Assembly (NCBI GenBank): GCA_030018135.1 | Contig: JASEGJ010000006.1 | Coordinates: 1-50,942, forward strand | Length of the DNA stretch: 50,942 nucleotides | Direction: 5' to 3' | Origin: Candidatus Hodarchaeaceae archaeon | Lineage (GTDB): Archaea > Hadarchaeota > Hadarchaeia > Hadarchaeales > Hadarchaeaceae | Part shown: one piece after another, positions 1 through 50,942 of the stretch | Numbering within the stretch: the stretch's first letter is position 1 | How the letters are laid out: the number at the start of each line of letters is the position of its first letter | Notes under the pieces: generated by a model | Database searches by the model: none | What the model was told of the DNA's origin: nothing | Seen by the model: the letters and a program-made list of their open reading frames with translations, nothing else | Program-made: the position numbers and the translations under genes

Positions 1-100
1 GCTTGCATGAATAGTCATCAACGGCAAAAACAAAGGAATTTTGCACACCCCTATAACAAATTTTTATTTAAGGATTTGTGATAAAAAAGACGCGGTGCTT

Positions 101-1303
101 ATGAAGGCGGCGTTCATAGACTGCAGCACGGCGGGCATCTCGGGCGACATGTTGACAGCGGCGCTCATCGACGCCGGCGCCCCCGCCAAAAAGGTCAAAA
201 CGGCGATGACGACCGCCGGAAAACCCTTCGGCGGCGTCAAGGTCTCGATGAAACATGTAAACGTGAGCGGTATCGGAGCTACTCGCATGGACGTGGTGAC
301 AAGCGATGAAGGAGGGCGCGGCTACTTCGATATCGTCGGGCAACTGGAGGAACTCATCCTGCCGGAGAGGGTCAGGGCCGCATCCCTGAAGGCGTTGGCC
401 GTCCTCGCCCGCGCCGAGGCCAAGGTCCACGGCGAGGAACCCGGGCACCTCATTTTGCATGAAGTTGGTGCCGCCGACGCGATCGCCGACATAGTCGGCT
501 GCTGCACGGCTGCGCATGAGCTGGGGCTGTTCGACCGCGAGGTTCTGGCGAGCGAGGTCGCCGTGGGCGGGGGCGTCGCAGTCATCGGTCATGGCAAGAT
601 CCCGCTGCCGGCGCCGGCCGTCCTCGAAATTCTGAAAGGGGTGCCCATTCGCGGCAAGCCGATCGACGCCGAGCTGACCACGCCCACCGGAGCCGCCCTG
701 CTGGTCGCGCTGACGGACCGCTTCGTCCCAACTTTCCCCTCGATGCGGGTCGAGGCCGTAGGCTATGGCGCCGGCGCTAGAAGGCTGAGGGAGGTCCCAA
801 ACGTCGTGCGCGTCTGTTTGGGTGAGGTGAGCGGGCGGGCACCGGAGCTTCAGGAGATCGGCTTGCTCGAGACGAACGTGGATAACGTTTCCGGTGAGGT
901 CATCGGCTACGCCATGGAAAAGCTGTTCGCGGAAGGCGCCTTGGACGTGAGCACGACGCCCATGGTGATGAAAAAGGGCAGGCCCGGATTTTTGATCCGC
1001 GTCGTGGCCAAGCCGGGTGATGTCGAACGGCTGGCGCGAGTGCTCATGTTGCAGACCGGAACGCTCGGCGTGCGCGTGCTGCCCGTTGCGCGCTACGTGC
1101 TGGAGCGCGAGAGTTCGTCGGTCAAGGTCTCAATCGGCGGGCGGAAGTTTAATGCCCGCGTGAAGGTCGCGAGGGAGCGCGGCAGGCTCGTGGGTTTTTC
1201 CGCGGAGTACGAGGATGCCAAAAAGATCTCCGAAAAAACAGGCATCCCGTTGCGCGATGTCGTTAACCGCATAGAAGAGGCCGCCAGACGTAAGGTAAAG
1301 TAG
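101..1303 (+). CDS. larC: LarC-like nickel-pincer cofactor biosynthesis protein (UPF0272)
   Basis: Protein starts MKAAFIDCSTAGISGDMLTAALIDAG and has HLHEVGAADAIADIVG; internal ATG at 101 fits the family start better than 41. Confidence 0.88.
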   Translation: MKAAFIDCSTAGISGDMLTAALIDAGAPAKKVKTAMTTAGKPFGGVKVSMKHVNVSGIGATRMDVVTSDEGGRGYFDIVGQLEELILPERVRAASLKALAVLARAEAKVHGEEPGHLILHEVGAADAIADIVGCCTAAHELGLFDREVLASEVAVGGGVAVIGHGKIPLPAPAVLEILKGVPIRGKPIDAELTTPTGAALLVALTDRFVPTFPSMRVEAVGYGAGARRLREVPNVVRVCLGEVSGRAPELQEIGLLETNVDNVSGEVIGYAMEKLFAEGALDVSTTPMVMKKGRPGFLIRVVAKPGDVERLARVLMLQTGTLGVRVLPVARYVLERESSSVKVSIGGRKFNARVKVARERGRLVGFSAEYEDAKKISEKTGIPLRDVVNRIEEAARRKVK

Positions 1304-1380
1304 GCTTCCGCGTTGGGCGTTTTCCCTTTAAAAATGACCCGCTATCAAAATTGAGCCGGTGGTGGAGGTGGGGGGCAAAA

Positions 1381-1839
1381 ATGTCCCGCGGGCTGGCCCT
1401 TGCGTTTCTTGCGCTCGTTTTCGCCCTAGCTTTGGTCGCGGTAAAGTACCCCCAGCTTCCCTGGGGCTCGCGCGAGCCAAACATCGAAAAGTTGGGGGTG
1501 GTCGCGAGTGTGCTGGATGGCGATACCATCGTCATCGGCAGCGGCGAGCGCGTGAGGTTGGTCGGGATCAACGCCCCTGAGCTGCATCCGGAACCGCAAC
1601 CAGGGGCCTTGGAGGCCAAGCGATTCGTCGAGAACCTTTGCCCGCCGGGCACGGAAGTTGGCCTCGACATCGACGACATGAGGCCGAGGGACAAATACGG
1701 TCGAACGCTGGCGGTAGTTTACGTGAGGGTGGACGGCTCCTGGGTTAATTTGAACGCGGAGCTGTTGCGCAACGGCCACGCGGAGGTGCTGTACTTCTCG
1801 CCCTCGGAATTCAATCCGTATCGATGGCTGAAAAATTAG
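1381..1839 (+). CDS. Thermonuclease-like (SNase-fold) secreted nuclease
   Basis: N-terminal hydrophobic segment, then VLDGDTIVIGSGERVRLVGINAPE ... DKYGRTLAVVYV ... LLRNGHAEV. Confidence 0.85.
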   Translation: MSRGLALAFLALVFALALVAVKYPQLPWGSREPNIEKLGVVASVLDGDTIVIGSGERVRLVGINAPELHPEPQPGALEAKRFVENLCPPGTEVGLDIDDMRPRDKYGRTLAVVYVRVDGSWVNLNAELLRNGHAEVLYFSPSEFNPYRWLKN

Positions 1840-2018
1840 AGTTGATGCCCATCGAGCTGAGACACCCCGGACCCGCCCTCTGGCTTTTTGGGATTTTCAG
1901 GATTCGCGGTGACCGGGGACCATCCGCGGGAAGTCGCACGTCAGCGGTAGCATCTCGATGCGTCAGAGCGATTCATGGATAGGGTCAAAAGGGTTGAAGG
2001 ATCTCTGAGTATGGGAAG

Positions 2019-2774
2019 TTGAAGGGGGAAACAGGCTTGATAGTTGAGGAACTTTTGGATTCCCTAGAAGGAAAGCTAAAGGAGAGGAGGGCAAGGGATG
2101 TCAGGATAGGGCTCAGCTACACGGGGGTCCTCCTGGACGACGGCAACTTGGGCCTGGCCTACTGCTTCAGGGAGGAAGCTGCGCAGTGCTGCGAAGCGTC
2201 CGAGAGGGCCGGCGGACTCGAGGGAGGCGCTTGGGAGTTGGCGAGGCTCTCCCTCGCTCCGGGCGCCGTGGACTCCTCCGTCGGCGTGGCGACCCTGAAC
2301 GCCGTCGCTAATCATGATATCGAGGGCGAGGAGGGCGATATCTTAGACTTCCTCAGCCTTAGGGAAGGCGACGAGATCGGCATGGTCGGGGACTTTAGGC
2401 CCATCGCCGAGAAGCTGAGGGAGGAGGGCCACAAGTTCTACATATTCGAGAGATGGCCCAAGCGCGATGATGTATACCCTGACTGGGCAGCCGAATACCT
2501 CCTGCCGAAGATGTCCGTCGCGTTGATCACGGGGACGGCGGTCGTAAACAAGACCATAGACCACCTGCTGGAGCTGGCGAGGGGTGCGAGGGAGATCGCG
2601 GTGCTGGGGCCCTCCACGCCGTTGGCCGGTGAGATCTTCCGAAGGCATGGGGTGACGTTGCTGAGCGGGGTGGTGGTGGAGGATTCCGAGAGGGCTTTGA
2701 AGATAATAAGCCAGGGCGGTGGGGCGAGGAAGCTCAAGGAAGCTGCAAGGAAGGTTACTTTGGACCTGAGGTAG
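2019..2774 (+). CDS. DUF364/DUF4213 family protein (putative heavy-metal chelation domain)
   Basis: NLGLAYCF, ALITGTAVVNKTIDHLLELARGAREIAVLGPSTPL pattern. Confidence 0.75.
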   Translation: MKGETGLIVEELLDSLEGKLKERRARDVRIGLSYTGVLLDDGNLGLAYCFREEAAQCCEASERAGGLEGGAWELARLSLAPGAVDSSVGVATLNAVANHDIEGEEGDILDFLSLREGDEIGMVGDFRPIAEKLREEGHKFYIFERWPKRDDVYPDWAAEYLLPKMSVALITGTAVVNKTIDHLLELARGAREIAVLGPSTPLAGEIFRRHGVTLLSGVVVEDSERALKIISQGGGARKLKEAARKVTLDLR

Positions 2775-2901
2775 CCTGCGCGGCGGCCGAGCGAGCGCGC
2801 CTCTATGGCACTGCACAGCTGTGCACTAAAATTGAGCCTAGCTTAGGGCAAAAAAATGTGGAGCTAGATGCTAGATACGTGCGCTTTCGATACAACAATT
2901 T

Positions 2902-4023
2902 TTAGTCTGATTTAATGTGTCCGATGATCTCCTCTGCCATCTCCTTCGTCCCAACGGCGGATGGGTCTTCGGGGTTCTCTTTGAGGTCATAGGTCACGTA
3001 TTTGCCCTCGGCGATCACCTTGGCCGTGGCATTTTCGAGCCTCTTGGCGGCGTCCTCCTCCCCTAGGTGACGTAGCATCATGACCCCGGAAAGGATCGCC
3101 GCAGTCGGGTTCACCTTGTTTAAACCGGTGTATTTTGGGGCACTGCCATGGGTCGGTTCGAAGAGGGCGATTTCGTCGCCGATATTCCCCCCTGGGGCCA
3201 AGCCAAGTCCCCCAACGAGACCGGCGCATAGGTCGGACAGGATATCGCCGTACAAATTCGGCGTGATGATGACATCATAAGCCTCTGGCTTCTGCACGAG
3301 TTGCATGCACATGTTGTCCACTATTCTGTCCTCGAACTCGATATCGGGAAACTCTTGCGCCAACCCGCGGGCCGCTTCAAGGAAGACGCCGTCTGAGTAC
3401 TTCATGATATTTGCCTTATGCACGGCTGTGACCTTCCTTCGCCCGTTTTTGCGAGCGTACTCGAAGGCGAAGCGCACAATCCTTTCGGAGGCGAAACTCG
3501 AAATGGGTTTTAAGCTTATGCCTGAGTCAACTCGAATGCTCATATTCTTTTTTTTCTTTACGAATTCTATGAACTCTTTAGTATCAATAGCTCCCCGCTC
3601 GAATTCTATGCCGGAATAAAGATCCTCGGTGTTTTCGCGCACGACGACGAGGTCCACACGCTTGTACTTCGAGCGCGCTCCTGGATATAATTTACAGGGG
3701 CGCACGCAGGCGTACAAGTCGAGTTCCTTTCTGAGGGCGACATTGACGCTTCTAAATCCCGAGCCAACGGGTGTCGTTATCGGCCCTTTCAAAGCAACTT
3801 TGTTTCTGCGGATTGATTTAAGCACTTCATCTGGTAGCGGCGTGCCATATTTTTCGATGACCCCGGCCCCGGCCTCTTTTATTTCCCATTTGATCGGCAC
3901 CCCGGTTGCTTCGATGCACTTTCTCGCAGCCCCTATGACCTCCGGGCCCACCCCATCGCCCGGAATTAGGGTAACATTGTACAACTTCCCACCTTTATCC
4001 GCAAGTTTCCATCTTCTTTCCAA
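2902..4023 (-). CDS. Isocitrate/isopropylmalate dehydrogenase family (3-IPM or homoisocitrate dehydrogenase)
   Basis: [51 protein letters not shown]. Confidence 0.88.
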
Positions 4024-4030
4024 TTAATTT

Positions 4031-4537
4031 CTATGGAGCCCATTTGAACCTTTTCCATTTTTTGAAATGCTCGACAAGCCCCCCATCTTTGAGTATCTCT
4101 AGTAAAAACGTCGGCAGCTGCCTCGTATTGAATGTCTTCTTTTTGCTTACATTTTTCACGATGCCCTTTTCGAGGTCGACCTCGAGCAAGTCTCCAGCGT
4201 CGGTTTCGCTGAAAATTTCCTCGCTCTCCATTACTGGTAGTCCAACGTTTATCGCGTTCCTGTAGAAGATCCTAGCAAAGGATTTCGCCACTATGCAGCC
4301 GATCCCGAGATGCTTGAGCACGAGGGGGGCTTGCTCCCTGCTCGACCCACAGCCAAAATTTTCTCCCGCCACTATGATGTCTCCATATCTTACTTTCTTG
4401 GCGAAATCTGGGGCAATGCTTTCCATTGCATGTTTTGAGAGTTCCTCCAAATTCAGCGTCCTAAACTTGTATTTTCCGGAGATTATCGCATCCGTGTTCA
4501 CCGAATCGCCGAATTTCCACGCATGCCCCCGGATCAC
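4031..4537 (-). CDS. Aconitase-family small subunit (3-isopropylmalate dehydratase / homoaconitase)
   Basis: [44 protein letters not shown]. Confidence 0.9.
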
Positions 4538-4541
4538 CCCA

Positions 4542-5843
4542 TCACCTCATGAGCTTTCTTGGGTCAATTATCTTTCCAGCTACGGCAGAGGCGGCAGCGG
4601 TGAGAGGGGATGCCAAATAAATCTTGGCCTTCTCGCTACCCATTCGCCCGAGGAAATTGCGGTTCGATGTCGCGACGCAGACCTCGCCCGGGCCTAGAAT
4701 GCCGATGTGCCCACCCATGCACGGACCGCAACCCGGTGAGCAGATTATACATCCAGCATCGATGAAAGTTTTTATCAGGCCCTCCCCCATCGCTTGGAGG
4801 TAAACCTTCCTCGAGGCGGGGACGACCAACATTCTCGTGCCCTCCTTCACCTTTCTCCCCTCGAGCATCGATGCGGCCGCCCTCAAATCCTCGATCCTGC
4901 CATTCGTGCAGCTGCCGAGGAAAACCTGATCTACATCAACACCCTCGATCTCGCCTACAGGACTGACGTTGTCAACAGCCTGAGGTTTTGCAACTTGCGG
5001 CTCGAGTTCGCTGACATCGAAATCGAGGACATCGCCGTACTTTGCATCTTCATCGCTAGCGATAAGGGGAAATTTACCCCCCACCTTACCTTCCAGATAT
5101 TCCTTCACTTTTTCGTCCGGTGCTATGATGCCCGTCTTCGCCCCCATCTCGACCGCCATGTTGCAAAGGGTCATCCTGCTAGCAATGCTCATTTTCTTTA
5201 CCGTTGGACCACAAAATTCCATGGCCTTATACGTTGCCCCGTCCGCTTTCACCTTTCCGATGACATGTAAAATAACGTCCTTCGCCATAGCTCCTTTCGG
5301 CAAGCGCCCCCGTATGTTGCACCTGATCGTTTCGGGTACTTTGAACCAAAGTTTACCCGACAGGAAAACCGCGGCCATTTCGGTGGAGCCTATCCCCGTC
5401 GCGAGAACTCCGAGCGCGCCGTAGGTGCAGGTGTGCGAGTCCGCTCCGACAATAACCGAGCCGGGCTTCACAAAACCTTCCTCGGGCAACACTTGGTGGC
5501 AGATGCCGGCGCCCACATCGTACAATTTTACTTTTTGTTCTAGGGCGAATTCTCGCATCAGTTGATGAAGTTGAGAGGTACCTTCAGATGTGCTTGGGGC
5601 AACGTGGTCGATGATGAGTACGATCTTTTTCTGATCCCAAACTCTCTTGCCACCCATCTCTCGGAATGCCTTTATCGCCAGCGGAGCCGTGCCGTCCTGA
5701 GCCATGGCTAAGTCAATTGGAGCGACGACGATATCCCCAGCTGATACCTCGCGGCCCGACGCCGAGCTTAGGATTTTCTCGGTTATAGTTTTGCCCAAAT
5801 TTTTGCCCCACGAGTTATGAAATTTTCTTGCCTTATCCTCCAT
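4542..5843 (-). CDS. Aconitase-family large subunit (3-isopropylmalate dehydratase / homoaconitase)
   Basis: [44 protein letters not shown]. Confidence 0.92.
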
Positions 5844-5875
5844 CGTGCTAAAAGCTTTTTGGAGGGAGTTCAGCT

Positions 5876-7189
5876 CTATGATATTTCGAAACCAACTTTG
5901 CGCGCATATTGCTTGAATTCCTCATCCCTTATCGGATATCTCCTCTCGCCGGTAACGAATTTATTTTTGATCATTTCTACGAGTCGACCGAGTCTGGGGT
6001 CATCCTCGTCTATTTTTTGTCCCGTGAACTCCTCGAGTTTGAGCTTTACCCCATGCTTCCCAGATCTCTGTCCAACCACTATTATTCTCTTTTGTCCCAC
6101 GAGTTCCGGCGGGAATGGCTCGTATGTCAACGACAGACTCATTATGCCATGCACGTGTATCCCGGATTCATGGGCGAATGCAGCGTCCCCAACTATTGCT
6201 TTGTTCAGAGGTAGGTGATACCGCAACGAGGAAGCGAGGAGCAAGGCCAGCTCCCGGAACGGACGCATGTTCCACTTGTCGATATCGTGGTGAATGTAAC
6301 AGTTCAAAATGACCTTTTCCGTTTCAGCATTTCCGGCTCTGTCGCCGATCCCAAGAAAAGTCGTGCTCGCGTAGATTTTATCATACAGCCCAGCTGCCCA
6401 TCTGATGGCCGCCATGGTATTTTCGACAGCGTTGCCCAAATCATCGTGCGCGTGAATCTCGACGCACGGGATCTTGGTCTCCCTTCTTATGTGCCTGATT
6501 TTAGCTGGAATTCCATTCGGCATTAAGGCGCTTGGGTCGGACAACCCGCAACCAACTGTGTCGCAAATACGGTAGACGCTCGCGCCGGCATCCGCTACCG
6601 CGTTGATGAACGTCCTCTCGAATTCCCACTCCGCCCGCGTGCTGTCTTCGCCGTGCACAAAAACCTTCAACCCGTGCTCGACGGCATAGCTAACCGTGTC
6701 GACCACCCTTTCGATGAGCTGTTGCGGCGTCTTATCCAGCCATTTTTCAAAGTGAATGAAGGAAACGGGGTGAGAGATGCCAACCTGTTTGAAATCCAGT
6801 TGCAGAGCGGCATCAATATCTTCCTTGGTTGCTCTGCACCACGCCGCCAGCATGTCCTCTAGCCCCTCATCACGCATGAGTTTTATCGATTCTTGGTCTG
6901 ACTTCGTGTAGGTGAGCACCTCGAGCCTCTCAATACCGATGTCCCGAAGCATGCAGGCGATTTTGCAGGCATCGGACGGATGCGGGCTAACGAGCCCCGC
7001 CATCTGCAGCCCTTCTCGGAGGGTGGTATCATCTATTACTACGTCGACATTGAGCGGTACCGGCTTGTACACGACTTTTCTGAGCTTTTCCCATTTCTCC
7101 TTGTCGAATTCAGGCGGGCTCAAGTCCTTTATTTTTTGTAATTGTTCCCGCCTCGCCCTTTCCATCGCGTCGATTTCCATTTTTCTCAA
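5876..7189 (-). CDS. Homocitrate synthase / isopropylmalate synthase family protein
   Basis: DDTTLREGLQMAG, EIHAHDDLGNAVENTMAAI, GIGDRAGNAETE, FAHESGIHVHG. Confidence 0.88.
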   Translation of the reverse strand: MRKMEIDAMERARREQLQKIKDLSPPEFDKEKWEKLRKVVYKPVPLNVDVVIDDTTLREGLQMAGLVSPHPSDACKIACMLRDIGIERLEVLTYTKSDQESIKLMRDEGLEDMLAAWCRATKEDIDAALQLDFKQVGISHPVSFIHFEKWLDKTPQQLIERVVDTVSYAVEHGLKVFVHGEDSTRAEWEFERTFINAVADAGASVYRICDTVGCGLSDPSALMPNGIPAKIRHIRRETKIPCVEIHAHDDLGNAVENTMAAIRWAAGLYDKIYASTTFLGIGDRAGNAETEKVILNCYIHHDIDKWNMRPFRELALLLASSLRYHLPLNKAIVGDAAFAHESGIHVHGIMSLSLTYEPFPPELVGQKRIIVVGQRSGKHGVKLKLEEFTGQKIDEDDPRLGRLVEMIKNKFVTGERRYPIRDEEFKQYARKVGFEIS

Positions 7190-7503
7190 TCCTTTCCTTG
7201 ATATGTGACCCGTTATATATACGGCAAAGCTTGCTAAAGCGATGCTTCTCTTAGGGCCCGTTTTCCTGTGAACCCCATACTATTTACCTTTATGCGTCGC
7301 TCGCCCTGCGCTCAACCTCGAACTTGGCTTTAAGCTCAGCGGGGCGGGATGTCCTCGACGGCATATGGCGAACCTAAAGGGGCTTACTATACGATCAATC
7401 GTGGGACGACGATCGACCGTCGATCTGCTGAGTCTGACCTTCAAACGCAATGTAGACGCCGCTGCGGCTCCAACTGAGCCCTTCCGTCGCCAATCCTACA
7501 GGC

Positions 7504-8379
7504 CTAAGAGACAGCCCCCGCCAAAAATGCCAGCATACCAAATCCCATGGCGACTTTGCACAGGAGGGAAGCTAGACCAGCCGAGCGGGATTTTTGACTT
7601 CTCGCTATTGCCACGGATGCCGCGATGAATGCAAGTACGGAAACTGCCACGATCGCGAGGTAAACTGCCCCGAACGATCCGAGCGCGTACGGCATGGGCG
7701 ACAGGATCAAAGCCGCCGCTATGAATGCGATCGCGAGCGATGCAGCCGCGCGAGCTCCGTGGTGCAGGGGGAATGTTTTCAGCCCAATTTTGCGGTCGCC
7801 GCGCATGTCCTCGATGTCCTTGATCAACTCTCGCCCCACGGTTGACAGCGCCGCCATCGCGGCGAGGATGCCGACCGCACGCAACTCGCCGACGGCTAGG
7901 CTGAGGACTCCGACCCTCTCGATTTCACTCACGACCAGCCCACCGAAGAGGAAAGTCGAACCGACGAGGTAGCCGACAATCAGGTTGCCGATCAAGCCAT
8001 GACGCTTCAACTCAGCCGCGTAAAGGGCCAGCACGACGGAATTCACGATCGCCAGCACGATGCATGGCATGCCGAGCGGAATGATAAGGATTATCCCTGC
8101 TATAAACAGGTTCCTTCCCATCGCCAGAACTTGTCTTGCGCCCAGCCTGCCCGACGGTATGGGCCGCTCCGGTCTGTTTATCGCATCTATCCTACGGTCG
8201 CAGTAGTCGTTGATCGCATTCCCGCCGGCGCATATAACCGCCGCCGCGGCAAATGCGAATGCTGTCGCCAACCAGGGCGGGCTGCCGCCTGTCGCGATGA
8301 TCACGCTGACGAGCACCGCTAGGCCAGCGAGCAAGCAATTGTGCGGTCGAACCAACTCGAGCGCGGCTGGAAGGCGCAC
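7504..8379 (-). CDS. UbiA prenyltransferase, probable digeranylgeranylglyceryl phosphate synthase
   Basis: ELVRPHNCLLAGLAVL, GGNAINDYCDRRIDAINRPERPIPSG, RELIKDIEDMRGDRKIGLKTFP. Confidence 0.88.
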   Translation of the reverse strand: MRLPAALELVRPHNCLLAGLAVLVSVIIATGGSPPWLATAFAFAAAAVICAGGNAINDYCDRRIDAINRPERPIPSGRLGARQVLAMGRNLFIAGIILIIPLGMPCIVLAIVNSVVLALYAAELKRHGLIGNLIVGYLVGSTFLFGGLVVSEIERVGVLSLAVGELRAVGILAAMAALSTVGRELIKDIEDMRGDRKIGLKTFPLHHGARAAASLAIAFIAAALILSPMPYALGSFGAVYLAIVAVSVLAFIAASVAIARSQKSRSAGLASLLCKVAMGFGMLAFLAGAVS

Positions 8380-8480
8380 GGCACCACCTTATAAATTACT
8401 TTCGGTGACCTCTCTCCCCTAAAGACGCTTAAATACCCTATTCCATCCTCTCAAGCGGAGAGTGATTTGGAGCGGATGAG

Positions 8481-9653
8481 ATGATGCTCAAAAGTCTTCC
8501 AGATGTAGCCAACCGAGGGGATCTGGAGCTTACCCTAGCTGAAATAGTGGGGAAGATCAGGGAGCAAGAGGTGAAGCGGCGTAGGGTGGCTGAGTTGATC
8601 AAAGTGTTGAAAGACGGCGTCGCACTCGCGAGAATAAACGAATCCAAGCTAGGGGGAATTGTCGAACGGAGGTTCTCCGTCAGGGTCGAGCCCGATGGCC
8701 TCGTGAACGCGACCACGATCGGAGTCGATGGAGGTGTGCTGGCCAGGCCCCTTCATGGGCTTGATCTGATTTTAACGCGTGCGGTCGCGGCAATTTTTAA
8801 CTACCGAAGTGGCGCGCTCTTTTCGGCCGATTATTACCCGAACGATATGCCCGAACCGAGGCTGACGCCGATAACCGAGCCGCTCGATGCCCGCGAGTTA
8901 GAGCTGGTCGTCGCGATGGAAAGGCAGCTGGAGGAACTCAAGCTCGCTGCATCCGCAATCGGCGTTTGCGATGCTGACATACTGCTCTTGGACGGCTCAG
9001 TGGTGCCGCAGTACATCGACCGCTTTCCGCATAGCAAGAAGGTGCTCGAGCTTCACCGCGCGTTGATAGATGCGTATCTGAACCTCTACGAGGGATGCGC
9101 TAGATCAGATACCTTGCTCGCGGGCGTGGTGAAGGACAGCAGAGGCGCTCGCTTTATCGAGATACTTATGCAGGCGTTGCCCAGCGTCCTCGAGGGGCAG
9201 GGCTTAACGCGCGACGATGCCTCGACGCTGGCGGCGAACAGGGATGTGCTCGCGAACTCGAGGGATACCGTTTTCCTCGACCACGTACTTGAGACGGGGG
9301 AGCGGAGTTCCATATTCAAATACGCCGACACCCCCTCCGTGCTCCGAGATCTCGGCGAGTGGGGTCAGCGAGTGCACGCCTTTTACCTCAAGGCCGTGCC
9401 GTACGATTGCCCGTTGCGGATAGAGTTCGTGAATGGAGGCGAGGACCTCGTGCCAACGGCCGAGCGCGTCGCGTCCCTCGTGTATGCGCTGTCGTCCTAC
9501 CACGACGCCTACGGCCTGCCTTCGGTGCTGATCGAGGCCGATGCGCGCGCCCACCTGTACGAGGAGGATCTAGATATAGTGCGGGATAGCATAGCAGATC
9601 GCCTCGGGATGTCGACCTCGCTCGACCTGAGGCGGCAGAGGAGGCCGTTCTGA
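8481..9653 (+). CDS. nurA: NurA-type nuclease domain protein
   Basis: GVDGGVLARPLHGLDL; LLLDGSVVPQYIDRF; GVVKDSRGARF; stop overlaps the start of herA (TGATGG). Confidence 0.85.
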   Translation: MMLKSLPDVANRGDLELTLAEIVGKIREQEVKRRRVAELIKVLKDGVALARINESKLGGIVERRFSVRVEPDGLVNATTIGVDGGVLARPLHGLDLILTRAVAAIFNYRSGALFSADYYPNDMPEPRLTPITEPLDARELELVVAMERQLEELKLAASAIGVCDADILLLDGSVVPQYIDRFPHSKKVLELHRALIDAYLNLYEGCARSDTLLAGVVKDSRGARFIEILMQALPSVLEGQGLTRDDASTLAANRDVLANSRDTVFLDHVLETGERSSIFKYADTPSVLRDLGEWGQRVHAFYLKAVPYDCPLRIEFVNGGEDLVPTAERVASLVYALSSYHDAYGLPSVLIEADARAHLYEEDLDIVRDSIADRLGMSTSLDLRRQRRPF

Positions 9654-11176
9654 TGGCGGTTGAACTTGGTAGCGTGATATGCACGGGCGACGGGCCATCG
9701 TCCAGCGAGTTTTCCTTCGTCGTCACCGCGGACGGACGAATTCCGGCTCGCCGCGGCCAGTTCGTCGAGCTCGAGACGGAAGAGGGTAGGGTCGTAGCGT
9801 TCATCACCCGCATCATAAAGACCAACCGCTACTTCATGCGTCCGGAGTCGGTCAAGGAGTACGAGAGGGGAGGCAGATCGCTGGCGTCGATTTTCCCGGC
9901 CGACCGCTGGGAGTACCTCATCGCGGATGCTCGAACCTTGGGCGTGCTGGCTGAAAACGGCCTTGAACGGGCCAGTTTTCCACCCTCGCCTGGGCAGAAA
10001 GTCTATGAAGCCGAGCCCCCGACCCTCGCGCGTTTCCTCGGGCTAAACTCAAGCAATGGGATCGAGATCGGCGAGCTCAAGCATCATAACGTACCTGTGA
10101 GGCTCGACCTCACGAAGCTGCTCCGCAAGCATGTGGCGGTGCTCGCCGTGAGCGGTGCCGGAAAAAGCTTCACCTCAAGCGTGATCATCGAGGAGCTGCT
10201 CGACCGACCGCCGGGGGCGGGGCGCGTGGCCGTCGTCGTCATAGATGTCCACGGAGAGTACACGGGCTTTGCCGAGCCGGGCGAAGGGGTCAACTACTCG
10301 GGTCGTACCGCCGTGATTCGAGCCAAGGATATGCGCGTGGGCGTGCCCAACCTGAGTTCATTGCAGTTCAAGGAATTCGTGCCGGATATGTCGGAGGTGC
10401 AGGCGCGCGAGCTCCAGCGGGTGTTGGATGAACTCCGCGCGGAGATGAGGTCCGGCAGGGGGCCGTTCGGGCTGAATGAGGTGATCGCCCGGGTCGAACA
10501 AAACGGCGACCTCCACAGGCAAATGCAGCAAGCGTTGCTCGGCTGGCTGTTCGACCTCCGCTCGCTGGGTATATTCGACCGCGCCGACTACCCCAGTTGG
10601 GAGGGCATCGTGGAGCCAGGCAAAGTGGTGATAGTCGACCTGAGTGACATGACCAGCCTGCGGAAGAAGCAGATGCTCGTGGCGTACGCGGCGCGAAAGC
10701 TGTTCAACGCACGCAAGCGCGGCCGAGTGCCACCTTTCGTGCTCTGCTTGGAGGAGGCGCATAATTTTGTCCCGAGTGAGGCGGCGATCTCAAAACATAT
10801 AATCGAGACTATCGCGCGCGAGGGGCGCAAATTTTATGCGTCGCTTGTGCTCATAAGCCAGCGCCCGGTCAGGCTCTCGACCACCGTGCTATCGCAGGCA
10901 AATACTAACATCATCCTTCGGGTCACGAATCCCTACGATTTGGAGCACATCAAGCAGTCGTCGGAGGCGATAACCAGCGAGGTCGCTGACATGGTCTCCT
11001 CGCTCCCCGTCGGAGAGGCGCTCGTCGTGGGCGAGGCGGTCAACCACCCGATATTTGTCAAGGTCAGGTGCCGCCGCTCACACGAGTCGACGCATGGCAC
11101 CAGCTTGGAGGAGGCCGCAAAGGAGTTCGAGCGAAGGAGCAATCAAGCGCGCGAGGATGCTAAAGCATTCTCGTAG
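9653..11176 (+). CDS. herA: HerA DNA-translocating helicase/ATPase
   Basis: HVAVLAVSGAGKSFTSSVIIEELL Walker A; VVVIDVHGEYTGF; CLEEAHNFVPSEAAISKHIIETIAREGRKF. Confidence 0.93.
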   Translation: MAVELGSVICTGDGPSSSEFSFVVTADGRIPARRGQFVELETEEGRVVAFITRIIKTNRYFMRPESVKEYERGGRSLASIFPADRWEYLIADARTLGVLAENGLERASFPPSPGQKVYEAEPPTLARFLGLNSSNGIEIGELKHHNVPVRLDLTKLLRKHVAVLAVSGAGKSFTSSVIIEELLDRPPGAGRVAVVVIDVHGEYTGFAEPGEGVNYSGRTAVIRAKDMRVGVPNLSSLQFKEFVPDMSEVQARELQRVLDELRAEMRSGRGPFGLNEVIARVEQNGDLHRQMQQALLGWLFDLRSLGIFDRADYPSWEGIVEPGKVVIVDLSDMTSLRKKQMLVAYAARKLFNARKRGRVPPFVLCLEEAHNFVPSEAAISKHIIETIAREGRKFYASLVLISQRPVRLSTTVLSQANTNIILRVTNPYDLEHIKQSSEAITSEVADMVSSLPVGEALVVGEAVNHPIFVKVRCRRSHESTHGTSLEEAAKEFERRSNQAREDAKAFS

Positions 11177-11350
11177 ATTGGGCCATTCACTCGGTTTCGT
11201 TGCGAAGGTTTTTCCTGCCCTTTTCAACGAGCGTAGAGTTATTTGGACTCAATTGGTGGCGGGTGGGCCCGGCTGAGTTCGATATCCTATCCCTTCCGCC
11301 CTGCGGTGCCATGGGCAGGAAATCCGGAGGTATCATTGAAGGGGACGGAG

Positions 11351-11524
11351 TTATTTCGATATCCTGATCGGCTTCTCGATCCAACACTCAGCAGGCGGGC
11401 CGTGGATGACGATCCTTTGGTATCTGTGCGCGCCCTTCGCCATCAAGATCGGCTTGGTGCTTTTTCTGTATTCGCACCTGATCCTTTCGCCTTTGATGCC
11501 GTCTCCAAGCCCGTGAAGAATCAT
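11351..11524 (-). CDS. Hypothetical 57-aa small protein (not in ORF track)
   Basis: Read directly: MILHGLGDGIKGERIRCEYRKSTKPILMAKGAHRYQRIVIHGPPAECWIEKPIRISK; ATG overlaps the TGA of an upstream reading frame (ATGA). Confidence 0.3.
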   Translation of the reverse strand: MILHGLGDGIKGERIRCEYRKSTKPILMAKGAHRYQRIVIHGPPAECWIEKPIRISK

Positions 11525-11599
11525 TTGGATTCCTCAACTTTCCCTTCTTCCCAGAGTTCGCGGATGATGTCAACTACCAACCCATAGTTTAACCTGAGT

Positions 11600-11866
11600 T
11601 CATCGACTATGTCGCTGGGGTACGCGACCTCTCTTTTGGAGGTAATTCCATATCTCCTCCTTCGCTTTCCGCCCGGGCACGTTTCGCAACCTGATGACCC
11701 TTATCTCTTCGACCTCCTCGATGAAGCGCCTGATGGACTCCCTTATCACCCCATTTCTCGAGCGATATCCCAACTTGGCACGCGCGCCATCGAGCTTCTT
11801 TACCAGCTCGACCGGCAGGGGTACGGGGATCGTGGCTCGCTTCATGTCGCCCAAATTCGCCTGCAT
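11600..11866 (-). CDS. Ribbon-helix-helix (CopG/MetJ-like) DNA-binding protein
   Basis: MKRATIPVPLPVELVKKLDGARAKLGYRSRNGVIRESIRRFIEE. Confidence 0.75.
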   Translation of the reverse strand: MQANLGDMKRATIPVPLPVELVKKLDGARAKLGYRSRNGVIRESIRRFIEEVEEIRVIRLRNVPGRKAKEEIWNYLQKRGRVPQRHSR

Positions 11867-11929
11867 ACGGCCGTATAAAGCTTATATTCTCGACCATGCA
11901 TTTTCCTCTGGACTTAATCGTTGCGCCCG

Positions 11930-12250
11930 TTACTTCGGGCTCGCGATCAATAGTAAAGCCCGCTCGCAAAGTTCGCGCAGGACCTCTGGCTGGAGTACAT
12001 GCTGCTCCGCGTACTCCCTCACCATCGGCATCAGGTCCCAGGCGATGTACCTAAAGTTCAGCAGACCGGGATTCTGCTTGGCCTGATTCAATTTTCCAAC
12101 GGCGGCGGTCACCGCCCGCAGGCTGTCTTCGTTGCACCTCCTCAGCTCCTCCACTGTGCCCTCGAACGCGCCGCGCTCGTCCAAGCGTTTGCTTAGATAT
12201 CCGCCGAGGTCGACGGAAAGCTCTAGGTAGAACTCGAGGACCTCCCTCAT
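11930..12250 (-). CDS. Hypothetical helical protein, partner of the PIN gene upstream
   Basis: 106-aa ORF, same strand, 27 nt downstream of the PIN-domain gene. Confidence 0.55.
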   Translation of the reverse strand: MREVLEFYLELSVDLGGYLSKRLDERGAFEGTVEELRRCNEDSLRAVTAAVGKLNQAKQNPGLLNFRYIAWDLMPMVREYAEQHVLQPEVLRELCERALLLIASPK

Positions 12251-12277
12251 CGCGAGCCAATCAGCGTGCGCCTCGAG

Positions 12278-12679
12278 CTACCACACCGTCCGCGCGTTGA
12301 CGTGATCGCCCAGCTCATCCGTCAGCTCGTCGTCGAAAGCGAGCAGGGGCAGCCCAAGGTGCGCGGCCAGCATCGCCGCCCTGAGGTCGGTCAGTGGCAC
12401 CTGTCTTTCCACCGCGAAGAGCAGCCGTCGCGCCAGCTCATCGTAGAGTTCCGGTAGATAGACCACGAGCAGCCTTCGATCCCGCACGAACTGGCTGACC
12501 AAGCTGTAACCTATCGCCTTCCCCCTGACCCCTATCAGCCTGTCGCGCGCCAGCCACGAGTAAGTTGCAGACGGCAGGTATAGCCCGCCCCCGTCGAGCA
12601 GCAGCTCAGCCCGCTCGATGCTCGCCCGGTTGACGAGCACGCTCACGTCGCATACGGCGCCAAAGTCCCATGCGCCCAT
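12278..12679 (-). CDS. PIN-like domain protein
   Basis: From internal ATG: MGAWDFGAVCDVSVLVNR ... VPLTDLRAAMLAAHLGLPLLAFDDEL. Confidence 0.65.
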   Translation of the reverse strand: MGAWDFGAVCDVSVLVNRASIERAELLLDGGGLYLPSATYSWLARDRLIGVRGKAIGYSLVSQFVRDRRLLVVYLPELYDELARRLLFAVERQVPLTDLRAAMLAAHLGLPLLAFDDELTDELGDHVNARTVW

Positions 12680-12900
12680 GTATCCCGCCGATGCTTTGAT
12701 CGAGGGCGATTTATAAGGCGAAAACTCCGCGCGCCAAGCCGGTCGAAAACACCGGTTAGACATTTGAAGACTTCACGGCCGTGCACCTTTTGGATGTTTT
12801 TCACGAGCGAGTCGAAAATTTCTGCATGCGACCGCACAGCTGTGCACCGTGACGTAGCCAAAGCTAAATACGATGCAAGATCCCAAGGCGTAAGGATAAC

Positions 12901-13257
12901 ATGGCGAGGAAGATCGTCATCTCGTGCCGCGATTTCGAGGTCGAGGCGGAGATGCTCGAGAGGGAGTGCCCTAAGACGTGCGAGGCAATTTGGCGAGCTT
13001 TGCCCTTGGAGGCTGAACTCGAGATATGGAAGGAGGAGGTCTACTTCGAGATCCCAGTCAAGGTCGAGCCGGAAGACCCGACGCCGAATACGAAGGCAGG
13101 CGATGTCGCCTATTGGCCGGAGGGCCCGGGTTTCTGCATCTTCTTCGGCAAGTCGCAGCCGATAAGCCCGGTAAACACATTTGCCAGGATCACGGGCGGC
13201 ACGGAAAAATTTAGAGGCGTCAAGACTGGCGACCGCATAACAGTACGCCGGGCCTAG
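12901..13257 (+). CDS. Cyclophilin-like fold protein (DUF369-like)
   Basis: CPKTCEAIWRALPLEAELEIWKEEVYFEIPV ... GDVAYWPEGPGFCIFFG. Confidence 0.7.
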   Translation: MARKIVISCRDFEVEAEMLERECPKTCEAIWRALPLEAELEIWKEEVYFEIPVKVEPEDPTPNTKAGDVAYWPEGPGFCIFFGKSQPISPVNTFARITGGTEKFRGVKTGDRITVRRA

Positions 13258-13472
13258 GGGCGCTTTGTGGCGAGCCTGATGTCCACATCTCGAACGGTCC
13301 TTCTGCCAGCATGCCCAGCTAGCTTGACCGCCTCGGCGGCCACGACGAGGGCTCGCTCCTCCAAGACCTCGGCCATCGCCAGAGTTGCCTCCTCGCTGAT
13401 CCGCCTCGCGCCCGCCTTGCGCATTATCCGATCGATTGTGGCGAGGGGAAGCTCGACCATTTTCCGGACCAC
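13254..13472 (-). CDS. Archaeal histone
   Basis: MVELPLATIDRIMRKAGARRISEEATLAMAEVLEERALVVAAEAVKLAGHAGRRTVRDVDIRLA. Confidence 0.95.
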   Translation of the reverse strand: MVRKMVELPLATIDRIMRKAGARRISEEATLAMAEVLEERALVVAAEAVKLAGHAGRRTVRDVDIRLATKRP

Positions 13473-13623
13473 CTAGCTGATTTTCCTCAATTTGGGGGTG
13501 AATATAAGCCTTTCCGTTTATTAACGGGCTTTAAAGTCAAAAAATCAGTTTTAATGTCGAAAATATTTTTGATTTGCCTAAAAAACTTGACCACGTTTGA
13601 CATCGGGGTTTCAGCTCCTTTTC

Positions 13624-14469
13624 TCAGTCGCTCCCCGTCCGAACCAAGAGGTCGAGTGCAATGTGGTAGCACCGCGGTGCGTATGAGCGGATTGCCCTAC
13701 CATCGAGCAACTCCACCTCGCGACCTTCGATGGCCGCCGTGCTGCGCGCAAACTCAAGCGATGGGCCAAAAATGTCCGGCTGTCTGCCATAATCGTAGAA
13801 GTGGATAACCCCGCCATCCCGTTTGAGCGCTCTGAGTGCGACGTCGAAGAACTCCCGCGCCAGCTCCGGCAGGGGCATCAGCACGCGGTCGGCCCGCCCC
13901 GCCAGCTGGGGGACCACCTCTCGAGCGTCACCCAATATTGGCACCACGCGGTCGCCGACCTTGTTTATGCGGATGTTCTCCCGCAGGTACTGGACCGCCA
14001 CCGGATTCTTGTCGATGGAGTAAATTTTCGTCGCCTTGCTGCGTTTGGCGATGATTATCGAGTAGCACCCCACACCGGCGAACATGTTCGTCACAACCTC
14101 GCCGGGCTTGACCTGTGAGGCGATTCGCAGGCGCTCGTGGGCTAGGCGAGGGGAAAAGTAAACCTGAGCGAGGTCCGCCTTGAAGACGCAGCCGCTTTCG
14201 CGGTACAGCGTTTTCGTTCGAGGCTCGCCGGCGATGACCTCAAGTTCCCTAGTGCGGAACTCCCCGCCGACGGGCCCGACCTGCCGCAACACAGTTCGAA
14301 GGTGGCGGTGCACCTGCATGAGCGCCCGGCCTATGACGCCTTTTTTTGGCAACAGCTCCTTCGGCAGCTTGATCACGGCGATATCGCCGATAATGTCAAA
14401 CGCTCGAAGCTGCTCGAGCTCCTCGCCTGTCAATTGATCTTTTAACGCGTCGCGCAGATTTTTCGGCAT
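13624..14469 (-). CDS. Trm5/Taw2-family class I SAM-dependent tRNA methyltransferase
   Basis: GVIGRALMQVHRHLRTVL, VYFSPRLAHERLRIASQVKPGEVVTNMFAGVGCYSIIIAK, DKNPVAVQYLRENIRINKV. Confidence 0.85.
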   Translation of the reverse strand: MPKNLRDALKDQLTGEELEQLRAFDIIGDIAVIKLPKELLPKKGVIGRALMQVHRHLRTVLRQVGPVGGEFRTRELEVIAGEPRTKTLYRESGCVFKADLAQVYFSPRLAHERLRIASQVKPGEVVTNMFAGVGCYSIIIAKRSKATKIYSIDKNPVAVQYLRENIRINKVGDRVVPILGDAREVVPQLAGRADRVLMPLPELAREFFDVALRALKRDGGVIHFYDYGRQPDIFGPSLEFARSTAAIEGREVELLDGRAIRSYAPRCYHIALDLLVRTGSD

Positions 14470-14512
14470 ACTCCCCCAGCAAGGTTTAGCCTCGGGGCAA
14501 AAAGTTTTTCGG

Positions 14513-15322
14513 CTAAAGCATTTCCCTGCGCTTCGTTATCCAGATGCTCATGACAAATGGAGCTACAAAGTACGCCAGCATCACGAAGAGGCTCGTGGTC
14601 GGGTCGGGGGTCATCAGCGCCATCCCGCCCATCGGCCCTTGCCACATCTCTGCGAAGGGAATACCGTAAACGCTGCTAACCGAGTCCGCGGCGTAGTCGA
14701 GCGTGAACCAAGGCTCACGGCCGGAGTACGTCAGGCCCATCCTGATGATCGGGAAGATCAGCATGAATAGCAAAAGTGTGGCTATGGTCGCGCCCATGCC
14801 CCCCTTGAGCAGCGAACTGAAGAGAAAAGCGAGGCCCAGTATGCTACATCCGAGCAGCAGCGCGAGGCCGAGCGACCCAAGTACCTCGACGGGCAACTGT
14901 CGATACATTCCAACTAATGCCGCTGACGCGAGTGCGTAGGCCGAAACCAGCACCACGGCGGTGACGATGAAACAAGCCGCGTACTTCCCCACAACTAAGG
15001 TGCTCCTCTTCACCGGGTTCGGAAACAGGATGTACCCAGTTTTGCGTTCGAACTCCGATGCGATGGAGTCCCCTGCAAAGAACACTGCGGCCAGAACCGC
15101 CACGCTGGAGCCCATCCCCGCCACGAAGAGCGCGAAGAGCTTGGGGCTGTCGGGGATGGGGATGGGTAGGGCCTCGGGAATGTTCAACCCCTTGTAGAGG
15201 GCGATCGCCAGGGCCTCGGCGATGACTACGAGTATCAGGGCCCCGTAGAATCGCCTCCTCCGGACTTGCTTCAACAGCTCGTACTTGGTGACGACCTTCA
15301 GCTTCTCGAACTCCGCGTTCAA
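14513..15322 (-). CDS. ABC-2 type transporter permease
   Basis: Multiple hydrophobic segments, SIASEFERKTGYILFPNPVKRSTLVVGKY; probable TTG start at 15322 overlapping the ATPase gene. Confidence 0.8.
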   Translation of the reverse strand: MNAEFEKLKVVTKYELLKQVRRRRFYGALILVVIAEALAIALYKGLNIPEALPIPIPDSPKLFALFVAGMGSSVAVLAAVFFAGDSIASEFERKTGYILFPNPVKRSTLVVGKYAACFIVTAVVLVSAYALASAALVGMYRQLPVEVLGSLGLALLLGCSILGLAFLFSSLLKGGMGATIATLLLFMLIFPIIRMGLTYSGREPWFTLDYAADSVSSVYGIPFAEMWQGPMGGMALMTPDPTTSLFVMLAYFVAPFVMSIWITKRREML

Positions 15323-16044
15323 GTAGCCCCCTCCGTCAACTTGAGGTACACGCCCTCCAGCGATGTTCGGTATTTCTTCTTCAAGCGAGCGATGCTGTCG
15401 TAGACTAGCAGGCGACCGTGGTCGATGAGCGCCACCCTGTCGCATACCTGGGTGACCTCCGCGAGCAGGTGCGAGGCGAAGAAAACCGTCTTCTCCTCCC
15501 TTGCCTTCTTCAGGGTCTCCCGCATCTCGGCCATCCCTCGCGGGTCGAGCCCGAGGGTCGGTTCGTCTAGGATGAGGATCGGTGGGTCGTGGAGCAGGGA
15601 CTGCGCCAAGACGAGCCGCTGTTTCATGCCGCGGGAGAACTTTTCTATCCTGACGTTGCTCCACCCATCGAGTTTGACAAGTTTGAGTACCTCATCTATC
15701 CTAGATTTAAGCCCGCGCCCGCGCATCCCACGGAGCCTGCCGAGGTAGCTGAGGGTCTCGTTTGGTGTGAGGAACGGATAAAACTCGGGCGTTTCCACTA
15801 CGGCACCCACTTTCGAAATTGCCCGCTCCCGCTCTTCGACGACGTTGACACCATTTATGTAAGCGGTGCCGGATGAAGGACGGAGCAACCCACATAAAAC
15901 CTTGAGGGCGGTGGTCTTGCCCGCGCCGTTAGGACCCACCAGCGCCACATCCTCGTTCCTCCTGACCTCCAAGGAGAGGTTGTCGAGGGCGAGGAAGTCA
16001 TTGTAGCGCTTGCTCAGGTTCTCGATGACTATGGCCTCTTTCAT
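15319..16044 (-). CDS. ABC transporter ATP-binding protein
   Basis: VGPNGAGKTTALKVLCGLL, FSRGMKQRLVLAQSLLHDPPILILDEPTLGLDP. Confidence 0.95.
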   Translation of the reverse strand: MKEAIVIENLSKRYNDFLALDNLSLEVRRNEDVALVGPNGAGKTTALKVLCGLLRPSSGTAYINGVNVVEERERAISKVGAVVETPEFYPFLTPNETLSYLGRLRGMRGRGLKSRIDEVLKLVKLDGWSNVRIEKFSRGMKQRLVLAQSLLHDPPILILDEPTLGLDPRGMAEMRETLKKAREEKTVFFASHLLAEVTQVCDRVALIDHGRLLVYDSIARLKKKYRTSLEGVYLKLTEGAT

Positions 16045-16195
16045 GCTCGTCTCGGCCCCTTCAAATCAAGCTACCTTAGATTGAGCTATTGACTGTTAAA
16101 AACCTGTCGAGTGTTAAAGCCCTTGACATGCGAAAATGGGGCATCGTAAACGTTTTATTTGGGGTTTGTAAATCCAATCTGGTCGAGGTGAAAAA

Positions 16196-16669
16196 GTGCC
16201 CTACGTGTTCTGCGATCCGGAGAAGTGCACTGGCTGTAGGGCCTGCGAGCTCGTCTGCTCGGGCTCCCACGAGAGGGTATTTGGCCCGGGCAGGGCTCGC
16301 ATCCGCGTCGTCCGGGAGGAGCCGGCCGTGGATATCGCGATCACTTGCCGCCAGTGCTCAAATCCGCCCTGCGCAAAGGTTTGCCCGGTCAACGCCATCC
16401 GCAAGCTGAGAACGGGGTTGGTCGAGGTCGATTCTGGGCGTTGTATAGGCTGTGCCCTCTGCGTGGAGGCGTGCCCATTCGGTGCAATTTCCCTGCTCGA
16501 TGGAAAAGCGATCAAGTGCGACCTCTGCGGGGGCAGCCCGGCCTGCGTGAAGCAATGCATGCCGGGAGCGCTGAGGTTCGTGGCTCCCGAGCGAATAGCG
16601 GCCGAAAAACGCTCGGCCTTTGTAATGGCCGCGCGCCCCAAGCCGATCGCGGGAGGTTGGAAGGCATGA
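16196..16669 (+). CDS. 4Fe-4S ferredoxin-type subunit, AOR-associated
   Basis: Several CxxCxxC clusters: CTGCRACELVC, CRQCSNPPCAKVCP, CIGCALCVEACP, CDLCGGSPACVKQC; overlaps the AOR start. Confidence 0.9.
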   Translation: MPYVFCDPEKCTGCRACELVCSGSHERVFGPGRARIRVVREEPAVDIAITCRQCSNPPCAKVCPVNAIRKLRTGLVEVDSGRCIGCALCVEACPFGAISLLDGKAIKCDLCGGSPACVKQCMPGALRFVAPERIAAEKRSAFVMAARPKPIAGGWKA

Positions 16670-18594
16670 CGTTCGCCTACAAGGGCTACACCGGAAAATA
16701 TCTTCGCGTCGACCTCTCCCGCGGCAAGGTGGTCGAGCTACCGCTCAAGAAGGAGTGGGCGCGCAACTACATAGGCGGCAGCGGGATGGCCGCGCGCATC
16801 CTGTACGACGAGGTGCCCCCGGAGGTCGAGCCCCTATCGCCGAGGAACCTTCTGATCTTCGCGACCGGCCCGGTGACCGGAACCGTTTACCCTCCGTCCG
16901 GGCGGTACTGCGTGGTCACGAGGGCCCCGCTCACGGGCATCTGGGGGGAGGCGCACTCGGGCGGTTACTTCGGCCCTGAGCTCAAGTACGCCGGCTACGA
17001 CCTCGTCGTGCTCCAGGGGAGGTCGGTCAAGCCAGTTTACCTCGCGATCGACGACGGGAGGGCCGAGCTGCGCAGCGCCGGAAAGCTCTGGGGGAAGAAC
17101 ACTGCGGAAACCACGGACATTCTCGAGGAGGAGTTCGGTGACCCTCAGGTGAGGGTTGCCTGCATCGGCCCGGCTGGCGAGCGCCTGGTAAAGTTCGCGT
17201 GCATAATGAACGAGCACTCCCGCGCGGCCGGGCGAACGGGCGTGGGCGCGGTGATGGGCTCCAAGAACTTGAAGGCGGCGGCGGTGAGGGGGAGCAAGGC
17301 CGTCGAGGTCGCCGATTTCGACCGCGTTTGGGAGCTGACGGAGGAGGCCCACGAGAGGTACACTGGTGGCGAGTGGGGCAAGGCCTTACACGACGCGCTC
17401 TACCGCTACGGCACGCCGGGGCTGGTGAGCTGGGAGAACGAGATAGGCAGGCTGCCGACGAAGGGGCACTACACAGGCGTCTTCGAGTACGCCGAAGATA
17501 TAGGTCCGGATCGATTTGAGCGCGAGTTCATAGTCCACCGCCGCTCCTGCATGAACTGCCGCATGCAGTGCAAGAAGGTGAGCTACGTGCGCTCCGGTCC
17601 CTACGCCGGCACCCTGAGCGAGGGGCCGGAGTACGAGACCATCGTCGCCCTGGGCTCCAATTGCCTGGTCCGCGACTTCCCCGCGATAATGCGGGCCAAC
17701 CAGCTCTGCAATTTGTACGGCATGGATACCATAAGTTGCGGAGGAGCGGTGAGCTTCGCCATGGAGTGCTTCGAGCGAGGCGCTTTAACCGAGCGGGAGC
17801 TGGGCATGCCGCTGAGGTGGGGCGACGGCGATGCCATGGTCAATCTCGTCGAACTGATCGCCTCGCGCGAGGGGATAGGCGACCTGCTGGCGGAGGGCGT
17901 TCGGGCCGCGGCGAAGCGCATAGGCAAGGGCTCCGAGCGGTGGGCGATCCACGTCAAGGGCTTGGAGGTTTCAGGACAAGACGGTAGGTCCCATCAATCG
18001 GTTGGACTGACGCACGCCATCTCCGTAATCGGCGGGGCTCACCTCAGGGCGCTTTCGTCGCTGGATGAGCTCGACTACAGGAAGACGATAATCGAGCGAT
18101 ACGGCAAGGCTAGGGCCAAGGAGCTGGGCGATAGGCTCTCGACGAAGTACAAGGGCATGCTGGTCAAGGATGTGGAGGACCTCTACGCTATCGTCGACGC
18201 GCTAATCACATGCAAGTATGGCACGATGTGGCCGCCAGCTTTCTACTTCGACGATTATGCCAAGCTGCTGCCCGCCGTCACAGGCATCGAGGAGTTCGCG
18301 AGCGTCGGGGAGGTCCGAGCCGCCGCCGAGCGGATGGTGAACTTGAAGCGGGCGTTCAACGTCAGGCTCGGCTTGGATCGCAGGGACGACGCGCTGCCGG
18401 AGCGCTTCCTCAAGGAGCAAATGCCCGACGGGCCTGCGAAGGGCAAGGTCGTGGACCTAAAGCCGATGCTCGACGAGTACTACCGCGAACGCGGATGGGA
18501 CGTTCGCACTGGACTGCAACGTCGGGCCACGTTGCAAAAATTTGGGCTGGATGATGTGGCAAGAGATTTAGCGAAGCGCGGGAAACTCAGGTAG
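16666..18594 (+). CDS. Aldehyde:ferredoxin oxidoreductase family tungstoenzyme (copy 1)
   Basis: Start MTFAYKGYTGKYLRVDLSRGKV; GGYFGPELKYAGYDLVVLQG; CMNCRMQC; longer ORF 16345 start rejected because it runs through the ferredoxin gene. Confidence 0.93.
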   Translation: MTFAYKGYTGKYLRVDLSRGKVVELPLKKEWARNYIGGSGMAARILYDEVPPEVEPLSPRNLLIFATGPVTGTVYPPSGRYCVVTRAPLTGIWGEAHSGGYFGPELKYAGYDLVVLQGRSVKPVYLAIDDGRAELRSAGKLWGKNTAETTDILEEEFGDPQVRVACIGPAGERLVKFACIMNEHSRAAGRTGVGAVMGSKNLKAAAVRGSKAVEVADFDRVWELTEEAHERYTGGEWGKALHDALYRYGTPGLVSWENEIGRLPTKGHYTGVFEYAEDIGPDRFEREFIVHRRSCMNCRMQCKKVSYVRSGPYAGTLSEGPEYETIVALGSNCLVRDFPAIMRANQLCNLYGMDTISCGGAVSFAMECFERGALTERELGMPLRWGDGDAMVNLVELIASREGIGDLLAEGVRAAAKRIGKGSERWAIHVKGLEVSGQDGRSHQSVGLTHAISVIGGAHLRALSSLDELDYRKTIIERYGKARAKELGDRLSTKYKGMLVKDVEDLYAIVDALITCKYGTMWPPAFYFDDYAKLLPAVTGIEEFASVGEVRAAAERMVNLKRAFNVRLGLDRRDDALPERFLKEQMPDGPAKGKVVDLKPMLDEYYRERGWDVRTGLQRRATLQKFGLDDVARDLAKRGKLR

Positions 18595-18772
18595 ATGCCC
18601 AGACAAGCCGCAGACGAGACCAAAAAGTCTTAAGTGAGCGGACTATTACGTTTGCGCCTTTTGATAGCCCCCTGCCCGATTTTTTATTCATCTTGGGAAA
18701 TTTTTAGACAAACCCGCCGCGGTGAAAAGCTAAAAATAGCCGCACGAATTCAATTGACAAGGTGATCAAACG

Positions 18773-19786
18773 ATTGAGCTCTACGGGCGAGATCTGATAA
18801 CCACGCAGGAGTGGTCGCGCGAGGAATTGGATGCGACCCTTGAACTTGCGAAGGACCTAAAGAAAAAATACTATGCCCGGAAGCTGCAGCCCCTGTTGAA
18901 GAACAAGACCTTCTTCATGCTGTTCTACAACACCTCGACCCGCACGAGGGCCTCATTTGAGGCAGCGATGACGGCGCTCGGCGGACATGCGCAGTTCATA
19001 GACATCGCGACCACCAGGGCATCCGAGGGTGAGGCGCCGAAGGATATCGCCAAGATGTATGAGCGCTACGGCCACGGCTTGGGCATAAGGATCCTCGAGT
19101 CGGCGGTTGGCTACGTTTACGGCAGGGGCAACGCGGTCATCCGGGAGTACGCAAAGCACTGCAACGTCCCGGTTGTGAACATGGCCGACGACATGTACCA
19201 CCCGTGCCAGGGGCTTGCCGACATCATGACCGTGCAGGAGAAGTTCCCGAGGTATGAGGGCAAGCGCTACGTCATCATGTGGGCATACTCCAACAAGGTG
19301 CGCTCCTGGGGAAGCGTGCAGGAGGAGGCGCTCATCATGTCCCGCTACGGGATCGACGTAACGATCGCCGCGCCGAAGGGATTCGAGCTCGACCCAAATA
19401 TCGTAAACATCTGCAGGCAGAACGCGAGGGAAAGCGGGGCAGAGCTGAAGACCGAAAACGACCTCAAGGGAGCACTCGAGGGGGCGCACATAGTCTTCCC
19501 GCGCAACTGGGCCTCCCACGCGTGCGTGATGCAGGGCATGGACAAGTTCGGCAAGGAGAATGAGATCAGGTTGCACGAGCGATATCGCGACTGGATGCTG
19601 ACGCGGGAACTCCTCGACCTGATGGACCCGCAAGCCATCATCACGCATGTTCTGCCGGTGTTCCGAGGCGAGGAGGCGACAGATGAGGTCATGGATGGGC
19701 CGCACTCAGTCATATACGACCAAGCGGAAAACCGCCTGCATGTGCAGATGGCCGCGCTCGCGCTGACGATGGGCAGGCCAGCTTAG
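18773..19786 (+). CDS. Aspartate/ornithine carbamoyltransferase superfamily protein, substrate unclear
   Basis: STRTRASFEAAMTALGGHAQFID; NMADDMYHPCQGLADIMT; HVLPVFRGEEATDEV. Start placed at ATT 18773 by SD-like GGTGAT and conserved N-terminal helix. Confidence 0.85.
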   Translation: MELYGRDLITTQEWSREELDATLELAKDLKKKYYARKLQPLLKNKTFFMLFYNTSTRTRASFEAAMTALGGHAQFIDIATTRASEGEAPKDIAKMYERYGHGLGIRILESAVGYVYGRGNAVIREYAKHCNVPVVNMADDMYHPCQGLADIMTVQEKFPRYEGKRYVIMWAYSNKVRSWGSVQEEALIMSRYGIDVTIAAPKGFELDPNIVNICRQNARESGAELKTENDLKGALEGAHIVFPRNWASHACVMQGMDKFGKENEIRLHERYRDWMLTRELLDLMDPQAIITHVLPVFRGEEATDEVMDGPHSVIYDQAENRLHVQMAALALTMGRPA

Positions 19787-19880
19787 TCAAGGGTGGAACC
19801 CAAGCTCGTCCTAAGCGATATGTATTTCAACTTTATAGCACTCCGCGTTTAATTGAGGACGAAATGTCGATGGCGGTAAC

Positions 19881-20681
19881 ATGTTGCTTGTTCACCTATC
19901 CGATCTGCATTGCGGGAGGAACAGCTTCTCCCCGAGGACCCTCGAAAGGGCGATAAAGGAAATAAACAGTTTGGAGCCGGACGTCATCGTCATCACCGGG
20001 GACATAACAAATGGGGGGCTCATCGACGAGTACAAACTGGCGGCGAAACACATAAGAAAGCTCAAATGCGAAAAAATCCTCCTCGGCAGCGGCAATCACG
20101 ATTTCCAGCACACAGGCTTCCTGCTCTGGGAGCATTTCTTTCCAAAGCCGGAGATGTTGACGCTCAAGGACACTTTAATTGCCCACCTGAGGACCGCGAG
20201 ACCGGACAGGGATACAGGCGAAGTAGGATATCGCCAACTTGTGTGGTTTGGAGAGCTCTTGAAAAAGCATAGAGATAAGTTCAAAATAGTTGCCCTCCAC
20301 CACCACCTTGTGCCGATCCCGGACACGGGCACGAGACAGAATATCGTCGTAGACGCCGGGGACGCGTTGAGGGCTCTGATGGGGGGCGATGCCAACCTGA
20401 TCTTGTGTGGACATAAGCACAGACCTTGGAAGTTGAAGGTCGAAAACCTGCAAATAGTCCATGCCGGCAGCGTGTCCTCGACGAGGTTACGGGGGTTCTT
20501 CTCGAACTCGTATAACATCATAGAGATGGAACGCGGCTCCTTTAACGTCGAGCTCAAGATAGTCAGCGGCGAAAGGATGGGTTTTGGAAAAATCCTGAGC
20601 GGTTACGACGGCATACGCCTGCCTGCGGCCCTGCGAATCGGTGACCGCCCAGCCACGGAGCGATTGAGTCCAACAAAATAA
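19881..20681 (+). CDS. Calcineurin-like metallophosphoesterase
   Basis: HLSDLHCG ... VIVITGDITNGG ... GSGNHDF ... ALHHHLVP ... LCGHKHRP. Confidence 0.92.
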   Translation: MLLVHLSDLHCGRNSFSPRTLERAIKEINSLEPDVIVITGDITNGGLIDEYKLAAKHIRKLKCEKILLGSGNHDFQHTGFLLWEHFFPKPEMLTLKDTLIAHLRTARPDRDTGEVGYRQLVWFGELLKKHRDKFKIVALHHHLVPIPDTGTRQNIVVDAGDALRALMGGDANLILCGHKHRPWKLKVENLQIVHAGSVSSTRLRGFFSNSYNIIEMERGSFNVELKIVSGERMGFGKILSGYDGIRLPAALRIGDRPATERLSPTK

Positions 20682-20734
20682 AAAATCGGAAAGGGGCAGC
20701 TGTGTCACGACGTTTAGCGAATCGCGATCTAGGA

Positions 20735-21040
20735 CTAAGCTCTGACTTTTTTGACGACTTCATAATTTTTGATCAAGTTGACTGTCGCCTTCGGTGCGAT
20801 CGCCTTTACCTTGGCAACCACCTTCGCTGGGTCTAACGTCACATTTTCCAGCTTGACGAGGTCCTTCTTGCCCATCTTCACGCTTTTCACGTTTATCAGG
20901 ACTACCATCGGATTCCCGCTCTCTGGAGTCATGCCCAGTGCTTTCAGGACATCCAAAGCTTTTCCCGGAGCTATATGGTCAATCGTGACACCATTTTTTA
21001 TCTTCGGATACTTCTCCAATCGACCACCTCCCAATTTCAT
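20735..21040 (-). CDS. Stand-alone PyrI-like allosteric (N-terminal) domain, no zinc domain
   Basis: From ATG 21040: MKLGGGRLEKYPKIKNGVTIDHIAPGKALDVLKALGMTPESGNPMVVLINVKSVKMGKKDLVKLENVTLDPAKVVAKVKAIAPKATVNLIKNYEVVKKVRA*; ends where PyrI would enter its Cys4 zinc domain. Confidence 0.85.
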   Translation of the reverse strand: MKLGGGRLEKYPKIKNGVTIDHIAPGKALDVLKALGMTPESGNPMVVLINVKSVKMGKKDLVKLENVTLDPAKVVAKVKAIAPKATVNLIKNYEVVKKVRA

Positions 21041-21191
21041 TCGATGTACATCGAAATAAACTATTTGTTTTCCCGGCTTCCCAAAAAAAGATCTATAAGT
21101 GAAATCATTTTTCATCGATAGCGCTGTTCCTATACAGGGATCGGCGGGGCCCCGGCGGCGCCAATTCGGTGGCGTGATTTTTCTCTCAATT

Positions 21192-21446
21192 TCATCTTCC
21201 CCGGTATGCCCCACGCCTATGTCTGACGTACTGAATTTCGACTAACGCCTCACTTTTTATCTTGTAAATGATACGATAATCTCCAGCTCGTAATTTCCAA
21301 TATCCTTCCCACTCGCCATGTAGCTTGTCACCCGCTCCGATGTCATCAAACAATTCATCTATCGCCACCTCTATCCGCCGTTGCATATCCTTTGGAAGTT
21401 TTCTTATGTCCCGCATCGCCCTTCTGGTAAAAGTAATTTCTACCAT
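21192..21446 (-). CDS. RelE/ParE-type toxin
   Basis: VEITFTRRAMRDIRKLPKDMQRRIEVAIDEL ... GYWKLRAGDYRIIYKI. Confidence 0.85.
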   Translation of the reverse strand: MVEITFTRRAMRDIRKLPKDMQRRIEVAIDELFDDIGAGDKLHGEWEGYWKLRAGDYRIIYKIKSEALVEIQYVRHRRGAYRGR

Positions 21447-21480
21447 TTCTGGCGCCCATCATTGGGTTAAATACTGGATT

Positions 21481-21783
21481 TCATCTCATCTTTCTTCTCA
21501 AACGCGGCGGCGGATGCCCGAATACTTCCTCGTAGGTATAGATCCTCCCTGCCATCGAGTCCTCTTGGGCTTCCCGGAGTGCCCGTAGGGCACGAGGGTC
21601 TGCCATCTCCTCAATGGTCGCCATTATGCTATTGTACTCCTTCGCCCCAATCACTACGGCGATTGGCTTTCCCTTCCTGCTTACCACGATTTGCTCCCCC
21701 GCTTCGGCATCGCGAAGCAACCGGGGCAATTTTCGATGCGCTTCCTTTACTCCCACGACCCGCCCAGCCATCAAAATCACCAT
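21481..21783 (-). CDS. Phd/YefM-type antitoxin
   Basis: VVGVKEAHRKLPRLLRDAEAGEQIVVSRKGKPIAVVIGAKEYNSI; directly upstream of the RelE-like gene. Confidence 0.85.
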   Translation of the reverse strand: MVILMAGRVVGVKEAHRKLPRLLRDAEAGEQIVVSRKGKPIAVVIGAKEYNSIMATIEEMADPRALRALREAQEDSMAGRIYTYEEVFGHPPPRLRRKMR

Positions 21784-21927
21784 TAAACAGTTGGCACCTC
21801 TCATTTTTAAAGGTATGTACCGTGGTTTATACCAACATTAATACCCGTGCAAACATCGAGCAGGGTTTAGACAGCACCTTTGCTTAAAAGGAACTCAGAA
21901 ATTGCTCATTTCACGTAAGTTGAGTGG

Positions 21928-22091
21928 TGGGGCCGCCAGGATTTGAATTCCCGGGGGCTAAGCCCTTCTTAACCCCTCCCGGGTTTGCGGGTCTCTCCGG
22001 AGCACCGCTCCAACGGATCATCATCTTGCCATCAGCAGACCCACAACATCCGCTGGAGCCCGCCGTGCTAGCCAAGCTACACTACGGCCCC
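21928..22091 (-). tRNA. tRNA-Trp(CCA) with two introns (21993-22052 at 37/38; 21948-21977 in T arm)
   Basis: Acceptor GGGGCCG/CGGCCCC, anticodon stem GCGGG/CCCGC with loop CTCCAGA after splicing, T stem CCGGG/CCTGG, T loop TTCAAAT; mature length 74 nt; CCA encoded. Confidence 0.85.
21993..22052 (-). ncRNA. Putative box C/D methylation guide within tRNA-Trp intron 1
   Basis: CUGA (D') and AUGAUGA (C') boxes; GGGTCTG before CUGA complements CAGACCC of the same tRNA; TTGGAGC complements the GCTCCA(G) anticodon segment. Confidence 0.65.
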
Positions 22092-22138
22092 ACCAAATTG
22101 AGGTTGGACGGCCCGCATAAAAGTTTTCCGAAGAGTGG

Positions 22139-22240
22139 AGCCGGGGAAGGGATTTTCAGGGCAGACCATTTGAACCCCTGTATAGCGGATGCCCGCCGAG
22201 CGGCTGCAGTCCGCCGCGTTAACCGCTCCGCCACCCCGGC
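22139..22240 (-). tRNA. tRNA-Cys(GCA) with two introns (22191-22203 at 37/38; 22153-22168 in T loop)
   Basis: Acceptor GCCGGGG/CCCCGGC, anticodon stem GCGGA/TCCGC, loop CTGCAGA after splicing, T stem AGGGG/CCCTT, loop TTCAAAT; mature length 73 nt; CCA encoded. Confidence 0.85.
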
Positions 22241-22336
22241 TCGCTCGATATTTTGTCATCGCGCCTTTAAGTCCTTCGCTGCGAACTCAACCCAAGTTTA
22301 TTAAGGGTGGGCACCAAACACTAACAAGGGTCAGAC

Positions 22337-22756
22337 TTGGTCACGGTAGCCGTGAGCATAAACTACATTTCGGCGGAAAAATTCTGGGAGCAGGACAAGC
22401 CAGTGCCGCTAGGCGTCCACATCTCGACGAACATAAATGTCGTCGGCGTCGAGCAAAAGGGCGAACAACTGGCGGTGCCATTTGTGGTCACCATCGGCTA
22501 CACGCCATCGATAGCGCAGATCAACCTGAAGGGCCAGGCCATCCTGTCCGGCGAGAGGGCCGAACTGGAGCAAATTCGCGACGACTACAAGAAACAGCGC
22601 GCGCCTCCGCCCATGCTCATCCAGACCATAACCAACGCCTCGCTCATCGAGGCGACCTTCCTATCGCGCACCCTGAACATCCCCCCGCCGATCCCGCTGC
22701 CAAGCATGCCCAAGCCGCAAAAACCCGATAAGGAAAGGCCCAGCTATGTCGGCTGA
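22337..22756 (+). CDS. Conserved archaeal hypothetical, possibly SecB-like fold
   Basis: Beta-rich ORF with VSINYISAEKFWEQDKPVPLGVHISTNINV; family assignment tentative. Confidence 0.5.
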   Translation: MVTVAVSINYISAEKFWEQDKPVPLGVHISTNINVVGVEQKGEQLAVPFVVTIGYTPSIAQINLKGQAILSGERAELEQIRDDYKKQRAPPPMLIQTITNASLIEATFLSRTLNIPPPIPLPSMPKPQKPDKERPSYVG

Positions 22757-23150
22757 AGTACCATACATGCCTCCGGAAAAGCCCGAGATGCCGAAACACT
22801 TCGCTGGCATCCTGCTCGGCATCGTCCTCTGCATCGTCGGGGCCCTGCTGATCCACCAGGGCGTGACCTTCGCGATGACTGTGGAGAGGCTGGCGCCGAG
22901 CATGGGGCTTCTCGCGGCGGGGGCGCTGCTCATATTCGTCGGCGTGGCGCGGATGTGGCCCGGTAAGTCCTTGGCGAACGCCGGCTTCTTCTGCGCCGGC
23001 GTCCTCTGCCTGGTGGCAAGTGGGGCGTTGATCGCCGGAAACGTTCGAGGTGCGGCGCAGGCCATCCTGCTCACGCTGGTCGGCATAGCGTTGGTCGTCG
23101 TCGGCGTCGAGGTGGCGAAGGAGAGCTGGAAGAAATTTGCCACGCGCTAA
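22746..23150 (+). CDS. Small multi-pass membrane protein, hypothetical
   Basis: Four hydrophobic segments; overlaps the upstream gene by a few nt. Confidence 0.6.
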   Translation: MSAEVPYMPPEKPEMPKHFAGILLGIVLCIVGALLIHQGVTFAMTVERLAPSMGLLAAGALLIFVGVARMWPGKSLANAGFFCAGVLCLVASGALIAGNVRGAAQAILLTLVGIALVVVGVEVAKESWKKFATR

Positions 23151-23390
23151 AATGGATCGGCCAAACATGATGAACTTTGGCGAGGTCTCATGTCTTAGAA
23201 CATGTAACCATTAAGGGAGGTGAAATCTACGTTCAGAAAGAAGAAAAAGCCGAAAAAGAAACCGGAAGAGAAAAAACCCTGTTGAGGGCTCGAATGAGGT
23301 CAAATGAAAACGTCTAAAAAGTTCGTATTTAGCCAAGCACGCGCGGTATTCAACACCCCTGTTGACATTCGGGGATTTTCCGTATTGAGT

Positions 23391-25283
23391 TCATTTCTCT
23401 AGTTTGTCGGCAACCCACCCGACATCCAGTTCTTCCAACTTTGCCTTTGTGGGCACGCCGGTTTCGTCCCAGCCCATCATCTGATAATACGCGGCGATGG
23501 CCTGCCCATATGCTTCCTTCGAGAGCTTCGTGCCCTTCAGCGCCCCGGCCTCGAGGGGTTGAAAGAACCGCTCTGGCAACCAGTCATCCCGCATGGTGAA
23601 ACCCTCCCTGACATTAAATGCTCGAGCCATGGTGGTAGCGCGCTCCCCGACCTTCATGAGTTCCCATACCGTCGTGTCCCAGCCCGTGACCGCATTCACC
23701 ATCTCCGCCACCTGGGGTATTTTCCACACCCTCGCGGGAGCGGTGGTGAACAGACATATGTCGAGGCAATTGCCCAAGCTCCACCAGTGTTGAAGGTAGG
23801 TAAACAGTCTGACCTTTCGCGGGCCCAGGTCGAGGCTCTTCACCGGCTCCAAGATGCCTATCGGCTTGAGCTGGTCGATGAAGAAGCCCTCCTCCTCGAA
23901 GCACGGGTCGTGCTCCATCTGGACGTGGTCGGCTCCGGTGGGCGAAACGGCATACCCAAGCCCCACGCCCGTCTTCCATCTGCCCTCGTGCATCGGTATT
24001 TCCTTGCCCTTGACGTGCATCGCAAACCTCTCGGCTCCCCCGCCGATTCTCTCGGCGGCCCATTTGACGCCCTCAGCCAGGACGTCGCCCAGCCCCTCCC
24101 GCTTGGCGATCATTTCCGTAACCTTTACTAGGGCATCGCCATTACCAAATCTGAGGTCGATTCTCCCGGTGTCCTTTTCCGTTAGGATGCCGTTTTCGAA
24201 GCACTCCATCGCGAAGGCGATCGATACCCCCGTCGAAATCGAGTCCATTCCGTATGCATTGCAGATCTCGTTGGCCTTCACCACAGCCTTCAAATCAGTG
24301 ACGCCGCAGCACGAGCCAAGCGAGGCGACCCCCTCGTACTCGGGAGCCCCGTAGGCGGGGTCGACCTTGAAGGGCTCATCCACCTTGACAGTCATCTTGC
24401 ACGCGACCGAGCACGCATAGCATGCCGTCTGCCCGACGTGCAGTGTCTCCTTCATCCTTTCCCCGCTTATCCCCTCGGCACCCTCGATGGCGCCGTCGCG
24501 GAAGTTCCTAGTCGGGAGGGCTCCTGAAGCGTTGAGCGGGAGGACGAACTGTGGGGTTCCCAGGCTATGGAGCCCTGAGACATCGGCGTTCTTCAGGTAG
24601 TTTTCGTTGAACCACTTCGCGAGGGCCCTCACCTTGTCCGGCTCCTTTATATCGATCCTCTTCGTCCCCCTCACCGCTATCGCCTTGAGGTTTTTCGACC
24701 CCATGACCGCGCCCATCCCCCCGCGGCCGTTGGCGTGCCTCAGCTCGTTGATGACGCAGCCGTATCGGACGAGTTTTTCGCCGGCCGGGCCTATCTGGGC
24801 AATCCTTATCCTGTTGTCCCCGAGCTCCTCGCGGATGCCCTCCTGGGCCTCTTTCGTCGGTTTTCCCCAGATTTTGCCGGCGTCGCGGATCTCAACTTCG
24901 CCGTCGTGGATCCAAAGGTAGACCGGCTTTTTCGCCTTCCCCTTGATGATCACCGCGTCGTAGCCGGCGAACTTCAGCTCAGGCCCCCAGTGTCCCCCCG
25001 CCTCAGCCTCGCCGTATGTGCCAGTCAGGGGCGACTTGGCGGCAACCGAGAACCTGGAGGTGCCCTGCAGGGGGGCTCCCGTGAGGACGCTCGTCGCGAA
25101 AATTAACAAGTTGTCGGGTCCTAGGGGGTCTGTACCTGGCTTGAGCTCTTTCAAGAGATAATAGAGGGCGAGGCCCCTACCTCCCACATATCTCCTGTAG
25201 AAGATCTCGTTCGACTCATCCACGGAGATTTCCTCCCCGGACAAATCAACTCGCAAAATCTTGCCGTTATATCCATATGCCAT
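23391..25283 (-). CDS. Aldehyde:ferredoxin oxidoreductase family tungstoenzyme (copy 2)
   Basis: MAYGYNGKILRVDLSGEEISV; GGHWGPELKFAGYDAVIIKG; CYACSVACKM. Confidence 0.93.
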   Translation of the reverse strand: MAYGYNGKILRVDLSGEEISVDESNEIFYRRYVGGRGLALYYLLKELKPGTDPLGPDNLLIFATSVLTGAPLQGTSRFSVAAKSPLTGTYGEAEAGGHWGPELKFAGYDAVIIKGKAKKPVYLWIHDGEVEIRDAGKIWGKPTKEAQEGIREELGDNRIRIAQIGPAGEKLVRYGCVINELRHANGRGGMGAVMGSKNLKAIAVRGTKRIDIKEPDKVRALAKWFNENYLKNADVSGLHSLGTPQFVLPLNASGALPTRNFRDGAIEGAEGISGERMKETLHVGQTACYACSVACKMTVKVDEPFKVDPAYGAPEYEGVASLGSCCGVTDLKAVVKANEICNAYGMDSISTGVSIAFAMECFENGILTEKDTGRIDLRFGNGDALVKVTEMIAKREGLGDVLAEGVKWAAERIGGGAERFAMHVKGKEIPMHEGRWKTGVGLGYAVSPTGADHVQMEHDPCFEEEGFFIDQLKPIGILEPVKSLDLGPRKVRLFTYLQHWWSLGNCLDICLFTTAPARVWKIPQVAEMVNAVTGWDTTVWELMKVGERATTMARAFNVREGFTMRDDWLPERFFQPLEAGALKGTKLSKEAYGQAIAAYYQMMGWDETGVPTKAKLEELDVGWVADKLEK

Positions 25284-25287
25284 TTTT

Positions 25288-26223
25288 TCACCCCACCGGT
25301 CCCCTCTCGGGTTTGCTCGCCATAAATTCCTCAGCCTCCTTCCACCGCGGCATCGACTGCGCCCCAACCTTGGTCACGGAGAGGGCCGCGACCGCTGATG
25401 CGAAGTCGGCGGCCTCCAATGGGGCCATCCCCTTATAGATGCAACTTACGAATGCCGAGTTGAAGGCGTCGCCCGCGCCCGTCGTGTCCACCACGTTTTC
25501 GACCTTGTAAATGGGTATGCGATGTTCCCCCTCGGCCGTCACGAGTAGGGACCCGCCCTCGCCTAGGGTTATCAGGACTATCTCGGGGCCAAGGCCGAGG
25601 AGCTTTCTCGCCGCCCTCCTGACATCGGTTTCCTTCGTGAGCTCGAGGGCCCCCCTGCGGTTCGGCAGGAGGATATCCGTCATCCCCAGCAGGTCCCTGA
25701 TCGCGTCTAGGCCGTACACGGCGACGTGCCTCTCCAGGTCGAATGAAACCCTCTTGCCCGCCTCCTTCGCTATCCGCATGCACTTCCTAGCCGACTCGAT
25801 GTTCACCGCATCCGTGTGGAAGATGTCGGCTCTGGCGACGTAATCGGCCATTATTTCGTTCGCCTTGAGCACGTTTTTTTCCATGTAGGGGTCCTGAAGG
25901 ATCTGGCGGCCTCCGTGGGAATCCACGACGATGATGTTGACTGGGGTTTTAGTTTCCTTTTTCAAAAAGAAGTGCTCAACATCCATGTCGTGATTTTTGA
26001 AGTTCTGAAGTATCTCGTGGCCATTTGGGTCGTCGCCGGCCGAGCCCATGAAGCCGGACTTCACGCCCATCCGCGCCACCCCAACGCAGAAATTTGCCAC
26101 GACGCCGCCGCACTGCCTCGCGAAATCCTTTATCCAAATTTTGTCGTCGGGCCTACAGAACTCCTCGACGAGGACGAATTCATCTATCGAACTTACGCCC
26201 AAGCCTACGATTTTCGCGGCCAT
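25288..26223 (-). CDS. PfkB-family carbohydrate kinase
   Basis: GGVVANFCVGVARMG ... VVDTTGAGDAFNSAFVSCI. Confidence 0.92.
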   Translation of the reverse strand: MAAKIVGLGVSSIDEFVLVEEFCRPDDKIWIKDFARQCGGVVANFCVGVARMGVKSGFMGSAGDDPNGHEILQNFKNHDMDVEHFFLKKETKTPVNIIVVDSHGGRQILQDPYMEKNVLKANEIMADYVARADIFHTDAVNIESARKCMRIAKEAGKRVSFDLERHVAVYGLDAIRDLLGMTDILLPNRRGALELTKETDVRRAARKLLGLGPEIVLITLGEGGSLLVTAEGEHRIPIYKVENVVDTTGAGDAFNSAFVSCIYKGMAPLEAADFASAVAALSVTKVGAQSMPRWKEAEEFMASKPERGPVG

Positions 26224-26399
26224 GCTCCAACCTCGCCAATTTTGCCATTTTACCTAAATCTGATTGATTTTAAGTCTTTCGCCTGCTCGCTCCTCGAAAT
26301 TTTCAATCCTCCTTTTCGAGACAACTCCTTGAAACCTGACCAGCTCGGGGATGAGGACAAGCCTTTTGGGGCCAACTCTCATTCTGAGTTTTACCAAAG

Positions 26400-26852
26400 T
26401 TATACTTCGGCCCCCGATTTATCGAAAAGTTTTGGATGCGCCGCGTCTCTACGAAAGTTTTCCTCCCCTAGGCCCTTACGAAAAGCCAGTTCAAACATGG
26501 GCATGAGATCTATTTGAACCTCATCCAGCCTTTTTACTTCCCTGTTCCTCCCCTCGTGCAACAAAACCCATTTATTTAGCTTTAACACTCCCAAGAGCTT
26601 TGCCAGCTCGCTGACTTCAGCCGTTGCCTTGACTTCTACTGGAGTTATGCCACCATCCTTCAAAATAAAATCGACCTCCCTTCCTTTTTCCTTCCAGTAG
26701 AACTTTGCATCGAGCAAAGAAGATGCAATGCATTCCAGCAACTTCCCCTTCTCTATTTCCCTGTACAGACCGAAGACAAGCGACCAGTGGTAGGGGTAAA
26801 CCTTCTGAAGCTTTCTGCTCGCGATCAGCATCGAAATTCTGAAATTTTTCAC
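26400..26852 (-). pseudogene. C-terminal fragment of a DUF4143-type AAA ATPase
   Basis: YREIEKGKLLECIASSLLDAKFYWKEKGREVDFILKDGGITPVEVKA; no P-loop region. Confidence 0.65.
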
Positions 26853-26865
26853 AAAAGATTACATT

Positions 26866-27828
26866 TTGTTCGATGAAATCCAGAATTTGGACGGTTGGGA
26901 GCTTTTTGTCAACAGGCTCAAGAGAAAAGGCCTGAACCTCACCCTCACCGGCTCGAATTCTAAACTGTTGAGCAAGGAGCTAGCAACGCATCTAACTGGC
27001 AGGTACCTGGAGATAAAAATTTTGCCGTTCTCCTTCAGGGAATTTCTGGAGACGAAGAAGTTTGAGATCGGGGAGATGGACCTGATTTCAAAGGAGACAC
27101 GTGGCGGACTGCTGAATCTTTTAACAGGATATCTCGAAAACGGCGGGTATCCAGAAGTCGTCATCAAAGGATACGGGAGGGACTATTTGAAAACTCTCTT
27201 CGATGGAATAATCTTCAAGGACATAGTAAAGAGGTACAACGTGAGATATTCAAGCAAACTCTACGAGCTGGCCCTGTACCTAGCATCCGCGATCTCGAAA
27301 AGCGCGTCCTACACAAAAATAAAGAACAGCTTGGATTTCAGGAGCGTGCACACAGTGGAAAATTACATGAAATATCTGGAGGAGGCCTACCTTTTCGTGA
27401 CGCTAAACAGATTCTCCTACAAGCTAAAAGAGCAGCTGAAGTCTCCCAAGAAGACCTATTGCATTGACACTGGCCTGGCCAATGCGGTCGGGTTTAAATT
27501 CACGGAGAACACCGGCGGGACGATGGAAAACTTAGTTGCCATAGAACTCATCCGCAGGGGCTCTGAAATCTATTACTGGAAAAATCATTTTGGGGAAGAG
27601 GTGGATTTTGTTGTCAAGGAGGGCTATAGGATCAAACAGGCGATCCAAGTAACGTATGTTTCAAGTAAAAAGGAGTTGGAAAGAAGGGAAATGAAGGCGC
27701 TTGTAAAGGCGTCGAAGGAGTTGAAGTGCCGGAACTTGCTCGTCATAACTTGGGACTATGAGGGGGCCGAGAAATACCAAGATAGAAAAATTAAATTTTT
27801 ACCGCTGTGGAAATGGCTGCTGAGCTAG
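26866..27828 (+). pseudogene. DUF4143-type AAA ATPase lacking its N-terminal Walker A region
   Basis: Begins at Walker B (LFDEIQNLDGWELFVNRL), then LTGSNSKLLSKELATHLTGRY, GEEVDFVVKEG; no GxxxxGK[ST] upstream. Confidence 0.7.
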
Positions 27829-28082
27829 AAATACGTTGACTTTGTCCGCCTCGGCCAAATTGCTTGAGTAACCTATATCCAACAGCCTCGAGTGTGTCAT
27901 CTAAAGTTGGAAAGAGCCAGAGCTTCCGCCTGCAGACTTAGCTGGGTGCCGGTGTGAGCTCTGGGGATGGATTCTGCATGATTTTTCGGAGACTATTGTG
28001 CAACCACTCGGCTCCAACATTTTTTAGAGATCAGTTAGCTCTGACTTAAGATGACTGGTTGAAGGACCTGATAAACAGACGC

Positions 28083-29402
28083 CTAGGGCGAAAATCGCCT
28101 GGCTGGGAGGATGAGCAGAAATGCCGGCACCGGTGCCGCCACGAGGTTGATTTTCTCCAGATAGTAGATGTGCTCCCCCCCCAGCAGGACCTTGTTTTTG
28201 ATCCCAACCTTGGGGAAGTCACTCGCCCCAGCCGCCGTCTGCCACTTAACCTCAATACCCACATCACCAACGACGAAGTCAACTTCCCGCTTGTCGGAGA
28301 AGAAATACACGTCTTTGAGGCTCCTCCTCAGGTGCTCCCCCACGACCCCTTCCACCAAGCTCGGGAGATCCGGGCTCACGGAGAGATACCTGCAGAAGAC
28401 CCGGTACAAAAACGGGTCCAAGAGGTAAACCTTCCGCTCTTTCCTGAAGAGGGGCACTTTTCGCGAGAGATCGAGCTGGTGGTAGCTCCTGAGCGCGTAC
28501 AGCCCCTCGAGGATCTCCAAGTAGTCACGCACCGTCAGATGGGATCCCACCTCCATCTCCTTCGCGATGGAGTTCAGGGAGAACTTGTTCCCGTAGCGCC
28601 GGAGAACCCCAAGCAGTACGGAGAGGGCCGTTTTTTCGCTCCGGCCGAGCTTTGTGACGTCGAACATGACGGCGTCGAAACAGCTCCTGTACGTGTCCTC
28701 CCTTATCCCCCCCTCCTCGATGAGTTCGAAAAACGCCCTCGGGTAACCCCCGCATTCGAGGAACGTGTGGAAGAGTCTCCTGATCTCGTCGAAAAATGGG
28801 ACGAGTTCCCTTGCAGAGTTCAGGATGTCCTTTGGACGGAATGCCCCAGCACCGATGGACATCAATTTTTGCTTCAGCACCTCGCTCCCGAAAAGTGTGC
28901 AAAACTCCCTGAAACCCAGCGGGAGGAACTCCTTCACCTCCATCGGCCTGCCTGGGAACCTCTCCCGCTTGAGCCCGATCGAGGAGGAGCCCGTGACCTT
29001 GATGGTCTTGTCCCTTGAAAGCGGGGAATCGAGCAGAAATTTCACCGCCTTTTCCCAGCCATCCACGGACGTCACTTCGTCGAGGAAGACATATCTGTGG
29101 CCCTCACCCGCCAAGAGGTCAAATGTTCTGATCACCTCGATGATGTCGTCGCCGTCCCGGAGCATGTCGCAGGCGAAGAGGAGGATGTTCTTGGGATTCA
29201 CCTTCTCTAGGAGGTCGTTCACCATCAGCTTCAGGTACGTGGTCTTCCCCGTTTGCCTGGGTCCTACCACTAGGCAGTTGCCGGGCTCGAAGCCGTAGAG
29301 GAGCCTGTGCTTCCGCCCCATCGCATTTTTTACCTTTTCGTCTTCTCGAATTCTGGTCTTATCCGCCCACCATGGGTTCTGAAGCGCGAGGCGGCTTTCC
29401 AT
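28083..29402 (-). CDS. DUF4143-type AAA ATPase (intact)
   Basis: VVGPRQTGKTTYLKLMVNDLL; YVFLDEVTSVDGWEKAVKFLLD; VTGSSSIGLKRERFPGR; KREVDFVVGDVGIEVKW. Confidence 0.88.
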   Translation of the reverse strand: MESRLALQNPWWADKTRIREDEKVKNAMGRKHRLLYGFEPGNCLVVGPRQTGKTTYLKLMVNDLLEKVNPKNILLFACDMLRDGDDIIEVIRTFDLLAGEGHRYVFLDEVTSVDGWEKAVKFLLDSPLSRDKTIKVTGSSSIGLKRERFPGRPMEVKEFLPLGFREFCTLFGSEVLKQKLMSIGAGAFRPKDILNSARELVPFFDEIRRLFHTFLECGGYPRAFFELIEEGGIREDTYRSCFDAVMFDVTKLGRSEKTALSVLLGVLRRYGNKFSLNSIAKEMEVGSHLTVRDYLEILEGLYALRSYHQLDLSRKVPLFRKERKVYLLDPFLYRVFCRYLSVSPDLPSLVEGVVGEHLRRSLKDVYFFSDKREVDFVVGDVGIEVKWQTAAGASDFPKVGIKNKVLLGGEHIYYLEKINLVAAPVPAFLLILPARRFSP

Positions 29403-29485
29403 AGTTGTAATTAAACTAACAAGTTATATATAAATATATTGTTATTATGATTACAAGTTAGGAGACGATTGCGCTGTTTTTCCTA

Positions 29486-29671
29486 TCAATAAAAGCCCCT
29501 GATGCGGATTATTTGACCCAGATCCTTTCGGACCCAGATCCTTTCGATTCCACGCACCTTATCGAACTCCTGATCCTCGCTCGCGATTCTTTTTATCCCG
29601 GCCTTTTCCATCGTGGCCAAGTGGATCGCGTCGGAGGGTTTCAGCTCGTGCTCCAAAAGGTACTTCTCCAT
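29486..29671 (-). pseudogene. PIN-domain C-terminal fragment
   Basis: LKPSDAIHLATMEKAGIKRIASEDQEFDKVRGIERIW; N-terminal half not in a clear ORF. Confidence 0.55.
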
Positions 29672-29721
29672 GGGCCTCAGGTCGGACTCCTCAATGGGGA
29701 TAACCTCGACATACGGGAGCG

Positions 29722-29955
29722 GATTTCAGGTGCAGGGGGGAGGTCAAACCCATAGCCAAACACTACCACAGGCTCATCGGCTACTCCCGGCGCTCTGGAC
29801 GGCGCGAGTTCTGGAACTGCTGGACCGGCATTGCCGAGTACAGGTTCGATGAACTGGACGAGACCGGGCAGTGGCTGCTGGGGGTGGGCCGGGTGCTGGG
29901 AACGGGTGCAAAATCCTCGTTCGGGCTCGGCTTCTTCAGCGTTCAGCCCATGTGA
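29722..29955 (+). pseudogene. Cas6-like RAMP C-terminal relic (not in ORF track, no start codon)
   Basis: Read directly: GEVKPIAKHYHRLIGYSRRSGRREFWNCWTGIAEYRFDELDETGQWLLGVGRVLGTGAKSSFGLGFFSVQPM*; G-rich loop GTGAKSSFGLGF. Confidence 0.55.
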
Positions 29956-29984
29956 TCTCAGAAATCGTAGAGGAAGGTGGCGCT

Positions 29985-30686
29985 CTAGATTTTTCCCGCG
30001 AGCCACCTCAGGATCTGACATCCGAATTTGAGGTACAGGTTGCCCAGCTCGGTCCCGTCTACCTCTTTCCTCTCCCTCCCCCAATCCACCATCCCGCCGA
30101 CCCAGTGGGGCGAGAGGTCTGTGGTAAAGGCGAGGGTCCTACCCTTCCCATACTTTCCGACCACGAGCAACGGGTGTTCTTCCTCAGCCAGCTTCACCCC
30201 TTCGACCCTGTCCTTGCCGAGGGATTCTATCCTCCTCAGGATCAGCAGGACCTCGGCATCGGTCTTCGGCACGACCTTGTTGTACCCGCAAACGGTTGGG
30301 GCGTCCTCCCATGGCAACTCCCTCAGGATGGCGTGATCCTTTTTCTTGATTATTTTGAATCCGTTTGGGTCGTTGACCCTGTCGTCCCGGGGCAAGCATT
30401 TCACCGGCAGTACCTCTTCGACGGGCGTTTTTCCCCAATTCCCGTTGGAGCCCGTGAAGGACCACCATCCGCCTATCATCCCCAGGCCCTTGCCCTTCTC
30501 CACGTACTTTTTCAGGAGTTCCATTTTCTCCTTGCTCAGCTCTTTGGCTGGGGCGTCGCTTATCACGACGACATCGTAATCCTCAAGCTTCGAGGGCATC
30601 TCCCCGAGCTTGCCCGGGGGCAGGCGGAGGAAATCGAACCCGCAGTTCTTCGTCACGGCTATCAGATATCTCGCGTACTGCTCCAA
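29985..30686 (-). CDS. GATase1-like / ThuA-like protein
   Basis: YDVVVISDAPAKELSKEKMELLKKYVEKGKGLGMIGGWWSFTG ... KYGKGRTLAFTTDLSPHW. Confidence 0.65.
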   Translation of the reverse strand: MEQYARYLIAVTKNCGFDFLRLPPGKLGEMPSKLEDYDVVVISDAPAKELSKEKMELLKKYVEKGKGLGMIGGWWSFTGSNGNWGKTPVEEVLPVKCLPRDDRVNDPNGFKIIKKKDHAILRELPWEDAPTVCGYNKVVPKTDAEVLLILRRIESLGKDRVEGVKLAEEEHPLLVVGKYGKGRTLAFTTDLSPHWVGGMVDWGRERKEVDGTELGNLYLKFGCQILRWLAGKI

Positions 30687-30844
30687 TTCACCAAGTATCC
30701 GCTCGCATGGTTTAAGATACGGCGTCTAAATTTAAAGCTTTGTGTTACAACTACGACGAATTTTGCACGCCCGTAGAAAAAACCACGACGCATATACGTC
30801 ATTCGCGCGTTCGCCGGCCGTAGGTGCTGCTTTAAAAAGCTAAG

Positions 30845-32626
30845 CTAAAATTCAAGCAAGCCCAATTGCCTCAGCTTTTCCTCGGTCGGCACACCGCTGG
30901 AGTCCCAGCCCCTAGAGGCGTAGTAGCTCGGCAGCATGCTCGCTACCATGGACCTGCGCCCCCTGGATGGGCCCTCGGGCATGGGCTCCTCCGCCAGCCG
31001 CTTGGGCAGCACATCGTCCTTCGCCCCGAGGCCCTCGCGGATGTTGTACAGTCGCTCCAAGTTCCATATTCGCTCGCCCACGGTCATGATATCCTCGTCG
31101 GTGAACTCGATGCCGGTCGCGGCCGTAAGCAACTTCGCGTACTGCACGGCCCCAAGCGCGAAGGTCGTGAACCTGCAGAGCACGAGCGAGTCGACGGCCG
31201 CTGATAGGTCCTGAAGTATTATCGTCATCTCCGCCTTGTCGCTGGCCGAGAAGCGCTCCATCAACTTCGGCGCGCCGAGTATTTCGGGCGCGATCATGTA
31301 CGCTCGAAGGTGACAGCCCCCTCTATTGCTCGTGGCGTACGCCAAACCCTGTCCCTGGGCGCCCCTCGGGTCGTAAGCTGGCAGCTCCAAGCCCTTGACG
31401 GACATGGAAAGCTCTGGGAGCCCGCGCCCCCCCGCGAGCCTAGCTGACCCCTCCGCCAGCTCATCGCCGATCCCCTCGCGCACCCCAGTAGCCCTCGTCA
31501 GATCCACGATTGCCCTGGCATCGCCGAATTTAGGTCCGTCCAGCTTCCCCCTCTCGCCCAGCTCCATCGCGCAGCCTATGGTGCTGCCCATCGAGATCGT
31601 GTCCAATCCGAGGTCGTTGCACAGGAGGTTTGCCTCGGCTATGGCGGCGAGGTCATCGACGCCGCACTGCGCGCCGAATGCCCAGATCGTCCCGTACTCT
31701 GGCCCCTCCCCCTCGACATCTCCGACCTTCGTCACCCTGCCGCAGGCGATCGGGCACCCGAAGCATCCCCTATTTCTCACCAAGGTGGTCTCGGCTATCG
31801 TCTCGCCGCTCGTCTTGTCCGCCGTCGGAAAAACACCCGCCCGGAAGTTGCGCGTCGGGTAGATGCCGTGCTCGTTGATTATGTTCACAAGCACGGCGGT
31901 GCCGCAGGTGGGCAGGGCTGTGCCGGTGATGGGGTCCTCCCTCAGCAGCTTTTGGCACTCCCTCACGCAAACGTCGAACGATCCCTCGTCGGCTATCTTT
32001 GGTCGACCGCTGCCCCGGACGGCTATCGCCTTCAAGAGCTTGCTGCCCATCACAGCGCCGACGCCGCCTCGACCAGCGGCTCGATGCTTGTCGTTGACGA
32101 TGGCCGCGATCCTGACGAGCCTTTCCCCCGCGGGGCCTATGCACGCCACCCTAGCCCTGCTGTTGCCCACCTGCCTGCAGATGGCATCCGTGGTGGCGTG
32201 CGTCCCCATGCCCCAAATGTCCGAGGCATCCCTCAGCTCGGCCTCCCCATCGTGCACCCATAGGTAAACCGGCTCCCTCGCCTGTCCCTTGATCACGATG
32301 GCATCCACGCCCGCGAATTTGAGTTCCGCCCCCCAATTGCCTCCTGAGTTTGCATCGAATATCGTGCCCGTCAAGGGCGATTTGGTCACCACGCAATGGC
32401 GCCCGGAGGTCGGTGCCAAGGTGCCGGTCAGCGGCCCCGTCGCGAACACCAATAAGTTATCCGGATCGAATGGCCCTACATCGTGCCTGACCCTATCGTA
32501 GAGAAGCCTCACCCCGAGCCCACGGCCCCCTATCAGATCTCGCGCGAGTTCCTCGTCCAGCCCCACCTCTGTTATCCTCTCCCCAGACAAGTCGACCTCC
32601 AAGATCTTGCCGGCCCAGCCGTACAT
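30845..32626 (-). CDS. Aldehyde:ferredoxin oxidoreductase family tungstoenzyme (copy 3)
   Basis: MYGWAGKILEVDLSGERITEV; GGNWGAELKFAGVDAIVIKG; CFGCPIACGR. Confidence 0.93.
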   Translation of the reverse strand: MYGWAGKILEVDLSGERITEVGLDEELARDLIGGRGLGVRLLYDRVRHDVGPFDPDNLLVFATGPLTGTLAPTSGRHCVVTKSPLTGTIFDANSGGNWGAELKFAGVDAIVIKGQAREPVYLWVHDGEAELRDASDIWGMGTHATTDAICRQVGNSRARVACIGPAGERLVRIAAIVNDKHRAAGRGGVGAVMGSKLLKAIAVRGSGRPKIADEGSFDVCVRECQKLLREDPITGTALPTCGTAVLVNIINEHGIYPTRNFRAGVFPTADKTSGETIAETTLVRNRGCFGCPIACGRVTKVGDVEGEGPEYGTIWAFGAQCGVDDLAAIAEANLLCNDLGLDTISMGSTIGCAMELGERGKLDGPKFGDARAIVDLTRATGVREGIGDELAEGSARLAGGRGLPELSMSVKGLELPAYDPRGAQGQGLAYATSNRGGCHLRAYMIAPEILGAPKLMERFSASDKAEMTIILQDLSAAVDSLVLCRFTTFALGAVQYAKLLTAATGIEFTDEDIMTVGERIWNLERLYNIREGLGAKDDVLPKRLAEEPMPEGPSRGRRSMVASMLPSYYASRGWDSSGVPTEEKLRQLGLLEF

Positions 32627-32637
32627 CTCCGCTCGCC

Positions 32638-33516
32638 TCAGATGAGGCCCGCTTTCTTCATTCCCTTTCGCAGCAATACCCGCTCCACGCCCGTGAGGGG
32701 TCCGAGGGGCATGCGGGTCCGCCCGCTCGGCCTGCCCATGAGCGTTTGGACGAGCTTCTGCCCGTAGGGGTATGGCACCTTGCGGAGCTCGTTTTTCAGC
32801 CTGATCAAATTGAGCTGGATCTGCCTGCAGCGCCCGTAGTCCTTTTTGAGGAAGGAGTTGTACATCTCGAGCACCATCTGGGGCAGGCATGCTGCCAACG
32901 CGGCGATGCAGCCGGAGGCGCCAACGCAAAGCGCTGGGAAGATGAGCTCGTCGTCGCCGCACGCGAAGCTGATGCGGTCGCCCGCCCTCTCGATCAGCTC
33001 CTGAAAGTAGATCAAGTCGCCGCTCGTGTTCAGCCCGCGGATGTTCGGGTGGAAGGCCAGCACATCGACGAGGGTGGGGTCGAGCTTCACGCCCGTGTAT
33101 TCTGGCAGGTTGTTGATTATCACCGGGATGTCAATTGAGTCAGCCAATGTCTCGTAGTGCATTCGCAGGCCGCGCGGATGCTGGGGGAAGAACCAAGGCG
33201 TCAGCGCCATCGCCGCAGCCGCCCCAACGTCCTCGGCAAACCTAGCCAGCTCGACGGCATCCTTGGTTCTGGCGCAGCCGACCTCCGCGATCACGGGCAC
33301 CCCCTTCGACTCCTCGACGGTTATCCGGATCACGCGCTTCCTCTCCTCATCGCCCATCAGGGCCATCTCGCCCGGGGTCGAGCAAGCCACCAGCCCGTGG
33401 ACGCCGGCCTCGACGAGGTATTGGATGTCCTTGCGCAGGGCCTCCTCGTCGATGGACTCGTCCTCCTTAAACGGCGTCGTGAACGCCACGTTGACCCCCT
33501 TCAGCTCGAACGCCAA
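32638..33516 (-). CDS. DHDPS/NAL (DapA) superfamily protein with substituted catalytic residues
   Basis: VAFTTPFKEDESIDEEALRKDIQYLVEAGVHGLVACSTPGEMALM; INNLPEYTG; NIRGLNTSGD; TTG start at 33516 inferred. Confidence 0.85.
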   Translation of the reverse strand: MAFELKGVNVAFTTPFKEDESIDEEALRKDIQYLVEAGVHGLVACSTPGEMALMGDEERKRVIRITVEESKGVPVIAEVGCARTKDAVELARFAEDVGAAAAMALTPWFFPQHPRGLRMHYETLADSIDIPVIINNLPEYTGVKLDPTLVDVLAFHPNIRGLNTSGDLIYFQELIERAGDRISFACGDDELIFPALCVGASGCIAALAACLPQMVLEMYNSFLKKDYGRCRQIQLNLIRLKNELRKVPYPYGQKLVQTLMGRPSGRTRMPLGPLTGVERVLLRKGMKKAGLI

Positions 33517-33648
33517 GTGAAACACCTCCAGCGTAGGGTTGACAATCGTGAGCTTATACTTTTCGGGCTTCCCCCCTAAACCCCTCGTGAGTCTGTTTTC
33601 CAATGTCCGGCGCGACGCAGGCAAACGATAAAATTCCGCCGCGCTTCA

Positions 33649-35064
33649 TTGTCCATAGTGGTGACGATGGAAATCGCAGGTTATGCGGTGGAGCTAGCCA
33701 CGAAGCTCGGCGCCTCCTATGCGGACGCACGGCTCGAGCGCGTGCGCAGGGAGGCGGTCCTGGTAAAGGACGGCGCCCTGGAGAGGGTCAGGTCGGAGGA
33801 GGAGCACGGCGTCGGAATCCGCGCACTCGCTGGCGCGTGGGGCTTCGCCTCGACGAGCGAGCTGACAAAATCCGCGGTTGAGGGTGCTGTGGGGGCGGCG
33901 ATCGGCATGGCGAGAGCCGCGAAGCGTGGCCGGGAGACGAAGCTTGCCGGAGTCGAGCCAGCGACTGCAGTTTCGCACGCCGCGCGGAAAATTGACCCGT
34001 TCAAGGTGGAGCTCAATGAGAAGATCGAACTATGCCTCGAGGCCGACGAGGGGGCGCGCGCGGATGAAAATATCAAGCGAACCTCCGCCGCGATTGCATG
34101 CGAACAGGTCAGGAGGGTGTTCATCAGCAGCGAGGGGGCGCACATCGAGACGGATTGCGTCCTGACGTACGCGGAGGTTTTTGCGCTCGCGAAGCGCGGC
34201 GGGGTTACCGAGTACATGGAGGATATCGCGGGTGGGGCCGGGGGCTTCGAGGTCGTGCGGGCCTTCGACATGCCGGCCCGCGCAGGGGAAGTCGGCAGGA
34301 AGGCATCGGCGCTGGCGGCGGCCAAGACGCTGCCTAGGCGAAAGCTGAGGGTGGTGCTCGATCCGGATTTCGTCGCCCTCCTCGCCCACGAACTCGTCGG
34401 CCACCCGAGCGAGGCCGACCGCGTCCTCGGGCGGGAGGCGGCCTGGGCCGGCAAGGCGTGGTGGGCCGGGAAGCTAGGCGAGCGGGTGGCTTCGAAGCTC
34501 CTCAACGTGGTCGACGACCCCCTGGTGCCGGGCGCCCTCGGGTTTTACGAGTACGACGATGAGGGCGTGCCGGCGAGGCGCAAGCAACTGATCCGAGAGG
34601 GCATGTTGCTCGAGCACATGCACAGCCGCGAGACCGCGGTCGAGTTCGGCGTCGAGCCCAATGGGAACATGCGCGCCCAGGGCTTCAGGTACCTCCCGCT
34701 CATCCGAATGAGCAACACCTTCATCGAGCCCGGCGAGTTCGAGCGCGAGGAGCTGTTCGATGTGCCTCGCGGCGTCTACCTGAGGGGCGCGAAGATACCA
34801 AGCATAGACTCGCGGCGCTACAACTTTCAGATCAGCGCTAAGGAGGCCTTCCTAATCGAGCGGGGCGAGCTCGTGGGGCCCTTCCGCGATGTGTCGCTCG
34901 CGGGGGTCGCACCAGAGTTTTTCGCCAGCATCGACGCGGTGGCGAGCGATTTTGAGATGCGGCCGATACCCAACTGCGGAAAGGGCGACCCCATGCAGAC
35001 GTTGCACGTCGGCAACGGCGGGCCGCACCTCCGCGGAAAGGCGCTGGTGGTGGGGGGGAGGTGA
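33649..35064 (+). CDS. tldD: TldD-like metallopeptidase family protein
   Basis: HELVGHPSEADRV (HExxxH-like); YEYDDEGVPARRKQLIREGMLLEHMHSRETA. Confidence 0.9.
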   Translation: MSIVVTMEIAGYAVELATKLGASYADARLERVRREAVLVKDGALERVRSEEEHGVGIRALAGAWGFASTSELTKSAVEGAVGAAIGMARAAKRGRETKLAGVEPATAVSHAARKIDPFKVELNEKIELCLEADEGARADENIKRTSAAIACEQVRRVFISSEGAHIETDCVLTYAEVFALAKRGGVTEYMEDIAGGAGGFEVVRAFDMPARAGEVGRKASALAAAKTLPRRKLRVVLDPDFVALLAHELVGHPSEADRVLGREAAWAGKAWWAGKLGERVASKLLNVVDDPLVPGALGFYEYDDEGVPARRKQLIREGMLLEHMHSRETAVEFGVEPNGNMRAQGFRYLPLIRMSNTFIEPGEFEREELFDVPRGVYLRGAKIPSIDSRRYNFQISAKEAFLIERGELVGPFRDVSLAGVAPEFFASIDAVASDFEMRPIPNCGKGDPMQTLHVGNGGPHLRGKALVVGGR

Positions 35065-36417
35065 ATGCTGGAAACCGCGCAAAAAGCGCTCAAGGCCATG
35101 CGGAGGGAAGGCGCAGGGCAGGCTGAAGCATTCGTGGCGGAAAACTCGGTGTTGACCGTGAGGATAGCCTCTAACCGAATTATCGAAACGAAATTCGTGC
35201 GCGACGAGGGCATGGGGCTCCGCGCGGCGGTCGGGCAGAGGGTTGGGTTCGCGTGTGCAAACGAGTTCACCCCCGAGCTGGCCAAGCGCGCGGTCTCGAT
35301 CGCGCGCGCGCGTCCCCCCAATCCTGACTTCAACGGGTTTCCGACGCCAACCAAGCCCAAGCGCGTGAGGGGCATCTACGACTCCGCCCTAGCATCGCTA
35401 CCGCCCGAGCGGGCGGCGGAGATCGCTGAGTCGATGCTCGTGTCGGCCTTGTGCTTCGACGACCGCGTGGCCGAGGTGTCGGGGGCCCTCAACGTCGTGG
35501 TCGAGCGCTGCGCGATCGCAAATTCGAACGGCGTAATCATCGCGGATCGGGCGACGCGAATGCTCGGACACCTGACGGTCGAGGCCCGCGACCTCGGGCG
35601 CTCCGAGGGCGCAGCTTGGCTCGGCAGCACGAATTTGCGCGATTTCGACCCCAGCGCCGTGGGCAGGAGGGCGGCCGAGCTGGCGGTGGGCTCACTGAAC
35701 CCTAAGAAGGTCAAGCCCGGCAATTACGATGTCATCCTGGAGCCAGCCGCTACGGCGGAGCTGCTCTACCATGTGCTAGGCTACGCCGTCAACGGGCGCG
35801 ACGTCCACGACGGGATCTCATATTTTGCGGACCACCTCGGCAAAGACATCGCCGCGGAGGAATTGAGCATTTGCGACTGGGGTAACATGTCAAATGGCCA
35901 ATGTTCAAAGACCTTCGACGACGAGGGGGTGCCGACCCAGCGAACGTCCTTAATCGAGCGCGGCAGGCTCGTCGGCTTCGTGTACGACCGCTACTACGCC
36001 GGAAAAGCCGGGATGCGAAGCACGGGCAACGGGCTCCGCCTCGCGGACATGCCCGGCCGTTGTTACGGGGTCGAGCCGAGCCCGTGCATAACCAATTTGG
36101 TGCTCTCGCCGGGCGACTTCAAGCGCGAGGAGCTGATCGCGGACACAAAGCGGGGCCTGCTTCTCTCGCGGATTTGGTACACCTACCCGATAACGCCCCA
36201 GATCGGCGATTTCTCCACCACTTCCAGGTGCGGCTTCCTCGTTCGCGGCGGCGAGCTTGTGGGCGCCGCCGGGCAGGTGCGCATTCACGAGAACATGCCG
36301 CGCATCCTAAGGAGGGTCACCGGAATAGCGGACGATGTCGAGCAGGTGATGCCGTGGGGAGCGGTCGCAGCGATCTGTGCGCCGAGCTTGCGTTTAAGCG
36401 GCGTCCGCGTTGAGTAA
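35065..36417 (+). CDS. tldE: TldE/PmbA-like protein
   Basis: FDDEGVPTQRTSLIERGRLVGFVYDRYYAGK; directly follows tldD. Confidence 0.88.
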   Translation: MLETAQKALKAMRREGAGQAEAFVAENSVLTVRIASNRIIETKFVRDEGMGLRAAVGQRVGFACANEFTPELAKRAVSIARARPPNPDFNGFPTPTKPKRVRGIYDSALASLPPERAAEIAESMLVSALCFDDRVAEVSGALNVVVERCAIANSNGVIIADRATRMLGHLTVEARDLGRSEGAAWLGSTNLRDFDPSAVGRRAAELAVGSLNPKKVKPGNYDVILEPAATAELLYHVLGYAVNGRDVHDGISYFADHLGKDIAAEELSICDWGNMSNGQCSKTFDDEGVPTQRTSLIERGRLVGFVYDRYYAGKAGMRSTGNGLRLADMPGRCYGVEPSPCITNLVLSPGDFKREELIADTKRGLLLSRIWYTYPITPQIGDFSTTSRCGFLVRGGELVGAAGQVRIHENMPRILRRVTGIADDVEQVMPWGAVAAICAPSLRLSGVRVE

Positions 36418-36464
36418 AATTCGGCGCCGCACCCTCAGGGGCGGGAATTTAGTGTCGACCGCAA

Positions 36465-37673
36465 CTAGGCTCCGAATTTCCTGCCCTTGCCCATGAGGTC
36501 GGCGAGCGTGGGCAGCAGGTCCTTGCCGCGAATCCGCCCCAGGCCGCCCCTCGCGCAGGAGCGCTCATCGTACGCCCTGACATCGTCCGCGCGCACGCCG
36601 GGCCCAGCGATGAGCACCGGCACGGGGTCGCCGGTATGCTCGCGCACGCCGACGGGCGTGGTGTGGTCGACCGCTATGGTGATGAAATCGGCCGCGCCGA
36701 CGAGGGAACCGAGCATGTCGTCGACGCGCTCGATGAACTGCACCTTGGCGGCAGCGTTTCCGTCGTGGCTTGCCTCGTCGAAGCCCTTCACGTGCAGCAG
36801 TGCCAGCTCGTTGCTTTCGAGCGCCCTCAGGGTCGCGTCGCACTTCGCGTTCAGGTTCGTGTCCAGGCCACCGGTCGCGCCCGGCACATCGACGATCGTC
36901 ATGCCCGCCATTCGGCACACGCCCTTGACGAGGGCAGCCGCTGCGATGCAGGCGCCCCTGAGCTTGAACCTCTCGTGAAGCGGCTCCAGGTGGGGTATCA
37001 CCCCCGCCCCGCGCAGCAGCAGGTAGTTCGCGGGGAGCATCCCCCCTTTCGCGCGCTCCAAGTTTGCGGGGTGAGCCTTGAGCACCTGGTGCGCCCTTCG
37101 CGATAACTCGTTCAGCAGCCGCGCCGTTTTCGCGGCCTCGCGCGATAGCGGCTTGATCTGCAAAACTTTGGAGCCGAGTTCGTGGGGATCAGAGTCGGTC
37201 ACCTCGTGCGACAAACCCCTGCCGCGCAAAACTAGCGCCGCCCTATGCCCGACCGTGCTCTTGAAGATGACACGCACGCCCGGCAGCTTTATCCGCCCGA
37301 TCGCGGCCGCGAGTTGACCGGTGTCTTGGATGCGCCCGGCCCGCCTGTCCTTGACGATGAGTTTGTCGTCCACCGTGGCGAAGTTCGCCCGGAGGGCGAT
37401 GTCGCCCGCGCGGAGGTCGATGCCCGCCCCGGCGGCCTCGAACGGTCCCCGCCCCGTGTAGACCTCTTGCGGGTCGTAGCCCAGCAGCGCGAGGTGGGCT
37501 GTGTCGCTCCCCGGGGGCACGCCGGGTGCGATGGTGTCCATCAGCCCGCAGATCCCCCGCCTCGCGAGCTCGTCCATGTTCGGCTTCTTCGCGAGTTCGA
37601 GGGGCGTTCGGTTGCCCAGCTCCGGCATCGGGCGATCGGCCATGCCGTCGCAGATCAGCATGATCGTCTTCAA
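36465..37673 (-). CDS. apgM: Archaeal 2,3-bisphosphoglycerate-independent phosphoglycerate mutase
   Basis: MLICDGMADRPMPELGNRTPLELAKKPNMDELA; PPGSDTAHLALLGYDPQEVYTGRGPFEAAGAGI; ITIAVDHTTPVGVREHTGDPVPVLI. Confidence 0.95.
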   Translation of the reverse strand: MKTIMLICDGMADRPMPELGNRTPLELAKKPNMDELARRGICGLMDTIAPGVPPGSDTAHLALLGYDPQEVYTGRGPFEAAGAGIDLRAGDIALRANFATVDDKLIVKDRRAGRIQDTGQLAAAIGRIKLPGVRVIFKSTVGHRAALVLRGRGLSHEVTDSDPHELGSKVLQIKPLSREAAKTARLLNELSRRAHQVLKAHPANLERAKGGMLPANYLLLRGAGVIPHLEPLHERFKLRGACIAAAALVKGVCRMAGMTIVDVPGATGGLDTNLNAKCDATLRALESNELALLHVKGFDEASHDGNAAAKVQFIERVDDMLGSLVGAADFITIAVDHTTPVGVREHTGDPVPVLIAGPGVRADDVRAYDERSCARGGLGRIRGKDLLPTLADLMGKGRKFGA

Positions 37674-37828
37674 CGGTTCATCCCCCTATCGTGGATGTCG
37701 CGCGCTTAAGAAAAGTTTTTTGCCGTCGGGGGAACCTGGAAATAAACCGGCAACTTTGCCGATCGACCTTCCTCAAATGGACGAAGGGACACAAATGTTG
37801 AAAGGGCAAGAAGGCCAATATTTAAATT

Positions 37829-37922
37829 GGGCCCGTGGCTCAGCTTGGATGGAGCGTCCGGCTTCGGCCCTCGTTTAAGGGAAGAAACCGGAAGGTCGGG
37901 GGTTCGAATCCCTCCGGGCCCG
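37829..37922 (+). tRNA. tRNA-Arg(TCG) with 19-nt intron at 37/38 (37868-37886)
   Basis: GGGCCCG/CGGGCCC acceptor; loop CTTCGGA after removing CCCTCGTTTAAGGGAAGAA; BHB: CTTC/GAAG with 3-nt bulges GGC and AAA. Confidence 0.9.
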
Positions 37923-38087
37923 TCATTTCTTAGAAGATTAGAAGGGTTGGAACAAAAGTAGGGAAAAATCCTTTAGAAAAGGGAAAAGAGATATGTAGCT
38001 AAACAGGAGATATTTTTCTATAAGAAAAAATAAATATGACCGCATCACGTTTTGCGGCCATGTTTGGCTTATCTCCAACGCTCAATC

Positions 38088-39944
38088 CTATGCCGGAAAC
38101 TCGTACATGCAGAACTTCTTTCCGCCGCTTGGATAGCTTGCACTCATGCCCTGCCAGTAGTAGATGTGCCCGGCTGCGAAGCCCAGCCTACCGCCATTGT
38201 AGTCCGTTATCGGGTAGGGGATGCTCGCCAGCTTCTCCCAAGTGTTTGTGGAGATGACGTAGCGGTAGAAATTATCGCCGGGATCTTCCCAACAGCTTCC
38301 ACCGCCCAAGGCATAGATGTAGTCGGCTTGCGTAGAGAGCCAATTCCCCGCCCAGAGCAGCGAACCGCCGTCGCCCACACCACCCGCCTCCGGTATGTTT
38401 TCCATCGTCGCCCAGCTATTATTGACGATATCGTAGCGCCAGAAGTCCCGGAGTGGGGTCGTTTCAAGATACTCACCCCGCAGTGCGTAAAGGTAGGTGC
38501 CGCCGGTCCAGACGAGCGAGCAGCCGTCATCAGTGCCTGCAGGTGGCGAGGCCCTCGTCTCCCAAAGGCCGTTCGATGGGTTATAGCGGGCAAAAACCGT
38601 GCCGTGCGAGCTACTCCCCACAATCGAGTAAACGTAGCCATCGTATCCTGACCAAGTTATAGCGTTTCCTGCACCCTGTGGTCCGGGTGTATTCGCCAAC
38701 TGCGTCCAGCTGTCAGTCGAAATTGTGTACCGGTAGAATAGGCGTCGATCCGCATCCTCATATCGGGCACCGCAGAGCGCATAGATGTAGTCACTGTTAT
38801 CCCAAGCGATAGCTGTCCCGTTCCTGAATGCCCCCGTCGGAAGTCCAGTAACGCTTAAGTTCCCCCAAGTGTTCGTGCCGGGATTGTAGCGCCAGAATTG
38901 AGGCGTGGAAGTGGCGTAGAGGCACTTGGCAATGTAGACATAGCTCCCATCGCCGCATACCGACTCGCCATAGCCGCCCACGTCAGGAGTATCCGCCTTT
39001 TCGACCCAACTGCCGAGGTTTGATGGCGCCACCACCAGCGTCACGCTTACCGTCTGTGGATTGTTCGTCGCGTTCAGGTCCGAAACCGTGATCATAGCAT
39101 AGTACGTCCCCGCCACGAGCCCAGTGATATCTACGCTCACCGTCATCGGCTGGGAAGCTCCGCCTGCTAAGCTTCCAGACGTCGGACTCTCCGAGAGCCA
39201 TGTAGCATCGTCCGTTGCAGTCCAGTTGAGCGTACTCCCAGCTGGTCCGGTGTTTGAAACAGTCACGGTCTGCGACGGTGGATTGGCTCCTCCCTGCACC
39301 GCATTGAAAGTTAGGCTCGTCGGAGAAAGCCCTATCGTAGGCGACGGCGGAGGAGTCACAACTAGCTTTACCTCGTCGAACCACGCGAGGGCTTGAGCTG
39401 TTTTATTGTTGCCAGTCTTGTAAACGAAGCGAAGCCTGATCTTGTACGCGCCGGTTTCGTTGAAGGAGGACGAAACGTCCTTGTTGGAGACCGCGTACCA
39501 AGTATTGTAAGCCGGAGGTGCCCCAAGCTGGCTGTCCAGGTCTGCAGTAACCCCGCTCGGTTTCACTATCGTTACATAAATATCCCTTTGGGCTGGAGCC
39601 ACCGCAGCATAGCCCTTCTTCCAGGCGTAAGAAAGAGTAACGGTTGAGTTCGCTTGAATGATCGTTGAAATGGTCTGCTCCCAATAACCTTGACCTGCCT
39701 TGTTCCTACCCACTTCGCTGCTTATCTTCGCGCATCCGCCATTAGCATAGCCAGCTGAGTCCCAGGAGCCCGTTGGCGCCCCAGCAACTGTTACGAAGGT
39801 CCAGCCTGTGGTGTTGCTCACGAAACTGCCGTTAGTTATGACATCGGTCTGTGCAGCCACAGCTGAGATTGTTGCCATCAAGACTAGGGTCACTATTAGA
39901 ATAGAGGTCGTTGGAGATTTACCCCTTTGGTTCAATCCCTTCAT
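38088..39944 (-). CDS. Secreted Kelch-repeat protein with BACON-like domain
   Basis: N-terminal signal-like TSILIVTLVLMATISAVAAQ; LTFNAVQGGANPPSQTVTVSNTG ... TWLSESPTSGSL; repeated kelch-type W/Y-GG motifs. Confidence 0.8.
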   Translation of the reverse strand: MKGLNQRGKSPTTSILIVTLVLMATISAVAAQTDVITNGSFVSNTTGWTFVTVAGAPTGSWDSAGYANGGCAKISSEVGRNKAGQGYWEQTISTIIQANSTVTLSYAWKKGYAAVAPAQRDIYVTIVKPSGVTADLDSQLGAPPAYNTWYAVSNKDVSSSFNETGAYKIRLRFVYKTGNNKTAQALAWFDEVKLVVTPPPSPTIGLSPTSLTFNAVQGGANPPSQTVTVSNTGPAGSTLNWTATDDATWLSESPTSGSLAGGASQPMTVSVDITGLVAGTYYAMITVSDLNATNNPQTVSVTLVVAPSNLGSWVEKADTPDVGGYGESVCGDGSYVYIAKCLYATSTPQFWRYNPGTNTWGNLSVTGLPTGAFRNGTAIAWDNSDYIYALCGARYEDADRRLFYRYTISTDSWTQLANTPGPQGAGNAITWSGYDGYVYSIVGSSSHGTVFARYNPSNGLWETRASPPAGTDDGCSLVWTGGTYLYALRGEYLETTPLRDFWRYDIVNNSWATMENIPEAGGVGDGGSLLWAGNWLSTQADYIYALGGGSCWEDPGDNFYRYVISTNTWEKLASIPYPITDYNGGRLGFAAGHIYYWQGMSASYPSGGKKFCMYEFPA

Positions 39945-40111
39945 TTTTCGCCTCCTTTGTTGATATAAAACAGACCAAAAATGGTAGCTTGACCGGTTAC
40001 GAATTCATTAAAAATACATCAACGTGCGCGGTTTCCACAATCGCACGCTCTTAGGTAGCATATTCAAGGTGTTTATCAACTTCGGCTAGGCAATTTTTTA
40101 ATTAAACCACT

Positions 40112-41023
40112 ATGCCTGCCCCGGTTTCGGAATTTACGCCTTCAGCTGAGCCAAAAGCCGAAATTAATTTTATATTTGGAGAAAAATTTAATGAAGTCGA
40201 CGAACTGGGATGGCTGATTTCGGTGGCGATCGGCGCGCGGCGAACCCCTAAAGCTTGGCATCGCCGGAGGGCCTTCAGGAGGGGGGCGCGGCGGGTGGTC
40301 CTCCTCACCGCCCTGCTCGCCTTTCTGGCTGGCGCGTCATTCGGCGCCATCGTCTCCAAGGTGGTTTCCGAAAGGTGGTCAGCGGCCCAGCCCTGGCCGG
40401 CGGAAATCGGGCTCAGAAGGGCCTCGACGAAGATAGTGGCGGTGCGCTCGGATGGCATCGGGGTCCTGTGCGACCTCGATGTGGAGATAAAGCCGGGCAG
40501 GGGGAGGGTGCTGGTGAGCATCGAGCCAAAGATGGAGCTCGACATCCAGTACTCCGCGGAGACCGCGGCAAAGGTGGCCTCGGAGCTCACGGGGATCGAT
40601 CTTTCGGGGGCGGATGTCGTCTTCACCATCGTCGCGCCCGCCGAGATAATGGGCGGCCCCAGCGCGGGGGCGGCGCTGACCGTGGTCACGGTGGCCGCCA
40701 TCGAGGGCGTTGGGGTTAGGGGGGATGTGGTCATCACGGGCACCATCCGCGAGGATCACAAGGTTGGTGAAGTCGGGGGCATATTCGAGAAGGCGAGGGC
40801 CGTGGACGAAGCGGGCGCGGCGCTCTTCCTAGTCCCCGAGGGGCAGAGCGTGATCACGATGTACAGGCAGGTCGTCTACGAGCCCGTGCCCGGCTTCAGG
40901 TGGGTGAGATACGATCCGGTGATCGTCGACCTAAAGGAGTACGCGGAAAATGCCGGCTGGAGCGTCCGAATCCAAGAGGTCTCGACCGTAGAGGACGCGG
41001 TGGACCTGATGTTGCAGCGGTGA
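40112..41023 (+). CDS. Membrane-anchored ATPase-less Lon-like S16 protease domain protein (COG1750-like)
   Basis: One TM segment VVLLTALLAFLAGASFGAIV; GGPSAGAALTVVTVAAIEG (Ser) and KVGEVGGIFEKARA (Lys). Confidence 0.85.
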   Translation: MPAPVSEFTPSAEPKAEINFIFGEKFNEVDELGWLISVAIGARRTPKAWHRRRAFRRGARRVVLLTALLAFLAGASFGAIVSKVVSERWSAAQPWPAEIGLRRASTKIVAVRSDGIGVLCDLDVEIKPGRGRVLVSIEPKMELDIQYSAETAAKVASELTGIDLSGADVVFTIVAPAEIMGGPSAGAALTVVTVAAIEGVGVRGDVVITGTIREDHKVGEVGGIFEKARAVDEAGAALFLVPEGQSVITMYRQVVYEPVPGFRWVRYDPVIVDLKEYAENAGWSVRIQEVSTVEDAVDLMLQR

Positions 41024-41119
41024 GAATTAACTCCAAATGACCTCGGGACGCAAGGTGAAAATAGTAACTTTCGCTCAATTTGTACGGTAGTTTAGTAGGT
41101 GAAGCGCACATTCATACCT

Positions 41120-41194
41120 GGGCCGGTGGTCCAGCCAGGAGAGGATGCAGGCCTCCGGAGCCTGAGATCGCGGGTTCGAATCCCGCCCGGCCCG
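41120..41194 (+). tRNA. tRNA-Arg(CCG), no intron
   Basis: GGGCCGG/CCGGCCC acceptor; loop CTCCGGA; GCGGGTTCGAATCCCGC T arm. Confidence 0.93.
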
Positions 41195-41263
41195 TATTTG
41201 ATTCGGGGTCGAGTCCCAGAAAAAATGGGAGAGATGAGCCCCTAGGAGTTCATTCGGGGAACT

Positions 41264-42522
41264 TGCCAAGAACTTGCGGATACAAGCACGTATTGCTAAG
41301 AGACGCGAGCGTCCGCCGGTGGTTCGAGAACCTAGGCAGGGGATCCCGGGTGACGGCGGATGTTTACCTGCGGAGGCTGGGGAATTTCTGCAAAGCTCAC
41401 CGCTTGACCCCTTCGGGGCTGGCTTCCATGGAGGAGCGAAAACTCGGGGATTTACTCATGGACTTCGTTAGCCTACAGGAGCACCGCGGCAAGGCTGGAA
41501 GCTACGCAGAGTCGATCCTCAAGGCCATCAAATCTTGGCTATCCTACAACCGCCGAAAGCTGGATGTAAAAATAAAGATCAAGGGGGCTAGGGATACGCC
41601 CTCGTTGAAAGGGGAGAGGATTCCCTCAAAGCACGAGCTAACAAGGATACTCTTCGCGGGGGACAAGAAAACACGGACTGCTTCCGTACTCTTGGCCCAT
41701 GCGGGTTTGCGCATCCAAGCATTGGGAAACTATGACGGTACCGATGGACTCAGGGTTGGGGATCTACCCGAGATGCGTTTGAACCAAGAAGGCGTGAGGT
41801 TTGAACGGATCCCCACGATAGTCCTCATTCGAAGAGAACTGAGCAAGGCGGGGCACAAATACTTCACTTTTCTGAGCGATGAGGGCTGCGGGTATCTGAG
41901 GGATTACTTGGAAGAGCGAATCAGGCGCGGGGAGAGGCTAACCGAAGAGTCGGCAATAATCACGCCGAAAAAGCCGGTGAAGCCCTTCATCCGGACGGCC
42001 AACATCGGCGACGCCATCAGAAAGGCGATTCGACGTGCGGGTTTCTCTTGGAGACCCTATGTGCTGAGAGCATACTTCGCCACCCAGCTCATGCTAGCCG
42101 AGAACGAGGGAAAAGTAATCCGCGATTTCCGCCAGTTCTGGATGGGTCACAAAGGAGACATCGAAGCTCGATACACGACCAACAAAAGCACGCTACCAGA
42201 GTCGGTTGTGGAGGAAATGCGGAGTGCTTATCGAAAGTCACAAGAACATCTAGAAACCACCAAACCGGAAGTTCCGAGCGTGAAGGAAGAGCTTAGGCAC
42301 CAAATTGCATTGATAGCTGGGTTTAAGGCCGAGGAGATCGAGCGCTTGAAGTCAGCTCGAATGAGCGACGAAGAGTTCCAAGCCAAGCTGAGGGAGAAAC
42401 TAACCGGAAACAAACCCTGTCAAAAGATCGTTCCGCTAGAAGAGCTCGAGGACCACTTAGCGCACGGGTGGGAGTTCGTTGCTGCCCTGCCCAACGGGAA
42501 AGCCATCATCAAATCTCTATGA
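41264..42522 (+). CDS. Tyrosine recombinase (archaeal integrase)
   Basis: LLAHAGLRIQAL; WRPYVLRAYFATQLML; FWMGHKGDIEARYTTNK; 70 bp downstream of tRNA-Arg; TTG start inferred. Confidence 0.88.
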
Positions 42523-43009
42523 AGGGTGCGAATATCGATAAAGGCAAAATCGGCAGGTGCTTCTCGAAGGATCGCATCATACGGGCCACCCGATCAAGGG
42601 ATATGCTGAATTCCGATATCGGAGGGATCCGAATCCCTAGGTCTTCCAGGATTCTTTCCTCGCCATATTTTATTAGGTGGGTTTGGATGGTGAACTCGTC
42701 GCAACCCCACCACCACTCGTTTTCCTTGACTCCGGAAGGAACCAGTCTGTGGCCGCCGATCCGTTTTCCCGAGAGCTTCCTGAGAGCTTCTTTAGCTCCA
42801 TAGTAATCTCTGGCTATCCCCTCCCGTAGCAGGCGGTTCGGCGTGAGCAACGCGGGTCTTTTGGGCTCGTCACCCTTGGGGCCAAATTTTGCAAGAATGC
42901 CCCGCTTAACATTTTCAACGTATTCGTCGCTGGTGTGGGCCTTTCTCAGTTCTGAACGGCTAACCCCTTCTTCTCTAGCCAAATCTTCCAGTGCGAAGTC
43001 TTCAATCAT
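42509..43009 (-). CDS. Hypothetical island protein
   Basis: ORF from internal ATG MIEDFALEDLAREEGVSRSELRKAHTSDEYVENVKRGIL; converges on the integrase with 14-nt overlap. Confidence 0.5.
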   Translation of the reverse strand: MIEDFALEDLAREEGVSRSELRKAHTSDEYVENVKRGILAKFGPKGDEPKRPALLTPNRLLREGIARDYYGAKEALRKLSGKRIGGHRLVPSGVKENEWWWGCDEFTIQTHLIKYGEERILEDLGIRIPPISEFSISLDRVARMMRSFEKHLPILPLSIFAPFIEI

Positions 43010-43192
43010 TTTCCCAATTTTTCTGGGACAATTGAGCGATATATAGACTTCTCGGGGTGGCGAGATGGCTGCAGGCGGCGAGAAGCGCGCGTGGCCTGCA
43101 ACCAAGGTTGAAGAAGGCGAAATGGCAGATGAAGGCCGACCCCCTAACCGTCGTATCGCACACGAACCCGTGGTCTGCCGAGGTAGGCGGCA

Positions 43193-43354
43193 ATGAATCT
43201 CAAACCCTTGAAAAAATTTGCACTCGAGCGGTTGCCGAAAGAGTCATCGCTGCGCGAAGTTATCCTTGCCGAATCAGACGAGATAACCACTCAAGATTTT
43301 CTCGCGAAGGTTGATGTTTGGCTCAAGCTCGCTGAGTCAGAGTCGAGGAGGTAG
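43193..43354 (+). CDS. Hypothetical 53-aa small protein (not in ORF track)
   Basis: MNLKPLKKFALERLPKESSLREVILAESDEITTQDFLAKVDVWLKLAESESRR*. Confidence 0.4.
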   Translation: MNLKPLKKFALERLPKESSLREVILAESDEITTQDFLAKVDVWLKLAESESRR

Positions 43355-43537
43355 TGACATACCCGAGCGAACAAAGCGCTGGACTTGTGTCGCCAATTCT
43401 AACGACACCGCTGTTAAACGCCTGCGGTTCAAACAGGATGTGCCAGCCTTATCTCAAAACGTATGGACCATCCAAGAAAGGCGATATGGTCGAGTTTCCA
43501 GCGGGAACACCGAACTTTTTATCAAGGAGAGTGACCA

Positions 43538-43708
43538 ATGAAGCTCAAGCGCATCGAACATCTATCCTGCCCGTTCTGCGGCACCACCAAGCCCCTGAGA
43601 TCGCTCAAGTCCAAGTTGTTTAAGAGCTTTGACGTCAGGTGGAAGATTTTACTGTGCGCGAGCAGCATACCCGAGAGCCGGGAGGGGGCGGGAAAGGTTT
43701 CACCTTGA
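43538..43708 (+). CDS. Hypothetical 56-aa protein with one CPFCG motif (not in ORF track)
   Basis: MKLKRIEHLSCPFCGTTKPLRSLKSKLFKSFDVRWKILLCASSIPES... Confidence 0.4.
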   Translation: MKLKRIEHLSCPFCGTTKPLRSLKSKLFKSFDVRWKILLCASSIPESREGAGKVSP

Positions 43709-43896
43709 TCCCGGACGAGCGTCTTTCAATCGTGGAGACGATTAAAAAGCCCGAATATCGCGAATACGCGCGAGGGGTCAAAGGCCGCTTACTTCGGATC
43801 GTGCGCGCATACGTGGACGCGGGATCCATCACGGCGGACGAGCTAATCAGCAGGCCCTGTGAGCTGGCAAAAATTCTGGAGATAAGGCATCGATGA
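43639..43896 (+). CDS. Hypothetical 85-aa island protein
   Basis: FTLIPDERLSIVETIKKPEYREYARGVKGRLLRIVRAYVDAGSITADELISRP; single ORF. Confidence 0.4.
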   Translation: MEDFTVREQHTREPGGGGKGFTLIPDERLSIVETIKKPEYREYARGVKGRLLRIVRAYVDAGSITADELISRPCELAKILEIRHR

Positions 43897-44129
43897 GCTT
43901 ACCGCTACCCCAAACATTTCCTGGGGTCTTCTCCAACCCGCCTATATCCCTTTGATCATTCTCTACTCTCAAATTGGCCAACCACGCGAACGATCTCCTT
44001 TTTGCCTAGGAGGCTTTATCCCCTACCCCTCCCTCTCTCTTTTACCGTATCCCACTCCGAGCTCGGTCAATGCCTGTCTGACTGTCCGGTTGTCCGGTTC
44101 GTCCGAAGTGTCCGGCCCTTCAGCTTTGG

Positions 44130-44342
44130 GTGAAAGGTATGCCAGATGAGGAAAAGATCGAGCACGTTTTTGCTGAAATTAAGGCTGGAAGGCTGTCGTT
44201 TCGGGGCGCCGCCAAGCAACTTGGGATTCCGAAATCAACGCTTCACGATAAGTACGAAAGATGGCTTGTGAGGGAGATTAGAGAACTTGAGTCAAAATTC
44301 CCGAAGAAGCAAAAAAGCAAGAAGATCTTGAAAACAGGATAG
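44130..44342 (+). CDS. Psq-type helix-turn-helix protein (possibly N-terminal part of a larger frameshifted protein)
   Basis: VFAEIKAGRLSFRGAAKQLGIPKSTLHDKYERWL. Confidence 0.55.
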   Translation: MKGMPDEEKIEHVFAEIKAGRLSFRGAAKQLGIPKSTLHDKYERWLVREIRELESKFPKKQKSKKILKTG

Positions 44343-44691
44343 CGAACCTTCAAGAAAGACAGGGCCGCATCGAGAAAGAATACGAGGAAAAAAGAAAAGC
44401 AGAGGAGGCCGAACTCGAAAAGATCAGGGGACAGAAAGTGGCGCTAATGGAGGAGGTTCAAAAGCAGTGCCTGACTCTCGAAGAAGCGGTAGAGGCGGCT
44501 AAGAGCTTCAAGGAGACTAGGCAAGCTACGAGCGAACTCCTCAAGCGGAAAGAGGAAGCCGAAAAGCAGCTTTCATCGCTCGTAGAAAGCCGGGAGGCCG
44601 AGAGCCAGAAGGTTGAGCGTCTGATGTCGACGAGGAAGGAGCTGGAAAGACAGACAGCGGCGATGAAGAAAAACTTGACCATTACTTCTCT

Positions 44692-45393
44692 TTGGAATCT
44701 GTTTACGAAAGAATGCTTCTTCCAGTCCCTTGCAAGAACTGTTCGGCACAGATCTTCGTCGCCCTTCAAGTTCTCAAGGAGGTCTTTGAGAAGTACCTTA
44801 CGTCCTTCATTCCATGGGGGCTCGATCTTCGTTGCTACCGATGCGGCATGACCGCTTGGTACCCCCTGCAAGAGTTGGCGGTGTTTGCAGCAAAACCGAT
44901 TGTTTGGGGGATGGCTGAGTTCTTCGAGCGGTGGATGAAGAAGCCAAAAGACCTGAAGCGAGCGAAGGAAGAATACGATCGTCTGTGCGGAGAGGTGGAG
45001 CTCAAGAGGAGGGAAAATGACGAACTCTCCGCAGAGAAAGAGGGTTTGAAAAACGAGATCGAAGGCAAACGGAAAGTACTCAAAGAGATCGAAGGGAAGA
45101 TGAGAGCTGGAACCGAGGAGCTTTGGAGACTCGAGAGAAAAATAGAAGCCGGGTTGAAAAAGCTGGCGGCGGTCGACCAGGAGATAGAAAAGAAAACAGA
45201 GATGCTGAGGAAGATCGATGGAGAGATCGGGAAAAGAAAAGGCGAACTCACCTCCTTGATTGAGGGGGTGGAAAAGCAGAAGCGTAAACTCATGAGCTTA
45301 ATGCTAGACTATGCTAACATCGAAGCCATGAGGGATGCCCTATTGGAGGCCGACCATGGAAGGAAAAAAGAAGTGCCTGCCGTTCCCGTTTGA
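44692..45393 (+). CDS. CxxC-CxxC plus coiled-coil protein
   Basis: CKNCSAQIFVALQ ... LRCYRCGMTAWYP followed by long heptad-rich EIEGKRKVLKEIEGKMRAGTEELWRLERKIEAG. Confidence 0.55.
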   Translation: MESVYERMLLPVPCKNCSAQIFVALQVLKEVFEKYLTSFIPWGLDLRCYRCGMTAWYPLQELAVFAAKPIVWGMAEFFERWMKKPKDLKRAKEEYDRLCGEVELKRRENDELSAEKEGLKNEIEGKRKVLKEIEGKMRAGTEELWRLERKIEAGLKKLAAVDQEIEKKTEMLRKIDGEIGKRKGELTSLIEGVEKQKRKLMSLMLDYANIEAMRDALLEADHGRKKEVPAVPV

Positions 45394-45609
45394 TCTACCT
45401 CTTCGGATCGTCAATTTTGTCGATTCCATAGCAAAAGGTGTAGAGGAGCTAGATAGATCGATTAGGGAATTGGACCGCGAACTCGGAACTACCCGGACCC
45501 TATTTCAAGCAGAATTTCCCAAGAGCCCTTCCAGAGGTTGAGCTCGTCCGAGATATCTTCGGAAACCAGAGAAGTCTTCGAGGAAGTCAGGGCTAAAAAA
45601 GGGGATTTA

Positions 45610-46747
45610 AGTCATCTTACATAGATATTGCTATATATATCCCTCCGTAATCAGTACTAGTGGAGGCTGGCTGAGGGGGTGGGGTGGCAAACCAAAAAGA
45701 GGTAATGTCACCTATGGCCAGACCTGAAGTGTTGAAGTTGGAAGAAAAGAAAATAAAAGCGATAGAGGAATTCGCAGCCGAGACGAAGTCGGTAAGGGAA
45801 TACAAACGGGCGCAAGCGGTGCTTTACAAAGCAAGAGGGATGAGCTTAGAGCAGATAGCTCAGCTCTTGGGTGTAGACTGGAGTACTGCCCAAAGATATC
45901 TAGCCAGGTACAAAAAGTACGGGGTCGCCAGTTTCAAAGATAGACCAAGGCTTGGAAGAAAACCGAAGCTATCAGAAGAGGGCAGGGAAAAACTCCTCAC
46001 GGTTGCCCTGAAGAGCCCGAGGCTCTTCGGCTTCCTGAAAAACAACTGGAGTTTGGGGATGCTCAGGCTCTACCTCAAGAAGGAGACAGGAATAGACATA
46101 AGCGAGGTTCACATCTGGAGGTTGTTGAACAAACACAAAATTGTGTACAAAAGACCCAAGCTCGTAGCCCCCGGAAAAGGCGGAAAGAGGGCGAAAAAGG
46201 TAGGAAACTACAAGAGGGTCGCTAGGGCCCTTTTAAAAAAAGGGTGATGGTGGCCTTCGAGGACGAGACTTGGGTCGAGCTTCTACCAACGCTCTGGAAG
46301 TGCTGGTACCTGCAGGGCAAGCTGCTGGAGGTTGAAACGCCTGGGATAAACGAGCGAGCGAACGTCTTCATAACGCTGGACTTCGTATCGGGAAAACTGA
46401 TCTACAGTGTCCACCGGAGAAGGAGGAGCAGGGAATTCAGGTACCACTTGAGGAAGTTGATGAAACATGCGAAGAGGAGGAGATTCAAGCGGGCCGTTTT
46501 GATGATAGACAATTCGCCCGTGCACCGAAGCGCGGAGAGCAGGAGATTTCTGGAGGAGAACCGTCGGTTCCTGAAGGTGTTTAACCTGCCCAGTTACTCA
46601 CCGAACCTGAATGAAGTTGAGCACATAAACAGACAGCTCAAGCGGGGCGTGTGCGCCAACGTGTACCACAGAAGCATGAAAAATCTGAAGAAGGCTCTGA
46701 GGGGATATCTCAAAAGCTTTGGATGGCAAAATTTAGGTAAGATGACT
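45610..46747 (+). mobile_element. Complete IS630-family insertion sequence (1138 bp)
   Basis: Perfect inverted ends AGTCATCTTAC / GTAAGATGACT flanked by TA duplication (45608-45609, 46748-46749); encodes a two-frame transposase. Confidence 0.9.
45684..46247 (+). CDS. IS630-family transposase ORF A (HTH/winged-helix part)
   Basis: RGMSLEQIAQLLGVDWSTAQRYLARYKKYGVASFKDRPRLGRKPKLSEEGREKLL. Confidence 0.88.
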   Translation: MANQKEVMSPMARPEVLKLEEKKIKAIEEFAAETKSVREYKRAQAVLYKARGMSLEQIAQLLGVDWSTAQRYLARYKKYGVASFKDRPRLGRKPKLSEEGREKLLTVALKSPRLFGFLKNNWSLGMLRLYLKKETGIDISEVHIWRLLNKHKIVYKRPKLVAPGKGGKRAKKVGNYKRVARALLKKG

Positions 46748-46750
46748 TAA
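46244..46750 (+). CDS. IS630-family transposase ORF B (DDE catalytic part)
   Basis: VAFEDETWVELLPTLWKCWYLQGK ... VLMIDNSPVHRSAESRRFLEENRRFLKVFNLPSYSPNLNEVEHINRQLKR. Confidence 0.9.
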   Translation: MMVAFEDETWVELLPTLWKCWYLQGKLLEVETPGINERANVFITLDFVSGKLIYSVHRRRRSREFRYHLRKLMKHAKRRRFKRAVLMIDNSPVHRSAESRRFLEENRRFLKVFNLPSYSPNLNEVEHINRQLKRGVCANVYHRSMKNLKKALRGYLKSFGWQNLGKMT

Positions 46751-47390
46751 GCAAGGGCGAAGTTGCAGACCTTCTCGAGAGGCTAGGCTGAGGATATGAA
46801 GGTCAAAGGACTTTGTATCGCGGCATGAATACAACACCCAAAAAGTCTTTTAGCTGACCGAGCGCATCGCCGATCTATTTAGAAAAGGCTATGTCGAACT
46901 CGAGTGCGGAAACCCTCAAGTCATCCGCAATCCAACTGGGATTAGATTCCAAACGGTCGATCTGCAGAATATCCCGTCGATGCGATATGCGGGTAACTGC
47001 TGGGGGTTAAGGGCGCCTAGTAAACTCGCTCGGGGCTGCACAACTTTCTGATGTCTGGATTTCAACCGAGGAGGTACCCGTGCTCAGGATGTCGCCTTGA
47101 CCGTCAAGGAATTCTTTAGCCGCAACTACGAGGTTGAAGTTCTGCCAGCGGCAAGCAAATGCATGGGGGCTCCCCTTTTCAAAAGCAGAGGGAGTATGTT
47201 TGTTATTGGCCTGTAGGGTGTTCCTCAGAATTTCTGAGTTGGATAAAATTTTAGCGTCCTGTGTGGTCCCTGAAATCTCCGGCCAAGGTTTGATGACGAG
47301 GCTAACTTCCCGCCTTTTTCCCGCAGACGAAAAGTCTTTGCCGCCAAAAGATAACTCGAGCTATTCCTCACGCCTGAGCCCCGTCGCCCT

Positions 47391-48295
47391 ATTGTTCTAT
47401 GGCGAGACCAAGCAAACTCGCATCAGGTCTAGGAGCCTGTCCCTAGCGGGTCCAAGCTCAATTCCAGTGGCTTCAGCGGGTGTTCGATTTATGGCTTGGT
47501 GGGTCTTTATGAAGTTGTGGATCACTCGTCTCAGCTTCAAGGATGCCCCGGCCGAGGCGAAGCCCTTGAAGTGCCTCATAACCTTGTATCGCTGTTTTAT
47601 ATCCTGGTTGTGGCGCTCTATCGGGTTGTTATTGAACTTGAGTCCACACTATCTGCAGGCTATGGGTATGCCGTGCACGAGCCTCGCTATGCGGTAGAAG
47701 TGCCTGTTGAAGGCTGACTTGTATTGTCCGAGCTTGCCGCTCACGAAAGTTATCAGCCTTCGCTCTTTAGGCGGCTTGTGCTTCTCGTGCGCAAAAACCT
47801 CGTGGATCTGCGTTCCTATGCGTTTTTTGAGGGTTTTAAAGAAATCGTCGAACTCCTCCAGCTTCTTTCTCCCGACGAATTTGCAGCCCAGATTGTACTT
47901 GGTTTGGCTGTCGGCCACGTTTATGCTCTAGTGCGTTTTTCCCCACCTTCACTTCGACCTCGTCAAGATGTATTCTTCCTTTGACTTTCGGCTTTGGTAT
48001 TTGTTTACGCTCGAATTTCTCCACCAAATTCGCGTATTTCTTAACCCAGTTCAGGATGCTTCCATCCGCGTGGTACATGTACCCCCCTTATCTTGCCGAG
48101 GGATAATCCCTCAACAAAAAGGTGCAACACTGCGACGATGATTTCCTTAGGGTAGGTCATCCTCTCAAACCCATCGCGCTCGATGAAATAACGCCTGCAG
48201 TCCTTGGACCTGTACCTTGCTTGGTGACATATTTGTTCCTAAGTTTGCCCGCTCTGATCACGAGTTCCGATCCGCAGTGGGGACACTTCACGTTC
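47391..48295 (-). pseudogene. Decayed IS240/IS6-like DDE transposase
   Basis: Scattered frames: VKCPHCGSELVIRAGKLRNKYVTKQG; LNWVKKYANLVEKFERKQIPKPKVKGRIHLDEVEVKVGK; MRHFKGFASAGASLKLRRVIHNFIKTHQAINRTPAEATGI; parallels the 50556 ORF. Confidence 0.75.
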
Positions 48296-48457
48296 GATCG
48301 CTTTCCGTCCTCCCACCTTTCTCGGGCCAGCCTCCCTCGAAACCTGTTTGGTGCAAGGGGGAGGGCCTTCCCCCGCCCTCCAGCCGCCTCGTAGGTTATG
48401 TTTTTGGAGGTTTCGATTCGCATCCACATGTTTATTCCATAAAACTATCTCCGAGAT

Positions 48458-48808
48458 TTGGGCTTCTTTCGCCAATTGGGGGCTTATTCGAGTTTTTTCA
48501 GCTCTTCAGAAGAACTCTGTTTGTATGCGGGGCTCGTTCCCTCGACGAGGGAGTTGGGAGGTAAGATAAAACGAGTTAGGATAACAAGCGAGAACGTAAC
48601 TCATGCGTTGGGTGTTAGACTTATGCGTTCTGAGTCATCTAAAGTACGATACAAAGCTCACCAACTACTGGAAACGAATAGTAGGGAGAAGGGAAAAAAG
48701 ACAGCCACCACGGCAAACGCAAGGAAGATGTTGAAGGTTATGTATTGGATGCTAAAACGAAAGGAGGTGTGTCACCCAGAAGGTTTGAAGCTCGGCAAAT
48801 ACCGCTGA
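48458..48808 (+). pseudogene. IS110-family transposase C-terminal fragment
   Basis: SSSEELCLYAGLVPSTRELGGKIKRVRIT ... ARKMLKVMYWMLKRKEVCHPE. Confidence 0.75.
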
Positions 48809-49197
48809 CGGGGGAGGGGAGACCTCGTACGAGGAGCCGCGGTACGACCGCGTGGAACGAGATTGAGGCACCCCTAGGCTAAAAACCAAAGTGCGGTCTC
48901 GACCGCGTAAAGGAGTTTGCCGTTGCGCTCCAACGAAAAAAAGGAAAAAGTGATCAAAAAAACTTGAGAAAATACTTAAGCGGCTTCGGAGAATCTGTCA
49001 AAGGAGCTCCTCGCGGCGCCAAGCCGTGCGCAGGTGTTTGAAAAGGACTTCGAATTCCCGCGGTCTTATCCGCGTCAAACCCTTGAGCCTATTCACGGTG
49101 ACCGTCGAGCCATCGGTGTTATCACTCCCGGCTAAAAATGTGGCGTGCTGGAAAATTAATAAACTGGTGCTCATTGTTTGTTCCGGAAGATGATCGC

Positions 49198-49965
49198 ATG
49201 CGTCTTCTACTAAAGCTCCGGGCGCTGAAGGATCAAGCGTACGACTTGAAATACCACCACAAGCTTCAGGGGTTCATCTACGATTTGCTCGATGGGACGC
49301 CGTACGAAAAGCTACACAACCGCAAGGGGTACAAATTCTTCTGCTTCTCAAACATCTTCCCACCCGAAGGGATGCGAACAGGAGTTATCCGAAACCTGTT
49401 GATCTCTTCCCCCGATCTCGGGTTGATCGAGGTGTTAAATCGAAAAATCGCCGAGACCATGGAGGGAGAGAAACCGGTGAACGTCGGCGAAATGTCTTTC
49501 AAGCTCGAAGAGGCCCGTTTGCTCAAACCAAGACTCGAACGAAATTGCATGTTGATCACTGGAACCCCCATTGTGATCAGAATACCCAAGGAGGACTACG
49601 AAAAATACGGGATCAAACCTCCAAAGGATTACGACTACGTTTACTGGAGGAAGCGATATTCATTTGAGGCTTTCATCAAACAACTGGAGGATAACCTGTT
49701 CAAGAAGTATAACGAGTTTTATGGGGGGTCTTTGGAGAAGTTTCCACTGTTCGAGCAGTTCATGTTCAAGAAGCAGGTCTGCAATCACGTTGTGCTCGGA
49801 GGGAACGAGGTCAAGGTTTTTGGTTCCGTTTGGGAGTTCGCGTTTAGTTATTTAAATGAGGAGCGAAAAAAATTACTACAGTTCGGGCTGGACTGCGGGC
49901 TTGGAGAGCTGAACTCCATGGGGTTTGGGTTCATTAATGTTGAAATACCAAAGGCGCCTAAATGA
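49198..49965 (+). CDS. cas6: CRISPR-associated endoribonuclease Cas6
   Basis: MRLLLKLRALKDQAYDLKYHHKLQGFIYDLL ... GYKFFCFSNIFP ... G-rich loop GLGELNSMGFGFINVE. Confidence 0.88.
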   Translation: MRLLLKLRALKDQAYDLKYHHKLQGFIYDLLDGTPYEKLHNRKGYKFFCFSNIFPPEGMRTGVIRNLLISSPDLGLIEVLNRKIAETMEGEKPVNVGEMSFKLEEARLLKPRLERNCMLITGTPIVIRIPKEDYEKYGIKPPKDYDYVYWRKRYSFEAFIKQLEDNLFKKYNEFYGGSLEKFPLFEQFMFKKQVCNHVVLGGNEVKVFGSVWEFAFSYLNEERKKLLQFGLDCGLGELNSMGFGFINVEIPKAPK

Positions 49966-49975
49966 TGGTAATTAC

Positions 49976-50489
49976 ATGGAGGAAGTAAGACAAATATTAG
50001 AGAATGAGATAGATTTTGATAATCTTAACGTTTCTTTCAAACAGGAACATCCGCCTTTCAAAATGTCGATTAGAGGAATAAGATTTTACAATCCCATTCT
50101 TGGAGCGGCTCTCCAGCAATCAATAGTAAGCAATCTATCAAACGTCTTTAATAGCAAGATCTTTGAGGAAAAAAGAAAAAATCTCCATTCACTTTTCAAA
50201 CAGAGTAAAACTAAAAGGAGAGCTGAGGAGCGATTTCGAGCTGAATTGAGGAAAGAGATAATTGACCTTGCTAACGAGGAGTTGGGGAAAAAGTTACGCG
50301 GGGGGGGACATTCCAACGCCTGTATTCCCAACAAGCGTTGCCTATGATAAGGCTCCCAATTACTACATCTCTTCAGAAAGCTACACCGAAGAAACAAAGA
50401 CCACCCTAATAAATCACTTAGCGAGTTTAGCGGTGGGAAGATGTGGATATAAATTCTATGGTTTTGTAGGTTTTCCTCGGAAATGTTGA
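49976..50489 (+). pseudogene. Truncated, frameshifted gene next to cas6 (unassigned, possibly Cas)
   Basis: MEEVRQILENEIDFDNLNVSFKQEHPPFKM ... LGKKLRGG, then continues in another frame as DIPTPVFPTSVAYDKAPNYYISSESYTEETKTTLINHLASLAVGRCGYKFYGFVGF; G8 tract at 50300-50307 marks the shift. Confidence 0.6.
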
Positions 50490-50555
50490 TTTTATAGCTT
50501 GCTAAGTGAATACTGTAGGGGCTGGCCTAGGCTTAGGGGTGACAGAAGGTGAAGA

Positions 50556-50942
50556 ATGAAGTGTCCTCACTGCGGGTCCAGCCGGACCATGAAGGCAGGC
50601 AAGCTGAAACGCAAGTACCTGACGAGGCAAGGATACAGGTGCAAGGGGTGCAAGCGTTACTTCGTCGAGCGCAATGGGTTTGAAGGCAGGCACTACCCGG
50701 GCGAGATCATCGCCTTGGTGCTGCATCTCTTCGTCGAGGGGCTTTCGCTAAGCAAGATCAGGGATATTATGTGGCAACATCACGGATACAGGCCAGCGGA
50801 CTCAACGATCCTGGACTGGGTCAAGAACTACTCGAAGCTCCTCAAGCGATTCGAGCGCAAACGCATGCCCAAGCCGAAGGTCAAGGGAAGGATCCACCTC
50901 GACGAGGTTGAGCTGAAGGTTGGGAAAAAAAGATCTGGTGCA
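50556..50942 (+). CDS. IS240/IS6-like transposase, N-terminal part, runs off the window
   Basis: MKCPHCGSSRTMKAGKLKRKYLTRQGYRCKGCKRYFVERNGFEGRHYPGEIIALVLHLFVEGLSLSKIRDIM ... PKVKGRIHLDEVELKVGKK. Confidence 0.8.
   Translation, partial: MKCPHCGSSRTMKAGKLKRKYLTRQGYRCKGCKRYFVERNGFEGRHYPGEIIALVLHLFVEGLSLSKIRDIMWQHHGYRPADSTILDWVKNYSKLLKRFERKRMPKPKVKGRIHLDEVELKVGKKRSGA

Follow-up and report, generated by a model that had tools for sequence, protein, structure and literature searches.

We propose that the tRNA-Cys gene of this Hadesarchaea (Hadarchaeota) genome carries two ordinary bulge-helix-bulge (BHB) introns, which would be cut by the splicing endonuclease EndA and their exons joined by the ligase RtcB, and that the intron in the T loop is a recent gain; we put the probability of this reading at about 0.9. 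The gene lies in a window of 50,942 nucleotides, by which we mean the whole stretch of DNA that was analysed. Scanning the window with a splice-aware finder returned four tRNAs only (Trp, Cys, Arg TCG and Arg CCG), which are listed here with their introns.

21929..22091, minus strand: tRNA-Trp(CCA), with encoded ACCA, 48 nt downstream of tRNA-Cys on the same strand
21948..21977, minus strand: intron of 30 nt in the T arm of tRNA-Trp, at 53/54; its central helix is CCCG/CGGG and its outer helix is weak
21993..22052, minus strand: 60-nt intron of tRNA-Trp at 37/38, with a box C/D-like guide (CTGA, GATGATGA)
22140..22240, minus strand: tRNA-Cys(GCA) gene, positions 1-72, with U73 at 22139 and encoded CCA at 22138-22136
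22153..22168, minus strand: 16-nt intron of tRNA-Cys, TGGTCTGCCCTGAAAA, in the T loop at 59/60, complete BHB GGG-TTCA-AA^T..TGAA-AA^T-CCC
22191..22203, minus strand: 13-nt intron of tRNA-Cys, CCGCTCGGCGGGC, at the canonical 37/38, BHB GGA-CTGC-AG^C..GCGG-GC^A-TCC
37829..37921, plus strand: tRNA-Arg(TCG), with a 19-nt intron at 37/38
41120..41193, plus strand: tRNA-Arg(CCG), intronless

Three aldehyde ferredoxin oxidoreductase-like genes also lie in the window (16345-18594, plus; 23391-25367, minus; 30845-32962, minus).

The tRNA-Cys gene is absent from ARAGORN output and from Rfam matches at the gathering score, and in its unspliced form it earns only 13.6 bits with the Rfam tRNA model. Our custom finder looks for acceptor-stem pairs, excises BHB motifs stepwise and scores the spliced cloverleaf. 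At the same threshold it returned zero tRNAs from three dinucleotide shuffles of the window. With both introns out, the gene gives a full tRNA-Cys cloverleaf (GCCGGGGTGGCGGAGCGGTTAACGCGGCGGACTGCAGATCCGCTATACAGGGGTTCAAATCCCTTCCCCGGC): the anticodon is GCA, the T loop has 7 nt, U73 is followed by an encoded CCA, and the T stem contains one G-U pair; the standard tRNA-Cys form expected of a gene with archaeal BHB introns is thus regained on excision. A chance hairpin or mis-drawn tRNA is ruled out by the shuffles and by the empty sites in relatives described below.

Both introns set out in the initial annotation were reproduced. The 13-nt intron at 37/38, with helix CTGC/GCGG and bulges AGC and GCA, recurs at 22203-22191, and the 16-nt intron at 59/60, with outer helix GGG/CCC, central helix TTCA/TGAA and two AAT bulges, falls exactly at 22168-22153. 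Each motif therefore has the 3-nt bulges around a 4-bp helix that define a BHB. The inner helix of the 59/60 motif has only two pairs (GG/CC). When the 16 intron letters were shuffled, a 4-bp central helix arose in 1.5% of cases, and in 0.19% it came together with two or more inner pairs. Judged by its motif, the T-loop intron of tRNA-Cys is a real and ordinary kind of archaeal BHB intron.

Relatives place this intron in time. The own EndA shares 71-80% identity with that of MAGs, almost all of them labelled Hadesarchaea and among them Candidatus Hadarchaeum yellowstonense, and the relatives make up one family of about ten genera and three further families. In seven of them tRNA-Cys is readable, and in all seven the T-loop intron is absent. 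The gene is intronless in G004, G007, G012, G013 and G022; in G002 it has a 37/38 intron only, differing in sequence from that of the present genome; and in G018 the T loop is uninterrupted and a 37/38 insert again differs in sequence. Cys-like matches in G001, G005 and G019 proved to hold no tRNA. Because it is missing from all seven readable relatives, the Cys T-loop intron is, on this comparison of genomes, a recent, lineage-specific gain.

Position 59/60 is far from private to this gene. Six tRNA genes of the genome have T-arm introns, at 59/60 in Cys, Tyr, Asn (with one mismatch in the central helix) and two Gln genes, and at 53/54 in Trp. In other genomes, 59/60 introns occur in His of G001 and G006, iMet of G027 and Thr of G008; for Asn of G005, the T-loop part that could be read matches as well. 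The two Gln genes, tRNA-Gln(TTG) and tRNA-Gln(CTG) (contig C1, 16573-16703 and 20805-20931, plus strand), hold three introns each, including one at 59/60, and seven relatives (G002, G005, G006, G010, G011, G016 and G017) have a Gln intron at the same position, with varying loop and inner helix. As the Gln intron extends across Hadarchaeota and the Cys intron is, among the genomes read, found only here, the T-loop introns are of mixed age, with old as well as recent ones. A split tRNA-Gln at C1:19172 had been considered as the source of Gln, and was ruled out by the two complete Gln genes on the same contig. The fragment itself (C1:19158-19200, plus strand) is a Gln-like 3′ half lying between the two genes, without the T-loop intron and with no 5′ half nearby, and is possibly an integration remnant.

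We extended the search to 297 archaeal genomes. The T-loop pattern by itself gave too much noise; with CCA added, control matches fell to a handful. The 59/60 pattern with encoded CCA matched in 47 genomes, whereas the controls gave about a dozen matches in total. Among 71 archaeal sequences, exon base 57 and its intron partner form A-U in 39, G-C in 23, G-U in six and A-C in three, a covariation with a Fisher p of 3e-10 over sequences that are not independent and a few of which are not tRNAs. This pairing of exon with intron is the best evidence, as far as sequence comparison goes, that the 59/60 motif is selected.

For the Cys gene we infer transcription, cleavage and ligation, an EndA tetramer and a route of intron gain that would run as follows. 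In the precursor, T-stem pairs 51-53/61-63 would serve as outer helix, and the central helix would form between UUCA, the conserved bases 54-57 of the T loop, and a UGAA close to the intron's 3′ end. Both 3-nt bulges would be AAU, with EndA, probably an alpha4 homotetramer from one gene, cutting after the second A on each side. The same enzyme would cut the sites of the 37/38 intron, which would leave likewise, the order of the two removals being free. RtcB would then presumably join the exons, and the 7-nt T loop would be regained. The likely ligase gene is present (contig C11, 68229-70859, minus strand) as two matched pieces about 1.4 kb apart, and the gap between them looks like an intein or other insert. 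As for the gain, a T arm would already give half the motif, and a short insert ending in YGAANN would suffice for the rest. The recurrence of 59/60 in different tRNAs and phyla would follow, because the near-universal T arm supplies that half. The gain in Cys would have happened in a genome tolerating many introns at many positions.

That genome (1.11 Mb, 45 contigs, 93% complete, a MAG) was annotated with introns in mind, a check proposed at the outset, and the count bears out six tRNA genes with T-arm introns within a large non-canonical load. Genes were gathered with the Rfam tRNA model, T-loop patterns and a 5′-half model, and the intron table was built with a custom splicer other than tRNAscan-SE. 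Introns are present in 30 of the 40 tRNA genes resolved and number 48 in total (42 in 38 genes, plus three in each of two Gln genes), a load of about 1.2 per tRNA gene; the Thermoproteales mean is 0.84 (PMC8450103). Only 15 are at 37/38, counting Ser(GGA), for which an alternative reading exists. The other 33 lie at 9/10, 15/16, in the D loop (where positions are uncertain by one or two bases), 21/22, 22/23, 23/24, 28/29, 30/31, 32/33, 33/34, 34/35, 35/36, 38/39, 53/54 and 59/60. A perfect central helix together with two or more outer pairs is seen in about 34 of the 48; the remainder, mostly in the D arm, keep central and inner helices and are missing a clear outer helix.

A single intron interrupts 17 genes, and nine more are interrupted twice; Tyr and both Gln genes make up the three-intron class, and tRNA-Phe, on the best reading, has four introns. 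The probable four introns of tRNA-Phe(GAA) (contig C10, 19634-19813, plus strand) are in the D loop (33 nt) and at 22/23 (22 nt), 30/31 (30 nt) and 37/38 (22 nt); central helices are perfect in the two D-arm introns and the 30/31 intron, and the 37/38 motif has one mismatch. Some motifs in Tyr, Pro(TGG) and Phe are complete only once another intron is gone, so that ordered removal would be needed, as tRNAscan-SE 2.0 describes for known archaeal tRNAs (PMC8450103). Strict single-pass splicing read Tyr as GTT and Pro TGG as TAA, and missed Gln; ordered excision corrected all of these. Simple tRNA annotation misses or misnames many such intron-bearing genes.

In the 93%-complete assembly we did not find His, Ala(TGC), Val(TAC), Pro(CGG) or initiator Met. 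The 5′ half of Leu(CAA) (contig C24, 235-270, minus strand) enters an N stretch, the gene being lost to an assembly gap, and two candidates of the 5′-half model (C11:56570 and C7:8149) gave no tRNA. A copy of a tRNA-Gly 3′ end (contig C16, 7026-7070, minus strand), about 1.1 kb from tRNA-Gly(GCC), is possibly an attachment-site remnant.

The neighbouring tRNA-Trp had been credited with a T-arm intron of its own. It does have two introns, one of them in the T arm, but its site at 53/54 is the end of the T stem, outside the loop, and a good outer helix is missing. In G007, tRNA-Trp carries a 37/38 intron of the same kind and no T-arm intron, its exon running unchanged through the 53/54 junction. 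The box C/D-like elements of the 37/38 intron are conserved there. In the present gene, GGGTCTG beside CTGA pairs with positions 35-41 of the spliced tRNA, and by the D'+5 rule the predicted target of the guide is C39. This intron matches Rfam sR3 (RF01133) weakly, with an E of 0.011, below the gathering score. A 45-nt intron of tRNA-Met(CAT) (contig C11, 112085-112203, minus strand) likewise has CTGA and ATGATG boxes; its TGAGT pairs with ACTCA, by eye, and would point at C34 of the same tRNA.

From the adjacency of the two T-arm introns the initial annotation had drawn active spread. The Cys and Trp introns share neither position nor length nor sequence, and do not sustain that step. What does stand is a genome rich in non-canonical introns (33 of 48); the Gln 59/60 intron is old and common to several genera, and the burden is therefore partly inherited. 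We consider it rather unlikely that introns are being actively transposed between tRNA genes, by reverse splicing and recombination, and served by a broad-specificity endonuclease. Intron transposition has been reported in Thermoproteales (PMC4033280), and the Cys intron, TGGTCTGCCCTGAAAA, is similar to that of His in G001, TGGCGATGCCTGAAAA, but the motif forces most of that likeness. A nearly identical 15/16 intron in the two Gln genes would fit a transposition, but the pair may simply be paralogous genes. The 33 non-canonical introns, with some D-arm introns lacking an outer helix, point the same way; against this, the Cys and Trp T-arm introns are unrelated, and the endonuclease, encoded by one alpha gene, lacks the crenarchaeal insertion and has a loop motif similar to that in the intron-poor relative G007.

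The endonuclease bears on both readings. Profiles PF01974 and PF02778 each find one EndA gene, on contig C33, of 179 aa with both domains. It has the catalytic Tyr, His and Lys motifs, and being the product of one catalytic gene, about 180 aa long and built of an N and a C domain, it is of alpha type. The solved chains closest to it are the EndA of M. kandleri, ARMAN-2 and M. jannaschii. In alignment it lacks the crenarchaeal insertion of nine residues; a conserved loop, GKPLSGG(K/R)LQL, shared also with G012, brings lysines near the place of the crenarchaeal loop, and the corresponding loop of G007 is similar (GKLLGDGK). A profile search found neither a second subunit gene nor a three-unit fusion. 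On these features the enzyme is a probable alpha4 homotetramer. Typing of the subunits had been suggested with a broad-specificity enzyme in mind. The outcome, one alpha-type gene without the insertion, does not support such an enzyme, and the Cys intron needs no broad specificity because its motif is a strict, full BHB; the D-arm introns without an outer helix might.

It is quite unlikely that a divergent beta subunit exists and makes the enzyme an (alpha-beta)2 form of broad specificity. The genome is 93% complete, and the closest solved relative by sequence, EndA of Methanopyrus kandleri, is described as (alpha-beta)2; yet the profile detects two strong EndA genes in other archaea such as G030, G036 and G037 and only one in every matched Hadarchaeota genome, and the N-domain profile likewise finds a single gene here.

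Folded in isolation, the T-arm segment of tRNA-Cys has a minimum fold that is not a BHB and a stability no better than that of shuffles (z -0.19); its counterpart in Tyr is much stabler than shuffles (z -3.26), as is that in iMet of G027. This weakness, and the origin of the contig in a MAG, are what might favour a pseudogene whose 16-nt insert is neutral or assembly-made and never spliced, a reading that is highly improbable given that the insert sits frame-perfect in the gene and forms a full BHB, that motif-perfect introns occupy 59/60 elsewhere among the tRNAs of this genome and those of its relatives, and that this is the only tRNA-Cys found, with GCA, U73 and encoded CCA all intact. Another intact tRNA-Cys, which the initial annotation had named as telling against the introns, was sought across the 93%-complete MAG, and no second GCA tRNA was found.

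Having returned to a Cys gene with two ordinary BHB introns, we can set it beside known systems. BHB introns in the T arm are already known in Archaea (PMC12397907), and the T-loop intron itself is ordinary for the domain. Position 59/60 is also the joint of permuted tRNAs with a BHB in Thermofilum pendens and Cyanidioschyzon merolae (PMC3218864); the splice position is the same, but Cys here has an ordinary intron between adjacent exons. Short BHB introns at many tRNA positions, several per gene, are known from the Thermoproteales Pyrobaculum and Thermofilum (PMC8450103, PMC3218864). The present genome resembles them in its short non-canonical BHB introns, in having several per gene and in motifs that form after another intron leaves. 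Their enzyme, however, is (alpha-beta)2 with the crenarchaeal loop, whereas that of the Hadarchaeota studied here is apparently a single-alpha EndA. The apparent four introns of tRNA-Phe exceed the maximum of three stated previously (PMC8450103, PMC4033280). Among Asgard archaea, Atabeyarchaeia and Freyarchaeia have 92-95% of their tRNA genes interrupted (PMC11291895). They too are intron-rich outside Thermoproteales, often at non-canonical positions and with several introns per gene, but belong to a different phylum and exceed the 30 of 40 interrupted here.

Reviews associate a large number of non-canonical tRNA introns with endonucleases that have additional subunits or loops (PMC4033280, PMC6379350, PMC12397907), connect many of them with CSL or ASL enzymes (PMC12397907, PMC4033280), and class alpha4 EndA as narrow (PMC6379350). 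The broad-specificity types are (alpha-beta)2 with the crenarchaea-specific loop (CSL) and epsilon2 with the ARMAN-specific loop (ASL), each loop having its own lysine. The own EndA resembles the alpha4 enzyme of M. jannaschii in its single gene, its N and C domains, with both families over the cut-off, its catalytic Tyr/His/Lys motifs and an acidic DDEGD near the C-terminus (DADGD in M. jannaschii); it differs in the conserved loop GKPLSGG(K/R), one residue longer. It would also serve far more non-canonical introns than a narrow enzyme of the M. jannaschii type would be expected to. We found no paper on Hadarchaeota tRNA introns in the literature searched, a scope that left out subscription papers and tRNA databases. 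As far as that search goes, the intron load together with a single-alpha EndA, and the probable four-intron tRNA, are new; we do not claim priority.

We tentatively suggest, at slightly less than even odds, that Hadarchaeota depart from the link reported between endonuclease architecture and intron diversity. A plain alpha4 EndA with neither second subunit nor specificity loop would handle, within a single genome, about 33 non-canonical introns one ordered step after another, among them motifs that lack an outer helix and those of the four-intron Phe. If true, positional diversity would need only more BHB copies, and a relaxed enzyme would be unnecessary. G007 is intron-poor, with about 47 tRNAs, mostly of uninterrupted length, and in the same family the present genome, G001 and G008 are intron-rich; all have one alpha-type EndA gene, so that enzyme type alone does not set intron load. 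With heavy, scattered introns beside a probable homotetrameric endonuclease, this genome is a useful test case.
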